Below are positions 1 through 64,000 of a stretch of DNA of 64,000 nt, piece after piece. Below the pieces are notes generated by a model. That model was not told the origin of the DNA, ran no database searches, and saw only the letters and a list, made by a program, of their open reading frames with translations. Location of the stretch: contig NZ_CP022187.1 of NCBI RefSeq assembly GCF_003111645.1, positions 868,001-932,000 of the forward strand. The letters run 5' to 3'. Position 1 is the stretch's first letter. The number at the start of each line of letters is the position of its first letter. The translations under genes and the position numbers were made by a program. The DNA is from Parazoarcus communis (GTDB lineage: Bacteria > Pseudomonadota > Gammaproteobacteria > Burkholderiales > Rhodocyclaceae).

Positions 1-2040
1 GAGCATGACGGGCTGTTTGAGGTCTTCGGCGGTCGCCTCGATTGCCGCAACGATCTCAAGGTAATCCTCGAGGCTTTCGGTCGGCGGCATAAAAACGTAA
101 AGGACGCCGTTACGTGCTTCCGCGCACATGGCGGTGCGCGAAATCCAGCCGGCGGATTGCTTGAGTTCCGGACGGCGCCCGGTCGATTCCGCCAGCGAGC
201 TCGTGCCACCATGGGCAGGTGCCGTCGAAACACCCCTGCCGGCGCCACTGTCCGCGCCGACGCCGGTCACGACGCCAGTACTGCCGGAACGGCGCAAGGT
301 CGCGCCATCGGGTCGCGATGCGGGCCCGAGCTGGAGCTTGAGCGCGGCATGTGCCGGCAGCGGCGGGTAGTAATCGAAGGGGTCGGGCTGATGAATGACA
401 GGGCGATCACCCGCCACGGCCCAAGGCTGCGAGTCGAGCGGCAGACGGTAGCCCATGGGCGAGTCGCCAGGGAACAGATAGCAGCGTTCGCTGCGCAGGA
501 ACCATGGCCCAGTCTGCCATTCGCCTGAAACCGCATTGCGCGTGATCGGGAAGGCATAGCCGCAGACCTTGGCCAGGCCCTGCGTGAATACCTTCATCAG
601 GCGCTCGCGTTCCATTTCGTCGTCGATCCGTGAGTCGAACGGGTCAACGTTTGCCGGCAGGCGACGCTCGCGCCACATGTAATAGAACACATCTTCGTAG
701 GCGGGGAAGACGTACTCGGGTGCAAGGCCGAGCTTGTTCGCGACACTGCGCAGGAAGGTGCCGGCGATGACATCGTCTGCGGTGCCGGGCTTGCTTTCGT
801 CGGCAATCAGATCGGGGCGCGACCACATCGGTTCGCCATCCTTGCGCCAGTAGCAGTTCAGCGACCAGCGCGGGAGTTGCTCACCCGGATACCACTTGCC
901 CTGACCAAAGTGCACCAGCCCGTTCGGGCCGTACTTGTTGCGCAGGCGGTGATACAGGTCAGTCGACAGCCGCTTCTTGTCCGGGCCCATGGCCGCGGTG
1001 TTCCATTCGTCGCCTTCGGCGTCGTCCACTGAAACAAAGGTGGGTTCGCCACCCTGGGTGAGGCGCACGTCGTGCTCGTTGAGCTCGCCGTCGATTGCAT
1101 GTCCGAGGCGAACGATTTCGTCCCACTGCTCTTCGGTGTAGGGCTTGGTTACGCGGGGCGCTTCCCAGATCCGGGTGACCTTCATTTCGTGCTCGAAGGT
1201 GACCTCGCACTTCTCGAGTGCGCCGGTGATGGGCGCAGCGGACGTTGGGTCGGGCGAGCAGGCGAGGGGAATGTGGCCTTCGCCGGCGAACAGGCCCGAG
1301 GTCGGATCAAGGCCGATCCAGCCTGCGCCGGGCAGATAGACCTCGCACCATGCATGCAGGTCGGTGAAGTCCTGCTCCGGTCCGCTCGGGCCGTCCAGCG
1401 ACTTGACGTCGGCAGTGAGCTGAATAAGGTAGCCGGACACGAAACGCGCAGCGAGGCCGAGGTGGCGCATCAACTGCACGAGCAGCCATGCCGAGTCGCG
1501 GCACGAGCCGGACTTCTTGACCAGCGTTTCTTCCGGGGTCTGTACGCCGGGTTCGAGGCGAATCAGATAGCCGATGTGGGAGTACAGGTCGCTATTGACC
1601 TTCACCAGGAAGTCGACGCTGCGGCGTTCGGTGAGGTCGATCGTCTCCAGGTACTCCTCGAACTTCGGCGTCAGCGGAAGTTTGAGCAGGTAGGGCGCAA
1701 GCTCGTGGTTCTGCGATGCTTCGTACTTGAACGGGAAGTTCTCCGCATAGGGCTCAAGGAAGAAGGCAAAGGGGTTGATCACCGACATCTCGGCGACGAG
1801 GTCAACCTGGACCTTGAAGTGGTCGGTTGGCTTCTCGAACACGAGCCGGGCAAGGTAGTTCGACTGGGGATCCTGCTGCCAGTTGATGAAGTGATCTTCG
1901 GGAAGCACCCGAAGCGAATACGAAAGTATGCTGGTCCGGCTATGTGGCGCGGGACGCAGACGGACAACTTGCGGGCCAAGGTTGATCGGGCGATCGTAGT
2001 GATAGGTGGTGACGTGAGACAGCGCCACATGAATCGACAT
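1..2040 (-). CDS. Transglutaminase-like / DUF2126 protein, 3' end cut by window edge
   Basis: Only the first 680 codons are present; the C-terminus lies before position 1. The ATG at 2040 has a purine-rich AAGGAAG about 5 bases upstream. The N-terminal part starts MSIHVALSHVTTYHYDRP, typical of the bacterial transglutaminase N-terminal domain. The papain-like core follows, with a nucleophile segment KKSGSCRDSAW (residues ~173-183) and a later DLHAWCEVYLPGAGWIGLDP carrying the catalytic His and Asp. The second half is the DUF2126 region that accompanies this family in large (~1,100 aa) proteins. Substrate is unknown; family members are usually annotated as cytoplasmic transglutaminase-like or protease-like proteins. 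It is divergent from the M20 amidohydrolase, with 247 bp between them. Family assignment is firm, function is not. Confidence 0.9.
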   Translation of the reverse strand, partial: MSIHVALSHVTTYHYDRPINLGPQVVRLRPAPHSRTSILSYSLRVLPEDHFINWQQDPQSNYLARLVFEKPTDHFKVQVDLVAEMSVINPFAFFLEPYAENFPFKYEASQNHELAPYLLKLPLTPKFEEYLETIDLTERRSVDFLVKVNSDLYSHIGYLIRLEPGVQTPEETLVKKSGSCRDSAWLLVQLMRHLGLAARFVSGYLIQLTADVKSLDGPSGPEQDFTDLHAWCEVYLPGAGWIGLDPTSGLFAGEGHIPLACSPDPTSAAPITGALEKCEVTFEHEMKVTRIWEAPRVTKPYTEEQWDEIVRLGHAIDGELNEHDVRLTQGGEPTFVSVDDAEGDEWNTAAMGPDKKRLSTDLYHRLRNKYGPNGLVHFGQGKWYPGEQLPRWSLNCYWRKDGEPMWSRPDLIADESKPGTADDVIAGTFLRSVANKLGLAPEYVFPAYEDVFYYMWRERRLPANVDPFDSRIDDEMERERLMKVFTQGLAKVCGYAFPITRNAVSGEWQTGPWFLRSERCYLFPGDSPMGYRLPLDSQPWAVAGDRPVIHQPDPFDYYPPLPAHAALKLQLGPASRPDGATLRRSGSTGVVTGVGADSGAGRGVSTAPAHGGTSSLAESTGRRPELKQSAGWISRTAMCAEARNGVLYVFMPPTESLEDYLEIVAAIEATAEDLKQPVML

Positions 2041-2287
2041 GGATGCTTCCTTTTCGCTGGCAGAATGTTCTGTGTTGGAGCAATTCCCGCGCCATGTAAA
2101 AACGCTCGGATTTGGCGGGAAATGTACGATTTATGCACCATTTCCGGGCGCGCCCATTTTTGGGGCGCACCCGAATTGGTTTGACTTGCTCTATTGTGCC
2201 CTTTTCACGCTGCGCGGCAATGACGGATAACCTGTAATACACTGAAAGCAACACAGCGCAAAGACAGGCCTTAGCCATCGCCAGATC

Positions 2288-3460
2288 ATGAGTGTCATTG
2301 ACCGAGTTCGTCCAGCCCATTCCCGCCTGAAGGCCATTCGTCGCGATATCCATGCTCACCCCGAGCTCGCCTTCATGGAGCACCGGACCGCATCGGTCGT
2401 GGTCAAGGAGCTCGAAACGGCGGGAATCGAGGTGCATCAGGGTATCGGCGGTACCGGCGTGGTCGGCGTGATTCGCGCCGGTCGCAGTCTGCGCGCCATC
2501 GGCCTTCGCGCCGACATGGACGCGCTCTCGATCACCGAGCGTAATACCTTCGAGCACCGCTCGACGCACGAAGGCTGCATGCACGCCTGCGGTCATGATG
2601 GCCATACCACCATGCTGCTCGGGGCCGCGCAGGTGCTCGCCGAGCACAAAGGCTTCGATGGCACGGTCTACCTGATCTTCCAGCCTGCAGAAGAGGGCGA
2701 GGGCGGCGGTCGCGTCATGATCGAGGATGGTCTGTTCGAGCGCTTCCCGATGGAATCCGTTTTCGGCATGCACAACTGGCCGGGCATCCCTGCCGGGCAG
2801 TTTGCAGTGCACGCGGGGCCGGTGATGGCAAGCGCCGATCGTTTCGATATCCGTGTTCTCGGCACCGGCGCCCATGCCGCGATGCCCCACCTTGGCGCCG
2901 ACCCTGTCGCAGCCGGTGCCGCGCTGGTGCAGGCAATCCAGACTATCGTGTCGCGCACGCTGGACCCGGCGGATGCTGCCGTGGTGTCGGTGACGCAGTT
3001 TCACGCCGGAGAGGCCTACAACGTGATTCCGGATCGCGCCGAGCTTTCCGGTACCGTGCGCGCCTTCTCCGAGCTCGTGCAACAACGTATCGAACAGCGC
3101 CTGGGAGAACTCTGCGTGGGCATCGGCGACGCCTTTGGCGTGCGTGTCGATTTCGAGTACCGCCGCGGCTATCCGCCGACGATCAACACCCCGGCCGAAG
3201 CAGCGCTGTGCGTGGAAACCGCAACCAGCCTGGTGGGCGCAGACAAGGTCGACACAATGGCAAGGCCGAGCATGGGGGCAGAGGATTTCTCCTACTTTCT
3301 GCAGCGCAAGCCCGGCGCCTATGTCTGGATCGGCAATGGACCGGGGGAGGGCGGCTGCATGCTGCACAACCCCAATTACGACTTCAACGACGAGATTCTT
3401 CCCGTCGGCGTGGCCTACTGGGTGGAACTGGTCAATCGCCTGCTTCCGGCCGGGAAGTGA
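2288..3460 (+). CDS. M20D family amidohydrolase (hippurate hydrolase-like)
   Basis: This 390-residue protein matches the M20D family, metal-dependent hydrolases of N-acyl amino acids such as hippurate or N-acetyl amino acids. Visible metal and catalytic motifs are RADMDAL (74-80), HACGHDGH (99-106) and PAEEGEGG (133-140). A dimerisation lid domain lies in the middle and a GAEDF motif near the C-terminus supplies the last ligand. Length is normal for the family. No signal peptide is seen, so it should be cytoplasmic. The family is broad, so the substrate cannot be read from sequence. It is followed 64 bp later, on the same strand, by an ABC-permease gene with no obvious functional link. Confidence 0.88.
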   Translation: MSVIDRVRPAHSRLKAIRRDIHAHPELAFMEHRTASVVVKELETAGIEVHQGIGGTGVVGVIRAGRSLRAIGLRADMDALSITERNTFEHRSTHEGCMHACGHDGHTTMLLGAAQVLAEHKGFDGTVYLIFQPAEEGEGGGRVMIEDGLFERFPMESVFGMHNWPGIPAGQFAVHAGPVMASADRFDIRVLGTGAHAAMPHLGADPVAAGAALVQAIQTIVSRTLDPADAAVVSVTQFHAGEAYNVIPDRAELSGTVRAFSELVQQRIEQRLGELCVGIGDAFGVRVDFEYRRGYPPTINTPAEAALCVETATSLVGADKVDTMARPSMGAEDFSYFLQRKPGAYVWIGNGPGEGGCMLHNPNYDFNDEILPVGVAYWVELVNRLLPAGK

Positions 3461-3524
3461 GCCACGTATTGAACCGATTCACCGCGGGACCGTCCATCTC
3501 CGCATTACGTCCCGTTAGCAGCTC

Positions 3525-6020
3525 ATGAACACTCTCCGTCTTGCCTTTCGCATGATGCGTCGCGACTTCCGTGCCGGCGAACTGCATCTGCTGGGTCTTG
3601 CCATCATCATCGCCGTCGCCAGCCTGACCAGCGTCGGATTTCTCGCCGACCGGGTCGGGCGTGGGCTCGACCGCGAAGCCAACCAGCTGCTTGGCGGCGA
3701 TCTGCTGCTGCGGGCTGATCAACCGTGGCCGGATTCGTTTGCGGACGAGGCGCGTCAGCGCGGACTGCGCGTGGCGTCTACGGTTCTGTTCACCAGCATG
3801 GCCAGTACCGAGGACGATGCGGTGCTGGCCGGCGTCAAGGTGGTTGAGGACGGCTATCCGCTGCGTGGTTCCGTGCGTCTCGCGCCCGGGCCGAATCAGC
3901 CCGACGCCGAGGCAGGGCGGTCGCCGGCGCCAGGAGAAGTATGGCTGGACGAACGGCTTTTCGCGCAGCTTGGGCTGAAGACGGGAGATGCCGTCAGTCT
4001 CGGCCTGCAGACGTTCCGGGTCGGCGGCATGATCAGCTTCGAGTCCGATCGCGGCGCCAACTTCTTCAGTCTGCTGCCGCGGGCCATCTTCAATCTCTCC
4101 GATCTTGCGGACACCGGCCTGATCACGGCCGGCAGCCGTGCGAACTGGCGGCTTCATCTGGCGGGCACCCCCGAAGCCGTGAGTGCATACGAGCAGTGGG
4201 CGCGGAGCGCGCTGGGGCGCGGTCAATCGGTTGAGACCATCGAGAATGCCCGCCCCGAGGTTCGCGCCGCGCTCGATCAGGCACAGCGCTTTCTGCGGCT
4301 GGCCGCCTTGCTGGCGGTGATTCTGGCAGCGGTTGCAGTCGGGCTGTCGGCTCGGCGGTTCATGCAGCGCCACCTCGACGCGTGCGCCGTCATGCGCTGT
4401 CTCGGCGCACGCCAGGCGCAAGTACTGGGAATTGTCATCGGTGAGTTTCTGATCTTCGGTCTGGTCGCTGCCGCGCTCGGCAGCGCACTGGGCTGGAGCG
4501 TGCAGTGGGGGCTCGGGAGCGGCTTGCGTGAGGTGCTGGCTACCGAACTGCCCGCACCGTCAATGCTGCCGCTCGCGCATGGTCTGCTGGTCGGCATGGC
4601 GCTCCTGATCGGCTTCGTGCTGCCGCAGTTGCTTCGCCTCGGGGCGGTGCCGACGCTGCGGGTTCTGCGACGTGAATTCTCCTCGGCAGAGCCACTCAGC
4701 AACAGCGCATGGGGGCTCGGTTTGCTGGCCCTGCTGGGGCTGATCTTCTGGATTGCTGCCGATGTCCGGCTCGGGGTCGCCGTGGCGGGCGGCTTTGCGG
4801 TGGCGCTTGGCGTGTATGCCCTTGCCGGTTGGTTTGTGCTGCATCTCGCCACCCGGTTCAAGGGGCGGGGCAGTCTGAGGGGCGGCGGCTGGCGATACGG
4901 GATTGCTGCACTCGGGCGACGCATGGTGCCGAGCGTGATTCAGGTCGCTGCGCTTGGCCTGGGGATGACGGCCTTGCTGTTGCTGACCCTTGTCCGTGGC
5001 GACCTGCTGAACGACTGGCGCAACATGACGCCGGCCGATGCGCCCAACCGGTTCGTGATCAATATTCAGCCCGACCAGCGCGCAGCGCTGGAAGACTTCT
5101 TCGTCGCTGAAGGCCTTGCGCGCCCCGGGGTCGAGCCGATGATCCGTGGCCGCATGCTTGCCATCAATGGCGAGGCGGTAAAGCCGGACAGCTTCGAGGA
5201 CACCCGTACGCGCCGGCTCGCTGCGCGAGAATTCAATCTGTCCTATTCGAGTGCGCTGCCCGAGGGAAACGAGATCATCGACGGACAGTGGCATGGCGCG
5301 GGCGAAACTGCGCAGTTTTCCGTGGAGAAGGGGCTCGCCGAAACCTTTGGCATCAAGCTGGGCGACAGCGTGCGCTTCGAGGTGGCCGGCCAGCAGGTCG
5401 AAGCACCGGTGACCAGTGTGCGCGAGCTGAACTGGGATTCGATGCGGGTGAACTTCTTCTTCATTGCGTCCGAAGGGCTGCTGGAAGACTATCCGGCAAG
5501 CCTGATCACCAGTTTCCACCTTCCACTGGAGCAGCATGACTTCACCACGCGCCTGGTGGCCGCCTTCCCCAATCTGTCGGTAATCGACATTGGTGCGGTG
5601 CTCACCCAGGTCAAGACCATGACCGACAAGCTGATTCTGATCGTGCAGTTCGTATTCGGCTTTGCAGTGGTGGCAGGGCTGGTGGTGCTGTATGCGGCGC
5701 TGCAGTCGACCCATGACGAGCGTGAATTCGAACTTGCCATGCTGCGCACGCTCGGCGCACGAAATCGCCAGGTGCGGCAGGCCTTGAGCGCCGAGTTCAT
5801 TGCGCTCGGCGGCGTGGCCGGTGTGCTGGCCGGTATCGGCGCAACGGCGATCGGGTGGGCTCTTGCACACTTCGTGTTCAGGATGGACTACATCCCTTCG
5901 GGCTGGCCCTTGCTGCTGTCGAGCCTTGCAGGGGCGGCAGGCGTGATGCTTGGAGGATGGATCGGCACCCGCGGCCTGCTGTCGCGCCCCCCGCTGGCGA
6001 GCCTGAGGGCATTGGGTTGA
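3525..6020 (+). CDS. FtsX-like ABC transporter permease (YbbP family)
   Basis: An 831-residue membrane protein with the architecture of YbbP-type MacB/FtsX permeases. There is one N-terminal transmembrane helix (~residues 20-42), a large periplasmic domain, a central block of hydrophobic helices (~250-480), a second periplasmic domain (~490-690), and three C-terminal helices. FtsX-type motifs (RRFMQRHLDACAVMRCLGA and ELAMLRTLGARN) sit in the two cytoplasmic loops. Such proteins normally pair with a YbbA-type ATPase. No ATPase gene adjoins it here, so the partner must be encoded elsewhere if it acts as a transporter. No strong Shine-Dalgarno sequence precedes the ATG. rmuC starts two bases after the stop codon. 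Confidence 0.85.
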   Translation: MNTLRLAFRMMRRDFRAGELHLLGLAIIIAVASLTSVGFLADRVGRGLDREANQLLGGDLLLRADQPWPDSFADEARQRGLRVASTVLFTSMASTEDDAVLAGVKVVEDGYPLRGSVRLAPGPNQPDAEAGRSPAPGEVWLDERLFAQLGLKTGDAVSLGLQTFRVGGMISFESDRGANFFSLLPRAIFNLSDLADTGLITAGSRANWRLHLAGTPEAVSAYEQWARSALGRGQSVETIENARPEVRAALDQAQRFLRLAALLAVILAAVAVGLSARRFMQRHLDACAVMRCLGARQAQVLGIVIGEFLIFGLVAAALGSALGWSVQWGLGSGLREVLATELPAPSMLPLAHGLLVGMALLIGFVLPQLLRLGAVPTLRVLRREFSSAEPLSNSAWGLGLLALLGLIFWIAADVRLGVAVAGGFAVALGVYALAGWFVLHLATRFKGRGSLRGGGWRYGIAALGRRMVPSVIQVAALGLGMTALLLLTLVRGDLLNDWRNMTPADAPNRFVINIQPDQRAALEDFFVAEGLARPGVEPMIRGRMLAINGEAVKPDSFEDTRTRRLAAREFNLSYSSALPEGNEIIDGQWHGAGETAQFSVEKGLAETFGIKLGDSVRFEVAGQQVEAPVTSVRELNWDSMRVNFFFIASEGLLEDYPASLITSFHLPLEQHDFTTRLVAAFPNLSVIDIGAVLTQVKTMTDKLILIVQFVFGFAVVAGLVVLYAALQSTHDEREFELAMLRTLGARNRQVRQALSAEFIALGGVAGVLAGIGATAIGWALAHFVFRMDYIPSGWPLLLSSLAGAAGVMLGGWIGTRGLLSRPPLASLRALG

Positions 6021-6021
6021 A

Positions 6022-7227
6022 ATGATGCAGATATTCAGTAATGCCGAGCTTGTCCTGCTCGGGATGCTCGCGCTGGTGCTTGTGCTCCTGCTCTGGGTCG
6101 TGATGCGCACCGGTCGCCTGGAGCGCGACGTTCAATCGAAGCTCGGGGAACGCCTGGACCAGCAGCTTGCAGCACAGCATCGCGATCTGCTGCGTGACCT
6201 TCACGATGGGCTGACCCGGCAGACCGACCGCATCGGCGATCACGCCCGCGCCGACAGGGAAATCCTGCAACGCGGACTGGGTGCGGCCTCAGTGCAGCTT
6301 TCGCGCAGTATCGAAGCGCTGACACACAGCGTCGATGGCCGTCTGCAGACGCTTGCCGGGCAGGTGAACGAGCGTCTCGACGAGGGTTTCCGCAAGACCA
6401 ACGACACCTTTGCCAGTGTCATGTCCCGCCTCGCCACCATCGACGAGGCGCAGAAGAAGATCGACGGCCTCACCACGAACGTGGTCAGCCTCCAGGAGCT
6501 TCTGGGCGACAAGAAGGCACGCGGGGCGTTTGGTGAAGTACAGCTCGAAGCCCTGGTACGCAATTCGCTTCCGCCCGACGCGTTCGAATTCCAATCGACC
6601 CTGCCCAACAATACCCGGGCCGACTGTGTGCTCAAACTGCCCGAGCCAACCGGGATGGTGGCCGTGGATGCGAAGTTCCCGCTGGAGAACTATCACCGCA
6701 TGTTCGACAGCAGTCTCGCGGAACTCGATCGCAAGGCCGCGCAGGTGGCGTTCCGGGCCGACGTGCGCCGCCATGTGGATGCGATCGCAGGCAAGTACAT
6801 CCTGCCCGGCGTGACATCCGATGGTGCGATGATGTTCCTGCCCGCCGAGGCCGTGTTCGCCGAACTGCACGCCTATCATCCCGAGGTCATTGCCTATGCA
6901 CAGGGCAAGCGGGTCTGGATCGTGTCACCCACCACGCTGATGGCGGTGCTCAATACGGCGCGTGCTGTGCTCAAGGATGTCGAGACGCGCAAGCAGATCC
7001 ACGTCATCCAGGATGCGCTGGGCAAGCTGGCAAAGGATTTTCACCGCTTTGACGAGCGCATGAATGCGCTTGCGCGGCACATCGATCAGGCCAGCAAGGA
7101 CGTGCAGGACGTGCAGACCTCGAGTCGCAAGATCACTGCGCACTTCCAGAAAATCGAGTCGGCGCGCCTCGACGAAATCGACGAGTTCGACCGCCTGCCC
7201 GAAACAGCAGCTCAGCCGCCGATATAG
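6022..7227 (+). CDS. rmuC: DNA recombination protein RmuC
   Basis: A 401-residue protein with one N-terminal transmembrane helix (~residues 8-27), a long coiled-coil stretch (~30-150) and the RmuC nuclease-like domain. Recognisable blocks are [26 protein letters not shown] and [13 protein letters not shown]. RmuC limits recombination at inverted repeats in E. coli and contains a restriction-endonuclease-like fold; its exact substrate is not settled. It follows the YbbP-like permease by one base, so the two are probably cotranscribed. Its last 16 bp overlap the 3' end of moaA on the opposite strand. Confidence 0.93.
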
Positions 7228-8282
7228 GACATTTCGATCTTGGGGCGCGAGGCCGTGGCTGCGGTGCGAATCTCGGAGTAGCGGTCGTCGCGCTGTGTCC
7301 ACACTCCGGCAATCGCGGCATCGAGCCGACGGTCGTCCGCGCCGCTGCGCAGCAGGTCACGCAGATCGTGTCCCTGCTGCGCGAAAAGGCAGGTGTAGAG
7401 CTTGCCTTCGGTTGATAGCCGGATGCGGGTACAGGTGCTGCAGAACGCCTGGGTGACCGACGAAATGACGCCGATCTCGCCGCCGCCGTCCCGATAGCGC
7501 CAGCGCTCGGCGACTTCACCCTCGTAATTGGGGTCGATGGGCTCGAGCGGGAAGTGTGTGCCAATGCGCTCGATGACATCGCGCGACGGCAGCACTTCAT
7601 CCATCTTCCAGCCGTTGCTGGCACCAACGTCCATGAATTCGATGAAGCGCAGGATGTGGCCACTGTTGCGGAAGTGCCCGGCCATCGGAACGATGTCCTG
7701 ATCGTTGCTGCCGCGCTTGACCACCATGTTGACCTTGATTGCGTCAAAACCCGCGGACTTCGCCGCATCGATGCCCTCAAGGACACGCGCCACCGGATAG
7801 TCGGCATCGTTCATGCTGCGGAAGAGCTGATCGTCGAGCGCATCCAGGCTCACCGTTACGCGATGCAGGCCCGCGTCGCGCAAGGTCTGCGCCAGTTTCG
7901 GGAGGAGCACGCCATTCGTGGTCAGCGTGATCTCCACGTCGTCCAGTTTCGCAAGCATGCCGATCAGGCGCTCGATGTCCTTGCGCAGAAGGGGCTCGCC
8001 GCCGGTGATGCGGATCTTGCGTACGCCACGTTCGACAAAAAGCCGGGCCACACGGTAGATCTCTTCAAAGCTCAGCAGTTGTGTCCGCGGCAGGAAGGGG
8101 TAGTCCTTGTCGAAGACCTCACGCGGCATGCAGTACACACAGCGGAAGTTGCAGCGATCGGTTACCGAGATCCGCAGGTCACGCACGTTCCGGCCGCGAC
8201 GGTCGAACAGCGGGCCGTCCTGAACCGACGCGGGTTCAGGCAGGGGAAGCGAAGCAGTGTTGTGGATCGGGATGACTTTCAT
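7212..8282 (-). CDS. moaA: GTP 3',8-cyclase MoaA
   Basis: A radical-SAM enzyme of molybdenum cofactor synthesis that converts GTP to 3',8-cyclo-GTP. The N-terminal 4Fe-4S motif CNFRCVYC uses Cys44, Cys48 and Cys51. The C-terminal cluster motif [19 protein letters not shown] and the terminal Gly-Gly (MSYIGG) are both present, as needed for activity. I chose the ATG at 8282, giving 356 residues; an in-frame TTG at 8360 would add 26 residues without homology to the family. It converges on rmuC with a 16-bp overlap. No other molybdenum cofactor gene is in the window. Confidence 0.95.
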
Positions 8283-8591
8283 GGTGGGGTACGCAGGTTT
8301 TTGACTTTCGACTGATCCTGCAGCCGACTGTTCCACAGTGCCTTGTCCGTGGTCAAGCAAGTAAAAGCACTTCGTTTGTTGTGGTTACTACGGATAGCTC
8401 AGCCCAAATTGGGGAGCAATTCGTGAATACCCGCACGCTGAGGCTGATTCAGTCGCATTAAACACTTTCAGAACCTATATCTTTAGAGATAATAAACGCC
8501 GTAAACGCCGTAAACGCCGTAAACGACAGAAGCCATATTTCTGAACTGGTCACTGGACGTGGCTGAATTTGAGAGCACGAGGAGTTGTACC
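8283..8591. other. Intergenic region between divergent moaA and a small unknown gene
   Basis: 309 bp without a convincing gene. It must hold the promoters of moaA (leftward) and of the small gene starting at 8592 (rightward). The main structure is the TAAACGCCG tandem repeat near 8493-8525. I see no molybdenum-cofactor riboswitch consensus and no strong sigma-70 pair. Confidence 0.5.
8493..8525. repeat. 9-bp tandem repeat, TAAACGCCG x 3.7
   Basis: Three exact copies of TAAACGCCG at 8493-8501, 8502-8510 and 8511-8519, followed by a partial copy TAAACG at 8520-8525. The array ends 66 bp before the preferred start of the downstream gene, within its likely promoter region. The regular 9-bp phase could reflect slipped-strand expansion or a multi-site protein-binding region. 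It is AT-richer than its surroundings. Confidence 0.9.
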
Positions 8592-8885
8592 TTGAACGCA
8601 CGCTGCGGCAATCTGCCGCGAAAAACTGACACCACCGCCCTTTACGACCGGTTTCCCCACTTGCGGGGCATTGACCTGATCTGGGGTACAAGGGAGTGTC
8701 GCCAGTACATTTCGAACCTGATGACCGATACGCGCGGTGGAAAGCGCCAGGGATTCCCCGCTGAGCATGCCATGACCATCATGCGTTTGCTGATGGAACA
8801 CGACAATCTGTATCCGCAGTTCGAGAACGAGCCCTTTGATCTGCGTTGGGGTGACGGTCCGATGCGACGTACGAGCGGGCGCTGA
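8592..8885 (+). CDS. Small conserved hypothetical protein
   Basis: I prefer the TTG at 8592 because AGGAG (8580-8584) lies seven bases upstream; this gives 97 residues. An in-frame GTG at 8559 would add 11 residues but has no ribosome-binding site. The sequence includes HLRGIDLIWGTRECRQYISN and NRQGFP-like KRQGFPAEHA segments. I associate these with short proteins of unknown function in Rhodocyclales, but this is recollection rather than a search result. There is no signal peptide, transmembrane helix or metal motif. It lies 107 bp upstream of the Lon-like protease gene on the same strand. Confidence 0.7.
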   Translation: MNARCGNLPRKTDTTALYDRFPHLRGIDLIWGTRECRQYISNLMTDTRGGKRQGFPAEHAMTIMRLLMEHDNLYPQFENEPFDLRWGDGPMRRTSGR

Positions 8886-8992
8886 TTCCCGTCTGAGGCT
8901 TGCCCGCGGCCGCAACAGAGGTAAAGATGTAGGGTGCCCGGTCGTCGCGATCGGGCCAGTCACCTTCGTTTCGGCTTCCGGAGAACAAGAAC

Positions 8993-11410
8993 ATGGCCGA
9001 TATTGCGCCTCTGTCCGCTGCCCAGCTGCGGGCCTGCTGCAGCCCCGATCAATTCTCCTTCGAGACCACCGCCACGCTCGATGACCATCCCGGCGATCTG
9101 GGACAGGCCCGGGCGATGGAGGCGCTTCAGTTCGGGCTCTCGATGGGGCATACCGATTATCACGTCTTCGTCCTCGGTGAAGCCGGCAGTGGCAAGCATG
9201 CCACCACCTTTCGCCTCCTGCGCGAGCGCGCGGCGACGGAGCCTGTGCCACCGGATCTGTGCTACCTCCACAATTTTGACGAACCGCTCCACCCGCGCCT
9301 GTTGACCTTGCCCGCCGGGCGGGGCACGGCCCTAAGGGCGGAGATGCAGACCTTCATCCGCGACCTGGGTCCCGCGATCGAGGGCGCGCTTGGCAGCGAC
9401 CCTCATACCGAGCGTATCGAGGCCTTGCAGGCAGCGCACAAGAGCCGCGAGGACACGGCCTTACGCGAGCTTGGGCAACAGTGCAACGCGGAAGGTATCT
9501 CGCTGCTGCAGACACCGGACGGTTTCGTGTTTGCGCCCTCGGCCGAAGAGGGGGTGATGGCCCCCGAAGTGTTCGACGCCTTGCCCGATAGCGAACGCGA
9601 GGCCATCGAGTCGCGCGTCGCTGAATGGAGCGACCGACTCGAGGATCTGCTCAATGAATTCCCCGGCTGGCGCAAGAGCCTGCGCGAGGCGCTGGTCCGG
9701 GCGGAAAACGAAGCCCTGACGCCTGCAGTATCGCACCTGATGCGCGACATGCGGGCGCGTCATGCCGACTTGCCGGAGGTGCTCGCCTTCTTCGATGCAG
9801 TGGTCAAGGATGTGCTCGACTACGCGGTGGATGGCATCGTCCTCGATGAGGACGACGATGACGCGGATACGGACGACAGCGGTCGCTTCAGCCGCTACCA
9901 GGTCAAGCTGCTGGTCGATCACTCCGCATCGACGGGTGCGCCGATCGTGTTCGAGAACAATCCGGGCTATGGAAACCTGATCGGCCGCGTCGAACACGTC
10001 GTGCAGCAAGGGGCGCAGGTCAGTCACTTCAATCTGATCCGGGCTGGTGCGCTGCACCGTGCGAACGGCGGCTATCTCGTCGTGGACGCCGAACGTCTGC
10101 TGACCCAGCCCTTTGCGTGGGAAGGACTCAAGCGCACCCTGCGCTCGAGCGAGATCCGCATCGAGCCACCTGCCGAGGCGCAGGGCTGGAGTGGATCGCT
10201 TACGCTCGAACCACAAGCCGTACCGTGTGGGCTGAAAGTGGTGATGATCGGCGACCGCGATCTGTACTACACCCTGATGGAGCACGACCCCGACTTCGCT
10301 GAGCTGTTCAAGGTTGCTGCGGACTTTGACGACGACCTGCCGCGCTCGCCGGAAAACGAGCAACAGTACGCCCGGCTTCTGGCGATGCTCGCGCGCAGTG
10401 CCAAGCTCTTGCCGCTGCATCGCAGTGCCGTTGCGCGCCTGGTGGAGGAGGGGGCCCGCATTGCCGAAGATGCGGCGCGGCTGTCCCTGCAGACCCGCCT
10501 TCTCGCCGACCTGATGCGCGAGGCGGATCACTTTGCCCGACTCGCTCAATGCGAGCGCGTCGAGCGCGGGCATATCGAGGCTGCGCTTGCAGCCCGGGCA
10601 CGGCGAAGCAACCGCTATCCGACGCGCGTCAGGGAGGCCATGCTTGATGGCACCACACTGATTGCCACAAGCGGCACCCGGGCAGGCCAGATCAACGGTC
10701 TCGTGGTGATCGAACTCGCCGGCGAGCGTTTCGGACATCCGATGAGAATCTCGGCAACGGTTCGGCTCGGTGAAGGTGATGTGGTCGATATCGAACGCGA
10801 AGCCGAACTGGGGGGTGCCATCCACTCCAAGGGCGTGCTGATCCTTTCGGCCTTCCTCGCGGCCCGCTATGCGCGCCATCAGCCGCTGTCGCTGTCTGCC
10901 AGCCTGGTGTTCGAGCAGTCGTATGCGCCGGTCGAGGGCGATTCCGCTTCCCTGGCCGAGTTGTGCGCCCTGCTGTCATCGCTTACCCAGTTGCCGATCG
11001 AGCAGCGCCTTGCGATCACCGGCTCGGTGAACCAGTTCGGTGAGGTCCAGGTGATCGGTGGCGTGAATGAAAAGATCGAAGGCTTCTTCGATCTGTGCTC
11101 CGCGCGAGGGCTTGATGGCACTCAGGGCGTGGTGATTCCAGCGGTCAGCGTGCGTCATCTGATGCTTCGCGAGGACGTGGTCGAGGCTGCCCGTGAGGGC
11201 CGTTTCCACATCTACCCCGTAAGCACGGTCGACGAAGCAATGGAAGTGCTCACCGGCGTTCCAGCAGGCGAGCCGGATTCCAAGGGCGTGATGCCGCGCG
11301 GTTCGCTCAATCACAAGGTTGCCAGCGTGCTTGCGGACATGACGGCAGCCCGCCATGCCTACGCCGATGGTGATGGCGACGGACGCCGCCGGCGCCGCGG
11401 CACGCACTGA
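8993..11410 (+). CDS. Lon-like ATP-dependent protease (AAA_32/LonB type)
   Basis: An 805-residue protein ending in an S16 (Lon) proteolytic domain. Ser651 lies in the EGDSAS motif and Lys694 in GGVNEK, 43 residues apart as in Lon, so the catalytic dyad is intact. The N-terminal ATPase part is the divergent AAA_32 type: its P-loop GEAGSGKH (62-69) has His where Ser or Thr normally follows the Lys, and the Walker B-like segment GGYLVVDAE lacks the usual Asp-Glu pair. An acidic stretch (~285-297) is inserted before the middle region. GGAG precedes the ATG by eight bases. Role is presumably protein quality control or regulated proteolysis; targets are unknown. Confidence 0.9.
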   Translation: MADIAPLSAAQLRACCSPDQFSFETTATLDDHPGDLGQARAMEALQFGLSMGHTDYHVFVLGEAGSGKHATTFRLLRERAATEPVPPDLCYLHNFDEPLHPRLLTLPAGRGTALRAEMQTFIRDLGPAIEGALGSDPHTERIEALQAAHKSREDTALRELGQQCNAEGISLLQTPDGFVFAPSAEEGVMAPEVFDALPDSEREAIESRVAEWSDRLEDLLNEFPGWRKSLREALVRAENEALTPAVSHLMRDMRARHADLPEVLAFFDAVVKDVLDYAVDGIVLDEDDDDADTDDSGRFSRYQVKLLVDHSASTGAPIVFENNPGYGNLIGRVEHVVQQGAQVSHFNLIRAGALHRANGGYLVVDAERLLTQPFAWEGLKRTLRSSEIRIEPPAEAQGWSGSLTLEPQAVPCGLKVVMIGDRDLYYTLMEHDPDFAELFKVAADFDDDLPRSPENEQQYARLLAMLARSAKLLPLHRSAVARLVEEGARIAEDAARLSLQTRLLADLMREADHFARLAQCERVERGHIEAALAARARRSNRYPTRVREAMLDGTTLIATSGTRAGQINGLVVIELAGERFGHPMRISATVRLGEGDVVDIEREAELGGAIHSKGVLILSAFLAARYARHQPLSLSASLVFEQSYAPVEGDSASLAELCALLSSLTQLPIEQRLAITGSVNQFGEVQVIGGVNEKIEGFFDLCSARGLDGTQGVVIPAVSVRHLMLREDVVEAAREGRFHIYPVSTVDEAMEVLTGVPAGEPDSKGVMPRGSLNHKVASVLADMTAARHAYADGDGDGRRRRRGTH

Positions 11411-11416
11411 CGGGAC

Positions 11417-11443
11417 GTGCCCCGGTCGGAGAGATCGGGGCAC
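11417..11443 (+). terminator. Possible terminator hairpin after the Lon-like gene
   Basis: GTGCCCCG (11417-11424) and CGGGGCAC (11436-11443) form a perfect 8-bp stem with an 11-base loop that may pair further. It lies seven bases after the stop codon. There is no T-run behind it, so it may stabilise the 3' end or act with Rho rather than as a classical intrinsic terminator. Confidence 0.45.
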
Positions 11444-11632
11444 AATCGGCGGTGTCCGTAGTGTGAGGCCAGGCAGGAGCTGAAAACGGCGCCAAGTCCC
11501 GTCGTAGCGCGCTGTGAGCGCGACGCGCGGGTTGCGACCAAGCCCGTGTGTGCAGTGTAAACCGTGCTTGCCAGGCCCGAGTAAGGCATCATGGCGCGCT
11601 TCGATTGCTTAACCGGCGCAAAAGGCGTTTCC

Positions 11633-12112
11633 ATGTACCCGATTCTTGATATTGACGCCCAGTTGTTGCTGGCCACCCTGTTTGCTGCAAAAAGAAAGCC
11701 GACCGAACTGGTCGGGATCGTGACCGCAGCCGAGTTGCTCGACTGCCCGATCAACTCCACCAACCTGTGGGCGGAGTCCTTTCGCCGCCTTGCCACGCAC
11801 GGCCTGATCGTTGCGGACGGCGAGCTCTACGCGCTGACCCCAGCGGCCCAGGCGATGGCAGAAGGTCTGCCGAAGAAGGCCGATATCTCGGAGCGTGTGT
11901 TCCTGGTCCGGGAGAAGCTTTCCGCCTATACGCCCGCCGAGAAGAGCCCCTCGATTCCCATGACCGGGGCGCAGTTCGACGAGGCGATTCGCGCTCACAA
12001 GGCCATTACGCGGCAGAGCGGCAAGAACCTGCTGATGCCAAAACCCAAGCTGGACGATGATCAGCGCCGTCCTGCACGCAGACCCTTCGGTGCCGGTCGA
12101 CGCCGGAGCTGA
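11633..12112 (+). CDS. Hypothetical protein, helical N-terminus and basic tail
   Basis: 159 residues from the ATG at 11633 (MYPILDIDAQLLL); an in-frame ATG at 11591 would add 14 residues, and neither start has a strong ribosome-binding site. The first ~90 residues read like a small helical, possibly winged-helix domain (TAAELLDCPI, SFRRLATHGLIV, YALTPAAQAMA), consistent with a DNA-binding-like fold. The C-terminus is rich in Arg and Lys (RRPARRPFGAGRRRS). I do not recognise the family. It converges with the haloacid dehalogenase gene across 63 bp. Confidence 0.65.
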   Translation: MYPILDIDAQLLLATLFAAKRKPTELVGIVTAAELLDCPINSTNLWAESFRRLATHGLIVADGELYALTPAAQAMAEGLPKKADISERVFLVREKLSAYTPAEKSPSIPMTGAQFDEAIRAHKAITRQSGKNLLMPKPKLDDDQRRPARRPFGAGRRRS

Positions 12113-12133
12113 GGCTCACGACTTCGTTGTCAG

Positions 12134-12158
12134 ATGCAGTGCCCTTCAGGGGCTGCAT
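12134..12158. terminator. Hairpin between convergent genes
   Basis: ATGCAG-T-GCCC, loop TTCA, GGGG-CTGCAT forms a near-perfect stem of about ten pairs between the converging genes ending at 12112 and 12176. It has no long T-run on either side. It could serve both transcripts as a weak or Rho-assisted terminator. Confidence 0.4.
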
Positions 12159-12175
12159 TGGATGGATCTTCAAGC

Positions 12176-12874
12176 TCAGGCGGGCTTCCAGCGCAGAACA
12201 ATCTGATCTGCGAGTTCAGTCAGCTCAGACGCAATAAGATCAGGCGCCGGAACCTCTGCTGCGGGCAGGATTGCATTATGCGGACGCGTAATGAGTGCCC
12301 CGCGCCAACCGGCGGCCTGTGCGCCAATCGTATCCCACAGGTGACAGGCAACAAGGCACAGCGCCGATGTGTCCGCACCCAGCTCCGACGCGACCAGCTG
12401 GTAGGTTTCCGGGGCCGGCTTGAACTTTCTGACCGACTCGACGCTGAACGAACGCTCGAAGAATGGCGCAATCCCAGCGCGCTCAAGCGCCGTGGGCGAC
12501 GATGCGCTTGCCGAGTTCGTCAGCGTTACCATCCGGAAGCCCGCATCGCGCAGCCGCGTGAGCGCAGGCGCGACGTCCGGATGGGCCGGCATCTCATTCA
12601 TTCTCGTCTTGAGCTCGCTGATGTCGGCGTCGGCAAGCGTCACGCCACGGGTGGCCGCCACCATGCTCAGGCTGCCCACTGCGAGCGCCCCGAAGGGGGT
12701 GTAGAGCCCCGAGAGCGTCATCGTCTGTGAGTACAGGATCAGTTGCGCAAACCACTCCCGCAGAACGAACGCGTCACCAAAGACACGTTCGAAAAGGGGC
12801 TCGAGCGTCGTGATGTCGAGAAGGGTCTCGTTTACGTCGAATACGATGATCGAAACCGGCAAGTCCTTGTCCAT
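12176..12874 (-). CDS. Haloacid dehalogenase type II family hydrolase
   Basis: 232 residues from the ATG at 12874, which is preceded by AAAGGA. It belongs to the HAD superfamily, type II (L-2-haloacid dehalogenase-like). Motif I is FDVNETLLD with nucleophile Asp13, motif II is the Thr/Ser of TLTNSAS, motif III is the Lys of KFKPAPE, and the motif IV region carries VACHLWDTIGAQAAG. L-2-haloacid dehalogenases release halide by hydrolysis of 2-haloalkanoates. The FDVNETLLD signature is shared by dehalogenases and uncharacterised relatives, so the physiological substrate is uncertain. Confidence 0.85.
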   Translation of the reverse strand: MDKDLPVSIIVFDVNETLLDITTLEPLFERVFGDAFVLREWFAQLILYSQTMTLSGLYTPFGALAVGSLSMVAATRGVTLADADISELKTRMNEMPAHPDVAPALTRLRDAGFRMVTLTNSASASSPTALERAGIAPFFERSFSVESVRKFKPAPETYQLVASELGADTSALCLVACHLWDTIGAQAAGWRGALITRPHNAILPAAEVPAPDLIASELTELADQIVLRWKPA

Positions 12875-13511
12875 GGAGCATCCTTTCTCGGCGCGCCTGC
12901 TGCCTTGTCTGTGCCTTGATGGCATGGCCTGGAGCGACAGGGCTGGTGAACGCGAAAGTTCATTCTAGTCCCGTACGCCACGGGGTGTGCCTGATCAGCC
13001 GTTCAGTCATGTCGCGGCAGAAGAGGCCGATCGCACAGCGGCCAAGGCCGCAGCCTGCCACGCGCGCGGTGGAGGAGTGCGTGGGAGATTGAAGGATCAC
13101 GCAGTGGCTCTGTCGGCAGGCATTGCGCCAGTCGTGCCGTGAGGGGCAGGGGAATACACGGGGGATCCTCGACTGCGATGGAACGCTTGTTGTCAGACCA
13201 CCGCAGTATTCGAACGTATGGCCCGCCTCATTCCGTTCCTGCGTGCGTGAGGACTGGCAAGGTCAGCGCAGGTCCTGTTGGGGCACGCTCCGATTGAACT
13301 GGTCGAAAAGCCGTACGAGCGCCGATTGACGCTAAAACAGGCTGGCTGTGCAAACTGAATGTCCCCGGGTTCTCTGAACATCTTCGTTGCGTCACAGCTT
13401 GAGGCTGCGGGATGTCTGGAGGCTCCGGCAATTTACCTCGTGCGGTCGCCGAACGACGGAAGGCGTAGGCATCTGGGCAATCCTGATGCTGACTTCGCAT
13501 CCCGCAAACGC
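12875..13511. other. Gene-free stretch downstream of the tRNA-Asn pair
   Basis: About 640 bp with no ORF I can match to a family; the short ORFs here lack ribosome-binding sites and have unconvincing amino-acid composition. It includes the upstream region of the haloacid dehalogenase gene at its left end. Its right end is the 3' side of the tRNA-Asn genes, a common integration site, so an eroded insertion is possible. I see no integrase remnant and no partial tRNA repeat. Confidence 0.5.
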
Positions 13512-13542
13512 AAAAATGCCACCCCGGAGGATGGCATTTTCG
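13512..13542 (-). terminator. Intrinsic terminator of the tRNA-Asn transcript
   Basis: AAAATGCCA and TGGCATTTT form a 9-bp stem around a CCCCGGAGGA-type loop. Read on the minus strand the T-run follows the stem. It starts about ten bases past the 3' end of the first tRNA-Asn gene, as expected for a stable-RNA terminator. Confidence 0.75.
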
Positions 13543-13551
13543 CTTTGCTTC

Positions 13552-13627
13552 TGGCTCCTCGACCTGGGCTCGAACCAGGGACCTACGGATTAACAGTCCG
13601 GCGCTCTACCAACTGAGCTATCGAGGA
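13552..13627 (-). tRNA. tRNA-Asn(GTT), distal copy
   Basis: 76 nt including an encoded CCA. The cloverleaf is complete: acceptor TCCTCGA/TCGAGGA, D-arm AGCTCAGTTGGTAGAGC, anticodon loop CTGTTAA with GTT, and T-loop GGTTCGAGCCC. The gene is identical to the copy at 13706-13781 and lies 78 bp downstream of it on the same strand, so both probably come from one transcript. Confidence 0.97.
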
Positions 13628-13705
13628 ATAAACTCTTGCTGCAACGTTCCTTGGGGGCTTCCCCTGCGGCTGCAAAAACTGTCTGCAACCGCTGCTGAAT
13701 TCTTC

Positions 13706-13781
13706 TGGCTCCTCGACCTGGGCTCGAACCAGGGACCTACGGATTAACAGTCCGGCGCTCTACCAACTGAGCTATCGAGGA
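13706..13781 (-). tRNA. tRNA-Asn(GTT), promoter-proximal copy
   Basis: 76 nt with encoded CCA and anticodon GTT; identical to the copy at 13552-13627. The four bases 3' of both genes also match (CTTC on the plus strand), which suggests a recent tandem duplication. A strong sigma-70 promoter lies just upstream (13794-13822). Confidence 0.97.
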
Positions 13782-13793
13782 ACAGAGGCGCGC

Positions 13794-13822
13794 ATTGTAG
13801 GCTGCGCCTTCTGGTTCGTCAA
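13794..13822 (-). promoter_or_regulatory. Sigma-70 promoter of the tRNA-Asn pair
   Basis: On the minus strand TTGACG (13822-13817), a 17-base spacer and TACAAT (13799-13794) match the consensus closely. The predicted start is close to the 5' end of the proximal tRNA-Asn. It separates tRNA transcription from the upstream aminotransferase gene. Confidence 0.75.
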
Positions 13823-13830
13823 GAAATAAA

Positions 13831-13848
13831 CTGCATTTTTTTATGCAG
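13831..13848 (-). terminator. Short hairpin after the aminotransferase gene
   Basis: CTGCAT and ATGCAG form a 6-bp stem around a T6 loop, 15 bases past the aminotransferase stop codon, with TTTATTTC following on the minus strand. It is a plausible but weak intrinsic terminator, placed just upstream of the tRNA-Asn promoter. Confidence 0.45.
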
Positions 13849-13862
13849 TCCGTCTCTCCTTC

Positions 13863-15068
13863 TTACTTCACGACTGCGGCGATGGCCTTGGCGACGTAAC
13901 CGATGTTCTTCGTGTTCAGTGCGGCCAGGCAGATACGACCGGTCGACACGGCGTAGATGCCGAAGTCGGTCTTGAGTTGCTCGACCTGTGCAGCAGTCAG
14001 CCCGGTGTAGGAGAACATGCCGCGCTGCTTGATGACAAAGGAGAAGTCCTGTGCCACACCAGCAGCCTTGAGCTGTTCGACCAGGCTGGTACGCATGTCG
14101 CGGATGCGGTCACGCATGCCGGCCAGTTCATCTTCCCACTGCTGACGCAGCTCGGGGGAGTTGAGCACCGCTGCAACCACGGCGCCACCATGGATCGGCG
14201 GGTTGGAGTAGTTGGTGCGGATGACGCGCTTGACCTGGGACAGCACGCGTGCGCTTTCTTCCTTGGCGGCGGTGATGATCGACAGTGCGCCCACACGCTC
14301 GCCGTAGAGCGAGAAGCTCTTGGAGAAGGAGCTGGAGACAAAGAACTGCAGCCCGCTGGCGGAGAAGGCGCGCACAGCGACGGCGTCGGCTTCGATGCCG
14401 TCGGCAAAGCCCTGGTAGGCCATGTCGAGGAAGGGGATCAGTCCGCGGCTGCGGCAGGCGTCAACCACATCGTTCCACTGGGCGTCGGAGAGATCGGCGC
14501 CGGTCGGGTTGTGGCAGCAGGCGTGGAGGATGATGATCGAACCGGCGGGCAGGCTGTTGAGCTTGGCCTTCATGCCTTCGAAATTCACGCCGCGGGTGGC
14601 TGCGTCGTAGTACGGATAGGTTTCGACCGGGAAGCCGGCGGATTCGAACAGGGCGCGGTGGTTTTCCCAGCTCGGGTCCGAAATGTACACCGTTGCACCC
14701 GGCTGCAGACGCTTCAGGTAGTCGGCGCCGACCTTGAGCGCGCCCGTGCCGCCAAGAGCCTCGATGGTCACGACCTGGCCGTTGGCGATGAGCTGCGAGT
14801 CCTTGCCGAGCAGCAGGTTCTGAACTGCAGTGTTGTAGGTGGCTGCGCCTTCGATGGGCTGATAGCCGCGCGGCGGCATCGCTTCCAGGCGGGTTTTTTC
14901 GGCCGCGCGAACGGCACCCAGCAGCGGAATCTTGCCGTTGTCGTCGTAATACACGCCGACGCCGAGGTTTACCTTCTCAGCACGCGTATCGGCATTGAAG
15001 GCCTCGTTGAGACCGAGGATCGGGTCGCGGGGTGCCATTTCGACGGCGGCGAAGATCGATGCAGACAT
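13863..15068 (-). CDS. Aspartate/aromatic amino acid aminotransferase (class I)
   Basis: A 401-residue PLP-dependent transaminase of the AspC/TyrB group (subclass Ia), interconverting aspartate or aromatic amino acids with 2-oxoglutarate. The PLP-binding Lys lies in SSSFSKSFSLYGERVG. HACCHNPTGADLS and the C-terminal FSYTGLTAAQVEQL/GRICLAALN blocks carry the conserved Asn and substrate-carboxylate Arg. Length fits exactly. AspC and TyrB cannot be separated by eye. It reads toward the tRNA-Asn genes and is divergent from uvrB. Confidence 0.92.
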   Translation of the reverse strand: MSASIFAAVEMAPRDPILGLNEAFNADTRAEKVNLGVGVYYDDNGKIPLLGAVRAAEKTRLEAMPPRGYQPIEGAATYNTAVQNLLLGKDSQLIANGQVVTIEALGGTGALKVGADYLKRLQPGATVYISDPSWENHRALFESAGFPVETYPYYDAATRGVNFEGMKAKLNSLPAGSIIILHACCHNPTGADLSDAQWNDVVDACRSRGLIPFLDMAYQGFADGIEADAVAVRAFSASGLQFFVSSSFSKSFSLYGERVGALSIITAAKEESARVLSQVKRVIRTNYSNPPIHGGAVVAAVLNSPELRQQWEDELAGMRDRIRDMRTSLVEQLKAAGVAQDFSFVIKQRGMFSYTGLTAAQVEQLKTDFGIYAVSTGRICLAALNTKNIGYVAKAIAAVVK

Positions 15069-15212
15069 GTTAGCTCCAGTAGCACTTGCGGTTCACGCCC
15101 GTCCGGCAGGGAAACTGGCCGTGCCTTGACGCGCGTTTTGGGAAATAATCGTTGTTTGCCCTAGCAGATGCCTCAAGTTCGGGCGTCGGCTGAAACAATC
15201 GGAAATTCTAGC

Positions 15213-17285
<2,073 letters not shown>

Positions 17286-17294
17286 AGGGAGAGC

Positions 17295-17762
17295 ATGAAG
17301 CGAATTCTTTTTGTATGTTCGGGAAACATCTGCCGTTCGCCCACAGCCGAGGGCATTGCCAGACACTTCATCGAAACATCCGGGCTCGAGTCCGACTTCG
17401 AGGTCGACTCGGCGGGCACGCAGGGCTATCACGCGGGCGAGCCGCCGGACCCGCGCGCCATGAAAGCCGCAGCGCAACGCGGCTACGATCTCTCGCCCCT
17501 GCGCGCGCGCAAACTCGAGATCACCGACTTCCAGCAATTCGATCTGCTGCTGGCAATGGACAGAGGGCATCTGGAGTACATGGAGCGCAACTGCCCTGAT
17601 GTGTATCAGCCAAAGCTTGCGCTGTTTCTCAAATTCGCACCCGAGCTGGGGGAGGAGGTGCCCGACCCTTACTATGGCGCAGTGAACGGCTTCGAGTTCG
17701 TTCTTGATCTGTGTGAGAAAGGCGTCGAACGGCTGCTGACTGGCGCGCTGGACAGGCGTTGA
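17295..17762 (+). CDS. Low-molecular-weight protein-tyrosine phosphatase
   Basis: A 155-residue cytoplasmic phosphatase with the P-loop CSGNICRS: nucleophile Cys8 and phosphate-binding Arg14. The general acid sits in VPDPYYG near residue 117. Bacterial members act on phosphotyrosine of polysaccharide-export kinases (Wzb/Wzc) or on phosphoarginine; no exopolysaccharide genes adjoin it here. It begins nine bases after uvrB with AGGGAGAG just before the ATG, so the two form a short operon closed by the hairpin at 17792-17827. Confidence 0.92.
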   Translation: MKRILFVCSGNICRSPTAEGIARHFIETSGLESDFEVDSAGTQGYHAGEPPDPRAMKAAAQRGYDLSPLRARKLEITDFQQFDLLLAMDRGHLEYMERNCPDVYQPKLALFLKFAPELGEEVPDPYYGAVNGFEFVLDLCEKGVERLLTGALDRR

Positions 17763-17791
17763 GCGCCCTGATTTCTTAGCTTCAAAACGAA

Positions 17792-17827
17792 AAAATGGCC
17801 GCCAGGGGATTCCCCTGACGGCCATTT
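17792..17827. terminator. Bidirectional intrinsic terminator between the phosphatase gene and rne
   Basis: AAATGGCCG-C-CAGGGG, loop ATT, CCCCTG-A-CGGCCATTT makes a stem of about 15 pairs with A-rich and T-rich flanks on both sides. It therefore serves the rightward uvrB operon and the leftward rne transcript. Confidence 0.9.
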
Positions 17828-17864
17828 CTTCATCATGCCGCCCGATCGGGCGGCATTGGCGTGC

Positions 17865-20800
17865 TTACTTCTGCGTTTCTACCTGCTGCAAGGGTTCTTC
17901 GACGATGACGACCGGAGCCCTGGGCTTGCGGCCGAGTTGCTGCGGCGCTTCCGGTGCGCCGTTGCCGAAGCTGACCTTCTTGTCCTGGCTGGTTTCGATC
18001 ATGACCAGGCCGGCGTCTTCAAGTACGCCTGCAAGGTCGATCGGTCCCAGCGCTGCAGGTGCCTGCGCGGATGCACTTGCTGCAACCGGAGCTGCTTCCT
18101 CGGCGTCATCGGCCGGGGGCTCGACTTCGGTTGCTGTGACGACGGCTTCAGCCTCGACGACAGCCGATGCTGCTTCAGGCTCGACCGCAGCCGGTGCAAC
18201 TTCGGCAACAATCGCTTCGACTGCTTCAGGGACTTCCGGCGAAGCCGTTTCCACTGCTGCAGCGGCATCCTCCACGGACGCTTCGACAGCGGCGGGGGCC
18301 TCGATCTCGGTCCTTGCCGGTTCGACAGCGGTCTCTTGTGCTTCGACCGGGCTGGCGACTTCGACGACCGGCTCAGCTGCAGCCGTCACGATCGCAGGCG
18401 TCTCAACTTCAGCAGAAGCAGCAGCGGGGGCTGTCTCGGTTGCAACTGCACGCACCGGCATTGGTGCCGGCTCGGCGTTGATCTGGACTTCGACCGGGCT
18501 TGCCGTTTCCGAAACCGCGACCGGCAGTTCTGCAGCCGCACCTTCAGCGCCTGCATCGCTCATCGTGGCCGCGGTAGCAGCCACAGCGGCGACAGCTGCG
18601 GTCGAGCTGTCAGAAGCGGCGCTGTCGCTGTCGGCAGTTGCCTGCTGATCGACCGTCTCCTGGTTCTCACCCGTGCGGCGGTCACGACGTCCCCTGCTGC
18701 GACGACGGCGCTTCTCGGGCACGCCTTCTTCGCCTGCCGGCGCGGTGGTCACGACCGCTTCTGCGACACCTGCCGCAACGATGGCTGCGTTATCGGCCAT
18801 CTGCTCGGCGCTCGCTTCTGCCGCCTTCGCGTTGTCGTCCTGACGCGGCTGACGCTGACGACCACGACCGCGGCTGCGGCCGCCTTCTTCAGAACGTTCG
18901 CCACGTTCGGTGCGCTCGCCACGTTCCTGACGTTCCTGCGCCTGACGCTGAGGCTTCTCGCGCTCAGTGCTCTCGGCCTTCTCGGCACGGGCGCCGTTGC
19001 GCGCGTTGCTGCCTTCGCCTTCGGTGCGCTCACCGCGCTGGCCGTCACGACGTCCGTTGCGACCGCCGCGGCGTTCGCCACCGCGCTCGCCACGGCCACG
19101 CGCTTCGCGCTTCGGCGTCGTTTCAGCGACAGGTGCCGGTGCGGATGCCGGGGTCGGCTCGCCGGTCAGCCAGCCGAGGAAGCGCGCAATCAATCCCTTG
19201 GCGGGTGCGGCAGCGGCTGCGACGGGGGCGGCTTCAGCACGCGGTGCGATGACCGGTGCCGGTTGCGCGGGCGAAATGCCCTTCACGGCAGCTTCCTGTC
19301 GCGCAGGCTTGTCGCCTTCCTTGGCGGGCATGCCGATTTCGGCTTCGGTCGGCTGGTGCACCATCTGGTAGCTGGCCAGCGCGATGTCTTCCTGGTTGAG
19401 CTGGTCGTGGCGCAGGCGGACGATTTCGTGTGCTGGCGTTTCCATGTGCCGGTTCGGCACAATGATCAGCTGAACCTTGTGGCGATACTCGATGCGTGCG
19501 ATATCGACCCGCTTCTCGTTGAGCAGGAAGGTAGCGACATCGACCGGCACCTGCAGGTGCACTGCGCCGGTGTTGTCCTTCATCGCCTCTTCTTCGAGGA
19601 TGCGGACGATGTGCAGCGCCGACGACTCGGTGCTGCGGATGTGTCCGGTGCCATTGCAGCGCGGGCAGGTGATGTAGCTGGTCTCGGCAAGCGCCGGACG
19701 CAGGCGCTGACGCGACAGCTCGAGCAGACCGAAACGACTGATCTTCCCGGTCTGAACGCGGGCGCGGTCGTGGCGAAGGGCGTCGCGCAGGCGATTCTCG
19801 ACCTCGCGCTGGTTCTTCTGCGACTCCATGTCGATGAAGTCGATGACGATCAGGCCGCCGAGGTCGCGCAGACGGAGCTGACGCGCGATTTCGTCTGCCG
19901 CTTCGAGGTTGGTGCGGAACGCGGTTTCCTCGATGTCGGCACCCTTGGTCGCACGACCCGAGTTGACGTCGATCGAGACCAGCGCTTCGGTGTGGTCGAT
20001 CACCACGGCACCGCCGGACGGCAGGCCGACCTGGCGCGAGTAGGCCGATTCGATCTGGTGTTCGATCTGGAAACGGGAGAACAGCGGAACGTCGTCGTTG
20101 TAACGCTTGATCCGGTTTACATTGCCCGGCATCACGTGAGCCATGAACTGGTGGGCCTGTTCATGGATCTCGTCGGTGTCGATCAGGATTTCGCCGATAT
20201 CGGGCTGGAAGTAGTCGCGGATGGCGCGAATCACCAGGCTGCCTTCCTGATAGATCAGGAATGCGCCGGTCTGTCCCTGCGCCGCGCCTTCGATGGCGGT
20301 CCACAGTTGCAGAAGGTAGTTGAGGTCCCACTGCAGTTCTTCGGCGCCGCGGCCAATGGCGGCGGTACGCGCAATCAGGCTCATGCCGGTGGGCACTTCG
20401 AGCTGATCCATGACCTCGCGCAACTCGGCGCGCTCGTCACCCTCGACGCGGCGCGATACGCCACCGCCACGGGGGTTGTTCGGCATCAGTACGAGGTAAC
20501 GGCCGGCCAGCGAGATATACGTGGTGAGGGCTGCACCCTTGTTGCCGCGCTCATCCTTCTCGACCTGAACAATCAGCTCCTGGCCTTCGCGCAGGGCTTC
20601 CTTGATGCTGGCCTTGCTGGCGTCGACGCCGGGCTGAAAATAGGAACGCGAGATTTCCTTGAAGGGCAGGAAGCCGTGCCGCTCAGCGCCATAATCAACA
20701 AAGGCGGCCTCGAGGCTGGGCTCGAGGCGAGTGATGACCGCCTTGTAGATATTGCTCTTGCGTTCTTCCTTGTTGGCCGATTCGATGTCGAGGTCGATCA

Positions 20801-20870
20801 GTTTCTGACCGTCAACGATAGCGACGCGCAGTTCTTCTGCCTGCGTCGCATTAAAGAGCATTCGCTTCAT
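17865..20870 (-). CDS. rne: Ribonuclease E
   Basis: The 1,001-residue endoribonuclease that initiates mRNA decay and processes rRNA and tRNA precursors. The start [10 protein letters not shown] at 20870 has GGGAG ten bases upstream. Catalytic half: S1 domain (~35-125), RNase H/DNase I-like core with metal-binding Asp301 (SIDVNSGR) and Asp344 (VIDFID), and Zn-link Cys402/Cys405 in TCPRCNGTG. From ~530 it becomes a low-complexity scaffold: an Arg/Glu/Gly-rich RNA-binding stretch (~590-720), then an Ala/Val/Glu-rich acidic region, then a conserved-looking tail with GLVMIET. The tail should be the degradosome-binding part. It is divergent from rluC, as in E. coli. Confidence 0.96.
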
Positions 20871-21284
20871 TTTGGATCGTTCTCCCGCGCAATGCACACG
20901 GGCAGGACGAACGGCGCGCACCATCGCGCTTTCCGGGGTCAGGAGCAGTTGGGTAGGGCTACTTTCATCCGGTGGTCAATATTGGCTGTGATGGGTCGGC
21001 TGGTCGATACTCTCTTGAATCTGTCTGCCAGTGTCCTTGGATCAGCAGACAAATGCATTTGATCCTGCGTATGTGTTGCGCGTCTAAATCCAACCGCAAG
21101 GCTGGATGGGTGTGTCGAAGTTTGTCGATTGCGTTACCATCGGCGCCTTTTTGGGCTTCGTGTGGCACGCTTCGGTTTTCCGGGAGCGCTTGTGCGGGCT
21201 CATCGTCGTTCATCCTCAACCGCCTCGTGGCGCGAGGGGATGCCGACCGCAACCGGAATCAACCGCAGGGAAGTATATTTCAGG
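20871..21284. promoter_or_regulatory. rne-rluC divergent intergenic region / rne leader
   Basis: 414 bp between two divergent genes. In E. coli the rne leader is long and mediates autoregulation by RNase E, and the spacing here would permit the same. I cannot identify the enterobacterial leader hairpins by eye. A weak rightward -10-like TACCAT lies at 21135-21140; no convincing consensus promoter is seen on either strand. Open frames here lack ribosome-binding sites. Confidence 0.45.
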
Positions 21285-22244
21285 ATGACGACTCAAGGCA
21301 AAGCGATTGCGGTTCGGCACGAAAGGATTGATGAGGCTGCCGCTGGCCAGCGCATCGATAACTACCTGTTGCGTATCGCAAAGGGCGTGCCGAAAAGCCA
21401 TGTTTACCGCATTTTGCGCAGCGGAGAGGTGCGGGTGAATGGTGGGCGGGTGCAGCAGACCTACCGCCTGGTGGAGGGTGACGAAGTGCGCATCCCGCCG
21501 ATGCGAATCTCCGAATCTGCGCGCTCCGTTCCGCCTCCCGCTGGCAAGGCGCTGCCGGTTGTGTATGAAGACGATGCGCTTCTTGTCATCGACAAGCCTT
21601 CAGGCAAGGCAGTTCATGGCGGCAGTGGCATCAGCCATGGCGTGATCGAGCAATTGCGCGTGCAGCGCCCGGAGCTGAAGATGCTTGAGCTTGCGCACCG
21701 CCTCGACCGCGAAACATCAGGACTGCTGATCGTCGCCAAGAAGCGCTCGGCGCTGACTGCGCTGCATGACATGATGCGCGAAGGCGCAATGGAAAAGCGC
21801 TATCTGACCCTGGTGCCCGGACGCTGGATCAACCCGGTACAGCACGTCAAGGCGCCGCTCTACAAATTCCTGACTCCGGAAGGAGAGCGGCGGGTCCGGG
21901 TCAGCCCCGATGGCAAGCCGTCGCACAGCATCGTCCGCCTGGTGCGGCGATGGAAGCGTTTCAGTCTGCTTGAGGTCGAACTCAAGACGGGCAGGACGCA
22001 TCAGATCCGCGTACATCTTGCGCATCTCGGCTTTCAGTTGTGCGGGGATGACAAGTACGGAGATTTCGCGCTGAACAAGGCGCTTGAAGGCGAGGGCTTG
22101 AAGCGGATGTTCCTGCATGCTGCGAAGCTGAGCTTCATTCATCCGCTTACGGGTGAGCAACTTGTGCTCGAGGCGTCGCTGCCGCCGGAATTGCAGCAAT
22201 TCATTGATCGACTGGATGCACTGGAGCCCGAAAAGAATGGCTGA
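21285..22244 (+). CDS. rluC: 23S rRNA pseudouridine synthase RluC
   Basis: 319 residues from the ATG at 21285. An S4 RNA-binding domain (~residues 15-75, QRIDNYLLRIAKGVPKSHVYRIL) is followed by the RluA-type pseudouridine synthase domain with catalytic Asp in HRLDRETSGLL. RluC modifies uridines 955, 2504 and 2580 of 23S rRNA in E. coli. The frame is open further upstream to 21129, but that extension is Arg-rich, lacks homology and would push into the divergent promoter region. It overlaps the next gene by eight bases. Confidence 0.92.
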   Translation: MTTQGKAIAVRHERIDEAAAGQRIDNYLLRIAKGVPKSHVYRILRSGEVRVNGGRVQQTYRLVEGDEVRIPPMRISESARSVPPPAGKALPVVYEDDALLVIDKPSGKAVHGGSGISHGVIEQLRVQRPELKMLELAHRLDRETSGLLIVAKKRSALTALHDMMREGAMEKRYLTLVPGRWINPVQHVKAPLYKFLTPEGERRVRVSPDGKPSHSIVRLVRRWKRFSLLEVELKTGRTHQIRVHLAHLGFQLCGDDKYGDFALNKALEGEGLKRMFLHAAKLSFIHPLTGEQLVLEASLPPELQQFIDRLDALEPEKNG

Positions 22245-22893
22245 ACGCTTTGATCTTGTAGTGTTTGACTGGGATGGCACCGTCCTGGACTCCGCGTCGG
22301 CGATTGTGCAATCGATCGTGGCTGCCTGCAGGGATCTTGGCTTGCCCGAGCCCACCGAAGAGCGTGCGCGCTACGTCATTGGTCTCGGCCTTGGCGATGC
22401 GCTGCGACATGCGGTGCCCGAACTGGCTGAAGAGCAGTATCCGCGGATGGTTGAACGTTATCGTCACCACTACCTGACTGCCGACCAGGAGCTGACGCTG
22501 TTTCCGGGGGTGGCTGGCACGATCGAGTGGCTGGTAGGGCAGGGGCGCTATCTCGCGGTTGCGACCGGCAAGAGTCGCAACGGACTGAATCGCGCACTGG
22601 CTCATTCTGGCCTCGGGAAGTTCTTTCACAGCACGCGTTGTGCTGACGAATGCTTCTCGAAGCCTCATCCTGCGATGCTCGAGCAGTTGATGGAAGAGCT
22701 GGGCGTCGGTCCCGAGCGCACGCTGATGATCGGTGACACGACGCACGACCTGCAAATGGCGAAGAATGCCGGCGTGGCGGGGCTCGCCGTCAGCTTCGGT
22801 GCGCATCCTGTCGAGGCTTTGCGCGCCGAATCACCGCTTGCCTGTGTCGATACGCCGCGCGAGCTCGATGCATGGTTACGGAAAAACATCTGA
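22237..22893 (+). CDS. HAD-IA hydrolase (phosphoglycolate phosphatase-like)
   Basis: A 218-residue HAD subfamily IA phosphatase. Motif I FDWDGTVLDS supplies the nucleophile and acid Asp; motif II Thr is in VATGKS, motif III Lys in SKPHPAML, and motif IV is GDTTHD. The cap domain is helical and small. Gph-type enzymes clear 2-phosphoglycolate, but the substrate is not certain. It starts inside the rluC stop region and overlaps the next gene, so rluC, this gene and the Rieske gene form one operon. Confidence 0.87.
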   Translation: MAERFDLVVFDWDGTVLDSASAIVQSIVAACRDLGLPEPTEERARYVIGLGLGDALRHAVPELAEEQYPRMVERYRHHYLTADQELTLFPGVAGTIEWLVGQGRYLAVATGKSRNGLNRALAHSGLGKFFHSTRCADECFSKPHPAMLEQLMEELGVGPERTLMIGDTTHDLQMAKNAGVAGLAVSFGAHPVEALRAESPLACVDTPRELDAWLRKNI

Positions 22894-23240
22894 TCTGCAG
22901 CGCAGACGCGCTGGTCGACGGCGGCGACGGGGTTCGCTTCGCGGTGCCGGGGCCGGGATATCTGGCCGGCCCTGCCTTCGTTGTTCGGTATGGCGGTAAT
23001 GTGTATGCCTACCTCAACCGCTGTGCCCATGTCCCGGTTCAGCTCGACTGGATGGAAGGCAAGTTTTTCGACCTGACGCATCATCTGCTGGTGTGCGCCG
23101 TGCATGGCGCGCACTACGATCCACGCGACGGGCGATGCGTGATGGGCCCTTGCAAGGGCGCTTCGCTGCATGCACTCAGGGTTGTCGAGGAGGATGGTCT
23201 GATCTACTTCCTCACGGACGCCGGATCAACGCAAACCTGA
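22872..23240 (+). CDS. Rieske [2Fe-2S] ferredoxin-like protein
   Basis: 122 residues, a stand-alone Rieske domain. Cluster ligands are Cys51 and His53 (RCAH) and Cys75 and His78 (CAVH), with the HGAHYDPRDGRC loop following as in small soluble Rieske proteins. Two further Cys (89, 94) lie just past it. No signal peptide is present, so it is cytoplasmic. It overlaps the HAD gene by 22 bases. Its electron-transfer partner is not evident from the neighbourhood. Confidence 0.9.
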   Translation: MVTEKHLICSADALVDGGDGVRFAVPGPGYLAGPAFVVRYGGNVYAYLNRCAHVPVQLDWMEGKFFDLTHHLLVCAVHGAHYDPRDGRCVMGPCKGASLHALRVVEEDGLIYFLTDAGSTQT

Positions 23241-23261
23241 GCCGGGGCTGGGCTCGCGCCC

Positions 23262-23990
23262 TCAGGCTGCGCCTGCAAGCAGCAGGAACAGCGCCGGGCG
23301 CTTGGCGATGTATGGGCGCTCCGCCTTGCGCCACGCACCGATGGAGCGCGTTACCAGATACTCGTTCGCGGTGCTCAGGTCGCACGCAATGCAGAGTCGC
23401 GTTTCGCCACCGCACACCTTGAGCAGGGCATCGAGCATGCGGTCGTTGCGATAGGGCGTCTCAATGAAGATCTGCGTGCGCCCCAGTCTTCGCGACTCCT
23501 CTTCGAGCGCACGAAGATGTACGTCGCGTTCGTTTTCCTGGACGGGCAGGTAGCCATGAAAGGCGAAGCTCTGACCGTTGAGGCCTGAACCCATCAGCCC
23601 AAGCAGAATGGAGGAGGGGCCAACCATCGGTGCAACCCGGATTCCGAGTGCGTGCGCGCGCGCAACCAGTCTGGCGCCCGGGTCGGCTACGGCGGGGCAG
23701 CCGGCATCGGACATCAGTCCGACATCGCGACCTTCGAGTGCGGGCCTGAGCAATGCGTCGAGCGCTGCGTTGTCGGCCTTCTCCGGCAGTTCCTTGATGT
23801 CCGTGTCGCGCAGGATGCCGGGAAAGTCGAGCTGCTTCAGATGGGCGCGGGCAGCGCGCGCGTTTTCGACGACGAAGTGCTGCAGTCGGGCGGCGCACTG
23901 CTGCACGTCTGCCGGGAGAAACGATGGCCAGGCGGCATCGCCCAGGCTGACGGGAACAAGAAAAAGGGTTCCGCGAGCAGGTGTGTTCAT
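23262..23990 (-). CDS. Tetrapyrrole-methylase-fold SAM methyltransferase (RsmI-like)
   Basis: A 242-residue protein of the class III SAM methyltransferase fold shared by RsmI (16S rRNA C1402 2'-O-methylation) and corrin methylases. Family motifs include LFLVPVSLGD at the N-terminus, GLMSDAGCPAVADPG in the middle (the RsmI-type loop) and VGPSSILLGLMGSGL. It is shorter than RsmI and lacks its C-terminal extension, so it is probably a paralogue with an unknown target. It begins within the maf stop region (4-bp overlap). Confidence 0.8.
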   Translation of the reverse strand: MNTPARGTLFLVPVSLGDAAWPSFLPADVQQCAARLQHFVVENARAARAHLKQLDFPGILRDTDIKELPEKADNAALDALLRPALEGRDVGLMSDAGCPAVADPGARLVARAHALGIRVAPMVGPSSILLGLMGSGLNGQSFAFHGYLPVQENERDVHLRALEEESRRLGRTQIFIETPYRNDRMLDALLKVCGGETRLCIACDLSTANEYLVTRSIGAWRKAERPYIAKRPALFLLLAGAA

Positions 23991-24562
23991 GGCAGCAGCA
24001 CACCTTCGGCGCGCAGCATGCGCGACAGTGCGATCAGCGGAAGTCCGATCAGTGCAGTCGGATCGTCACCCGCAAGGGCGTCGAGCAAGGTGATGCCAAG
24101 ACCTTCGGATTTCGCGCTGCCGGCGCAATCGAGCGGCATTTCGGCGTCGATGTAGCGACGGATCTCGTCATCGCTCAGAGTGCGAAAGCGGACCCGGGTG
24201 ACCACGCCTTCGCATTGCACCCGCTTGGTGTCGGCGTTGATGAGGGCGACGGCGGTGTGAAAGATGACCTCGTGACCGCTCATGCGCGTGAGCTGGGCGA
24301 TTGCACGCTCGACCGTGCCTGGCTTGCCGAAGATCTCGGTGCCCATGTAGGCAACCTGGTCGCTGCCAATCACGAGCGCGTGCTCCAGTGTTTCGGCAAT
24401 CGCGCGTGCCTTGTCGATCGCAAGGCGTTCGGCGAGTGCTGCAGGGAGCTCGCCCGGGTGCGCTGTTTCGTCGGTTTCGGGGCGTGCCGTTTCGAACGGG
24501 AGCTGAAAACGCTCGAGGAGTTGCTTGCGATAAGGGGAGGTCGATGCGAGGACGATCTTCAT
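23987..24562 (-). CDS. Maf-like nucleotide pyrophosphatase (YceF type)
   Basis: A 191-residue Maf/Ham1-fold protein, a house-cleaning pyrophosphatase of modified nucleotides. It opens with MKIVLASTSPYRKQLLE, carries DETAHPGE, the SDQVA motif with the catalytic Asp, and KPGTVERA. Its closest functional type is YceF, which hydrolyses 7-methyl-GTP, and in many proteobacteria maf lies next to yceD-rpmF as here. It is divergent from yceD, with 85 bp between starts. It overlaps the methylase gene by 4 bp. Confidence 0.9.
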   Translation of the reverse strand: MKIVLASTSPYRKQLLERFQLPFETARPETDETAHPGELPAALAERLAIDKARAIAETLEHALVIGSDQVAYMGTEIFGKPGTVERAIAQLTRMSGHEVIFHTAVALINADTKRVQCEGVVTRVRFRTLSDDEIRRYIDAEMPLDCAGSAKSEGLGITLLDALAGDDPTALIGLPLIALSRMLRAEGVLLP

Positions 24563-24608
24563 GAATTCTTGATTGTGCGATGTTTTCGCCGCAAAGCGTG
24601 GATGGGCT

Positions 24609-24638
24609 TTGACAGCAAGCGGGAAAAAATAATATCAT
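24609..24638 (+). promoter_or_regulatory. Promoter of yceD-rpmF, predicting a leaderless transcript
   Basis: TTGACA (24609-24614) is followed either by TAATAT (24630-24635, 15-base spacer) or by TATCAT (24633-24638, 18-base spacer). Either choice places the transcription start only about 2-6 bases before the yceD ATG at 24648. There is no Shine-Dalgarno sequence in GCGGCTT. Confidence 0.65.
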
Positions 24639-24647
24639 GCGCGGCTT

Positions 24648-25154
24648 ATGTCCAACCAAGACGCAAAACTCGGGCACATCCCGGATGTATTCAAGTTCGC
24701 GTACGAACAGCGCAGGCTGTCCGGCGAGGTGAAGGTTGCCGCTTTCGAGCGGCTCGCTGACCTGCTGACGGATCAGTCCGGCGTGATTCGCTACAAGCTT
24801 GAAGGTGACGTGGATGCGATGCGCAAGCCCCGGCTTACGCTGACGATCGACGGCAGTCTGATGTTGCGCTGTCAGCGATGTCTCGGTGGGCTTGGTTGGG
24901 ATCTGTCGGTACGCAATGCGTTGCAACCGGTTCGCTCGGGTCAGGAAATTCCCGAGGAAGAACTGGAAGACGATGAGGTGGATGCAATCGAGATCGATGG
25001 TGATCTTGATGTGCTCTCGCTTCTCGAGGACGAGATTCTTCTCGCCCTGCCGCTTGCGCCCCGGCATGATGAATGTGGAACGCTTCGCCCTGAGGGCGGG
25101 GCAGTAAAGGAATCGCCTTTTTCGGTACTGTCAGGCCTGCGGGCTAAAAACTAG
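24648..25154 (+). CDS. YceD/DUF177 family protein
   Basis: 168 residues of the YceD (DUF177) family, linked to 23S rRNA accumulation and conserved upstream of rpmF. The zinc-type motif CQRC (Cys75, Cys78) and an acidic segment (EEELEDDEVDAIEIDGDLD, ~105-123) are visible, as is the C-terminal PFSVLSGL block typical of the family. It lies 37 bp upstream of rpmF. The start lacks a ribosome-binding site and sits almost at the predicted transcription start. Confidence 0.9.
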   Translation: MSNQDAKLGHIPDVFKFAYEQRRLSGEVKVAAFERLADLLTDQSGVIRYKLEGDVDAMRKPRLTLTIDGSLMLRCQRCLGGLGWDLSVRNALQPVRSGQEIPEEELEDDEVDAIEIDGDLDVLSLLEDEILLALPLAPRHDECGTLRPEGGAVKESPFSVLSGLRAKN

Positions 25155-25191
25155 TTCGGATCAGGTAACGTTTTTGTATTAGGAGTTTTTC

Positions 25192-25371
25192 ATGGCTGTC
25201 CAGCAGAACAAGAAGTCCCCGTCCAAGCGTGGCATGCATCGTGCGCACGATTTTCTGACCGCGCCGGCTCTGGCTGTTGAAGCCACGACGGGTGAGGTTC
25301 ATCTGCGTCACCACATCAGCCCGAACGGTTTCTACCGCGGCAAGAAGGTTGCCAAGGCCAAGGGCGAATAA
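25192..25371 (+). CDS. rpmF: 50S ribosomal protein L32
   Basis: 59 residues starting [20 protein letters not shown], the classic bL32 N-terminus, and ending [14 protein letters not shown] lies six bases before the ATG. This is the form without the four zinc-binding Cys; the C-terminal half has [11 protein letters not shown]. It is cotranscribed with yceD and followed by a strong hairpin with six T residues. Confidence 0.97.
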
Positions 25372-25392
25372 GTCCGCGTCCTGAAATACAGG

Positions 25393-25431
25393 AGGCGGCG
25401 CAGGGCGCATTGCGCCTGCGCCGCCTTTTTT
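25393..25431 (+). terminator. Intrinsic terminator or attenuator between rpmF and plsX
   Basis: AGGCGGCGCAGG-type arms with GCCTGCGCCGCC form a GC-rich stem of about 12-14 pairs followed by TTTTTT (25426-25431). It lies 22 bases after rpmF. It should reduce read-through into plsX, which lies 32 bp further on. Confidence 0.85.
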
Positions 25432-25462
25432 ATCCTCATATCCTGAATCACGCGAGAAGCCG

Positions 25463-26479
25463 ATGGGTGTCACCGTTGCAATCGACTGCATGGGTGGCGA
25501 TCACGGCCCGGTCGTGACCGTGCCTGCTGCGCTGTCATTTCTGCGCAGCCATCCTGCCGTTAACGCGATCCTGGTCGGGCGCGAAGATGTGCTGGCGCCG
25601 CTGCTTGGCGACGCGCTGGCCGGCCTCGGTTCCCGGGTCCGTGTTCACCATGCGTCCGAAGTTGTCGGAATGGATGAGCCGCCTGCAATTGCCATGCGCA
25701 ATAAAAAGGACTCGTCCATGCGCGTTGCTGTTGATCTGGTGAAAGCCGGTGAGGCAGCCGCAGCGATTTCGGCAGGCAATACGGGTGCGCTGATGGCGAT
25801 TTCCCGTTTCGTGCTGAAAACCCTCCCCGGTATTGACCGCCCGGCGATCTGCTCCATCCTGCCAGCCGTGAAAGGGCACACCTACGTGCTCGACCTCGGC
25901 GCGAACGTGGACTGCACAGCCGAGCACCTCCTCCAGTTCGGCATCATGGGCTCGATGCTGGTGGCTGCGGTCGACCACATTGAGCGTCCGCGAGTGGGTT
26001 TGCTCAACATCGGCGAAGAGGCGATCAAGGGTAACGAAATCGTCAAGCAGGCTGGCGAACTCCTGCGCGGCAGCGGACTGAACTTCTGCGGCAACGTCGA
26101 AGGGAACGACATCTACATGGGCTCGGCGGACGTCGTGGTCTGTGATGGCTTTGTCGGCAACGTCGCGCTCAAGACCTCCGAAGGACTGGCCCAGATGCTG
26201 TCCACCTTTCTGCGTGAGGCCTTCGGTCGCAATATTTTCACCAAACTGATGGCGCTTGTTGCACTGCCGGTGCTCAAGCAGTTCAAGCACCGGGTCGATC
26301 ACAGGCGCTACAACGGAGCCGTGCTGCTTGGTTTGCGTGGGGTCGTCGTGAAGAGTCACGGCTCCGCCGATGGTTTTGCCTTTGAGCAGGCCATCGCACG
26401 GGCGGCAGATGCGGCGGGGAATCAGCTGATCGAACGGATCAGCAGCAAAATGGCGAGCATGAGCGAGGCTGCAGCATGA
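25463..26479 (+). CDS. plsX: Phosphate acyltransferase PlsX
   Basis: 338 residues. PlsX converts acyl-ACP and phosphate to acyl-phosphate, the acyl donor for PlsY in phospholipid synthesis. The N-terminus [14 protein letters not shown] is diagnostic, and [19 protein letters not shown] and [11 protein letters not shown] are further family blocks. It is a peripheral membrane protein. The gene overlaps fabH by 4 bp and heads the fatty-acid cluster. Confidence 0.96.
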
Positions 26480-27441
26480 TCTATGCAAGGATTGCGGGCA
26501 CCGGAAGCTATCTTCCCGGCGAACCGGTCAGCAACGACGATCTCGTACGACGCGGAATTGATACGTCGGACGAGTGGGTGATGACGCGAACCGGCATCCG
26601 TTCGCGACATCTTGCTACTGCCGAGGTCGGCTCCAGCGATCTCGCACTGATTGCATCCGAACGTGCGATCGAAGCAGCGGGCTGCGAGCCTGACGAGATT
26701 GATCTCGTCATCGTTGCGACCTCGACGCCCGACTACATTTTTCCAAGCACTGCAGCACTGCTGCAATCGAAGCTCGGTATCCGCAACGGCGGCCCGGCGT
26801 TCGACGTGCAGGCCGTATGCAGCGGTTTCGTGTATGCACTGACGGTGGCAGAGAAGTTCATTCGCTCCGGAAGTCACAAGCGTGCGCTGGTTGTCGGCGC
26901 CGAGGTCTTCTCCCGCATCCTGGACTGGTCCGATCGAGGCACCTGCGTGCTGTTCGGAGATGGCGCGGGCGCGGTCGTGCTCGAAGCATCCGAGCAGCCC
27001 GGCATTGTGGCCTCTGCGCTTCACGCCGATGGCAGCCATCACCCGATTCTCTGTGTACCCGGTGGCATTGCCTCTGGACAGGTGATTGGCGACCCCTTCC
27101 TGCGCATGGATGGCCAGGCCGTGTTCAAGTTTGCAGTCAAGGTGCTCGGCGATGTCGCACACGAAGTGCTCGACATGGCTGGCGCCGAGGTTGCAAGCGT
27201 TGACTGGCTGATTCCTCATCAGGCAAATATCCGGATTATCCAATCGACCGCCAAGCGTCTCGGCATTTCGATGGACAAGGTGATCACGACGGTCGAGCGG
27301 CACGGAAACACCTCTGCCGCGTCGATTCCGCTCGCGCTCGACCTTGCCGTGCGCGACGGACGCATCCAGCGCGGGCATCGGGTTGTCATCGAAGGCGTGG
27401 GCGGCGGCTTCACCTGGGGCGCAGCCCTGATCGATTTCTGA
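26476..27441 (+). CDS. fabH: 3-oxoacyl-ACP synthase III (KAS III)
   Basis: 321 residues. FabH condenses acetyl-CoA with malonyl-ACP to start type II fatty acid synthesis. The active-site Cys115 is in VQAVCSGF, the His in [10 protein letters not shown] and the Asn in RHGNTSAAS, forming a complete Cys-His-Asn triad; the C-terminal GGGFTWGA block is present. It overlaps plsX by 4 bp and precedes fabD by 28 bp. Confidence 0.96.
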
Positions 27442-27469
27442 GTCCTTCCTTCATTCAAACGGAGAGATG

Positions 27470-28405
27470 ATGGCATTTGCACTGGTTTTCCCCGGCCAGG
27501 GGTCGCAGGCGGTTGGCATGATGACCGCGTACGGCGAGTCTGCAATCATTCGTGAAACGTTCGCCGAGGCCTCGGAGGCACTTGGCGAGGATCTGTGGCA
27601 GATGGTGTGCGAAGGTCCGGCCGAGCGTCTGTCGCTCACGGTTAACACTCAGCCGCTGATGCTGACTGCCGGTGTTGCTGCATATCGCGCCTGGCTGGAT
27701 GCGGGCGGTCCGAAGCCAGCCCTGGTTGCCGGGCACAGCCTGGGTGAATATTCGGCGCTGGTCGCCGCCGGGGCGCTCGCGTTTGGCGATGCCGTTCCGC
27801 TGGTGCGCTTCCGTGCGCAGGCAATGCAGGAAGCCGTTCCCGCCGGTGAAGGTGCAATGGCTGCCTTGCTTGGCCTTGAGGTCGATGCCGTGCGCGAAGC
27901 CTGTCAGGAAGCCGCGCAGGGTGAGGTGGTCGAGGCCGCCAATCTGAATGCGCCGGGCCAGATCGTGATTGCCGGAGCAAAGGCCGCGGTAGAACGCGCG
28001 ATTGAAGCAGCCAAGGCGCGCGGTGCAAAACGTGCCATGCTGCTGCCGGTGTCGGCACCCTTTCACTGCGCCCTGATGGGACCTGCAGCGGAACGCCTGG
28101 CCGAGCGCCTGATGACGGTCAATGTCATGACGCCGTCAATCGAAGTGCTCAATAATGTGGATGTTGCCGTGTGTGCCGATCCGGCGCAGATCCGTGATGC
28201 ACTCGTCCGGCAGGCTTTTTCGCCTGTGCGCTGGATCGAAACCATCCAGTCGATGGCAGGCCGTGGTATGACGCACATCATCGAGTGCGGACCCGGTAAA
28301 GTGCTGGCAGGCATGACCAAGCGTATTGCCAAGGAGGTCGAGGGCGGCTCGGTTCATGATGCAGCCAGTCTCGAGCAGATGATTGCCACAGTGAGGTCAG
28401 CATGA
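27470..28405 (+). CDS. fabD: Malonyl-CoA:ACP transacylase
   Basis: 311 residues. FabD transfers malonyl from CoA to ACP. The nucleophile is Ser90 in GHSLGE; the His is in PFHCALM and the malonyl-binding Arg in VRFRAQAM. Two adjacent ATGs occur (27467 and 27470). The second leaves five bases after GGAG (27461-27464) and yields the usual MAFALVFPGQGSQ start, so I prefer it. It overlaps fabG by 4 bp. Confidence 0.96.
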   Translation: MAFALVFPGQGSQAVGMMTAYGESAIIRETFAEASEALGEDLWQMVCEGPAERLSLTVNTQPLMLTAGVAAYRAWLDAGGPKPALVAGHSLGEYSALVAAGALAFGDAVPLVRFRAQAMQEAVPAGEGAMAALLGLEVDAVREACQEAAQGEVVEAANLNAPGQIVIAGAKAAVERAIEAAKARGAKRAMLLPVSAPFHCALMGPAAERLAERLMTVNVMTPSIEVLNNVDVAVCADPAQIRDALVRQAFSPVRWIETIQSMAGRGMTHIIECGPGKVLAGMTKRIAKEVEGGSVHDAASLEQMIATVRSA

Positions 28406-29151
28406 GTTTTTCGCTTGAAGGTCAGGTCGCACTGGTGACCGGCGCATCGCGCGGCATCGGACGTGCGGTTGCGATGGAACTGGGTCGCCTCGGTGCGACC
28501 GTGGTTGGTACGGCAACGTCGGAAAACGGTGCTGCCGAGATCGAGGCTGCAATCGCCGAAGCTGGATTCAAGGGTGCGGGACTGGTGCTAAACGTCACCG
28601 ACGCTGCAGCCTGCGAGGCTGTCGTCGGCGATATCGAGAAGCGCTTCGGTGCCGTTGGCATTCTGGTGAACAACGCCGGCATTACCCGCGACAACCTCGC
28701 AATGCGCATGAAGGACGAGGAGTGGGATGGCGTCATCGACACCAACCTCAAAGCCGTGTTTCGCATGTCGCGACTGGTCATGCGCGGCATGATGAAGGCC
28801 CGCACCGGCCGCATCATCAATATTACGTCGGTGGTTGCCAGTGCCGGCAACCCGGGCCAGGCAAACTACGCAGCAGCCAAGGCCGGTGTCGCCGGCATGA
28901 GCCGTGCGCTGGCGCGCGAGCTGGGCAGCCGGAATATCACGGTCAACTGCGTGGCACCCGGATTCATCGATACGGACATGACGCGCGCCATGCCCGATGC
29001 GGCGCGCGATGCGCTCCTCGGCAACATCGCGCTGGGCCGTCTTGGACGCCCCGAAGAGATCGCCGGAGCGGTGGTTTTCCTCGCTTCGCCGGCCGCGGCC
29101 TACGTGACCGGCACCACCTTGCATGTGAATGGTGGAATGTACATGTCGTGA
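28402..29151 (+). CDS. fabG: 3-oxoacyl-ACP reductase FabG
   Basis: A 249-residue short-chain dehydrogenase. The NADPH-binding motif is TGASRGIG (12-19), followed by the NNAG motif, and the catalytic Ser, Tyr and Lys lie in ITSVVASAG and NYAAAKAG. FabG reduces 3-oxoacyl-ACP to 3-hydroxyacyl-ACP in each elongation round. Its stop codon lies in the first arm of the terminator hairpin at 29150-29183. Confidence 0.96.
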   Translation: MSFSLEGQVALVTGASRGIGRAVAMELGRLGATVVGTATSENGAAEIEAAIAEAGFKGAGLVLNVTDAAACEAVVGDIEKRFGAVGILVNNAGITRDNLAMRMKDEEWDGVIDTNLKAVFRMSRLVMRGMMKARTGRIINITSVVASAGNPGQANYAAAKAGVAGMSRALARELGSRNITVNCVAPGFIDTDMTRAMPDAARDALLGNIALGRLGRPEEIAGAVVFLASPAAAYVTGTTLHVNGGMYMS

Positions 29152-29183
29152 ACGCTTGTCGCGATAGCGGAAGCGTTCCTTTT
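29150..29183 (+). terminator. fabG terminator overlapping the acpP promoter
   Basis: GAACGCTT (29150-29157) and AAGCGTTC (29171-29178) form a perfect 8-bp stem; the loop can add CGC/GCG pairs. CTTTTT follows. The -10-like TAGAAT begins four bases later, so the second arm occupies the spacer and -35 region of the acpP promoter. Confidence 0.7.
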
Positions 29184-29186
29184 TGG

Positions 29187-29192
29187 TAGAAT
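29187..29192 (+). promoter_or_regulatory. Probable -10 element of acpP
   Basis: TAGAAT lies 51 bp upstream of the preferred acpP start. The matching -35 position (ATAGCG) is poor, so the promoter may need an activator or rely on other contacts. A separate promoter here would explain how acpP can be made in excess over fabG. Confidence 0.5.
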
Positions 29193-29242
29193 ACACAGGT
29201 TTTTTTCTAACACACCTGCACTTTCAGGGAAGGAGTATGTTC

Positions 29243-29482
29243 ATGGAGAACATCGAACAGCGCGTAAGAAAGATCGTTGCTGAGCAACTTGGCGTAAACG
29301 AATCGGAGATCAAGAACGAATCTTCGTTCGTGGATGATCTCGGCGCAGATTCGCTGGACACCGTGGAACTGGTCATGGCACTGGAAGAAGAGTTCGAGTG
29401 CGAGATTCCGGACGAAGAGGCCGAGAAGATCACCAACGTTCAACAGGCGATTGACTACGTCACCGCCCACCTCAAGAAGTAA
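29243..29482 (+). CDS. acpP: Acyl carrier protein
   Basis: 79 residues, acidic, with phosphopantetheine attachment at Ser37 in GADSLD. It carries acyl chains through fatty acid and lipid synthesis and must be activated by AcpS (encoded at 43538). The ATG at 29243 lies seven bases after GGAAGGAG. An ATG at 29237 is too close to that site. Confidence 0.97.
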
Positions 29483-29492
29483 TTGCTTTCTT

Positions 29493-29520
29493 TCCGGACA
29501 CCGCCGCGGTGGTGTCCGGA
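29493..29520 (+). terminator. Stem-loop between acpP and fabF
   Basis: TCCGGACACC and GGTGTCCGGA form a perfect 10-bp stem around an 8-base loop, ten bases after acpP. No T-run follows, so it more likely stabilises the acpP 3' end or lowers read-through than acts as a full intrinsic terminator. Confidence 0.55.
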
Positions 29521-29562
29521 TCGATCCTCATTCCTCCGCCTTGATTCCTTACGGAGATGCCC

Positions 29563-30798
29563 GTGTCGCGTCGTAGAGTCGTCGTCACCGGTCTGGGACT
29601 CGTCTCGCCGGTCGGCAATACCGTTCCCGAAGCCTGGGAAAACCTGATTGCCGGCAAGAGCGGCATCGGCCCTATCACCCGTTTCGATGCCAGTGCCTTC
29701 TCGGCCCGCATTGCTGGTGAAGTCAAGGATTTTGACGTCACCACCTATCTTTCCGCGAAGGAAGCACGCCGCATGGATGTCTTCATCCATTACGGCATGG
29801 CAGCCGGCATTCAGGCGATTCGGGACTCCGGAATCGAGGTGACAGCAGCAAACGCCGAACGCATCGGCGTCAATATCGGGTCTGGCATCGGCGGATTGCC
29901 GATGATCGAAGATACCCATGCGGATTTTGTTGCCGGTGGTCCGCGCAAGATCTCGCCGTTCTTCATTCCTGGTACGATCATCAACATGATCTCGGGCAAC
30001 CTGTCCATCATGTATGGCATGAAGGGCCCGAACATCGCCGTCGTCACCGCATGCACTACGGGGCTTCACGCCATTGGCCTGAGCTCGCGCATGATCGAGT
30101 ACGGTGATGCCGACGTGATGGTTTGCGGTGGTGCGGAATCCACGGTGACCGAACTTGCAGTCGGCGGCTTTGCGTCTGCAAAGGCACTGTCGACGCGCAA
30201 CGACGACCCCACCACGGCCAGCCGTCCCTGGGACAAGGGGCGCGACGGTTTCGTGCTGGGCGAGGGTGCCGGCGTGCTCGTGCTCGAGGAATACGAGCAC
30301 GCGGTCAAGCGCGGCGCCAAGATCTACGCCGAGCTTTCCGGCTTCGGCATGAGTGGTGATGCTTACCACATGACCGCACCGGACACCGACGGTCCGCGTC
30401 GCAGCATGGTGAATGCACTGGCAAATGCCGGCATCAACTGCAGTGATGTCGACTACCTCAATGCACATGGCACGTCGACGCCGCTCGGCGACAAGAACGA
30501 GACCGAGGCAATCAAGCTCGCTTTCGGTGCGGACGCCGCAAAGGGGCTGGTGGTGAACTCCACCAAGTCGATGACTGGACATCTGCTCGGCGGTGCAGGC
30601 GGCCTCGAGTCGATCTTTACCGTTCTCGCAGTACACCATCAGATTTCGCCGCCGACCATGAACATCTTCGAGCAGGATCCAGAGTGTGATCTGGATTACT
30701 GCGCGAACGAAGCGCGTTCGATGAAGATCGACGTGGCGATGAAGAACAACTTCGGTTTCGGCGGTACGAACGGAACCCTGGTGTTCCGCAGGGTGTAA
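29563..30798 (+). CDS. fabF: 3-oxoacyl-ACP synthase II (KAS II)
   Basis: 411 residues from the GTG at 29563. GGAG (29553-29556) leaves six bases to the GTG but none to the ATG at 29557, and [12 protein letters not shown] is the usual FabF start. Active-site Cys164 is in TACTTG, the two His in HGTSTP and [14 protein letters not shown]. FabF elongates acyl-ACP and is needed for temperature control of unsaturation in E. coli. It closes the fatty-acid cluster. Confidence 0.95.
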
Positions 30799-30820
30799 TT
30801 TTGGGCGAGCGGCGACACGC

Positions 30821-31270
30821 ATGGTGTTTCCGCTCTCCCTGACGCTTCGAAGTTCCCGGGGCGTTCTGGCGTCAGTTTTCGCAGCACACGGTGCTGCGGG
30901 GCTGGCGCTTTTTCATGCGACGCGCTCCCCGTGGCTGCTCGCGGGTGGCATCGGACTGATCTTCCTCTCGGCGCTTGCTGGCTGGCGTGGCGAACTCAGG
31001 AAACAGGGCGTCGTGCTTGCACTGCAGGCGGACGGCGGCGTCAGTGTGAAGCGTGGCAACAGCGCGCCGGTGTTTGCCCGCGTGCGGCCCGATGCCGTTG
31101 TGTTCTCGTGGTCAGCGTGGTTCGCGCTGGAGATGCCGGAAACGGAAAGGGCAGGGCGCGCGCAACTACGGCTGATGCTGGTGAGGACGAATCTTCACCC
31201 GGACCAATGGCGCAGCCTTCAGGTGTGGCTGCGCCATCGCGCACTTGGCGCACCTGAGGCTAGCGCTTGA
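30821..31270 (+). CDS. Small membrane protein, YgfX-like
   Basis: 149 residues with two transmembrane helices near the N-terminus (~residues 16-34 and 36-53) and a soluble C-terminal part. The layout, the Leu/Arg-rich N-terminus and the closing [18 protein letters not shown] resemble YgfX/CptA family proteins, but similarity is weak. In other proteobacteria ygfX-type genes also occur near nadB or rpoE. The 3' end overlaps the nadB 3' end by 11 bp on the opposite strand. Confidence 0.65.
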
Positions 31271-32891
31271 GCTTTCGCGGCCGCAGTACGGTGTCGCGTG
31301 CCTTGGGAAGCGTATCGGGGAAGTCGCTGGAGTGGTGCAGCCCACGGCTTTCCTTGCGTTTAAGCGCGCACTGCACGATCAGGTCTGCCGTCACGACCAG
31401 ATTCCGGAGTTCGATCAGGTCGTTGGAGACGCGAAAGTTCGAGTAGTAGTCGTGAATCTCGCGCTCGAGCAGGCGAATACGGTGCTGCGCCCGCTGCAGT
31501 CGCTTGGTCGTACGCACGATGCCGACGTAATCCCACATTGCACGGCGGAGTTCGGCCCAGTTGTGCGAAATGACGACTTCCTCGTCGGCATCCGTCACCC
31601 GGCTCTCATCCCATTCAGGCAGCAGGTAGATCGGCTTGTTGGCGTTGGCAAGAATGTCCTGCGCCGCCGCCTCGCCGAAAACCAGACACTCCAGCAGGGA
31701 GTTGCTCGCCAGACGGTTGGCGCCGTGCAGACCGGTGCCAGCCGATTCTCCGACGGCATAGAGTGCCTGCACGTCGGTTCGCGCCGAGAGATCGGTGACG
31801 ATGCCGCCACAGGAATAGTGCGCAGCGGGCACGACAGGAATTGGCTCGCGCGTGATGTCGATACCGAGCTCGAGGCAGCGCGCATGAATGTTCGGGAAAT
31901 GGTTGCGCAGCCAGTCTGCCGGCTTGTGGCTGATGTCGAGATAGACGCAATCGAGGCCGCGCTTCTTCATCTCGAAGTCGATCGCCCGCGCAACGATGTC
32001 CCGGGGCGCCAGTTCTTCGCGGGCGTCATGCTCGGGCATGAAGCGGGTGCCATCTGGCAGACGAAGCAGGCCGCCTTCGCCGCGGACCGCTTCCGAGATC
32101 AGGAAGGACTTCGCCTGGGGATGGTAGAGGCAGGTCGGATGAAACTGGATGAACTCCATGTTCCTGACCCGGCAACCGGCGCGCCAGGCCATCGCGATAC
32201 CGTCCCCCGTCGCCACGTCGGGATTGGTGGTGTAGAGATAGACCTTGCCGGTGCCGCCGGTCGCAAGCACCGTGCTGCGGGCGCTGAACGTGACCACATG
32301 CTCCTGGCGGATGTCGAGCACGTAGGCTCCGACGCAGCCGGCATCGGGGCGTCCGATCTTCTCGCCGAGCACGAGATCGATGGCGATGTGGTGCTCAAAG
32401 ATATCAATGTTCGGATGGGCGCGGACCTCTTCGCTGAGGGTGGCCTGGACGGCTGCGCCGGTCGCGTCTGCAGCGTGGATGATGCGGCGGTGAGAATGGC
32501 CGCCCTCACGGGTCAGATGGTAGCCAAGCGCCGACTGGTCTTCCCGGGTAAACGGCACGCCGCGATTGATCAGCCACTCGATGGCCCTGCGGCCGTGTTC
32601 GACAACGAACCGGGTGGCGGCAGGGTCGCACAGACCGGCGCCTGCAGTGAAGGTGTCCTGGATGTGCGCTTCGATACTGTCGGTGGTATCCAGTACCGCA
32701 GCAATACCGCCTTGTGCCCAGGCACTTGCGCTATCGGCAAGCTCCCGTTTTGTGACGATGGCAACCCGCAGGCGGTCAGCGAGTCGCAGTGCGAGCGACT
32801 GACCTGCGGTGCCGCTCCCCAGAATGAGAACGTCGTACTGTTTGTGCAAGATGGCGGCCAAACGAATGGGTGAAGCTGTCAAATATATCAC
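31260..32891 (-). CDS. nadB: L-aspartate oxidase
   Basis: 543 residues from a GTG start. The FAD-dependent enzyme makes iminoaspartate for NAD synthesis. FAD-binding [11 protein letters not shown] (~25-35), the WAQGGIAAV block, and HPTCLYHP and [12 protein letters not shown] segments with active-site residues are all present. The N-terminus is uncertain because several TTG codons follow the GTG and none has a clear ribosome-binding site. It is divergent from rpoE (215 bp) and convergent with the YgfX-like gene. nadA and nadC are not in the window. Confidence 0.94.
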
Positions 32892-32992
32892 GCAGCCACG
32901 GGAGTGGGCGGCTGCAAGCCTTCCGTCATGCCCGATGCCGCTTTTGATGCCTATCGAATGGCGTAACGGACCGGATACCCCTGTTACCCTCT

Positions 32993-33066
32993 GAACTAAT
33001 TTTGCAGCCGCCGGTCTTCAACCACAGAGCTTGATTTTGCTGTGTCTGCGGGCGGTCGCTTATACT
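32993..33066 (+). promoter_or_regulatory. Candidate rpoE promoters
   Basis: Two candidates stand upstream of rpoE. A sigma-E-like pair is GAACTA (32993-32998), 16 bases, TCTTCA (33015-33020), which would allow autoregulation. A sigma-70-like pair is TTGCTG (33037-33042), 18 bases, TATACT (33061-33066), about 40 bp before the start codon. Both are read by eye; the sigma-70 match is better at the -10. Confidence 0.45.
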
Positions 33067-33106
33067 TTGGCAGATTATTCATTCTCCGAAGAAGAACAGA
33101 CCCCCA

Positions 33107-33706
33107 ATGAGCGATCGTGAAATCGATCAGCAGCTGGTCGAACGCGTGCAGCGTGGCGACAAACAGGCCTTCGGTTTGCTGGTAAGCAAATACCAGCGAA
33201 AGCTGAATCGCCTGCTGTCGCGCCTGATTCGTGATCCGGCCGAAGTTGAAGATGTGGCCCAGGAGACATTCATCAAGGCTTATCGTGCCTTGGGCTCGTT
33301 CCGGGGTGAAAGTGCTTTTTATACGTGGTTGTACAGAATCGGTATCAACACCGCGAAGAATTACCTTGTATCGCAGCGGCGCAGAGCGCCAACGTCTACA
33401 GGGTTCGATTCGGAGGATGCCGAGACATTTGAGGATGGTGATCAGCTTCGTGACAACAACACGCCAGAGCGGCTGTTGATGACGAAGCAGATTGCCGAGA
33501 CGGTGGACGAGGCGATGGCGGGGCTGCCCGAAGAGTTGCGAACGGCGATCATGCTGCGCGAGCTCGAGGGGCTCAGTTATGAAGAGATCGCCAACATCAT
33601 GGACTGCCCCATCGGGACGGTTCGCTCCCGGATTTTCCGTGCGCGGGAGTCAATTGCTGAACGACTTCGGCCGTTGCTTGATACGGCTCACGACAAACGT
33701 TGGTAG
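33107..33706 (+). CDS. rpoE: RNA polymerase sigma factor RpoE (sigma-24)
   Basis: A 199-residue group IV (ECF) sigma factor. Region 2 (~residues 25-95) contains DVAQETFIKAYRAL and FYTWLYRIGINTAKN; region 4 (~130-185) contains ELEGLSYEEIANIMDCPIGTVRSRIFRAR. Sequence and operon match the RpoE/AlgU type, activated by envelope stress when the anti-sigma RseA is cleaved. It is the first gene of an operon with rseA, rseB, rseC and mucD. No strong Shine-Dalgarno sequence is seen. Confidence 0.95.
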   Translation: MSDREIDQQLVERVQRGDKQAFGLLVSKYQRKLNRLLSRLIRDPAEVEDVAQETFIKAYRALGSFRGESAFYTWLYRIGINTAKNYLVSQRRRAPTSTGFDSEDAETFEDGDQLRDNNTPERLLMTKQIAETVDEAMAGLPEELRTAIMLRELEGLSYEEIANIMDCPIGTVRSRIFRARESIAERLRPLLDTAHDKRW

Positions 33707-33715
33707 GTGGCTGGC

Positions 33716-34258
33716 ATGAACGAAAAACTTTCTGCACTGATGGACGGTGATCTTGATAATCAGTCTGTGCGCCTGATGGTCGACCGTCTGAACCGCGAAG
33801 ACTCGTTGAAGAAGGACTGGGATGTTTACTGTCTGATCGGCGATGTGATTCGCGGGGATCAACAAGGCGCACCCGATATGGTGGCCCGCGTGATGTCAGG
33901 GCTGGATGATGAGCCCACCGTGCTCGCGCCGCGGCCGATGCCCGCCGAGGCTTCGCGCCGTGCGGTGTGGCATTCCCTGATGCCGATTGCGGCCTCGGTG
34001 ATGGGCGTGGCTGTCGTTGGCCTTGTCGCCGCAACCATGTACACCGGCGACGCCGGGATAGCCCCGGTTGCCGCCGTGCCCCGTGTAGTCACGATGGCGC
34101 CGGTCCAAAACGTCTCGGTGACCGTTCCGGCATCGGTTGAGACCCGTCATCGCGAATACCTTTTCGTGCATCAGGCCTCCACGGGTGCAGGGCCGATGCC
34201 GAGCGCACTGCAGTACGTCAGGACCGTATCAGCACAGTCCGAGGAAACCTCCCGATGA
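33716..34258 (+). CDS. rseA: Anti-sigma-E factor RseA
   Basis: 180 residues. The cytoplasmic N-terminal part (MNEKLSALMDGDLDNQS and WDVYCLIGDVIRGD) is the RpoE-binding RseA domain; one transmembrane helix follows (~residues 85-107) and a periplasmic tail that RseB would bind. TAGGTGG precedes the ATG by a few bases. Stress-activated proteolysis of RseA is the known mode of sigma-E release. It is nine bases after rpoE and overlaps rseB by 4 bp. Confidence 0.9.
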   Translation: MNEKLSALMDGDLDNQSVRLMVDRLNREDSLKKDWDVYCLIGDVIRGDQQGAPDMVARVMSGLDDEPTVLAPRPMPAEASRRAVWHSLMPIAASVMGVAVVGLVAATMYTGDAGIAPVAAVPRVVTMAPVQNVSVTVPASVETRHREYLFVHQASTGAGPMPSALQYVRTVSAQSEETSR

Positions 34259-35223
34259 GGTTCTGGCTTGTTGCGGTAGGCCTGTGTTCCTTGTTTTTCC
34301 AGTCCGTCGCCAGTGCCGAAGTGCCTTCGGATCCACTGTCATGGCTGGGCAAGATTTCGACGGCCAGCCAGCGTCTCAATTACGTTGGCACCTTTACCTA
34401 TCAGTCGGGCACGCAGATCGAGACGTCCCGCATTGCGCATCGAGCCAATGGTGACGGCGAGTACGAACGTCTCGAGGTGCTCGACGGCAGTCCGCGTGAG
34501 GTCATTCGCAGCGCCGGCGAGGTACGCTGCGTGCTCCCCGAGCAGCGGACGGTGATCATTGACCAGCCCGGCAGCCGGCGTGTCTTTCCCGCGCGCCTGC
34601 CCGCGTCGTTCAACGGACTTGCCGAAAGCTACCGGATCCGCAAGGGCGAACGCGGGCGTGTTGCCGGCTACGAAGCGCAGTCCATCATTCTGGAACCACG
34701 GGACGACATGCGTTATGGCCACGTGCTGTGGGCAGAAGTGCAGACCGGACTGCTGCTCAAGTCACGGATGGTGGATACGCGTGGCGAGATGATCGAGCAG
34801 TTCACGTTCAGCGACCTTCGTATTGGCGGGGAAGTGGACAGTGCGCTGCTCAAGCCGCGTTTCAGTCAGGGTGAAGGATGGCGAGTGGTCAGTGTGCGCG
34901 GGGAGGAGATCAGCAAGGCTGATTCCGGTTGGCAATTGCGCACGCCGATCAACGGTTTTCTGCTCAATTCGGTAGTGCGACGTTCGCTTGGCGCTGACCG
35001 GGGCGATGCGGTGCATATGGTCTTCAGTGACGGACTCGCAGCCATCTCCGTGTTCATCGAGCCGACCGGACCGGAGGCTGCGGCCAACGTCGGTGCCTCC
35101 TCAAGCGGCGCAATCAATGTATTCAAGCGCACTGCTGGTGCTCACGTCGTGACGGCTCTCGGTGAGGTACCAGCCCGCGCAGTGCAGCGCCTGGCCGAGG
35201 GCATCGAAGCGGTGTCGAAATGA
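34255..35223 (+). CDS. rseB: Sigma-E regulatory protein RseB/MucB
   Basis: 322 residues with a signal peptide (~1-21, ending QSVASA). The mature protein has the two-domain RseB/MucB fold: an N-terminal LolA-like domain (DPLSWLGKISTASQRLNYVGTF start) and a C-terminal domain (~220-315). RseB shields RseA from DegS cleavage in the periplasm and senses lipopolysaccharide defects. It overlaps rseA and rseC by 4 bp each. Confidence 0.92.
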   Translation: MRFWLVAVGLCSLFFQSVASAEVPSDPLSWLGKISTASQRLNYVGTFTYQSGTQIETSRIAHRANGDGEYERLEVLDGSPREVIRSAGEVRCVLPEQRTVIIDQPGSRRVFPARLPASFNGLAESYRIRKGERGRVAGYEAQSIILEPRDDMRYGHVLWAEVQTGLLLKSRMVDTRGEMIEQFTFSDLRIGGEVDSALLKPRFSQGEGWRVVSVRGEEISKADSGWQLRTPINGFLLNSVVRRSLGADRGDAVHMVFSDGLAAISVFIEPTGPEAAANVGASSSGAINVFKRTAGAHVVTALGEVPARAVQRLAEGIEAVSK

Positions 35224-35687
35224 TCGAAGCTCCGGCCGAAGTGCTTCGCGTCGAGGCGGGGAGGGCGTGGGTTCGCCTCAGTGAGAAGCAGGGTGGGTGC
35301 GGTCGTTGTGACGAGCCTGGTGGTTGTCGTTCGATGCGAATCACGGATACCTTCGGCTCGCCGAATCAGGTATTCACCCTCGACGACACTCTTGGACTGC
35401 ATCCCGGCGAGCGGGTCAGAATCACGATTCCCGACGGTGCACCTTTACGGGCAGCGCTGCTCAGTTACGGGCTTGCCGTGGTGCTGATGATCATTGGTGC
35501 GGCAGTGGGGGGGCTGTTCCCGGAAACGGCTCGTGCCGACCTCGGTGCGGGCCTGGGTATGCTCTGCGGGCTGGGGCTTGCTGTATTCATCAATCGTCTG
35601 CTGGCGCGCAGCCGCAACTGGCGCGGCGGTCTGAGGATGACCTTGTCCCGCGACCTGACCGACTGCAGCCACGCCCACCTCTCATGA
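35220..35687 (+). CDS. rseC: RseC/MucC family membrane protein
   Basis: 155 residues. A Cys cluster near the N-terminus (Cys27-x2-Cys30-x5-Cys36) precedes two transmembrane helices (~76-97 and ~101-122) and a basic tail. This is the RseC/MucC layout. E. coli RseC is part of the system that reduces SoxR; in sigma-E operons its role is modulatory. It overlaps mucD by 4 bp. Confidence 0.88.
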   Translation: MIEAPAEVLRVEAGRAWVRLSEKQGGCGRCDEPGGCRSMRITDTFGSPNQVFTLDDTLGLHPGERVRITIPDGAPLRAALLSYGLAVVLMIIGAAVGGLFPETARADLGAGLGMLCGLGLAVFINRLLARSRNWRGGLRMTLSRDLTDCSHAHLS

Positions 35688-37093
35688 ACCGGATGTTCCG
35701 TACTTCGCTGCTCGCACTGCTGCTGTGTGTGTCAGCGCTGCCTGCGCTTGCAGCCGTCAATTTGCCGGATTTCACCGCACTCGTGGAGCGTCAGGGTACG
35801 GCGGTGGTGAATATCAGCACGATATCCAATACATCCCAGAAAGCGCGCGCTTTCCCCGAACTGGACGAAGGCGATCCGATGTTCGACTTTTTCCGTCGGA
35901 TCGTGCCGCGCCAACCGCGATCCCCGCAACCCGAACCCGACAACGAGTCGCTCGGTTCGGGTTTCATCATCAGCAGTGACGGTTTCATTCTGACCAACGC
36001 CCACGTCGTCGAAGACGCCGAGGAAATCCTCGTGCGTCTGGCGGACAAGCGGGAGTATCGAGCACGCGTGATCGGTGCGGATGCGCGCAGCGATGTGGCG
36101 TTGATCCAGATCGAGGCCAAGGGCCTGCCGAAGGTCACCCTGGGCGAGCCTGAGCACCTCAAGGTGGGTGAGTGGGTTCTGGCGATCGGTTCGCCGTTTG
36201 GTTTCGACCAGACAGTCACGGCCGGAATCGTAAGTGCGAAGGACCGCAGTCTGCCCGACGAGAACTTTGTGCCCTTCATCCAGACCGACGTTGCGATCAA
36301 CCCTGGCAACTCTGGCGGCCCCTTGTTCAACCTCAAGGGAGAGGTGATCGGCATCAATTCCCAGATCTACAGCCGCACCGGCGGTTTCATGGGCCTGTCA
36401 TTCGCGATTCCGATCGATGTCGCCATGGATGTGCAACAGCAGTTGCGCACGCACGGGCGCATTCAGCGCGGCCGGATCGGCGTGGCCATCCAGGAAGTCA
36501 CAGTCGATCTGGCCGGGAGCTTTGGATTGCCGAAGGCGTCCGGCGCGCTCGTCAGCGCGGTCGAACCCGATAGCCCCGCCGCGCGAGCTGGAGTGGTGCG
36601 TGGCGACGTGATCGTGCGCTTCGACCGGCGCAACGTCGACAAGTCCAGCGATCTTCCGCGTATCGTCGCCGCGCGACGGCCGGGTACGCGTGCGGAGATG
36701 GTGGTGTATCGCGAAGGTGCGCCGAAAGAATTGAAGGTCACGCTGGGCGAGTGGCGCGACCCGCAAACGCCCCGAGTGCGCAAGACCAGCGTACCGTCAA
36801 GCACTGGCAACCGCTTGGGTCTGGTGCTGATCAAGCCACCAATGATCCGCGGTCGCGACCAGCCTGCTGCACAGGGTCTGATGGTCGATCGTGCGGAAGG
36901 CCCGGCAGCGCGTGCCTCGCTTCAGGTCGGTGACACCGTGCTGGCGGTCATCGTCGGTGGCAAGCAGACGGTGCTCGCCAAGCCTGAGGTCTTCGAACGT
37001 ATCGTTGCCGAGCTCAAGGAGGGGCAGCAGTTGAGTCTCCTGGTCCTGCGCGGGGAGGCCACCTCCTTCGTCAGCCTGCGTGCCGGCAAATGA
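35684..37093 (+). CDS. mucD: Periplasmic serine protease DegP/MucD
   Basis: 469 residues with a signal peptide (~1-23). Catalytic triad: His107 (NAHVV), Asp137 (RSDVALI), Ser210 (GNSGGPLF). Two PDZ domains follow (~260-350 and ~370-465). HtrA-family proteases degrade misfolded periplasmic proteins and are classic sigma-E targets. The ATG overlaps the rseC stop (ATGA). The frame is open upstream to 35324, but that part is out-of-frame rseC sequence. Confidence 0.94.
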   Translation: MNRMFRTSLLALLLCVSALPALAAVNLPDFTALVERQGTAVVNISTISNTSQKARAFPELDEGDPMFDFFRRIVPRQPRSPQPEPDNESLGSGFIISSDGFILTNAHVVEDAEEILVRLADKREYRARVIGADARSDVALIQIEAKGLPKVTLGEPEHLKVGEWVLAIGSPFGFDQTVTAGIVSAKDRSLPDENFVPFIQTDVAINPGNSGGPLFNLKGEVIGINSQIYSRTGGFMGLSFAIPIDVAMDVQQQLRTHGRIQRGRIGVAIQEVTVDLAGSFGLPKASGALVSAVEPDSPAARAGVVRGDVIVRFDRRNVDKSSDLPRIVAARRPGTRAEMVVYREGAPKELKVTLGEWRDPQTPRVRKTSVPSSTGNRLGLVLIKPPMIRGRDQPAAQGLMVDRAEGPAARASLQVGDTVLAVIVGGKQTVLAKPEVFERIVAELKEGQQLSLLVLRGEATSFVSLRAGK

Positions 37094-37350
37094 AGCAGGA
37101 GCTGACCGTACTGAGTCGCGAGTGGTGTCACCTGTGCCATGATCTGGTCGCGGCCCTCGAACCCATTGCAGCCGAACTGGGCTGGACGGTGAAGGTGATC
37201 GATGTAGACCTCCATCCGGAACTCGAGGCTCGCTGGGACGAACTGGTCCCGGTTGTACTCCACGGTGAGCACGAACTCTGCCACTACCATCTCGATGAAA
37301 CGGGTGTCCGTGCCTATTGCGGTGCTTTTCCGCTAGAATCCGACGCTTGA
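37090..37350 (+). CDS. Glutaredoxin-like protein (DUF836)
   Basis: 86 residues, a short thioredoxin-fold protein with a redox-type CHLC motif (Cys13, Cys16) after the first strand. DUF836 proteins are small glutaredoxin-like proteins, commonly found between mucD and lepA in betaproteobacteria. A partner is unknown. It overlaps mucD by 4 bp and ends 53 bp before lepA, with a terminator hairpin in the gap. Confidence 0.87.
37334..37339 (+). promoter_or_regulatory. Promoter-like -10 element inside the end of the DUF836 gene
   Basis: TAGAAT in the context CGCTAGAATCC, a common look of proteobacterial -10 regions. The -35 position is poor. A transcript from here would start near 37346 and meet the terminator at 37373-37395. 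Confidence 0.35.
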
Positions 37351-37372
37351 CGAGGCCAACCAATTCCAGAAC

Positions 37373-37395
37373 GGGTGCCGAAAGGCACCCTTTTT
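37373..37395 (+). terminator. Intrinsic terminator directly upstream of lepA
   Basis: GGGTGCC, loop GAAA (a stable GNRA tetraloop), GGCACCC and TTTTT. The T-run ends eight bases before the lepA ATG. It ends the rpoE-mucD-DUF836 transcript at least in part. Confidence 0.85.
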
Positions 37396-37403
37396 GCGTG
37401 CGC

Positions 37404-39200
37404 ATGCAACATATCAGAAACTTCTCCATCATTGCTCATATCGATCACGGCAAGTCTACGCTGGCCGATCGACTCATTCACTTCTGCGGCGGGCTCTCCG
37501 ACCGCGAGATGGAGGCGCAGGTGCTCGACTCGATGGATATCGAGCGCGAGCGCGGCATTACCATCAAGGCGCAGACTGCTGCGCTGCACTACAAGGCGAA
37601 GGACGGGAAGGTCTACAACCTCAACCTGATCGACACCCCGGGCCATGTGGACTTTTCGTACGAAGTGAGCCGCTCCCTGGCCGCGTGCGAAGGCGCCCTG
37701 CTGGTGGTCGATGCATCGCAGGGGGTCGAGGCGCAGACGGTCGCGAACTGCTACACCGCGCTCGACCAGAACGTTGAAGTCGTCCCGGTCCTGAACAAGA
37801 TCGACCTGCCCGCAGCGAACCCGGAGAACGCCCGTCAGGAGATCGAGGACGTCATCGGTGTCGATGCGGCCGAGGCGATCCTGTGCTCGGCAAAGACCGG
37901 CATCGGTATCGAGGAAGTGCTCGAGGCTGTCGTGGCCAGGGTTCCCGCGCCACGTGGCAACCCCGACGGCGCCCTGAAGGCGCTCATCATCGACTCGTGG
38001 TTCGACAACTATGTCGGCGTCGTGATGCTGGTGCGCGTGGTCGACGGGATTCTCCGACCCAAGGACAGGATCCTGCTGATGTCGAACGGCGCGCAGTATC
38101 CCTGCGAACAGGTCGGGGTGTTCACGCCGAAATCGGTCAGCCGTGATCACCTCGCTGCTGGCGAAGTGGGTTTCATCATCGCCGGTATCAAGGAACTTGA
38201 AGCCGCAAAGGTCGGCGATACCGTCACCCTCGCAGGCAAGCCTGCTAACGCGCCTCTGCCCGGCTTCAAGGAAATCAAGCCGCAGGTGTTTGCCGGTCTG
38301 TACCCGGTCGAGTCGAGCGAATACGACCAGTTGCGCGACTCGCTCGAGAAGCTCCGTCTCAATGATGCGTCGCTGCAGTTCGAGCCCGAGGTGTCGCAGG
38401 CGCTCGGTTTTGGATTCCGGTGCGGTTTTCTGGGCCTGCTGCACATGGATATCGTGCAGGAACGCCTCGAGCGCGAATTCGACATGGACCTCATTACCAC
38501 CGCGCCGACGGTGATCTATGAGGTCGTGCTCAACAGCGGTGAGGTGATCCAGGTCTCGAACCCGTCGAAACTGCCAGAGCCGGGCAAGTACCAGGAGATT
38601 CGCGAGCCCATCATCACCGCGACGATTTTCCTCCCGCAGGATTATGTCGGTCCGGTGATCACACTGTGCAACCAGAAGCGTGGCGCGCAGGTGGACATGC
38701 GATACCACGGTCGCCAGGTCCAGCTGATCTACGACATGCCGATGAACGAAGTGGTGATGGACTTCTTCGACAAGCTCAAGTCGGTTTCGCGTGGTTACGC
38801 GTCGCTTGACTACGAGTTCAAGGAGTACATCACGGCCGATCTGGTCAAGCTCGACCTGATGGTCGGTGGCGAGAAGGTCGATGCGCTGTCGGTGATCGTT
38901 CACCGGGCAAACGCGGCGTTCCGGGGCCGCGAGCTGGCCGCCAAGCTGCGTGGTCTGATTCCGCGCCAGATGTTCGATGTCGCGATTCAGGCGGCGATCG
39001 GCGCAAACATCATTGCGCGTGAAACCATCAAGGCTTTGCGCAAGAACGTGCTGGCCAAGTGTTATGGCGGCGACATTTCACGCAAGAAGAAGCTGCTCGA
39101 GAAACAGAAGGAAGGCAAAAAGCGCATGAAGCAGGTCGGAAACGTCGAGATTCCGCAGGAAGCCTTCCTTGCCGTGCTGCGCACGGACGAAGGCAAGTAA
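37404..39200 (+). CDS. lepA: Elongation factor 4 (LepA)
   Basis: 598 residues from the ATG at 37404. The GTPase domain has G1 AHIDHGKST (~11-19), G3 DTPGHVDF and G4 NKIDLP; the EF-G-like domains and the LepA-specific C-terminal domain ([30 protein letters not shown]) follow. EF4 acts on ribosomes under ionic or stress conditions. The start codon has no Shine-Dalgarno sequence, since the T-run of the terminator fills that position. Confidence 0.97.
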
Positions 39201-39247
39201 ACCTGCAACCAGGCGTCTCAGCGGCGTCGTAACTGACTGGAGTCTGC

Positions 39248-40036
39248 GTGAATTTTGCCCTGATCCTTTTTCTACTGCTCGTTGCCACAGGTGTGCTGTG
39301 GGCCTTCGACCGGTTCCATGCGCGCAAGCAGCGTGCAGCGGGCGCCCCGGCGCCGTGGTGGGTCGAGTACGGTGCGAGCTTTTTCCCGGTGATCCTGATC
39401 GTGTTCGGCCTGCGTTCGTTCATCGTCGAGCCGTTCAAGATTCCGTCCGGCTCGATGATTCCGACGCTGCTCGTGGGCGATTTCATTCTGGTGAACAAGT
39501 TCACCTACGGCATCCGCCTGCCGGTGATCAACAAGAAGGTCATCGACATCAACGATCCGGAACGCGGGGACGTCATGGTCTTTCGTTACCCGGCAGACCC
39601 TTCGATGGACTACATCAAGCGCGTTGTCGGCTTGCCGGGCGACAAGGTCGAGTACATCAACAAGCGTCTGAGCATCAACGGTGAAGCAGTACAGACCGAC
39701 GAAGCCGGCAGTTACCTTCATCCGGATCGTCTCTACTATTCGCCGCAGTATGTCGAGAAGCTCGGCACGATCGAGCACAACGTGTTGCTCGAACGCGAAG
39801 CGCCGGCCTATGTGCCGCAGGTGCTGAATTACCCCAATCGCGACAACTGTACATATACTAGCAGCGGCGTAAGCTGCACCGTGCCCCAGGGCCATTACTT
39901 CGTCATGGGCGACAACCGCGATGCCAGCAGCGACAGCCGTGTCTGGGGTTTCGTGCCGGACGAGAACATTGTCGGGCGCGCCTTTTTCATCTGGTTCAAC
40001 TTCAATGACATGAAGCGAATCGGTCGCTTCCACTGA
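39248..40036 (+). CDS. lepB: Signal peptidase I
   Basis: 262 residues from a GTG at 39248 with GGAG five bases upstream. Two N-terminal transmembrane helices (~3-20, ~43-60) anchor it. The Ser/Lys dyad is Ser69 (PSGSMIPT) and Lys124 (MDYIKRVVG). Box E GDNRDASSDSRVWGFVP is intact. LepB cleaves signal peptides of exported proteins at the membrane. It follows lepA by 47 bp. Confidence 0.95.
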   Translation: MNFALILFLLLVATGVLWAFDRFHARKQRAAGAPAPWWVEYGASFFPVILIVFGLRSFIVEPFKIPSGSMIPTLLVGDFILVNKFTYGIRLPVINKKVIDINDPERGDVMVFRYPADPSMDYIKRVVGLPGDKVEYINKRLSINGEAVQTDEAGSYLHPDRLYYSPQYVEKLGTIEHNVLLEREAPAYVPQVLNYPNRDNCTYTSSGVSCTVPQGHYFVMGDNRDASSDSRVWGFVPDENIVGRAFFIWFNFNDMKRIGRFH

Positions 40037-40053
40037 TGACGGGGAATGTAGTC

Positions 40054-40416
40054 ATGACTCAATCTCGCCAGCGCGGCCTCAGCCTGATCAGCGTGATGAT
40101 TGTCGGCGGCCTGCTCGCTTTCGTACTGTTGATCGCCTTTCGCACGGTGCCCGCAATCAACGAATACATGGCGGTCGAACGCATCGTGAAACTTGTTGCC
40201 GAGGAAGGTGACGGTGGCGCGACCCTCACCGAAATGCGCCGCAGTTTTGATCGCCGCGGTGAAATCGATGACGTATCCTCCGTTACCGGTGCGGATCTGA
40301 CCATCAGCAAGATTGCGGGCAAGGTCGTCGTCGAAGCAGAGTATTCGCGCAAGGTGCCTGTGGCCGGCAATGTCAGTCTTCTGTTCGACTTCCAGGTTTC
40401 GAGTGCCGGTATCTGA
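40054..40416 (+). CDS. DUF4845 family membrane-anchored protein
   Basis: 120 residues from the ATG at 40054, which has GGGGA a little upstream; an ATG at 40036 overlapping the lepB stop would add six residues. The N-terminus [19 protein letters not shown] resembles a type IV pilin-like leader with one transmembrane helix, followed by a soluble domain. DUF4845 proteins occur between lepB and rnc in many beta- and gammaproteobacteria. Function is unknown. Confidence 0.82.
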
Positions 40417-41093
40417 TGTCGGAGTTCAATGAAAGACTGCAACGCAAACTCGGCCATGTTTTCTCTGATCCAGCGTTGCTGCTGCAGGCACTGACACATC
40501 GCAGTTTTGGACAGCTCAATAACGAGCGCCTCGAATTTCTGGGTGACAGCGTACTCAACTGCGTGACTTCGATTGCGCTTTTTGAGCGATTTCCCGACCT
40601 CAAGGAAGGGGAGCTGTCGCGTGTGCGCGCGTCGCTGGTCCGCCAGGAGGCGCTTCACCGCCTCGCGGTGGACCTGCAGCTTGGCGACTGTTTGCGTCTC
40701 GGTGAGGGCGAGTTGAAGTCAGGCGGCTTCCGTCGTCCATCCATCCTTGCGGACGCGGTCGAGGCCATTATCGCTGCAGTGTTTCTCGATGCCGGCTTTG
40801 AAGCCGCAAAGACCGTCATCGACCGCCTGTATGTGCCGCTGCTCGCAGAAGTTAATCCGGCTGTACCGTCCAAAGACCCGAAGACGGCGCTTCAGGAGTG
40901 GTTGCAGGGCCGGAAGATTGCCTTGCCCACCTACACCATGGTGCAGGTTCTCGGCGAAGCACATGCGCAAGAGTTTGAAGTGTCGTGTGAGGTGCCGAAA
41001 CTCGCCGTGCGCACGGTCGGTCGCGGCACCAGCCGCCGTGCTGCCGAGCAGCAGTCGGCCCAACTCGCACTGACCAAATTGAGGAAGAAATGA
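40416..41093 (+). CDS. rnc: Ribonuclease III
   Basis: 225 residues. The catalytic signature ERLEFLGDS contains Glu40 and Asp44; a C-terminal double-stranded RNA-binding domain (~155-223) begins with [11 protein letters not shown]. RNase III processes rRNA precursors and cuts structured mRNAs. The start touches the end of the DUF4845 gene, and it overlaps era by 4 bp, as in E. coli (rnc-era-recO). Confidence 0.97.
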
Positions 41094-42010
41094 ATACAAC
41101 GCCGGACAAGGACGAACCCATCGACAAACCAGACTTTCGTGCTGGCTTCGTCGCCATTGTCGGTCGGCCCAACGTCGGTAAATCGACCTTGCTCAACCGT
41201 CTGATCGGGCAGAAGATCAGCATTGTGTCGAGCAAGGCGCAGACTACGCGCCACCGCGTGACGGGCATCCTGACGAACAAGGACGCGCAGTTCATCTTTG
41301 TCGACACGCCGGGCTTCCAGACCCAGCACCGCAATGCCCTGAACCGCTCGATGAACCGTACGGTGTCGCAGGTGCTCTCCGACGTCGATCTGGTGTTCTT
41401 CGTGGTCGAAGCCGGGCGCATGGGAGACGACGACAAGCGCGTGCTCGAAGTGATTCCGGAAGACGCGAAGGTCGTTCTGGTCATCAACAAGGTGGACCAG
41501 CTAAAGGAAAAAGCCCGCCTGCTTCCGTTCATCGAAAGTGTGCGCGGTCTGCGCGACTTCGTCGAGATCGTGCCGTTGTCGGCTGAACGCGGGAACAACT
41601 GCGACACCTTGATCAGTGCGGCAACTCCGCTGCTGCCTGAAGGCATCGCAATGTACGAGGAAGACGAGATCACCGATCGCAGCGAACGCTTCCTTGCGGC
41701 GGAATTCCTGCGTGAGAAGCTGTTCCGCTTGCTTGGCGACGAACTGCCTTACGGCATCGCAGTCGAGATCGAGAAGTTTGAAACCGAGGGTCGTCTGCGC
41801 CGGATTCATGCAGCAGTGATCGTGGACAGGGCAGGGCACAAGGGCATCGTGATCGGCAAGGGCGGCGAAAAGCTCAAGCGCATCTCGTCGGAAGCCCGCG
41901 TCGAACTGGAGAAGCTGTTCGACGGCAAGGTGTTTCTCGAGGTGTGGGTCAAGGTCAAGAGTGGCTGGGCCGACGACGAGCGTGCGCTGAAGAGCCTCGG
42001 GTACGAGTGA
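41090..42010 (+). CDS. era: GTPase Era
   Basis: 306 residues. GTPase motifs are G1 GRPNVGKST (~25-33), G3 DTPGFQ and G4 NKVDQL; a C-terminal KH domain contains [12 protein letters not shown]. Era binds the 3' end of 16S rRNA and aids 30S assembly. The recO start follows 12 bp after the stop. Confidence 0.97.
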
Positions 42011-42022
42011 GCACGCGTCGAC

Positions 42023-42766
42023 GTGGCGCTGAAGCAACGTATCGAGCAGCAGCCGGCATGGGTGCTGCACACGCTACCCTGGCGTGAAACCAGCCTGATC
42101 GTCGAAGTCTTTTCGCTCGAACATGGGCGTGCGGCGCTTGCCGCAAAGGGCGCGCGGCGGCCGATGTCCGCCCTCCGGGGCGTCCTGATGGCATTTCAGC
42201 CCCTGCTCATGGACTGGTCCGGCGGGGGCGAGGTGAAAACGCTGATCCGTGCGGAGTGGCGTGGCGGCCAGCCACTTCTGACCGGGCGTGCCTTGCTGTG
42301 CGGTTACTACCTCAATGAACTCATGCTCCGCCTCACTGCGCGGGAAGATCCGCACCCAGCGCTGTTCGAGGCCTACGAATCCGCCGTCACCGCGCTTGGC
42401 CGCAACGAGAGCCTCCCGCCGATTCTCCGTCGTTTCGAACTCACGCTGCTGCAGGAACTCGGCTACGGTATCGCGCTCGACTGCGCCGAGGATGGGGCGG
42501 TCCGGCCGACCGGTCGCTACCGCTATATAATCGAACGAGGCCCCGTTGCCGTGGATCTGGCGGCGAATGCGGATGAGATCGAGGCATTCGGCGAGGATGA
42601 TCTGCCGGTCAGCGGGCAGACGCTGCTCGACATGTCGGCCGATGATTTTTCCCGCGCCGAAACGCTGGTCCAGTCAAAGCGGCTGCTGCGTGCGCTTATA
42701 AACCACTACCTCGGCGGGCAGCAGTTGCAGTCGCGCCGGGTGCTGAAGGAGTTGCAGGAACTGTGA
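42023..42766 (+). CDS. recO: DNA repair protein RecO
   Basis: 247 residues from a GTG at 42023. The OB-fold domain begins [24 protein letters not shown], and the helical C-terminal domain follows ([18 protein letters not shown]). RecO loads RecA onto SSB-coated single-stranded DNA with RecR. It overlaps pdxJ by 4 bp. Confidence 0.94.
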
Positions 42767-43527
42767 TCGAACTGGGCGTCAACATTGACCACGTCGCCAC
42801 GCTGCGGCAGGCACGTCGCACCTGGGAGCCCGACCCGGTATGGGCCGCGGTCGAAGCGCATCTGGGTGGAGCCGATGGCATTACCGTGCACTTGCGCGAG
42901 GATCGCCGGCATATCAACGACAGCGACGTGCGCCGGCTGCGTGAGCTCACACAGGTAAAGCTCAACCTCGAGATGGGGGCAACCGACGAGATGGTCGACA
43001 TCGCCTGCGCCCTCAAGCCGGAGATGGCGATGCTGGTGCCAGAGGGCCGGCACGAAGTCACCACCGAGGGCGGCCTCGACGTGCTGGCGCAGGAAGCGCG
43101 CCTGAAGGACGTTGTCGGTCGGCTTGCCGATGCGGGAATTGTGACCAGCGTATTCATCGACGCGGAGTTGCCGCAGATCGATGCGGCCGGCCGCATCGGT
43201 GCGCGCGTGTGCGAGATCCACACCGGCCCGTATGCGCACGCATTTCATGATGCAGGTCGCGACGCCGAAAGCCCGGCGGTTCTGCTCGAGCTCGACAAGG
43301 TTCGGCGGGCAGGTGAGGCTGCTTGCGGGCTCGGGATGCGCTTCAATGCGGGTCATGCCTTGAACTACTACAACGTAGAGCCGATTGCCCGCCTGGCCGG
43401 TGTGCGCGAGTTGCACATCGGTCATGCAATTGTCAGCCGCTCCGTGTTCATCGGCCTGCGTGCCGCGGTTGCCGAAATGAAGCGGCTGATCCGCGAAGCC
43501 GCGGCCCACGCTGCCCACCGGGCGTGA
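42763..43527 (+). CDS. pdxJ: Pyridoxine 5'-phosphate synthase
   Basis: 254 residues from a GTG overlapping the recO stop. The TIM barrel opens [17 protein letters not shown] and carries the catalytic Glu/His motifs ([13 protein letters not shown] and VNLEM-like LNLEMGAT). PdxJ condenses 1-deoxyxylulose 5-phosphate with 3-amino-2-oxopropyl phosphate to form pyridoxine phosphate. The pdxJ-acpS pair is conserved across proteobacteria. Confidence 0.96.
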
Positions 43528-43537
43528 CGCAGCAGCA

Positions 43538-43915
43538 ATGATCCACGGGGTAGGGACCGACATCGTCCGCGTAAAGCGTCTGAGTGAGGCGCTTGAACGT
43601 CACGGCGAGCGCTTTGCGCTGCGAATCCTTGCCGAGTCCGAACGCGATGCCTGGCGCGCGAGTCAGGATCCTGCCCGGATGCTGGCAAAGCGTTTCGCCG
43701 CCAAGGAGGCCTTTGGAAAAGCGCTCGGCACCGGCGTTGCGGTACCGGCCACATTGCACGCCGTCGCAGTCGCGCATGACGATCTCGGCAAGCCGCTGTT
43801 TTCATTCGACCCGCGTCTGGAAGCGTACATGCGCGAACGCGGGCTGCATGCTCACCTCAGTCTTTCTGACGAGAACGATTACGTCGTTGCGTTTGCGGTC
43901 ATCGAGAAACCATGA
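43538..43915 (+). CDS. acpS: Holo-[acyl-carrier-protein] synthase
   Basis: 125 residues. AcpS transfers 4'-phosphopantetheine from CoA to Ser37 of AcpP (encoded at 29243). The Mg-binding Asp8 is in GVGTDIV and Glu57 in KRFAAKEAFGKALG. It overlaps nagZ by 4 bp and follows pdxJ by 10 bp. Confidence 0.96.
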   Translation: MIHGVGTDIVRVKRLSEALERHGERFALRILAESERDAWRASQDPARMLAKRFAAKEAFGKALGTGVAVPATLHAVAVAHDDLGKPLFSFDPRLEAYMRERGLHAHLSLSDENDYVVAFAVIEKP

Positions 43916-45030
43916 ATACTGTTCCCCTCAAGCTGCCACGCGGCCCCGTCATGCTCGACGTTGCCGGCACGGAACTCGACGACGACGAGCGCGAGCGCCT
44001 GTGCGATCCGCTGGTCGGCGGGGTCATCCTGTTCGCACGCAACTTCTCCGGATCGGAACAACTCGCTGCACTCACGGCCGAAATCCATGGCTTGAGGGAC
44101 CCCGCGCTTGTGATTGCGGTCGATCATGAAGGTGGGCGTGTGCAGCGGTTTCGCACCGATGGCTTCACCCGCCTGCCGGCAATGCGCACGCTAGGGCAGA
44201 TGTGGGATCACGATCATCTTGCAGCGCTCGATGCGGCACGCGCGACCGGCCACGTCCTCGCCGCGGAGTTGCTCGCGCATGGTGTCGATCTGAGCTTCAC
44301 GCCGGTGCTGGATCTCGACTACGGTGTGAGCCGCGCGATCGGCAATCGTGCCTTTCACCGTGACCCTCAGGTCGTTGCGACGCTGGCCCAGGCGCTTTCG
44401 GCCGGAATGGCCGAGGCGGGCATGGCATGTGTCGGCAAGCATTTTCCGGGGCACGGCTTCGTCGAGGCCGATTCGCACCATGATATTCCGGTCGATGATC
44501 GCGAATTCGAAGCGGTATGGGCGGAGGACATCGCGCCCTATCGCCACCGGCTCGGACGGCAGCTGGCCGGCGTCATGCCTGCGCACGTGATCTATCCGCG
44601 GGCCGACCCCGCACCAGCCGGTTTCTCTGCGTTCTGGCTGCAGGATGTATTGCGCAAGCGCATCGGGTTCGACGGTGTGGTCTTCAGCGACGATCTCAAC
44701 ATGGAAGGCGCAAAGGTCGCCGGTGACATTCTTGGTCGCGCCAAGGCCGCCTACGAGGCCGGATGCGACATGATTCTGGTGTGCAATCGCCCGGACCTTG
44801 CAGCCGATCTGCTGGATCGCTGGGCGCCGATACCCAGTCCGGAGAGCCTCGCCCGTATCGCGGCGCTGGCCCCTGCAAAGCCTCGCCCGTCCAGGCCTGC
44901 AGACCCGTTTGCGCTGGAGGTGCACGGTCCCTATCTGGCTGCGCGAACACAGGTGCTGTCGATTCCTGCCGACGTGACCTCTGGCCCCTCCATGGCCGCG
45001 TCCACGATCGGTGACAAGCCCCGTTCCTGA
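43912..45030 (+). CDS. nagZ: Beta-N-acetylhexosaminidase NagZ
   Basis: 372 residues, GH3 family. The KHFPGHG motif and the following DSHHDIPVDDREFEAV loop hold the His/Asp catalytic elements typical of cytoplasmic NagZ, and SDDLNMEGA carries the nucleophile Asp. It removes GlcNAc from muropeptides in peptidoglycan recycling. The last ~30 residues are not conserved. It ends the long rnc-to-nagZ run. Confidence 0.95.
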   Translation: MNTVPLKLPRGPVMLDVAGTELDDDERERLCDPLVGGVILFARNFSGSEQLAALTAEIHGLRDPALVIAVDHEGGRVQRFRTDGFTRLPAMRTLGQMWDHDHLAALDAARATGHVLAAELLAHGVDLSFTPVLDLDYGVSRAIGNRAFHRDPQVVATLAQALSAGMAEAGMACVGKHFPGHGFVEADSHHDIPVDDREFEAVWAEDIAPYRHRLGRQLAGVMPAHVIYPRADPAPAGFSAFWLQDVLRKRIGFDGVVFSDDLNMEGAKVAGDILGRAKAAYEAGCDMILVCNRPDLAADLLDRWAPIPSPESLARIAALAPAKPRPSRPADPFALEVHGPYLAARTQVLSIPADVTSGPSMAASTIGDKPRS

Positions 45031-45109
45031 GGACGCCGGCTCCTCGGCGCAGTGATCTTCTGGGGAGGGGGGCAACACCTGCAGTGATGCCGCACACAAA
45101 CGAACGGCT

Positions 45110-45138
45110 TTGACGCCGTTGTAAAACCAGACTGAATG
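45110..45138 (+). promoter_or_regulatory. Candidate uvrC promoter with an inverted repeat at its -35
   Basis: TTGACG (45110-45115), 17 bases, TGAATG (45133-45138) lies just before uvrC. AACGGC and GCCGTT, separated by six bases, form a perfect inverted repeat across the -35 (about 45103-45120). There is no T-run, so an operator is more likely than a terminator. No LexA box is seen. Confidence 0.4.
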
Positions 45139-45148
45139 CGTAGCGCAT

Positions 45149-46966
45149 ATGAGCACAACTGATGAGCCCGCGGGTTTCGATGCAAAGTCCTTCCTCCGCA
45201 ATCTGACGGAGGAGCCCGGCGTCTATCGGATGATCGGCGCCGACGACAAGGTGTTGTATGTCGGCAAGGCCAAGAACCTCAAGCGCCGCGTATCGAGCTA
45301 CTTCCAGCGCACGCTGTCGAGCCCTCGCATTGCCATGATGGTGGCGCAGATCGTACGCGTCGATGTGACCTCCACCCGCTCCGAGGCCGAGGCGCTCATC
45401 CTCGAGAACAACCTCATAAAGAGTCTCGCACCGCGCTACAACATCCTTTTTCGTGACGACAAGACCTATCCCTATATCGAATTGTCCGGCGACGCGTTTC
45501 CGCGTCTTGCCTACCATCGCGGTGCATTCACCAAGGGGGCACGATATTTCGGACCGTTCCCGAACGCCTACGCGGTGCGCGAGAGCATCCATCTCCTGCA
45601 GAAGACCTTTCAGCTTCGAACCTGCGAGAACTCGGTGTTCCAGAACCGTTCGCGCCCCTGTCTGCTCAATCAGATCAAACGCTGTACCGGCCCCTGCGTC
45701 GGCCTGATCGACAGCGCCGACTACGCTGCGGATGTCAGACTCGCGAGCCGGTTTCTCGACGGCCAGGCGAGCGAAGTGATCGACGACCTGACCGGGCGCA
45801 TGCATGCTGCGTCGGACCGTCTCGCCTTTGAAGAGGCTGCGGCGTGCCGTGATCAGGTCAGGGTGCTCCAGGCGGTGCTTCACCGTCAGTTCGTCGACAG
45901 CCGCAAGGACGAGGATGTCGATATCCTTGCCGCAGTCGAAGAGGACGGTCTCACCTGCATCAATATCGCGATGATTCGAGGCGGCCGGCATCTCGGAGAC
46001 CGGCCACAGTTTCCTTCCGGGGCGACCGTCTCCGGTGCGCTCGACGGTCTGCTCGCATTCGTCGAGCAGCACTACGCCGAGCACCCCATTCCCGCGCGGA
46101 TTCTGGTCAACCTTGATCCCCAGAGCGTGAAGGAAACGCTCGCCGAAATCAGCGAGCGGCCGCAGGGCGTGGTGTCACCACGATATGCCGCCGAGAAGGC
46201 GTGGATGGAGATGGCGGAAAAGAATGCCCATCTCGCCATTCAGGGGCGTGCACGGGACGCCGGGCGTATCGAGCAGCGACTCGATGCCTTGCGCGACGCA
46301 CTCGATCTCGCCGAGGCTCCGCACCGCATAGAGTGTTTCGACATCAGCCACACCATGGGCGAAGCAACCGTGGCCTCCTGTGTGGTGTGCGAAGCGGGCG
46401 CAATGAAGCGCTCCGAATATCGACGCTACAACATCGAGGGCATTACCGGGGGCGACGATTTTGCAGCCATGCGCCAGGTACTGGAACGCCGCTACGGCAA
46501 GGTCGCAGCAGGAGAGGGCGTCTGCCCCGACCTCATCCTCATCGACGGCGGGAAGGGGCAGGTGAGTGCCGCGGCCGCGATCCTGGCCGAAGTCGGACTC
46601 GAATCGGTGTCGATGGTCGGTGTGGCCAAGGGAGAGGGGCGCAAGGCCGGGCTTGAGACGCTGATCTTTCCCGATGGCCGGGAGGGGCTTGCACTCGGCG
46701 GCGCATCATCGGCCCTCCATCTCATCATCGAGATCCGCAACGAAGCGCACCGCTTTGCGATCACCGGCCACCGTGCGCGCCGGGGTAAGGCACGCATCGG
46801 ATCCAAGCTGGATGACATCCCCGGCGTCGGACCTGCCCGTCGGCGCAACCTCCTTGCGGCCTTTGGCGGGCTGGATGGTGTGCGCAATGCAACCGTCGAG
46901 GACCTGTGTCGGGCCGATGGCATCAGCCGCGCGCTTGCCGAACAGATATACTCGGCCCTGCACTGA
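45149..46966 (+). CDS. uvrC: UvrABC system protein C
   Basis: 605 residues. The GIY-YIG nuclease domain (EPGVYRMIGADDKVLYVGKAK, cut here after VGK) makes the 3' incision. A Cys-rich segment (RPCLLNQIKRCTGPC), UVR motif (~205-240), RNase H-like nuclease domain (ECFDISHTMGE) for the 5' incision, and C-terminal helix-hairpin-helix motifs (IPGVGPARRRNLLAAFGGL) follow. The uvrC-pgsA pair is conserved with E. coli. Confidence 0.96.
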   Translation: MSTTDEPAGFDAKSFLRNLTEEPGVYRMIGADDKVLYVGKAKNLKRRVSSYFQRTLSSPRIAMMVAQIVRVDVTSTRSEAEALILENNLIKSLAPRYNILFRDDKTYPYIELSGDAFPRLAYHRGAFTKGARYFGPFPNAYAVRESIHLLQKTFQLRTCENSVFQNRSRPCLLNQIKRCTGPCVGLIDSADYAADVRLASRFLDGQASEVIDDLTGRMHAASDRLAFEEAAACRDQVRVLQAVLHRQFVDSRKDEDVDILAAVEEDGLTCINIAMIRGGRHLGDRPQFPSGATVSGALDGLLAFVEQHYAEHPIPARILVNLDPQSVKETLAEISERPQGVVSPRYAAEKAWMEMAEKNAHLAIQGRARDAGRIEQRLDALRDALDLAEAPHRIECFDISHTMGEATVASCVVCEAGAMKRSEYRRYNIEGITGGDDFAAMRQVLERRYGKVAAGEGVCPDLILIDGGKGQVSAAAAILAEVGLESVSMVGVAKGEGRKAGLETLIFPDGREGLALGGASSALHLIIEIRNEAHRFAITGHRARRGKARIGSKLDDIPGVGPARRRNLLAAFGGLDGVRNATVEDLCRADGISRALAEQIYSALH

Positions 46967-46992
46967 CAATAAGGGCGAAACCGCCGCGCCGC

Positions 46993-47568
46993 ATGCCTCT
47001 CAATATACCCAACGCCCTGACCTGGGCCCGCATCGCCATGATCCCGCTTTTCGTCGGCGTGTTTTACCTGCCCGACGCATGGGTGAGCCCGGCGCAAAAG
47101 AATCTGTTCGGTACTGCAGTCTTCGTCCTTGCCGCAGTGACCGACTGGTTCGATGGCTATCTCGCGCGGGTGCTTCGGCAGACCTCGGCCTTCGGCGCGT
47201 TTCTCGATCCCGTTGCAGACAAGCTGATGGTGGCTGCGGCGCTCATCCTGCTGGTTCAGCTTGCGAGGGTCGACGCGATCATCGCGGTCATCATCATCGG
47301 GCGCGAAATCACGATTTCAGCCTTGCGCGAATGGATGGCGCGGGTGGGCGAGTCCGCGAGTGTTGCGGTCGCCTACATCGGCAAACTGAAAACAGCAGCA
47401 CAGATGACAGCCATTCCCTTGCTGCTATACAATGCGCCCCTGTCGTCGATTGACCTCCGCTTCGTGGGCAGTATTCTGATCTACGTGGCGGCGGCTCTTA
47501 CGCTCTGGTCGATGGGGTATTACCTCCGTCGAGCCATGCCGAGATTGGCGCGGCATATGGATCGCTAA
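46993..47568 (+). CDS. pgsA: CDP-diacylglycerol-glycerol-3-phosphate 3-phosphatidyltransferase
   Basis: 191 residues, an integral membrane enzyme that makes phosphatidylglycerol phosphate. The CDP-alcohol phosphotransferase motif D-G-x2-A-R-x8-G-x3-D-x3-D is visible as DGYLARVLRQTSAFGAFLDP followed by VAD. About five hydrophobic helices. The ATG at 46993 gives the usual MPLNIPNALTWARI start. It is followed by tRNA-Gly as in E. coli (pgsA-glyW). Confidence 0.95.
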   Translation: MPLNIPNALTWARIAMIPLFVGVFYLPDAWVSPAQKNLFGTAVFVLAAVTDWFDGYLARVLRQTSAFGAFLDPVADKLMVAAALILLVQLARVDAIIAVIIIGREITISALREWMARVGESASVAVAYIGKLKTAAQMTAIPLLLYNAPLSSIDLRFVGSILIYVAAALTLWSMGYYLRRAMPRLARHMDR

Positions 47569-47587
47569 GAGATTTTTAAATAAAAGG

Positions 47588-47615
47588 TTGACACAGTTTA
47601 AAAGCCGTCTATAAT
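47588..47615 (+). promoter_or_regulatory. Consensus sigma-70 promoter of the tRNA-Gly/Cys/Gly cluster
   Basis: TTGACA (47588-47593), a 16-base spacer and TATAAT (47610-47615): both hexamers are perfect. The predicted start is ~8 bases before tRNA-Gly at 47631. Confidence 0.92.
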
Positions 47616-47630
47616 GGCGGTCTTTCGAGA

Positions 47631-47706
47631 GCGGCAGTAGCTCAGTTGGTAGAGCGATACCTTGCCAAGGTATAGGTCGAGAGTTCGAGACTCTTCTGCC
47701 GCTCCA
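47631..47706 (+). tRNA. tRNA-Gly(GCC), first copy
   Basis: 76 nt with encoded CCA. Acceptor GCGGCAG pairs with CTGCCGC, the D-arm is AGCTCAGTTGGTAGAGC, the anticodon loop TTGCCAA holds GCC. It is identical to the copy at 47863-47938. Confidence 0.97.
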
Positions 47707-47770
47707 AAGAATTTTGAGTTTTGATTCGTCAGGGCTCGTGGCGCCGAAAGGTTGCCGACCAAGGATTAAA

Positions 47771-47844
47771 GGCGCGATAGCAAAGCGGTTATGCACCGGA
47801 TTGCAAATCCGTGTAGGTCGGTTCGACTCCGGCTCGCGCCTCCA
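47771..47844 (+). tRNA. tRNA-Cys(GCA)
   Basis: 74 nt with encoded CCA. Acceptor GGCGCGA pairs with TCGCGCC, the anticodon loop ATTGCAAAT holds GCA, and the discriminator base is T as usual for Cys. It lies between the two tRNA-Gly copies. Confidence 0.97.
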
Positions 47845-47862
47845 GGCTGTAAAGGTTTTAGA

Positions 47863-47938
47863 GCGGCAGTAGCTCAGTTGGTAGAGCGATACCTTGCCAA
47901 GGTATAGGTCGAGAGTTCGAGACTCTTCTGCCGCTCCA
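47863..47938 (+). tRNA. tRNA-Gly(GCC), second copy
   Basis: 76 nt with encoded CCA, identical to the copy at 47631-47706. The four preceding bases (AGAG, shared with the first copy up to position -3) also match. It is followed after eight bases by a terminator. Confidence 0.97.
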
Positions 47939-47946
47939 GTATGCAG

Positions 47947-47981
47947 AACCGGACAAGTGATTCACACTTGTCCGGTTTTTT
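47947..47981 (+). terminator. Intrinsic terminator of the tRNA-Gly/Cys/Gly transcript
   Basis: A perfect 13-bp stem: AACCGGACAAGTG (47947-47959), loop ATTCA, CACTTGTCCGGTT (47965-47977), then TTTT. It lies eight bases after the last tRNA. Confidence 0.95.
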
Positions 47982-48000
47982 GCATTTGGAGACCGGTCCG

Positions 48001-49179
48001 ATGCTGCATCCCCCCTTTCAGTTGCCACACGGTGCCGTCCTGCCAGACTTTGATTGTGGTGGTCTCTTCGGCCTTGCGCGGGACCTCGGCGCCTGGTTGC
48101 GCCGGCCCGAGTTTCCACTCGAGATTGGCGGATTCGGAACGGAAGGCAGCGGACCAGTCATTCTTCTGGTCATCGATGGACTTGGCGACGCTTTTCTCCA
48201 GCGTCACGGGCAGCACAGCACGATTTCCAAGCACCGTGCGCGGCGCCTCACCTCCGTGTTTCCGAGCACCACCGCCAGCGCCGTCACGACCCTGCTGACA
48301 GGTCTTGCGCCGGCGCAACATGGCCTGACCGGCTGGTTCATTCATGATCGCCGCTTTGGCGGCGTCATCGCCCCCTTGCCGCTCTATCGTCGGGGCGGAG
48401 GGCGCCTGCGCAGTCCGGCACTGACTCAACGGCTTTTTCCATACGCCGGAATGATCGCTGGCAGTGCGCTGCCGGTGACCATGATCTCGCCTCAGGATAT
48501 CGCCTGGTCGCCATTCTCGCGCCGGCATGGCCGCGGAGCCGATCTCCGCGCGTACGCACGTCCGGACGCATTCATACCCGCAGTCCTTGATGCGGCCTTG
48601 CAGTCCGGAGACCGGCGGCGCTTCATTCACGCCTATTACCCGCGCTTCGACGCCATTTGCCACCACTACGGCGCCCAGTCACCCAACGCGGTCTCGGAAT
48701 TTTCACGTATCGATCGCTACTTTGAGCAACTGTTGAATGGGCTGGCAGGACGCGGTGCGACTGTCATCCTGACAGCGGATCATGGCTTCATCGACGCCGC
48801 GGATCGTCGTCACCTCCACCTGCGCACAATGCCCGCGCTGGCTGCGCTGCTGGATTCGCCCCTGTTCGGCGAACGGCGGGTCGCATTCTGCCGGGCAAGA
48901 CGCGGCGCAGGCCCGGATTTCGAGGCCTTGGCGCGGGATCGGTTGCGGGGCAGGGCGGTTGTCGTGCCCTCGGCTCGATTGATCGAGTCGGGCTTCTTCG
49001 GGCCTGGCCCGCTCAATCCGCGCCTTGCTGAGCGCTGTGGCACGCATACCCTGTTGATGGAGCCTGGATGGACGCTGAGTGATCGCATGCCGGGTGAGCG
49101 GCCGCACAGAATGGTGGGCGTCCACGGGGGGCTGAGTGCCGACGAAATGTGGGTGCCCCTGGTGCTCGCGCAGCCCTGA
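48001..49179 (+). CDS. Alkaline phosphatase superfamily protein (nucleotide pyrophosphatase/phosphodiesterase type)
   Basis: 392 residues from the ATG at 48001 (GGAG about ten bases upstream). Metal-binding VILLVIDGLGD, the nucleophile-Thr region SVFPSTTASAVTTLLTG, a HAYYPRFDAICHHYG block and TADHGFID are the alkaline phosphatase-fold motifs, closest to the type I phosphodiesterase/NPP group. No signal peptide is evident, so it may be cytoplasmic, unlike most NPPs. It lies in the insert between the Gly/Cys and Leu tRNA genes. Substrate is unknown. Confidence 0.85.
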   Translation: MLHPPFQLPHGAVLPDFDCGGLFGLARDLGAWLRRPEFPLEIGGFGTEGSGPVILLVIDGLGDAFLQRHGQHSTISKHRARRLTSVFPSTTASAVTTLLTGLAPAQHGLTGWFIHDRRFGGVIAPLPLYRRGGGRLRSPALTQRLFPYAGMIAGSALPVTMISPQDIAWSPFSRRHGRGADLRAYARPDAFIPAVLDAALQSGDRRRFIHAYYPRFDAICHHYGAQSPNAVSEFSRIDRYFEQLLNGLAGRGATVILTADHGFIDAADRRHLHLRTMPALAALLDSPLFGERRVAFCRARRGAGPDFEALARDRLRGRAVVVPSARLIESGFFGPGPLNPRLAERCGTHTLLMEPGWTLSDRMPGERPHRMVGVHGGLSADEMWVPLVLAQP

Positions 49180-49259
49180 ACTGTCACGGCCGTGTCAACG
49201 CTTCTTCATCGGGCGGTCATGCGGTATTTCTATCCTGCGGCCTGAACCAGGAGGCGGAT

Positions 49260-49475
49260 ATGGCTGAGAACGCAGCAAGGAAACGCGGGCTGATCACGGC
49301 TCATGCAGGTGATCGCGATGCGGGTTGGCTGGAGAGGGCGCTGTGGCAGCTTGAGGCCGACTGGGGGCCACTGACGGGTGTCGGCGGGCCCTTGTGTTTT
49401 GTTGTGGACGAATGTGCGGATGTCGCTGCCAGTTTCAGTGCAGATCCTCATCTGGCGGAACTGGCAGCACAATGA
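49260..49475 (+). CDS. Small hypothetical protein (71 aa)
   Basis: 71 residues from the ATG at 49260, which has a strong AGGAGG upstream (49249-49254), so it is probably translated. The sequence (ENAARKRGLITAHAGDRDAG, WQLEADWGPLTGVGGPLCF and an acidic end) has no transmembrane helix or recognised motif. I do not recognise the family. The last 41 bp overlap the 3' end of the DUF1178 gene on the other strand. Confidence 0.6.
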   Translation: MAENAARKRGLITAHAGDRDAGWLERALWQLEADWGPLTGVGGPLCFVVDECADVAASFSADPHLAELAAQ

Positions 49476-49875
49476 TTCCTTCTTCGAGCAATTCACCCAT
49501 TTCATCACCCGAAGCGGCACCGCGTATGCTCCGCGGCTCAACTTCCCCGCGGTGAATGCGCCGCGCCTCGTCGGGGAAACGGCTGCCGACATCCTCTGCC
49601 TGGCGCGCAAGCTGTCGTATTGTTGCAGCAAACCGCGCAGCCTGGTCGCTTCCCGACTGCGGCGCGGCCGGCATGGTCGCTGTGGCCGGCGCCTGTGGGG
49701 CCGGGGTGCTTCGAGTCTGCACATAGGGTGCGCTGGGCATCCGGCGAACCTCGCTGCTGCCACAAATGGGGCAGGACACCTGCTTTCGCTCGAGCTGGGT
49801 GTCAAAAGCCGATGCCGAGGCAAACCAGCCTTCAAAGCGGTGCTCCTGGGGGCAGCATAGGTCGATAACAATCAC
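49435..49875 (-). CDS. DUF1178 family protein
   Basis: 146 residues from the GTG at 49875 (VIVIDLCCPQEHRFEGWF); a GTG at 49923 would add 16 residues. The N-terminal part is the DUF1178 zinc-ribbon-like domain with Cys pairs in DLCC and CPICGS, followed by a Pro/Ala-rich linker (~70-95) and a C-terminal motif DEARRIHRGEVEPRSIRGAA. Function is unknown; the family is common in proteobacteria. The 3' end overlaps the small gene at 49260 by 41 bp. Confidence 0.8.
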   Translation of the reverse strand: MIVIDLCCPQEHRFEGWFASASAFDTQLERKQVSCPICGSSEVRRMPSAPYVQTRSTPAPQAPATATMPAAPQSGSDQAARFAATIRQLARQAEDVGSRFPDEARRIHRGEVEPRSIRGAASGDEMGELLEEGIIVLPVPPDEDLH

Positions 49876-49985
49876 GTTGAAATCTTTCTGGATGTGCTGA
49901 TAAGTGAGGTGTTCGCGAGGCACCTCGAAATGCGGCTGTTGCTACCGCGGCAGCATTGGAACAACGATGTCGCGGCACGTGGTGC

Positions 49986-50996
49986 TCATGGCAGCCACTT
50001 GTGTTCCCATGCATCCAATGATGGCACATTGTGAGCAAGATCTGCCTCCACCTTTGCGGCCAGCGTGCCAAATAGCGCAGCCAGTTCAGGGCTCGGGTCA
50101 TCCGGGAATTGCGGCACAAGTTTTACGCGAAGCGCACCCGCAGGCCTCTTGCCTCGCCCGGGCACGCCCGAGCCATCAAGCGCGACCTCTCTTGCCTCAG
50201 GCGTGCCCGGAGCCAGTTCGAGCTGAAGCTTGCCGCCTCCGGGCAAGGGAATCGCAAGGGTGCCGCCCGCCAGAAGCCGGAAGGCATTGACCGGTCGCGT
50301 AATGACGAGGTCGCGCCCCTCGAGAACAAACAGCGGGTGCGTCGCAATCCGCACGCGCAAGCGAAGGTCGCCGGGAAGGACGCCAGCGTCGTCAGACGCT
50401 TCGCCCTTGCCTTCGAGACGCAACTCCTCACCCTGCAGCATGCCGCGGGGAATGCGCACAGACAGGGTCCTGCGCGCCCCGTGCCGGCCAGACCCATTGC
50501 ACTCCGGACAGGTGGCGCGCTTGGAATAGCCGCGCCCATCGCAGTCCGCGCATGCAACAAGCCCCGATCCGGAGCGGATCCGACCCGAACCATGACAGCA
50601 CGAGCACAGACGGCTATGCGCCAGTTCCACCACGCCGCTACCGTCACACGCTTCACATGAGGCCTGCGACTCGATCCACACCGACTTCTCGCCGCCGTGG
50701 AAGACCTCTTCAATACTCAGTTCGAGGTCCTGAAAATGATCCGCTGCACGTGCTTTCGATTGACTGGAGGAAGCGGCTTCCGCCTCGGGGGGCGCGTCGT
50801 CGGCTTCCTCCTCTTGAAACCCCATCATCTGCACGTACGCGGCGCGCAGGCGCTTGAAAGTCTCCAGCGCTTCGGGGGCGGAGTTGCGGTCTGGATGCCA
50901 CCGCATTGCCAGGCGACGAAAGGCCCTCTTGATGCTGGCCGCATCGGCGTCGGCGGCCACGCCGAGCACGTCATGAGCAACGGCATCCTTCAGCAT
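49986..50996 (-). CDS. DnaJ-like co-chaperone without a G/F region
   Basis: 336 residues. J-domain (~1-60) with the HPD triad in RWHPDRN. In place of the Gly/Phe-rich region is an acidic, Ala/Ser linker (~62-88). Then follow all four zinc repeats (CEACDGSG, CSCCHGSG, CADCDGRG, CPECNGSG) and a substrate-binding domain (~180-310) ending near KLVPQFP. It is therefore a DnaJ-like protein of unusual build and not the housekeeping DnaJ. It begins 105 bp from tRNA-Leu and is divergent to it. Confidence 0.88.
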   Translation of the reverse strand: MLKDAVAHDVLGVAADADAASIKRAFRRLAMRWHPDRNSAPEALETFKRLRAAYVQMMGFQEEEADDAPPEAEAASSSQSKARAADHFQDLELSIEEVFHGGEKSVWIESQASCEACDGSGVVELAHSRLCSCCHGSGRIRSGSGLVACADCDGRGYSKRATCPECNGSGRHGARRTLSVRIPRGMLQGEELRLEGKGEASDDAGVLPGDLRLRVRIATHPLFVLEGRDLVITRPVNAFRLLAGGTLAIPLPGGGKLQLELAPGTPEAREVALDGSGVPGRGKRPAGALRVKLVPQFPDDPSPELAALFGTLAAKVEADLAHNVPSLDAWEHKWLP

Positions 50997-51101
50997 GGCA
51001 TGCCGCTGTGATTCGATGTTGCCTGCAAGCGCGCCGCGTGGCTGTTTTCGCAGCGAACAGGACTGTGCAGCATGACGTGACTATGCGAGAATCCGCGGCT
51101 C

Positions 51102-51186
51102 GCCCGGATGGTGAAATTGGTATACACAGCAGACTTAAAATCTGCCGCCGCATGGCTTACGGGTTCAAGTCCCGTTCCGGGCACCA
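51102..51186 (+). tRNA. tRNA-Leu(TAA)
   Basis: 85 nt with encoded CCA and a long variable arm as expected for Leu. Acceptor GCCCGGA pairs with TCCGGGC (TTCCGGGCACCA end), anticodon loop ACTTAAAAT holds TAA. E. coli leuZ has the same anticodon and follows glyW-cysT. Confidence 0.97.
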
Positions 51187-51245
51187 GACGAGACATCATG
51201 TCGCGCACACCGCGCCAAGGCGCCCCCGCCCACGAGCCGCGCGTG

Positions 51246-51506
51246 TCAGCGGCCCGCCTCGGGCAGAACGATATTGACTTCCAGCACCTCGTAGTTGTCC
51301 TGCTTTTCGAGTTGAACCTTGATGTCGTCTGGATTGACCGAAACGTACTTCGAGATCACCTCGATCAGCTCACGCTGGAGAGCCGGCATGAAGTCGGGTT
51401 GCGCGGGTCCGCCGTTGCGCTCGTGAGCAATCAGCAGTGACAGCCGGTTCTTTGCAATCTCGGCTGTTTTCTTCTTTTCGCCAAACAGGCGGGCAAGCAG
51501 AGACAT
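51246..51506 (-). CDS. minE: Cell division topological specificity factor MinE
   Basis: 86 residues. N-terminal amphipathic membrane-targeting helix ([20 protein letters not shown]) and anti-MinCD segment [11 protein letters not shown] are followed by the topological-specificity domain. MinE drives pole-to-pole oscillation of MinCD. It starts one base after the minD stop. Confidence 0.95.
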
Positions 51507-51507
51507 A

Positions 51508-52320
51508 TCACTTGCCTCCGAAAAGGCGCTTCATCAGCCCCGGTTTCTCGTAGTTTACGAAACGCAGCTCACGGTTTTCACCGAGGAAGCGCGCGACCAC
51601 ATCGGAATAGGCCTCGGCAACGTCCGAACCCTTGAGGTGAATGGCGGGTGTGCCCTGGTTGGAAGCGTGAAGCACCGACTCCGACTCGGGAATGACACCG
51701 ATCAGCGGCACGCGCAGCAACTCCTGCACATCCTTGTACGACAGCATTTCGCCGTCTTCGACGCGCTTGGCAGAGTAACGCGTGACCAGCAGGTGTTCCT
51801 TGACCGGCTCGCCACCTTCGCGGGCACGCTTCGACTTCGACTGCAGGATGCCGAGGATGCGGTCCGAGTCGCGAACCGAGGACACTTCCGGGTTGGTGGT
51901 GACGATCGCTTCGTCGGCAAAGGTGAGGGCCATCACGGCACCACGCTCGATACCGGCAGGCGAATCGCAGACCACATAGTCGAAGCCCATGTGCTCAAGA
52001 TCATGCAGCACCTTCTCGACGCCTTCTTCCGTCAGCGCATCCTTGTCGCGCGTCTGGGAAGCGGGAAGGATGAAGAGGTTCTCGCAGTGGCGGTCCTTGA
52101 TCAGCGCCTGGTTCAGCTTGGCCTCGCCATTGACCACGTTCACGAGGTCATACACGACACGGCGCTCGCACCCCATGATGAGGTCGAGGTTGCGCAGACC
52201 GACGTCGAAGTCGATCACGGCCGTCTTGAAGCCGCGCAGGGCCAGTCCTGACGAGAATGCAGCGCTGGTGGTGGTTTTACCTACGCCGCCCTTGCCAGAA
52301 GTAATGACGATGACTTTCAC
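51508..52320 (-). CDS. minD: Septum site-determining protein MinD
   Basis: 270 residues, a deviant-Walker ATPase: [10 protein letters not shown] (~9-18) with the signature Lys, [10 protein letters not shown] switch and a C-terminal amphipathic membrane-targeting helix ([14 protein letters not shown]). MinD recruits MinC to the membrane and is released by MinE. It lies between minC (29 bp) and minE (1 bp). Confidence 0.97.
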
Positions 52321-52349
52321 GTTTTCCCCTTGAATGTATGTATGCCGCG

Positions 52350-53132
52350 TCAGTCGAGCTGCTGCGGTTCGATTTCTATGGTCTGTGCATTCCCAGCGTC
52401 GTTCAGTCGCACCATGGCACCACGCCCGGCAATTGCCTCAGGGATGCCTTTTTCGAAGGTGCGATAAACGCCGGCGATGGAAACCAGCTCCGGACCGAAA
52501 TTGGTTGCAATGATGCGCGCCTTGCTGTTTCCCTGCGCACCAGCCAGCGCTCGGCCACGAAGCGGGCCGAAGCAGTGAATGCTGCCGTCGGCGATGACCT
52601 CGGCGCCGTTACTCATGCCTGCCAGCAATACCAGGTCGCCACCACGTGCATACACCTGCTGTCCGGAGCGCAGCGGACGCTCGACGAACAGTGTGTTGGG
52701 AAGGGACGCCGGAGCTGAAGGGGCCGCGGGTTGCGGCGGAGCCTCCGCCTTTGGAGCGGGTGCTGGCGGCGGTGTGCGGGATGTTTCGCTTGCCGGCCGT
52801 TCGCGCAGTTCGAGGTTGTCAAGTATGGCCAGTCCGGCCTGACGCGCAGCGGCCGAGAGCTCTGCGGGCAGGTTGCGTACGCCGATCGGTTGCAGCTGAT
52901 AGCGTCGGAGCAGGGACAGCAGCCCGGCCCAGTCTACACGTCCAGGCGCCTTGGTGATGCCGGAGAAATCGAGAATGGCGGCTTCGCCATTGAAGAAGTC
53001 CGGCATGCCGCCGAGCATCTTGTGCAGCGAGTCGGCCAGGCCGACGGGTTCGGTATCGCGCAGGACGGCAATGGTTGCGCCGAGTGTCGTATTGCGAAAC
53101 TCGATGGAGCGGTTGGGCGCGGACGTGGTCAT
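52350..53132 (-). CDS. minC: Septum site-determining protein MinC
   Basis: 260 residues. N-terminal FtsZ-inhibiting domain (~5-110), a Pro/Ala-rich linker (~118-150, e.g. PPPAPAPKAEAPPQP) and the C-terminal beta-helix domain that binds MinD (~155-255, ARGGDLVLLAGMSNGAEVIADG cut to its first part in most families). It is the first gene of minCDE. Two GTAAACTC repeats lie just upstream (53138-53166). Confidence 0.93.
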   Translation of the reverse strand: MTTSAPNRSIEFRNTTLGATIAVLRDTEPVGLADSLHKMLGGMPDFFNGEAAILDFSGITKAPGRVDWAGLLSLLRRYQLQPIGVRNLPAELSAAARQAGLAILDNLELRERPASETSRTPPPAPAPKAEAPPQPAAPSAPASLPNTLFVERPLRSGQQVYARGGDLVLLAGMSNGAEVIADGSIHCFGPLRGRALAGAQGNSKARIIATNFGPELVSIAGVYRTFEKGIPEAIAGRGAMVRLNDAGNAQTIEIEPQQLD

Positions 53133-53137
53133 GTGCA

Positions 53138-53166
53138 GAGTTTACCGTTTAATCGCGCGAGTTTAC
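53138..53166 (-). repeat. GTAAACTC direct repeats upstream of minC
   Basis: On the minus strand, GTAAACTC occurs at 53166-53159 and 53145-53138, exactly 21 bp apart, two helical turns. The proximal copy lies five bases before the minC start codon, and TAAACT could double as a -10 element. This may be a protein-binding site. Confidence 0.5.
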
Positions 53167-53224
53167 TGAGGGTCGGTGAATACGGCAAGAATGTGACGGG
53201 CATCGTTGTCACGCCGGCCGCGTT

Positions 53225-54085
53225 TCAGTGCAGGGTCGGGGGCTGAAACAGCGTATCGATGTCGTCTTCATCGAAACGGTAGGTGTGATTCGACAGTTCG
53301 TCATGGACCAGCACCTCGCCCTGTTCGGCAAGTACCGCGCGCACTTCAGCCTCGCCGAGCCCCTGCAGCATGGTTGCGATCTTTTCCGGCTCGGGGGGCC
53401 AGATATGGGTAACAGCCCGCGGCGGGTAGATTCTTACGTCTTCTTCGGCAAAAAGGCGGCCAAGCAGCACTTCCGGCGACAGGGTGAGCAGTTCGTCGGG
53501 GCGTACGGTCTGCGCAAGCTGCATGATGCGCGACCAGCCGTCCTCGTCCTTTGCATCTGCGCCGGGCAGGCGCTGCACGAACAGCGCGGCGCTGGCGGAG
53601 GGATCACAGGCCAGCCAGAGACCCGCAGGCTGTTGCTCGGACTGTTCGAGGTAATGGGAGAACACGCTCGCGATGCTGTCGCCTTCCAGCGGCACCAGAC
53701 TCTGATAGGGCTGGTCCATGCCCTGGATGTCGAGCGACAGTTGCAGGCGACCATCACCGACAATCTCGCCAAGCGTATCGCCGGTAATTTCGCCTTCCGA
53801 TTTCGCGTAACCACGCAGGTTCATTTCGGCGTTGCAATCGACCACGAGCAGCCTGAGCGGACCATGACCCTGCACCTGAAACGTCAGCCGTCCGGTTTGC
53901 TTGAGGTTTCCGGTGATGATGGCCGATACCGCACTCATCTCGCCGAGCAGGCGGCTGACAGGCGCCGGATAGTGACGCCCGACCTGCATGGCTTTCCAGA
54001 CGTCGTCAAGACGGACGACCGCACCGCGGATGTCGAGTTTTTCCAGCAGAAAACGCTGTACGTAGCTTGAGGGCAGGGTGCTCAT
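53225..54085 (-). CDS. hslO: Hsp33 family chaperone lacking the redox-switch cysteines
   Basis: 286 residues with the whole Hsp33 fold: N-terminal domain [20 protein letters not shown] and [13 protein letters not shown], middle linker, and C-terminal segment [25 protein letters not shown] that aligns with the zinc domain. The four conserved zinc ligands are gone: the CxC position reads Trp229-Pro-Pro231 and the CxxC position reads His261-Asp-Glu-Leu264. Only Cys84 and Cys160 remain. In E. coli the oxidised zinc site triggers chaperone activity. This protein therefore cannot use that switch. It overlaps the ArsC-like gene by 4 bp. Confidence 0.9.
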
Positions 54086-54459
54086 TGATCTTCAGGCTCT
54101 GAGGGTTTGATGAAGCTTGCAAAGAGTTGGGGGTCGAACCCCACCAGCAGGTGACCGGATGCCGTTTCGACCACGGGCCGCTTGATCAGGCTCGGGTTCT
54201 CCAGCATCAGCTGGACCGCAGCGCTCTGGGTGTCGATCGCCTGCTGCTCGGGCGACAGCTTGCGCCAGGTCGTGCCGCGGGTGTTGATCAGCGTCTTCCA
54301 GCCCAGCGCCTTGCTCCAGTCATGCAGCTTGCCGGACGTGATCCCGTCCTTGCGATAGTCATGAAAGCGATATGCTGCGCCGCGCTCGGTAAGCCAGGCG
54401 ATGCTCTTCTTCATGGTGTCGCAGTTCTTGATGCCGTAGATCACCGTTACCTTGTCCAT
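54082..54459 (-). CDS. ArsC/Spx-like protein (YffB family)
   Basis: 125 residues of the arsenate-reductase fold. It has a single Cys13 in [10 protein letters not shown], RxH-less loop RGTTWRKLS and the C-terminal [16 protein letters not shown] typical of YffB-type proteins. These are usually not arsenate reductases; a thiol-related role is supposed. It overlaps hslO by 4 bp, forming a small operon. Confidence 0.88.
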
Positions 54460-54489
54460 TTCGTGCTCTCCAACGCGGTCAGGATCCGC

Positions 54490-56829
54490 TCACTTCTTGC
54501 GGGCGCGTGCAAAGGCATCGGCAAACGCATTATTGCCGGCGCTGCGCTCAGCTTGCTTGGGGCGTGCTTCCTGCGGGCGCGCCTGGCGTTGCGGGTTGCC
54601 GCGGGGCCCCTGGGGGCGCTCGGGCCGACCGCTGCCTGCATCGCCGCGCGGTGGCTGAACTTCGTCGGCAAGGCGCATGGTCAGCGCAATCCGCTTGCGG
54701 ACAACATCGACCTCGAGCACCTTCACTTTCACCACCTGACCCGCCTTGACCACCGAGTGCGGATCCTTGACGAAGGTGTTCGACAGCGCCGAGATGTGCA
54801 CCAGTCCGTCCTGATGCACACCGATATCGACGAAAGCGCCAAAGTTCGTGACATTGGTCACCACGCCTTCGAGCAGCATGCCGGGCTGCAGATCCTTCAG
54901 CGTTTCGATGCCATCGCGGAAGGTGGCTGTGCGGAACTCGGGGCGCGGGTCGCGGCCGGGTTTCTCGAGCTCGGCAAGGATGTCCTGTACGGTCGGAAGG
55001 CCAAAGCGGTCGTCGGTGAAGTCGGCGGGTTTGAGGCTCTTCAGCATGCTGCCGTTGCCCATCAGCTCGCGAACGCTTTTCTGGACGCGCGCCAGAATGC
55101 GCTCGACCACCGGGTAGGCTTCCGGGTGCACCGAGGACGCATCGAGTGGATTGTCACCGGTCTGGATGCGCAGAAATCCGGCGGCCTGCTCGAAGGTCTT
55201 GGGGCCGAGTCGCGGCACGTCCTTCAGTGCGCTGCGACTGCGGAAGGGGCCGTTGGCGTCACGGTATTCAACGATATTGCCCGCAAGCGTCGCGTTGAGA
55301 CCGGAGATCCGGGCCAGCAGCGGGGCCGATGCGGTGTTGACGTCCACCCCGACGGCATTCACGCAATCTTCGACGACAGCGTCCAGGCTCTTGGCGAGCT
55401 TGCCCTGGTTGAGGTCGTGCTGATATTGACCAACCCCGATCGACTTCGGATCGATCTTCACCAGTTCGGCCAGCGGATCCTGCAGGCGACGCGCAATCGA
55501 CACCGCACCACGCAGGCTGACATCGACATCGGGAAACTCACGTGCGGCCAGTTCCGACGCCGAATACACCGACGCGCCAGCCTCAGAGACCATGACCTTG
55601 GTGAGCTTGAACTCGGGGTGGCGCTGCATCAGTTCCGCCGCCAGCGCGTCGGTCTCGCGTGAAGCGGTACCGTTGCCAATGGCGATCAGTTCGACCGCGT
55701 GCTTCTTCGCCAGCATCGCAAGGGCAGCGAGCGAGGACTCGCGGTCACGACGCGGCTCGAAGGGGTAGATGGTTGCGGTGTCGACGAGCTTGCCGGTGGC
55801 ATCGACAACGGCGACCTTCACCCCGGTCCGGATGCCGGGGTCGAGTCCCATCGTGGTCCGGCTGCCGGCCGGTGCGGCGAGCAGGAGATCCTTGAGGTTG
55901 CGGGCAAAGACGCGGGTTGCTTCCTCTTCGGCGCGTTCGCGCAGCTCGCTCATGAGTTCGAGTTCGAGATGGAGCGACACCTTCACGCTCCACGTCCAGC
56001 GTACCGTGTCCGCAAGCCAGCGATCCGCCGGCCGGCCCTGATTGCGGATGCCGAAGCGCACCGCGATGCGGCCTTCGCAGGGGTGAGGCGCATCGGGATC
56101 GGGGCGCTCAACCTCCAGACCGAGGCGAAGCACGCCCTCATTGCGGCCGCGCAGCAGCGCGAGCGCCCGGTGCGAGGGCATGTTTGCGATCGGCTCCTGA
56201 AAGTCGAACCAGTCGCGAAACTTCGCACCTTCGGTTTCCTTGCCCTCAATCACGCTGGAGCGGACGAGTCCGTAATCGTGCAGATAGTTGCGCAGTTCGC
56301 CCAGCAGCGTCGCGTCCTCGGCGAACTGCTCCATCAGGATCTGGCGCGCACCATCCAGTACGGACTTTGCATCCTCGAAGCCGGCTTCCGGGTTCAGATA
56401 GCGGGCCGCCTCGACCTCAGGCGTAAGTGTCGGGTCGGCAAGCAGCGCCTCGGCGAGCGGCGCAATGCCGGCTTCGCGCGCAATCTGGGCCTTGGTGCGG
56501 CGCTTCGGCTTGAAGGGAAGGTAGAGATCTTCCAGGCGTTGCTTGGTATCGGCGTTTTCAAGCTCGGCGCGCAGTGCGGGGGTGAGCTTGCCTTGTTCGT
56601 CGACCGACGCGATGACGGTGGATCGGCGGTCTTCGAGTTCGCGCAAATACCCCAGCCGCTCTTCCAGCAATCGCAACTGGGTGTCGTCCAGGCCGCCGGT
56701 GACTTCCTTGCGGTACCGCGAGATGAAGGGCACGGTCGCGCCTTCATCAAGCAGTTTCACGGCAGAGAAGACCTGTCTGGCGGGAACGCCGAGTTCATCG
56801 GCAATACGGTGTTCGATGGGGGGGAGCAT
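54490..56829 (-). CDS. S1 RNA-binding protein Tex
   Basis: 779 residues. Tex N-terminal helical domain (~1-200), YqgF/RNase H-like domain ([16 protein letters not shown], ~325-450), helix-hairpin-helix pair (~500-570, [15 protein letters not shown] and [17 protein letters not shown]) and S1 domain (~645-720, [20 protein letters not shown]). The tail (~725-779) is Pro/Gly/Arg-rich. The ATG at 56829 gives the expected start [14 protein letters not shown]; an upstream TTG at 56859 is less likely. Tex affects transcription in Bordetella and other bacteria. Confidence 0.93.
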
Positions 56830-56935
56830 GGCAGGGTCACCGTGGCGAGCACGGCGCAATGGTTCTCATGAAGGGCGCGATGGTGCAGCAAGCGCCGCTG
56901 CGGGACAAGGGGGCGACGACAATCGCCCCTTGCCC

Positions 56936-57781
56936 TCAGAGCGCGACCAGCGTCTGCCTGCCCCACCACTGCTGGTGCGGCGGAAGCTCGACCGCCTGAT
57001 CGGCAACCGCCGCTTCGGTGCATAACATGCGGCGAAAACCGCTGTTGGGCATGTCGGCGAGTGCGGCGCAACGTGTCTCCCACGGGTTCCAGATCACAAC
57101 ATCCGGAAAACCCTCGGTATTCACGCCGAGACTGCGGCGGTGGTCACGCACGAGAAGCGGACGGGTCACCTTGCAGTAGATGCGGTCGACTTCCGCGTCG
57201 ACCATGATCCGCTCACCGCTTTCACGACGGACGACGTTGCCCGCAGCCGTATCGCGATAGCTGAAGCCGTAAAGCCCCTCGAGTGCGATCTCCTCGACTT
57301 CGCTGACGCGAAGATAGGTATGGAGCGCGCCGGTAAACGAAAACGCCTCGTCGCCGGTGTTCTCGACCGAGAGTTCGAGGTCTAGCCGGTTGTCTTCCAC
57401 TGCTACCGTCAGTTCAAGGGCGAAGGCGTGCGGCCAGATGGCGCGTGTTTCTTCATCGTCGACGATACGCAGCACCGCAATGGCGAAATCCTCGCCGGTG
57501 CGCTGCTCGACGACGCTCCACACCCTGGTGCGCACGAATCCGTGCTTCGGAAGCGTGCCCTGGTCGGCAAACTGCGGAAAGCAGACCGGTACGCCACCCC
57601 GAATCGGCACACTGCCGTCAAAGACCGCCTGCTCGCTGAGATAGAGCCACTCCTTGCCGCCACGTGGCGTCCACGACAGCACCTGCCCACCCAGCAGGCT
57701 CACCACCACCCGCGCGCCCGAAACGTCCATCGCCAGGGCAGCAAGGCCCTGAAACTCCACCTGTTCGATCGTTGCACTCAT
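56936..57781 (-). CDS. D-hexose-6-phosphate mutarotase-like protein (aldose 1-epimerase fold)
   Basis: 281 residues, galactose-mutarotase fold of the YeaD type, thought to interconvert anomers of hexose 6-phosphates. GGVPVCFPQF, PKHGFVRT (with His and Arg of the active site), FTGALHTYLRV (second His) and VVIWNPWE (Glu) are visible. It starts five bases before the acyl-CoA synthetase gene ends, so it is probably cotranscribed with it. Confidence 0.87.
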   Translation of the reverse strand: MSATIEQVEFQGLAALAMDVSGARVVVSLLGGQVLSWTPRGGKEWLYLSEQAVFDGSVPIRGGVPVCFPQFADQGTLPKHGFVRTRVWSVVEQRTGEDFAIAVLRIVDDEETRAIWPHAFALELTVAVEDNRLDLELSVENTGDEAFSFTGALHTYLRVSEVEEIALEGLYGFSYRDTAAGNVVRRESGERIMVDAEVDRIYCKVTRPLLVRDHRRSLGVNTEGFPDVVIWNPWETRCAALADMPNSGFRRMLCTEAAVADQAVELPPHQQWWGRQTLVAL

Positions 57782-57786
57782 CCGGC

Positions 57787-60474
57787 TCAGTCCTGCAGGG
57801 GCAGTACGCCCACCTTGACCGTGTTGTCTTCCGGGTCGTTGGTGAGGATGAAGCCGAGCTTGGAGACGAACTTGAGCATGCGGTCGTTGTTGGAGAGGAA
57901 CACGCCGTTGATGTAGAGCAGCCCGCGGTTACGTGCGGTTTCGATCAACACGCCCATGAGCTTGCGTGCAAGTCCGCGATGCTGCCAGTCGTCTGCCACG
58001 ACAACGGCGAACTCGCAGGATTCGCCGTCCGGGTTGACTGCATAGCGACACACGCCGATCTCTTTTTCCACGCCATCGACGTCCATCGTGGCGAGGAAGG
58101 CCATTTCGCGGTCGTAATCGATCTGCGTCAGTCGCGCCACCATTGCTGGCGGCAGTTCGCGCATCGTGTTCATGAAGCGGTAGTACTTGGTTTCCTGTGA
58201 CAGATTACGCACGAACTCCACTTCGAGGTCGGCATCTTCGGGCTTGATCGGACGAATGGTCACGACCGTGCCGTCCGGCACTGTCCACTTGCTGATCAGG
58301 TGCGATGGATAGGGGTGAATCGCCATGTGGTCGTAGCGATCGGCGGTGGGCGACACGTTGTCCACAACGATGCGGGCATCGACCGCTACTGCGCCGTTTT
58401 CATCAACGATCAGGGGGTTGATGTCCATGCCGGTGATCCACGGCAACTCGCACACCATTTCAGAGACGCGCAACAGCACCAGCTCCAGCGCATCCATGTC
58501 GACGGCGGGGAGGTTGCGGAACTCGCCGAGACGGACGGCGATCCGGGTGGAGCGGATCATGTCGCGCACCAGGAAGCCGTTGAGCGGCGGCAGAGCCACC
58601 GCGATGTCGCGGTTGGCCTCGACCTGGTTGCCACCTTCACCGAAGGTGATCACGGGGCCGAACACCGGGTCGCGGCGGACACCGATCACCAGTTCGCGAC
58701 CATTGCGCTTCTGGATCATGGGTTCGATCGAGACACCGTTGATGATGGCGTCGGGCTGGCTCTTCTTTACCGCCTCGAGAATCTCCTGATAGGCCGAACG
58801 CACGACGGCGAGACTGGTGAGGTTGAGCCGCACCCCGCCGACATCGGACTTGTGGATCACCGATGCGGAGTCGATCTTCATCACCACCGGCAGACCAATC
58901 TCTTCCGCAAGCACCATGGCTTCGGTCGCCGAGCGCGCCACGACGGTCTGCGCAATCGGAATCCGGAACGCGGCGAGCAAGGCCTTGGATTCCATTTCGT
59001 TGAGGGTCTTGCGACGCTCACTGAGTGCGGTTTCGATGACCAGACGGGCGCTTTCGACCGACGGCGGCGACAGGTGGGAGAGCGAGGCCGGCACCTGCAT
59101 CAGCAGTTTCTGGTTGCGGTAGTAGGACGAAATGTGGCCGACCAGCTCCACCGCGGGCTCCGGCGTGCGGAAGGTCGGAATGCCGGCCTCGATGAACATG
59201 CGGCGCGACTCCGCCACGAGTTCTTCGCCCATCCAGCAGGTCACCACCGGCTTGTCCGCGGTTTTTTCGATCTCGATGACGGTCCTGGCAACCTCGCTCG
59301 GATTGGTCATGGCCTGCGGGGTCAGCATTACCAGCACGCCATCCACGTTGGGGCCGTCGATGACCGCCTGCAGGGTCTTGCTGTAGCGCTCGGGGTCGGC
59401 GTCGCCGAGGATGTCGATCGGATTGCCGCGCGACCAGCCTGCCGGAAGGATGGCGTTGAGCTTCTCCATCGTGCTGTCGGAGAACTCGCTCAGCGGAATG
59501 TCGATATCCATTGCGCGGTCGGCTGCCATCACACCCGGTCCGCCGCCGTTGGTAATGATTGCAAGGCGGTTGCCGCGCGGCCGGAAATGGGAGAACAGCG
59601 CATTGGCAGCGGCAAAGAGCTGGCCAAGGTTGTACAGGCGGATCACGCCGGCACGACGGAGTGCGGCGTCAAAGACGGCATCGTCGCCTATCGGGGCGCC
59701 CGAATGCGACAGAATGGCGCGCGACACGTCCGGATGACGCCCGGCCTTGATCAGCAGCACCGGTTTTACCCGCGCTGCGCCGCGAAGCGCGCTCATGAAT
59801 CGGCGTGCATCGCGGATACCTTCGACGTACAGGAAGATGCTCTCGGTACGCGGATCCGAGATCATGAACTCGAGCACCTCGCCGAAATCGATGTCGCTTG
59901 AAGTGCCCAGCGACACCACAGCGGAAAAGCCCACGTTGTTCGGTTTTGCCCAGTCAAGAATGGCCGCACACAGCGCGCCCGACTGCGAGATCAGACCGAT
60001 GCTGCCCTTGCTGGCCGTCGCATGGGCAAACGTGGCATTGAGTCCGAGGTCGGGACGCATGATGCCAAGGCAGTTCGGCCCGAGCAGACGGATCTTGTGC
60101 CGCCGCGCCGCTTCGACAACGTGGCGTTCGTAGAGGGCGCCACGCGGGCCTGCTTCGGAAAATCCGGATGACAGCACGACGGCTGCCTTCACCCCGGCAC
60201 GGCCGCAGCTGTCGATGATGGCCGCGACCTTCTCGGCGCGGACGGCCACGACTGCAAGGTCCAGCCGCTGCGGAACATCTTCGACGGATTTGTAGCAAAT
60301 CAGGTCGAATACGTTCTCATGCTTCGGATTGACCGCGAACAGCCGCCCCTTGAAACCCGCATCGATCATGTTGCGCATGAGCACGCTGCCGAGCGAATTC
60401 TCGCGCTCGCTGGCACCGATAATGGCTACCGAGCGGGGCTCGAGAAGCGGGGAAAGATAGTGTTTTTCATTCAT
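57787..60474 (-). CDS. Acyl-CoA synthetase (NDP-forming) fused to a GNAT acetyltransferase
   Basis: 895 residues. An N-terminal CoA-binding domain (LEPRSVAIIGASERENSLGS) and succinyl-CoA-ligase-like domains (HSGAPIGDDAVFDAALRRAG) are followed by an ATP-grasp part (~480-700, PVVMKIDSASVIHKSDVGGV). The last ~170 residues form a GNAT acetyltransferase domain (VTIRPIKPEDADLEVEFVRN and QHRGLARKLMGVLIE, the acetyl-CoA loop). This is the Pat/YfiQ arrangement, lysine acetyltransferases that control acetyl-CoA synthetase. Whether the ligase half is catalytic cannot be told by eye. The promoter has an inverted repeat near -42. Confidence 0.9.
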   Translation of the reverse strand: MNEKHYLSPLLEPRSVAIIGASERENSLGSVLMRNMIDAGFKGRLFAVNPKHENVFDLICYKSVEDVPQRLDLAVVAVRAEKVAAIIDSCGRAGVKAAVVLSSGFSEAGPRGALYERHVVEAARRHKIRLLGPNCLGIMRPDLGLNATFAHATASKGSIGLISQSGALCAAILDWAKPNNVGFSAVVSLGTSSDIDFGEVLEFMISDPRTESIFLYVEGIRDARRFMSALRGAARVKPVLLIKAGRHPDVSRAILSHSGAPIGDDAVFDAALRRAGVIRLYNLGQLFAAANALFSHFRPRGNRLAIITNGGGPGVMAADRAMDIDIPLSEFSDSTMEKLNAILPAGWSRGNPIDILGDADPERYSKTLQAVIDGPNVDGVLVMLTPQAMTNPSEVARTVIEIEKTADKPVVTCWMGEELVAESRRMFIEAGIPTFRTPEPAVELVGHISSYYRNQKLLMQVPASLSHLSPPSVESARLVIETALSERRKTLNEMESKALLAAFRIPIAQTVVARSATEAMVLAEEIGLPVVMKIDSASVIHKSDVGGVRLNLTSLAVVRSAYQEILEAVKKSQPDAIINGVSIEPMIQKRNGRELVIGVRRDPVFGPVITFGEGGNQVEANRDIAVALPPLNGFLVRDMIRSTRIAVRLGEFRNLPAVDMDALELVLLRVSEMVCELPWITGMDINPLIVDENGAVAVDARIVVDNVSPTADRYDHMAIHPYPSHLISKWTVPDGTVVTIRPIKPEDADLEVEFVRNLSQETKYYRFMNTMRELPPAMVARLTQIDYDREMAFLATMDVDGVEKEIGVCRYAVNPDGESCEFAVVVADDWQHRGLARKLMGVLIETARNRGLLYINGVFLSNNDRMLKFVSKLGFILTNDPEDNTVKVGVLPLQD

Positions 60475-60559
60475 GAAAGGGCTGCCCTGTAAGGGTATGA
60501 CGCCGCCGGCTCAGGCCTTCAAGGTCGGTTGACCATGACGGATCATCGATAATGAGCAA

Positions 60560-60604
60560 ATTATACTGCAGTGCACAATAAGCCTGCCTAGGGATTACCC
60601 TAGG
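60560..60604 (-). promoter_or_regulatory. Activator-type promoter of the synthetase/GNAT gene
   Basis: On the minus strand, TATAAT lies at 60565-60560, predicting a start near 60553. The -35 position is poor. A perfect 7-4-7 inverted repeat CCTAGGG-N4-CCCTAGG (60587-60604, palindromic in both strands) is centred 42-43 bases upstream of that start, where class II activators bind. Confidence 0.6.
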
Positions 60605-60675
60605 TTGCGAAAAGGGTTCATCTGTTTCGCGCCGCACATTGTGTATCGGCTTCGATGCGCGGAAATTGACGCTTG

Positions 60676-62277
60676 TCACAGGGTGAAGAAAAAACGCGCG
60701 CCGCGACCGGGCTCTGCCTCTGCCCGTATGCTGCCGCCATGGCGCTGAATGATGCGCTGAACGGTCGCCAGGCCGATTCCGGTGCCAGCAAACTCCGCGC
60801 TGTTGTGCAGACGACTGAAAGGGCGGAAAAGACTTGCCGCAAAAGCCATGTCGAACCCGGCCCCGTTGTCTTCAACGCAGAACACCCGCCGCTCTCCCTC
60901 CAGACTGACGCCGAAACTGATTTTTGCGTCCGGCTTGCCGGCCGAGAACTTCCACGCATTACGCAACAGGTTCTCAAGCATCACGCGTACAAGCACGCGA
61001 TCCGCACTGACGGTCATTTCACGCGTAACTTCGAACTCAACCTTGCGCTCGGGTTCCTCAGAGCGGATCTCGTCAATGATCTGCAGTGCGAGTTCGGACA
61101 GATTGACGGCCTCCTTGTGCACCGACTGCCGGGTCAGTCGCGCGAGCTCGATGAGTGCATCGATCAGGTGCGCCATGCGGTGGGTGGCACGGCGGATGCG
61201 TTCGATATAGTTGGTCGTCGCGGGCGTGAGCTGCCCGCTGAGATCTTCTTCGAGAATGCGCGCGAAGCCATCGATCGCCCGCAACGGGGCGCGCAGATCG
61301 TGGGACACCGAATAGGAAAACGCTTCGAGCTCGCGATTGGCCGCTTCCATCTCTGCGGTGCGGAGCCGAACCCTCGATTCAAGCTCCTGATTGACGTTTT
61401 TCAGGGTGAGCTCAGCGACCTTGCGCGAGGAGATGTCGTCCAGTGTCCCGGCAATGCCCCTGATCTCACCGTTGCTGCCGATGAGCGGGCGTCCCGAGGC
61501 CTCGATCCAGCGGATTTCGCCCTTTCGGGTGCGCAATCGCGTCTGGCAGGTGCATTCCGAAATTTCACCCGACATGATCTGTGCAAGCATGTGCCTGACG
61601 CCCGGGCAGTCGTCGGGGTGCAGAAAATCGGTAAACGGCCGCCCCAGACTGCGCTCGATCGTGTGTCCGGTGAGACGGTGCCATACGCCGTTCAGAAAAC
61701 TCAGGCGTCCATCAGGATCGGTCTGGAAGATCACCTCGATGACCGACTCGACCACGTCGTGGTAGCGCTGCTCGCTTTCATTCAGCGCCCGCTCGGCACT
61801 CACGCGCGAGGTCACACTGCGCCCGATGCCGTGATAGCCGACGAAAACCCCTGCTTTGAAGACGGGGCTCCCGACAAGTTCATAGTAATGGATTCGGTTG
61901 TCTTCGGTCTTGTGCGAGAAGACCAGACTGGTTCGTTCATGCTGATCGAGCCGTCGACGATATTCGGTCCAGTCCTGTTCTGTAGCGTGAATCGCGGGGC
62001 TCTCCCACGGGGCCCGACCGATCAGGCGCTGCGGGTCCTCGCCGGTCTGTTTCTCAAAGCCAGCGCTGATATCGGTATAGCAGTGTGCGTCGTCGGTCTC
62101 CCAGCGCCAGTCGCTGGCGAGTTCGAGCAGCTCGCGCAAGCGGTTGCGTTCTTGCAGCAGCTTCCGATCGGGACGCGCGCGTTTGTCGGCCTTGCCGCGC
62201 AGCAGTCCGAGCGTGAGCATGCCCGCCACCACAAGTGACGGGAACGCCAGAATGCTTAGCCAGTCGGGGCTGTTCAC
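60676..62277 (-). CDS. Orphan PAS-domain sensor histidine kinase
   Basis: 533 residues from a GTG start. One N-terminal transmembrane helix (~6-25), then two PAS domains (~40-160 and ~165-290), a short coiled coil, HisKA with the phospho-accepting His in FSYSVSHDLRAPL (~310-322) and a HATPase domain with N-box RNAWKF, G1 DNGAGFD and G2 GTGIGLA. No response regulator gene is adjacent, so its partner is unknown. The 3' end is 201 bp from the synthetase/GNAT start and on the same strand. Confidence 0.9.
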   Translation of the reverse strand: MNSPDWLSILAFPSLVVAGMLTLGLLRGKADKRARPDRKLLQERNRLRELLELASDWRWETDDAHCYTDISAGFEKQTGEDPQRLIGRAPWESPAIHATEQDWTEYRRRLDQHERTSLVFSHKTEDNRIHYYELVGSPVFKAGVFVGYHGIGRSVTSRVSAERALNESEQRYHDVVESVIEVIFQTDPDGRLSFLNGVWHRLTGHTIERSLGRPFTDFLHPDDCPGVRHMLAQIMSGEISECTCQTRLRTRKGEIRWIEASGRPLIGSNGEIRGIAGTLDDISSRKVAELTLKNVNQELESRVRLRTAEMEAANRELEAFSYSVSHDLRAPLRAIDGFARILEEDLSGQLTPATTNYIERIRRATHRMAHLIDALIELARLTRQSVHKEAVNLSELALQIIDEIRSEEPERKVEFEVTREMTVSADRVLVRVMLENLLRNAWKFSAGKPDAKISFGVSLEGERRVFCVEDNGAGFDMAFAASLFRPFSRLHNSAEFAGTGIGLATVQRIIQRHGGSIRAEAEPGRGARFFFTL

Positions 62278-62448
62278 CCTGCGGCCTCGGTCATTCCGGT
62301 GTAAGACGGGCGGGGCTGCCGCTTGCCGTGAGTGAGTCCGGTATGTGCCAGAACCATGTCTGCTCCTTCATCAACGCGTGTGCGTCGGTAGAATGAGGTG
62401 ACCTGCTGTTGCTGCCTCCCTTCATGATAATGCCTTACAGAGCGGACA

Positions 62449-63030
62449 ATGACCGAATTCAACCAGTCTCGTAACCCATCCGGTTGTGCTGGACATGGCG
62501 CCGGCGGAGACCCGTCGCCGTGGGTGCGCCGTTTCAGCGCCCTGATTCCGGCGGGCGGGCATGTGCTCGACTATGCCTGCGGCGGAGGGCGTCACGCCCT
62601 GTGGCTTGCCCGCCACGGCTATCGCGTCGAAGCGGCTGACCGCAATCGCGACGCATTGGCTGGTCTCGCGCAAGAGGAAGGCATTTCTACCCGTGAAGTT
62701 GACCTCGAATCGAGCAACTGGCCCTATGTCGGCCAGTTTTTTGATGCAGTCGTGGTCTGCAACTACCTGTACCGGCCCGGCTTCGAACGCCTGCTCGATC
62801 TGCTGCCCGAGGGCGGGGTGCTGATCTACGAAACCTTCATGGCCGGAAACGAGCAGTTTGGCAGGCCTGCGAGCCCCGATTTCCTGCTGCTGCCAGGCGA
62901 GCTTCTGACGCGCTGTGCGGGATGGCAGATCGTCGCCTTCGAGCAAGGCGTCGTGAGCAGCCCCCGTCAGGCCGCGATCCAGCGCATCTGTGCCGTTCGC
63001 GGTCCAGCGCTTGCAACGGTGCTGCCCTGA
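62449..63030 (+). CDS. Class I SAM-dependent methyltransferase
   Basis: 193 residues. SAM-binding motif I is VLDYACGGGRHALWLARHG with the acidic residue in VEAADRN, followed by FDAVVVCNYLYRPGF (motif IV region). The substrate is not identifiable; the family includes TehB- and small-molecule-type methyltransferases. Its stop codon abuts that of selU with no intervening base. Confidence 0.83.
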   Translation: MTEFNQSRNPSGCAGHGAGGDPSPWVRRFSALIPAGGHVLDYACGGGRHALWLARHGYRVEAADRNRDALAGLAQEEGISTREVDLESSNWPYVGQFFDAVVVCNYLYRPGFERLLDLLPEGGVLIYETFMAGNEQFGRPASPDFLLLPGELLTRCAGWQIVAFEQGVVSSPRQAAIQRICAVRGPALATVLP

Positions 63031-64000
63031 TCAGGCAGGCAGCTTCGCCAGAATCTGCTGCGCAAGCCGGTCGATGCCTGCGGGCGACAGGTCGCGGGTC
63101 TCGAACGCGGGGGCACCGGCCAGGCCGGGAAAGTTGCCGCCCTGCGAGCGACGGTAGAGCGGATCGTAATGCAGGTCGATGAACTCACCGAACAGGGTCG
63201 GCAAGTCGCGGCTTTCGGCAAGCTGCCGCCAACGCGCCAGCGTTTCGTTGCTCTGCAGACTTCTCAGGCGTTCGATGTTCTGCAGCAGGGTGGGGATGTC
63301 ATCGCCCAGATAGGCATAGTCACGGATCAGGAAGCTTAGCCTGGCGTCGCGTTCTGCCTCGATCCGGATGCAAGGTGCGGCGCGCATTGCGCCGATCAGC
63401 GGCTCCGGAATATGGGTGCGGCCAATCTTGCGGCTTTCGGCCTCGACAAACACGGGCCGCGCCGGATCGAGTTTGCGGATGCGGTCATACAGCGTGGTCT
63501 CGAAGCCCTTCTGCGTCGGCTGGGGTCGGTCGGGCAGGGCACCGAGCACCGAACCCTTGTGCGCCGCGATGTCCTCAAGGTCAAGCACCTGGGCGCCGTG
63601 CCGGGCAAGTGCCTCGAGGATGCGCGTTTTCCCGCTTCCGGTTGCGCCGCAGATCATGCGCAGTTGCAGTTGCGGTGCCAGTGTCTCGATCTGTTCGATC
63701 ACCAGGTGCCTGAACTGCTTGTAGCCACCGGCGAGTTGTTGTGCGTCCCACCCGATCAGGCGCAGCCAGGTCACGAACGATCCGCTGCGCTGGCCTCCGC
63801 GCCAGCAGTAGACGAGAGGGCGCCAGTTGCGGGGCTTGTCCTGCATGTAGCCCGAGACATGACGGGCGATGTTCTCTGCCACCATCGCGCCACCGATGCG
63901 ACGGGCTTCGAAGGCTGATTTCTGCTTGTAAATGGTTCCGACAACGATCCGCTGTTCGTTGTCCAGCACCGGCAGGTTGATGGCCCCGGGGACGTGGTCC
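63031..64000 (-). CDS. mnmH: tRNA 2-selenouridine synthase, 5' end cut by window edge
   Basis: 323 codons are visible; the N-terminus lies beyond 64000. The rhodanese domain ends with the catalytic loop VYCWRGGQRSGS, and the P-loop domain has GATGSGKT. MnmH (SelU) replaces sulfur by selenium at the wobble 2-thiouridine of some tRNAs, using selenophosphate from SelD. selD is not in the window, but is often next to mnmH. Sequence from 63969 (MLDNEQ) is an internal Met, not the start: the rhodanese frame DHVPGAINLPV continues upstream. Confidence 0.9.
   Translation of the reverse strand, partial: DHVPGAINLPVLDNEQRIVVGTIYKQKSAFEARRIGGAMVAENIARHVSGYMQDKPRNWRPLVYCWRGGQRSGSFVTWLRLIGWDAQQLAGGYKQFRHLVIEQIETLAPQLQLRMICGATGSGKTRILEALARHGAQVLDLEDIAAHKGSVLGALPDRPQPTQKGFETTLYDRIRKLDPARPVFVEAESRKIGRTHIPEPLIGAMRAAPCIRIEAERDARLSFLIRDYAYLGDDIPTLLQNIERLRSLQSNETLARWRQLAESRDLPTLFGEFIDLHYDPLYRRSQGGNFPGLAGAPAFETRDLSPAGIDRLAQQILAKLPA

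Follow-up and report, generated by a model that had tools for sequence, protein, structure and literature searches.

We report an Hsp33 homologue, encoded in the window (the whole stretch of DNA that was analysed, 64,000 nucleotides), in which all four cysteines of the CxC/CxxC zinc centre have been replaced. We favour, with a probability of roughly one half, the reading that this protein is a zinc-free, thiol-blind Hsp33 holdase, gated by unfolding, whose clade lost the zinc centre stepwise while the rest of the protein was kept; the folding without zinc and the gating are the parts of this reading that we infer.

In E. coli Hsp33, according to the available portions of PMC10598452 and PMC4516975, oxidation of the four cysteines leads to release of the zinc, the domain and linker unfold and the client site is bared; with the cysteines gone, a trigger of this type cannot act. 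The window protein resembles the Hsp33 proteins (HslO, PF01430) of E. coli, B. subtilis and T. maritima in its homology along the whole chain, its linker motifs and its predicted closed fold, but it lacks their zinc centre and hence any disulfide switch of the type known from them. A survey of 1579 Hsp33 homologues, summarised in section 5 of PMC7423844, describes the four cysteines as fully conserved, with the second missing in fewer than ten; the cysteine states reported here do not fit full conservation of all four as a general rule. No paper on a natural bacterial Hsp33 without cysteines was found, by title or start of abstract, among the open-licence PMC matches listed, and the available part of PMC10490939 names no cysteine loss.

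The hslO-like gene and its missing cysteines

The gene is an intact reading frame on the minus strand; the plus-strand frame over the same interval is a separate, unrelated reading. The gene, the parts of its product and its neighbours are as follows.

53225..54085, minus strand: hslO-like gene for a cysteine-free Hsp33 homologue of 286 amino acids (PF01430, 220.4 bits, 4e-65; single copy)
53576..54064, minus strand: N-terminal core, residues 8-170 (domain limits set in this analysis)
53414..53575, minus strand: linker, residues 171-224, with T193xxxxE198 and R210-L-F212 kept (motifs named in section 5 of PMC7423844)
53246..53413, minus strand: C-terminal former redox-switch domain, residues 225-280, predicted to fold without zinc (10-residue pLDDT means of 90-95 over 221-280)
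54082..54459, minus strand: ArsC/YffB-like gene just upstream (NF008107, 139.3 bits, cut-off 121)
54490..56859, minus strand: tex, upstream, same direction
52350..53132, minus strand: minC, downstream, same direction

The homology to Hsp33 over the whole length, which a sequence-only reading of this DNA had claimed, holds: the match to PF01430 spans residues 8-272 and its score lies far above the curated cut-off of 21.4. The protein scores 189.3 bits against the HslO equivalog model NF001033, below its cut-off of 244. Its profile score, its predicted three-part fold (core, linker and C-terminal domain) and its linker motifs TxxxxE and RL(Y/F) are those of the Hsp33 family, and the zinc-ligand cysteines, CxC and CxxC, that characterise the redox-regulated Hsp33 proteins are absent. 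A profile search of the whole genome (4,572,081 bases in one contig) gave no second HSP33 match, and the second, cysteine-bearing copy for which that reading had proposed a search is thus not found in these 4.57 Mb.

The positions once occupied by the cysteines, numbered C1 to C4, and the other residues discussed below were placed by alignment.

53399..53401, minus strand: Trp229 codon, in the place of the first Cys of CxC (C1)
53393..53395, minus strand: Pro231 codon, in the place of the second Cys of CxC (C2)
53300..53302, minus strand: Asp262 codon, in the place of the first Cys of CxxC (C3)
53291..53293, minus strand: Ser265 codon, in the place of the second Cys of CxxC (C4)
53834..53836, minus strand: Cys84 codon, a remaining cysteine that is not specific to the cysteine-free form
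53606..53608, minus strand: Cys160 codon, a remaining cysteine
53405..53407, minus strand: His227 codon, conserved in 104/112 cysteine-free rows of the alignment
53285..53287, minus strand: His267 codon, conserved in 101/112 cysteine-free rows

The absence of all four switch cysteines, as first read from the sequence, stands, as does the assignment of Trp229 and Pro231; the replacement of CxxC by His261 and Leu264 came from a misalignment by one residue, the columns in question being those of Asp262 and Ser265. Cys84 and Cys160 are indeed the sole cysteines of the protein, and the cysteines were, as had been argued, substituted rather than lost by truncation. All 112 cysteine-free rows extend to residue 280. 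An error of sequencing or assembly is excluded in practice because 111 further aligned rows, from many genomes, lack all four cysteines as well. The codons at the lost positions fit single-base changes, Trp being TGG in 85 of 114 (a count that includes the window gene three times) and Ser being mostly TCG or TCC.

Distribution, order of loss and neighbouring genes

The alignment comprised 291 loci and the window protein which, after removal of two loci representing the window gene itself, left 290 rows: 82 with all four cysteines (CCCC), 2 scored CxCC, 88 CxxC, 6 Cxxx and 112 xxxx, with none in which C4 was kept after the loss of C1. The two CxCC rows read C-V-G-C and C-F-G-C and thus hold four cysteines at a different spacing, which gives 84 four-cysteine rows. 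Some genomes occur in both collections, and the distinct sequences over residues 8-280 number 82, 2, 83, 6 and 104, in the same order, the last including the window's own. Row counts are not frequencies, since the sampling favoured close relatives of the window protein: the best 80 among 495 relatives confirmed for the query alignment supply 80 of the rows (77 cysteine-free and 3 two-cysteine).

Named close relatives (Azoarcus, Thauera, Aromatoleum, Zoogloea, Denitromonas, Accumulibacter and others) suggest that the window's family, coded f1, is Rhodocyclaceae in the broad sense. Of the 150 genomes searched in this family, 134 had an HSP33 match, and some of the 16 without one are incomplete. 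Among 98 f1 genomes from 64 genera, with one sequence taken from each, 58 encode a two-cysteine, 34 a cysteine-free and 6 a one-cysteine protein; by genus, 38 hold two-cysteine forms only, 22 cysteine-free only, 2 one-cysteine only and 2 are mixed. The loss, whose spread among Rhodocyclales had been raised as a point to check, is family-wide, lineage-specific and stepwise; none of these 98 sequences keeps all four cysteines. Two-cysteine forms also occur in families f178, f183, f189, f210, f55 and f110, while 71 other sampled families gave CCCC rows only. At the level of the order, 28 further genomes from 12 families with weaker matches all have four cysteines by pattern. At the level of the class, 58 of the 120 genomes with an HSP33 match were examined (the top 30 and a further 28, chiefly ones with low scores), and in the phylum search, in which 184 of 249 genomes had a match, the further Pseudomonadota loci have four cysteines by pattern in 49 of 49 cases (29 new among the 30 best, and 20 mostly low-scoring).

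The two-cysteine proteins (for example the Accumulibacter and Desulfobacillus records L139 and L137) resemble the window protein in the loss of C2 and C3, in an Asp or Asn at C3, in a Pro after C1 (75 of 88 rows) and in their predicted fold; unlike it they keep C1 and C4, which could pair. No description of this form was found in the open-licence papers covered.

Several records stand apart. Two-cysteine proteins with Asp or Asn at the third place lie outside the window's family in L146-L154, L164, L169, L171, L212-L214, L220, L250, L251 and L288, families f55 and f110 being also outside its order; these perhaps carry a zinc-free C1-C4 disulfide switch, or were acquired by transfer. In f210 one genome (G600; L298 / L224) has a four-cysteine protein and the other 8 sampled have two-cysteine proteins, so that either replacement by transfer or an early branch may be involved. 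L120, a record titled Nitrosomonas mobilis, has a cysteine-free Hsp33 that by eye is like the Denitromonas rows, whether by transfer or by contamination of the assembly.

A tree of 147 rows, built with the cysteine columns left out, needs one change at C2, eight at C4 and six at C1, C3 sharing the state of C2 in these rows. On this tree the losses are ordered, C2 and C3 having gone once, then C4 and then C1, with the later steps taken several times; the direction is read as loss, and not gain, because the outgroup is four-cysteine. The main cysteine-free group holds 53 tree representatives (SH-aLRT 92), with W at C1 in 42, F in 10 and T in 1, and S at C4 in 49, G in 3 and A in 1. Smaller losses lie elsewhere, g60 reading C-A in 3/3 members and g62 having one two-cysteine and one cysteine-free member. 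A single clade for all cysteine-free rows is weakly rejected (AU p 0.032). Two long cysteine-free rows (L180 and L195) are placed outside the two-cysteine clade and several inner branches are poorly supported, so that the number of losses is approximate. The three genomes of genus g53 (L272, L273 and L201) show, respectively, C1 kept with Ala at C4, C1 kept with Ser at C4, and both lost (Phe and Ser); within this one genus the last two steps can be followed in present-day genomes.

The overlap of the ArsC/YffB-like gene with the start of the Hsp33 gene, pointed out earlier, amounts to 4 bases, and an operon with tex is suggested by the spacing of the genes. The ArsC-like protein of the window keeps the cysteine of its N-C-D motif. 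Such a gene lies directly upstream in 61 of 79 testable cysteine-free rows besides the window's own locus (63/81 with that locus, which is present twice) and in 36 of 56 testable two-cysteine rows (33 in f1 and 3 named records); the 20 two-cysteine rows without it comprise 18 in f178, f183, f189 and f210 and 2 in f1, and 32 rows of each form had too little flank and were left out. Upstream of four-cysteine Hsp33 it was found at 0/27 and 0/20 loci, with the window's protein as sole query, which distant copies could escape. The motif pattern with its cysteine is kept in the ArsC matches of 52/64 cysteine-free and 29/38 two-cysteine loci, the pattern not being found in the rest. A partnership of this neighbour with the cysteine-free form in particular is rejected, since it also accompanies the two-cysteine Hsp33 of relatives within the family; being common to these two forms and not found at four-cysteine loci, it seems to be a trait of the family that arose after the loss of C2 and C3. 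That the ArsC-like protein once reduced a C1-C4 disulfide is our guess. Fifteen cysteine-free records, mostly Azoarcus or Betaproteobacteria MAG, are without an upstream ArsC match (L084, L090, L092-L095, L097, L099, L101-L103, L108-L110 and L113).

No heat-shock promoter stood out, a loose sigma-32-like pattern occurring 16 times against 9.79 expected, a count reached in 6 of 100 shuffles and thus about that of chance; no sigma-70-like site was found in 51000-57500. The window's genome has one Hsp20 match and no match to PF14561 (TPR_20), which we take to be the TPR domain of CnoX.

The former zinc site, predicted fold and selection

Around the former zinc site, Pro230 is present in 103/112 cysteine-free and 75/88 two-cysteine rows, C3 has become Asp (108 rows) or Glu (4 rows) in the cysteine-free form, and Asn266 is found in 104/112. 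Position 227 is Phe in 79/82 four-cysteine rows, Tyr in 62/88 two-cysteine rows and His in the cysteine-free counts given above; His227 alone occurs in 11/88 two-cysteine and 0/82 four-cysteine rows, and together with His267 in 3/88 and 0/82. H227, D/E262 and H267 are combined in 94/112 cysteine-free rows, one or both histidines being missing from 18/112. The coupling of the two histidines to cysteine loss was put to independent-pairs tests with 3 usable pairs, the pattern coming mostly from one clade. The former zinc site is thus probably a zinc-free hairpin and a loop with an aromatic plug, and a His-Asp-His site (His227, Asp262 and His267) is a possibility.

An AlphaFold model of the window protein, made from 47 sequences of close relatives, has a pLDDT of 93.4 and a pTM of 0.88, with the C-terminal domain folded; AlphaFold has a tendency to return the closed fold already known, however stable the protein really is. 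The two-cysteine protein L139 gives the same predicted fold (pLDDT 93.1; TM 0.80 to 1vzy). In Foldseek comparisons the window model matches B. subtilis Hsp33 (1vzy) over the full chain with TM 0.84 and rmsd 2.8, T. maritima 1vq0 with TM 0.82, E. coli 3m7m with TM 0.73 over 231 residues (the top match by E-value), and 1hw7/1i7f, presumably domain-swapped dimers, with TM 0.56. The available part of PMC7423844 describes 1vzy as the reduced form. The model thus has a confidently predicted closed fold like that of zinc-bound Hsp33, in agreement with a closed form though no proof that it is stable without zinc.

Selection was estimated as dN/dS from pairs of 80-96% identity, each sequence being used once. 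For the cysteine-free form (32 pairs; 31 for the C-terminal domain) the values are 0.171 for the core, 0.157 for the linker and 0.122 for the C-terminal domain; the two-cysteine form (10 usable of 12 pairs) gives 0.133, 0.154 and 0.138, and a single one-cysteine pair 0.182, 0.310 and 0.035. Two four-cysteine pairs gave 0.059 for the core and 0.068 for the C-terminal domain, at a mean dS of 1.5-1.6, which is near saturation and allows no fair comparison; given these lower values, there may be some relaxation of selection in the cysteine-free form. Mean column entropy over the cysteine-free rows is 1.21 bits in the core, 1.16 in the linker and 1.33 in the C-terminal domain, which is slightly the most variable, and of the linker motifs T193, E198, L211 and F212 are present in 112/112 rows and R210 in 111/112. 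By these measures the core, linker and C-terminal domain of cysteine-free Hsp33 are all under purifying selection.

A zinc-free holdase and the alternatives

On the reading that we favour, the C-terminal domain would fold without zinc, held by ordinary packing, with a loop stiffened by Pro, the aromatic Trp/Phe229 and a hairpin of the form Asp-x-x-Ser-Asn in place of the zinc knuckle. The folded domain would dock on the linker and hide the client site as in reduced Hsp33, and unfolding conditions such as heat or denaturing stress, rather than disulfide chemistry, would release it, opening by heat being what we infer here. According to the available parts of PMC7423844 and PMC11664415, the HSP33 of Chlamydomonas is likewise without a zinc site and is listed as gaining holdase activity; it has lost one conserved Cys, as against four in the window protein, no longer binds zinc and has a heightened sensitivity to mild heat or oxidation (PMC7423844). 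The cysteine-less CuZn-SOD of Paenibacillus (PMC10432803, available in part), an unrelated protein, has similarly lost a cysteine feature supposed to be invariant.

A protein locked in the closed, reduced-like state might instead have EF-Tu as its target, which it would unfold and expose to Lon, and so brake translation through a folded switch domain with no need of oxidation. Only reduced E. coli Hsp33 binds EF-Tu, via the folded redox-switch domain, in the part of PMC8614738 available, and the C-terminal domain is here conserved and predicted to be folded; such a brake would explain why the cysteines were lost and the domain was not, and a domain locked closed for good would give the same conservation as that observed. 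The activity was, however, described for the E. coli protein, and conservation of the linker and core too suggests that the holdase function was kept. We regard this explanation as unlikely, though deserving of serious attention.

A bolder scheme, which seems to us improbable, is a stepwise rebuild from a four-cysteine zinc switch, by way of a zinc-free form with a single long-range C1-C4 thiol pair, to a thiol-free switch in which conserved His227, Asp262 and His267, with an aromatic plug (Trp/Phe229), sense some other signal, for example pH, metal or heat; if true, a single bacterial family would operate the same chaperone fold by three trigger chemistries. That the three residues form a new site which binds metal or senses pH, the domain still being a switch under another signal, is in itself quite doubtful: their joint conservation, and the rarity of the histidine pair in the other forms, speak for it, but the pattern lies mostly in one clade with few usable pairs, and the histidines are incomplete in the 18 rows noted above.

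It had also been proposed that a version without the cysteines could be controlled by another signal, which may be so, or be constitutively active, that is, with an unfolded zinc-free C-terminal domain and a client site that is always open. The title of the 1i7f entry refers to an Hsp33 domain with constitutive chaperone activity, and in the available part of PMC10598452 one linker-destabilising mutation renders Hsp33 constitutively active. An always-active form would, however, leave the C-terminal domain free to decay or be deleted, and this domain does not exceed the core in dN/dS, is kept to residue 280 in every cysteine-free row and is confidently folded in the closed model; the proposal is therefore disfavoured and we hold it to be quite improbable.

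We consider it very unlikely that these bacteria are in the process of losing Hsp33, the cysteine losses being decay under relaxed selection. C4 and C1 were lost repeatedly, several times in small genomes (1.4-2.4 Mb; g16, g22, g40, g48 and g62), and the 16 family genomes without a match point the same way, but dN/dS is low in all three domains and the main cysteine-free group is large and well supported, with an aromatic residue at C1 in 52 of its 53 representatives. A transfer of redox control to Cys84 and/or Cys160 has least to commend it, for Cys84, though present in 96/112 cysteine-free and 83/88 two-cysteine rows, is also found in 41/82 four-cysteine rows and is missing from 16/112 cysteine-free ones, and Cys160 is present in only 60/112.

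The four cysteines have been treated as the mark of Hsp33, and in one bacterial family none of 98 sequences has the full centre. The two-, one- and zero-cysteine forms, found side by side in that family, set the redox switch apart from the remainder of the protein, and these natural proteins make it possible to test what role Hsp33 has when oxidation plays no part and which factors other than thiols and zinc can hold or release its metastable linker. Having lost the cysteines stepwise while keeping Hsp33 itself, this family of environmental bacteria offers an experiment of nature on the function of the remaining parts of the chaperone.
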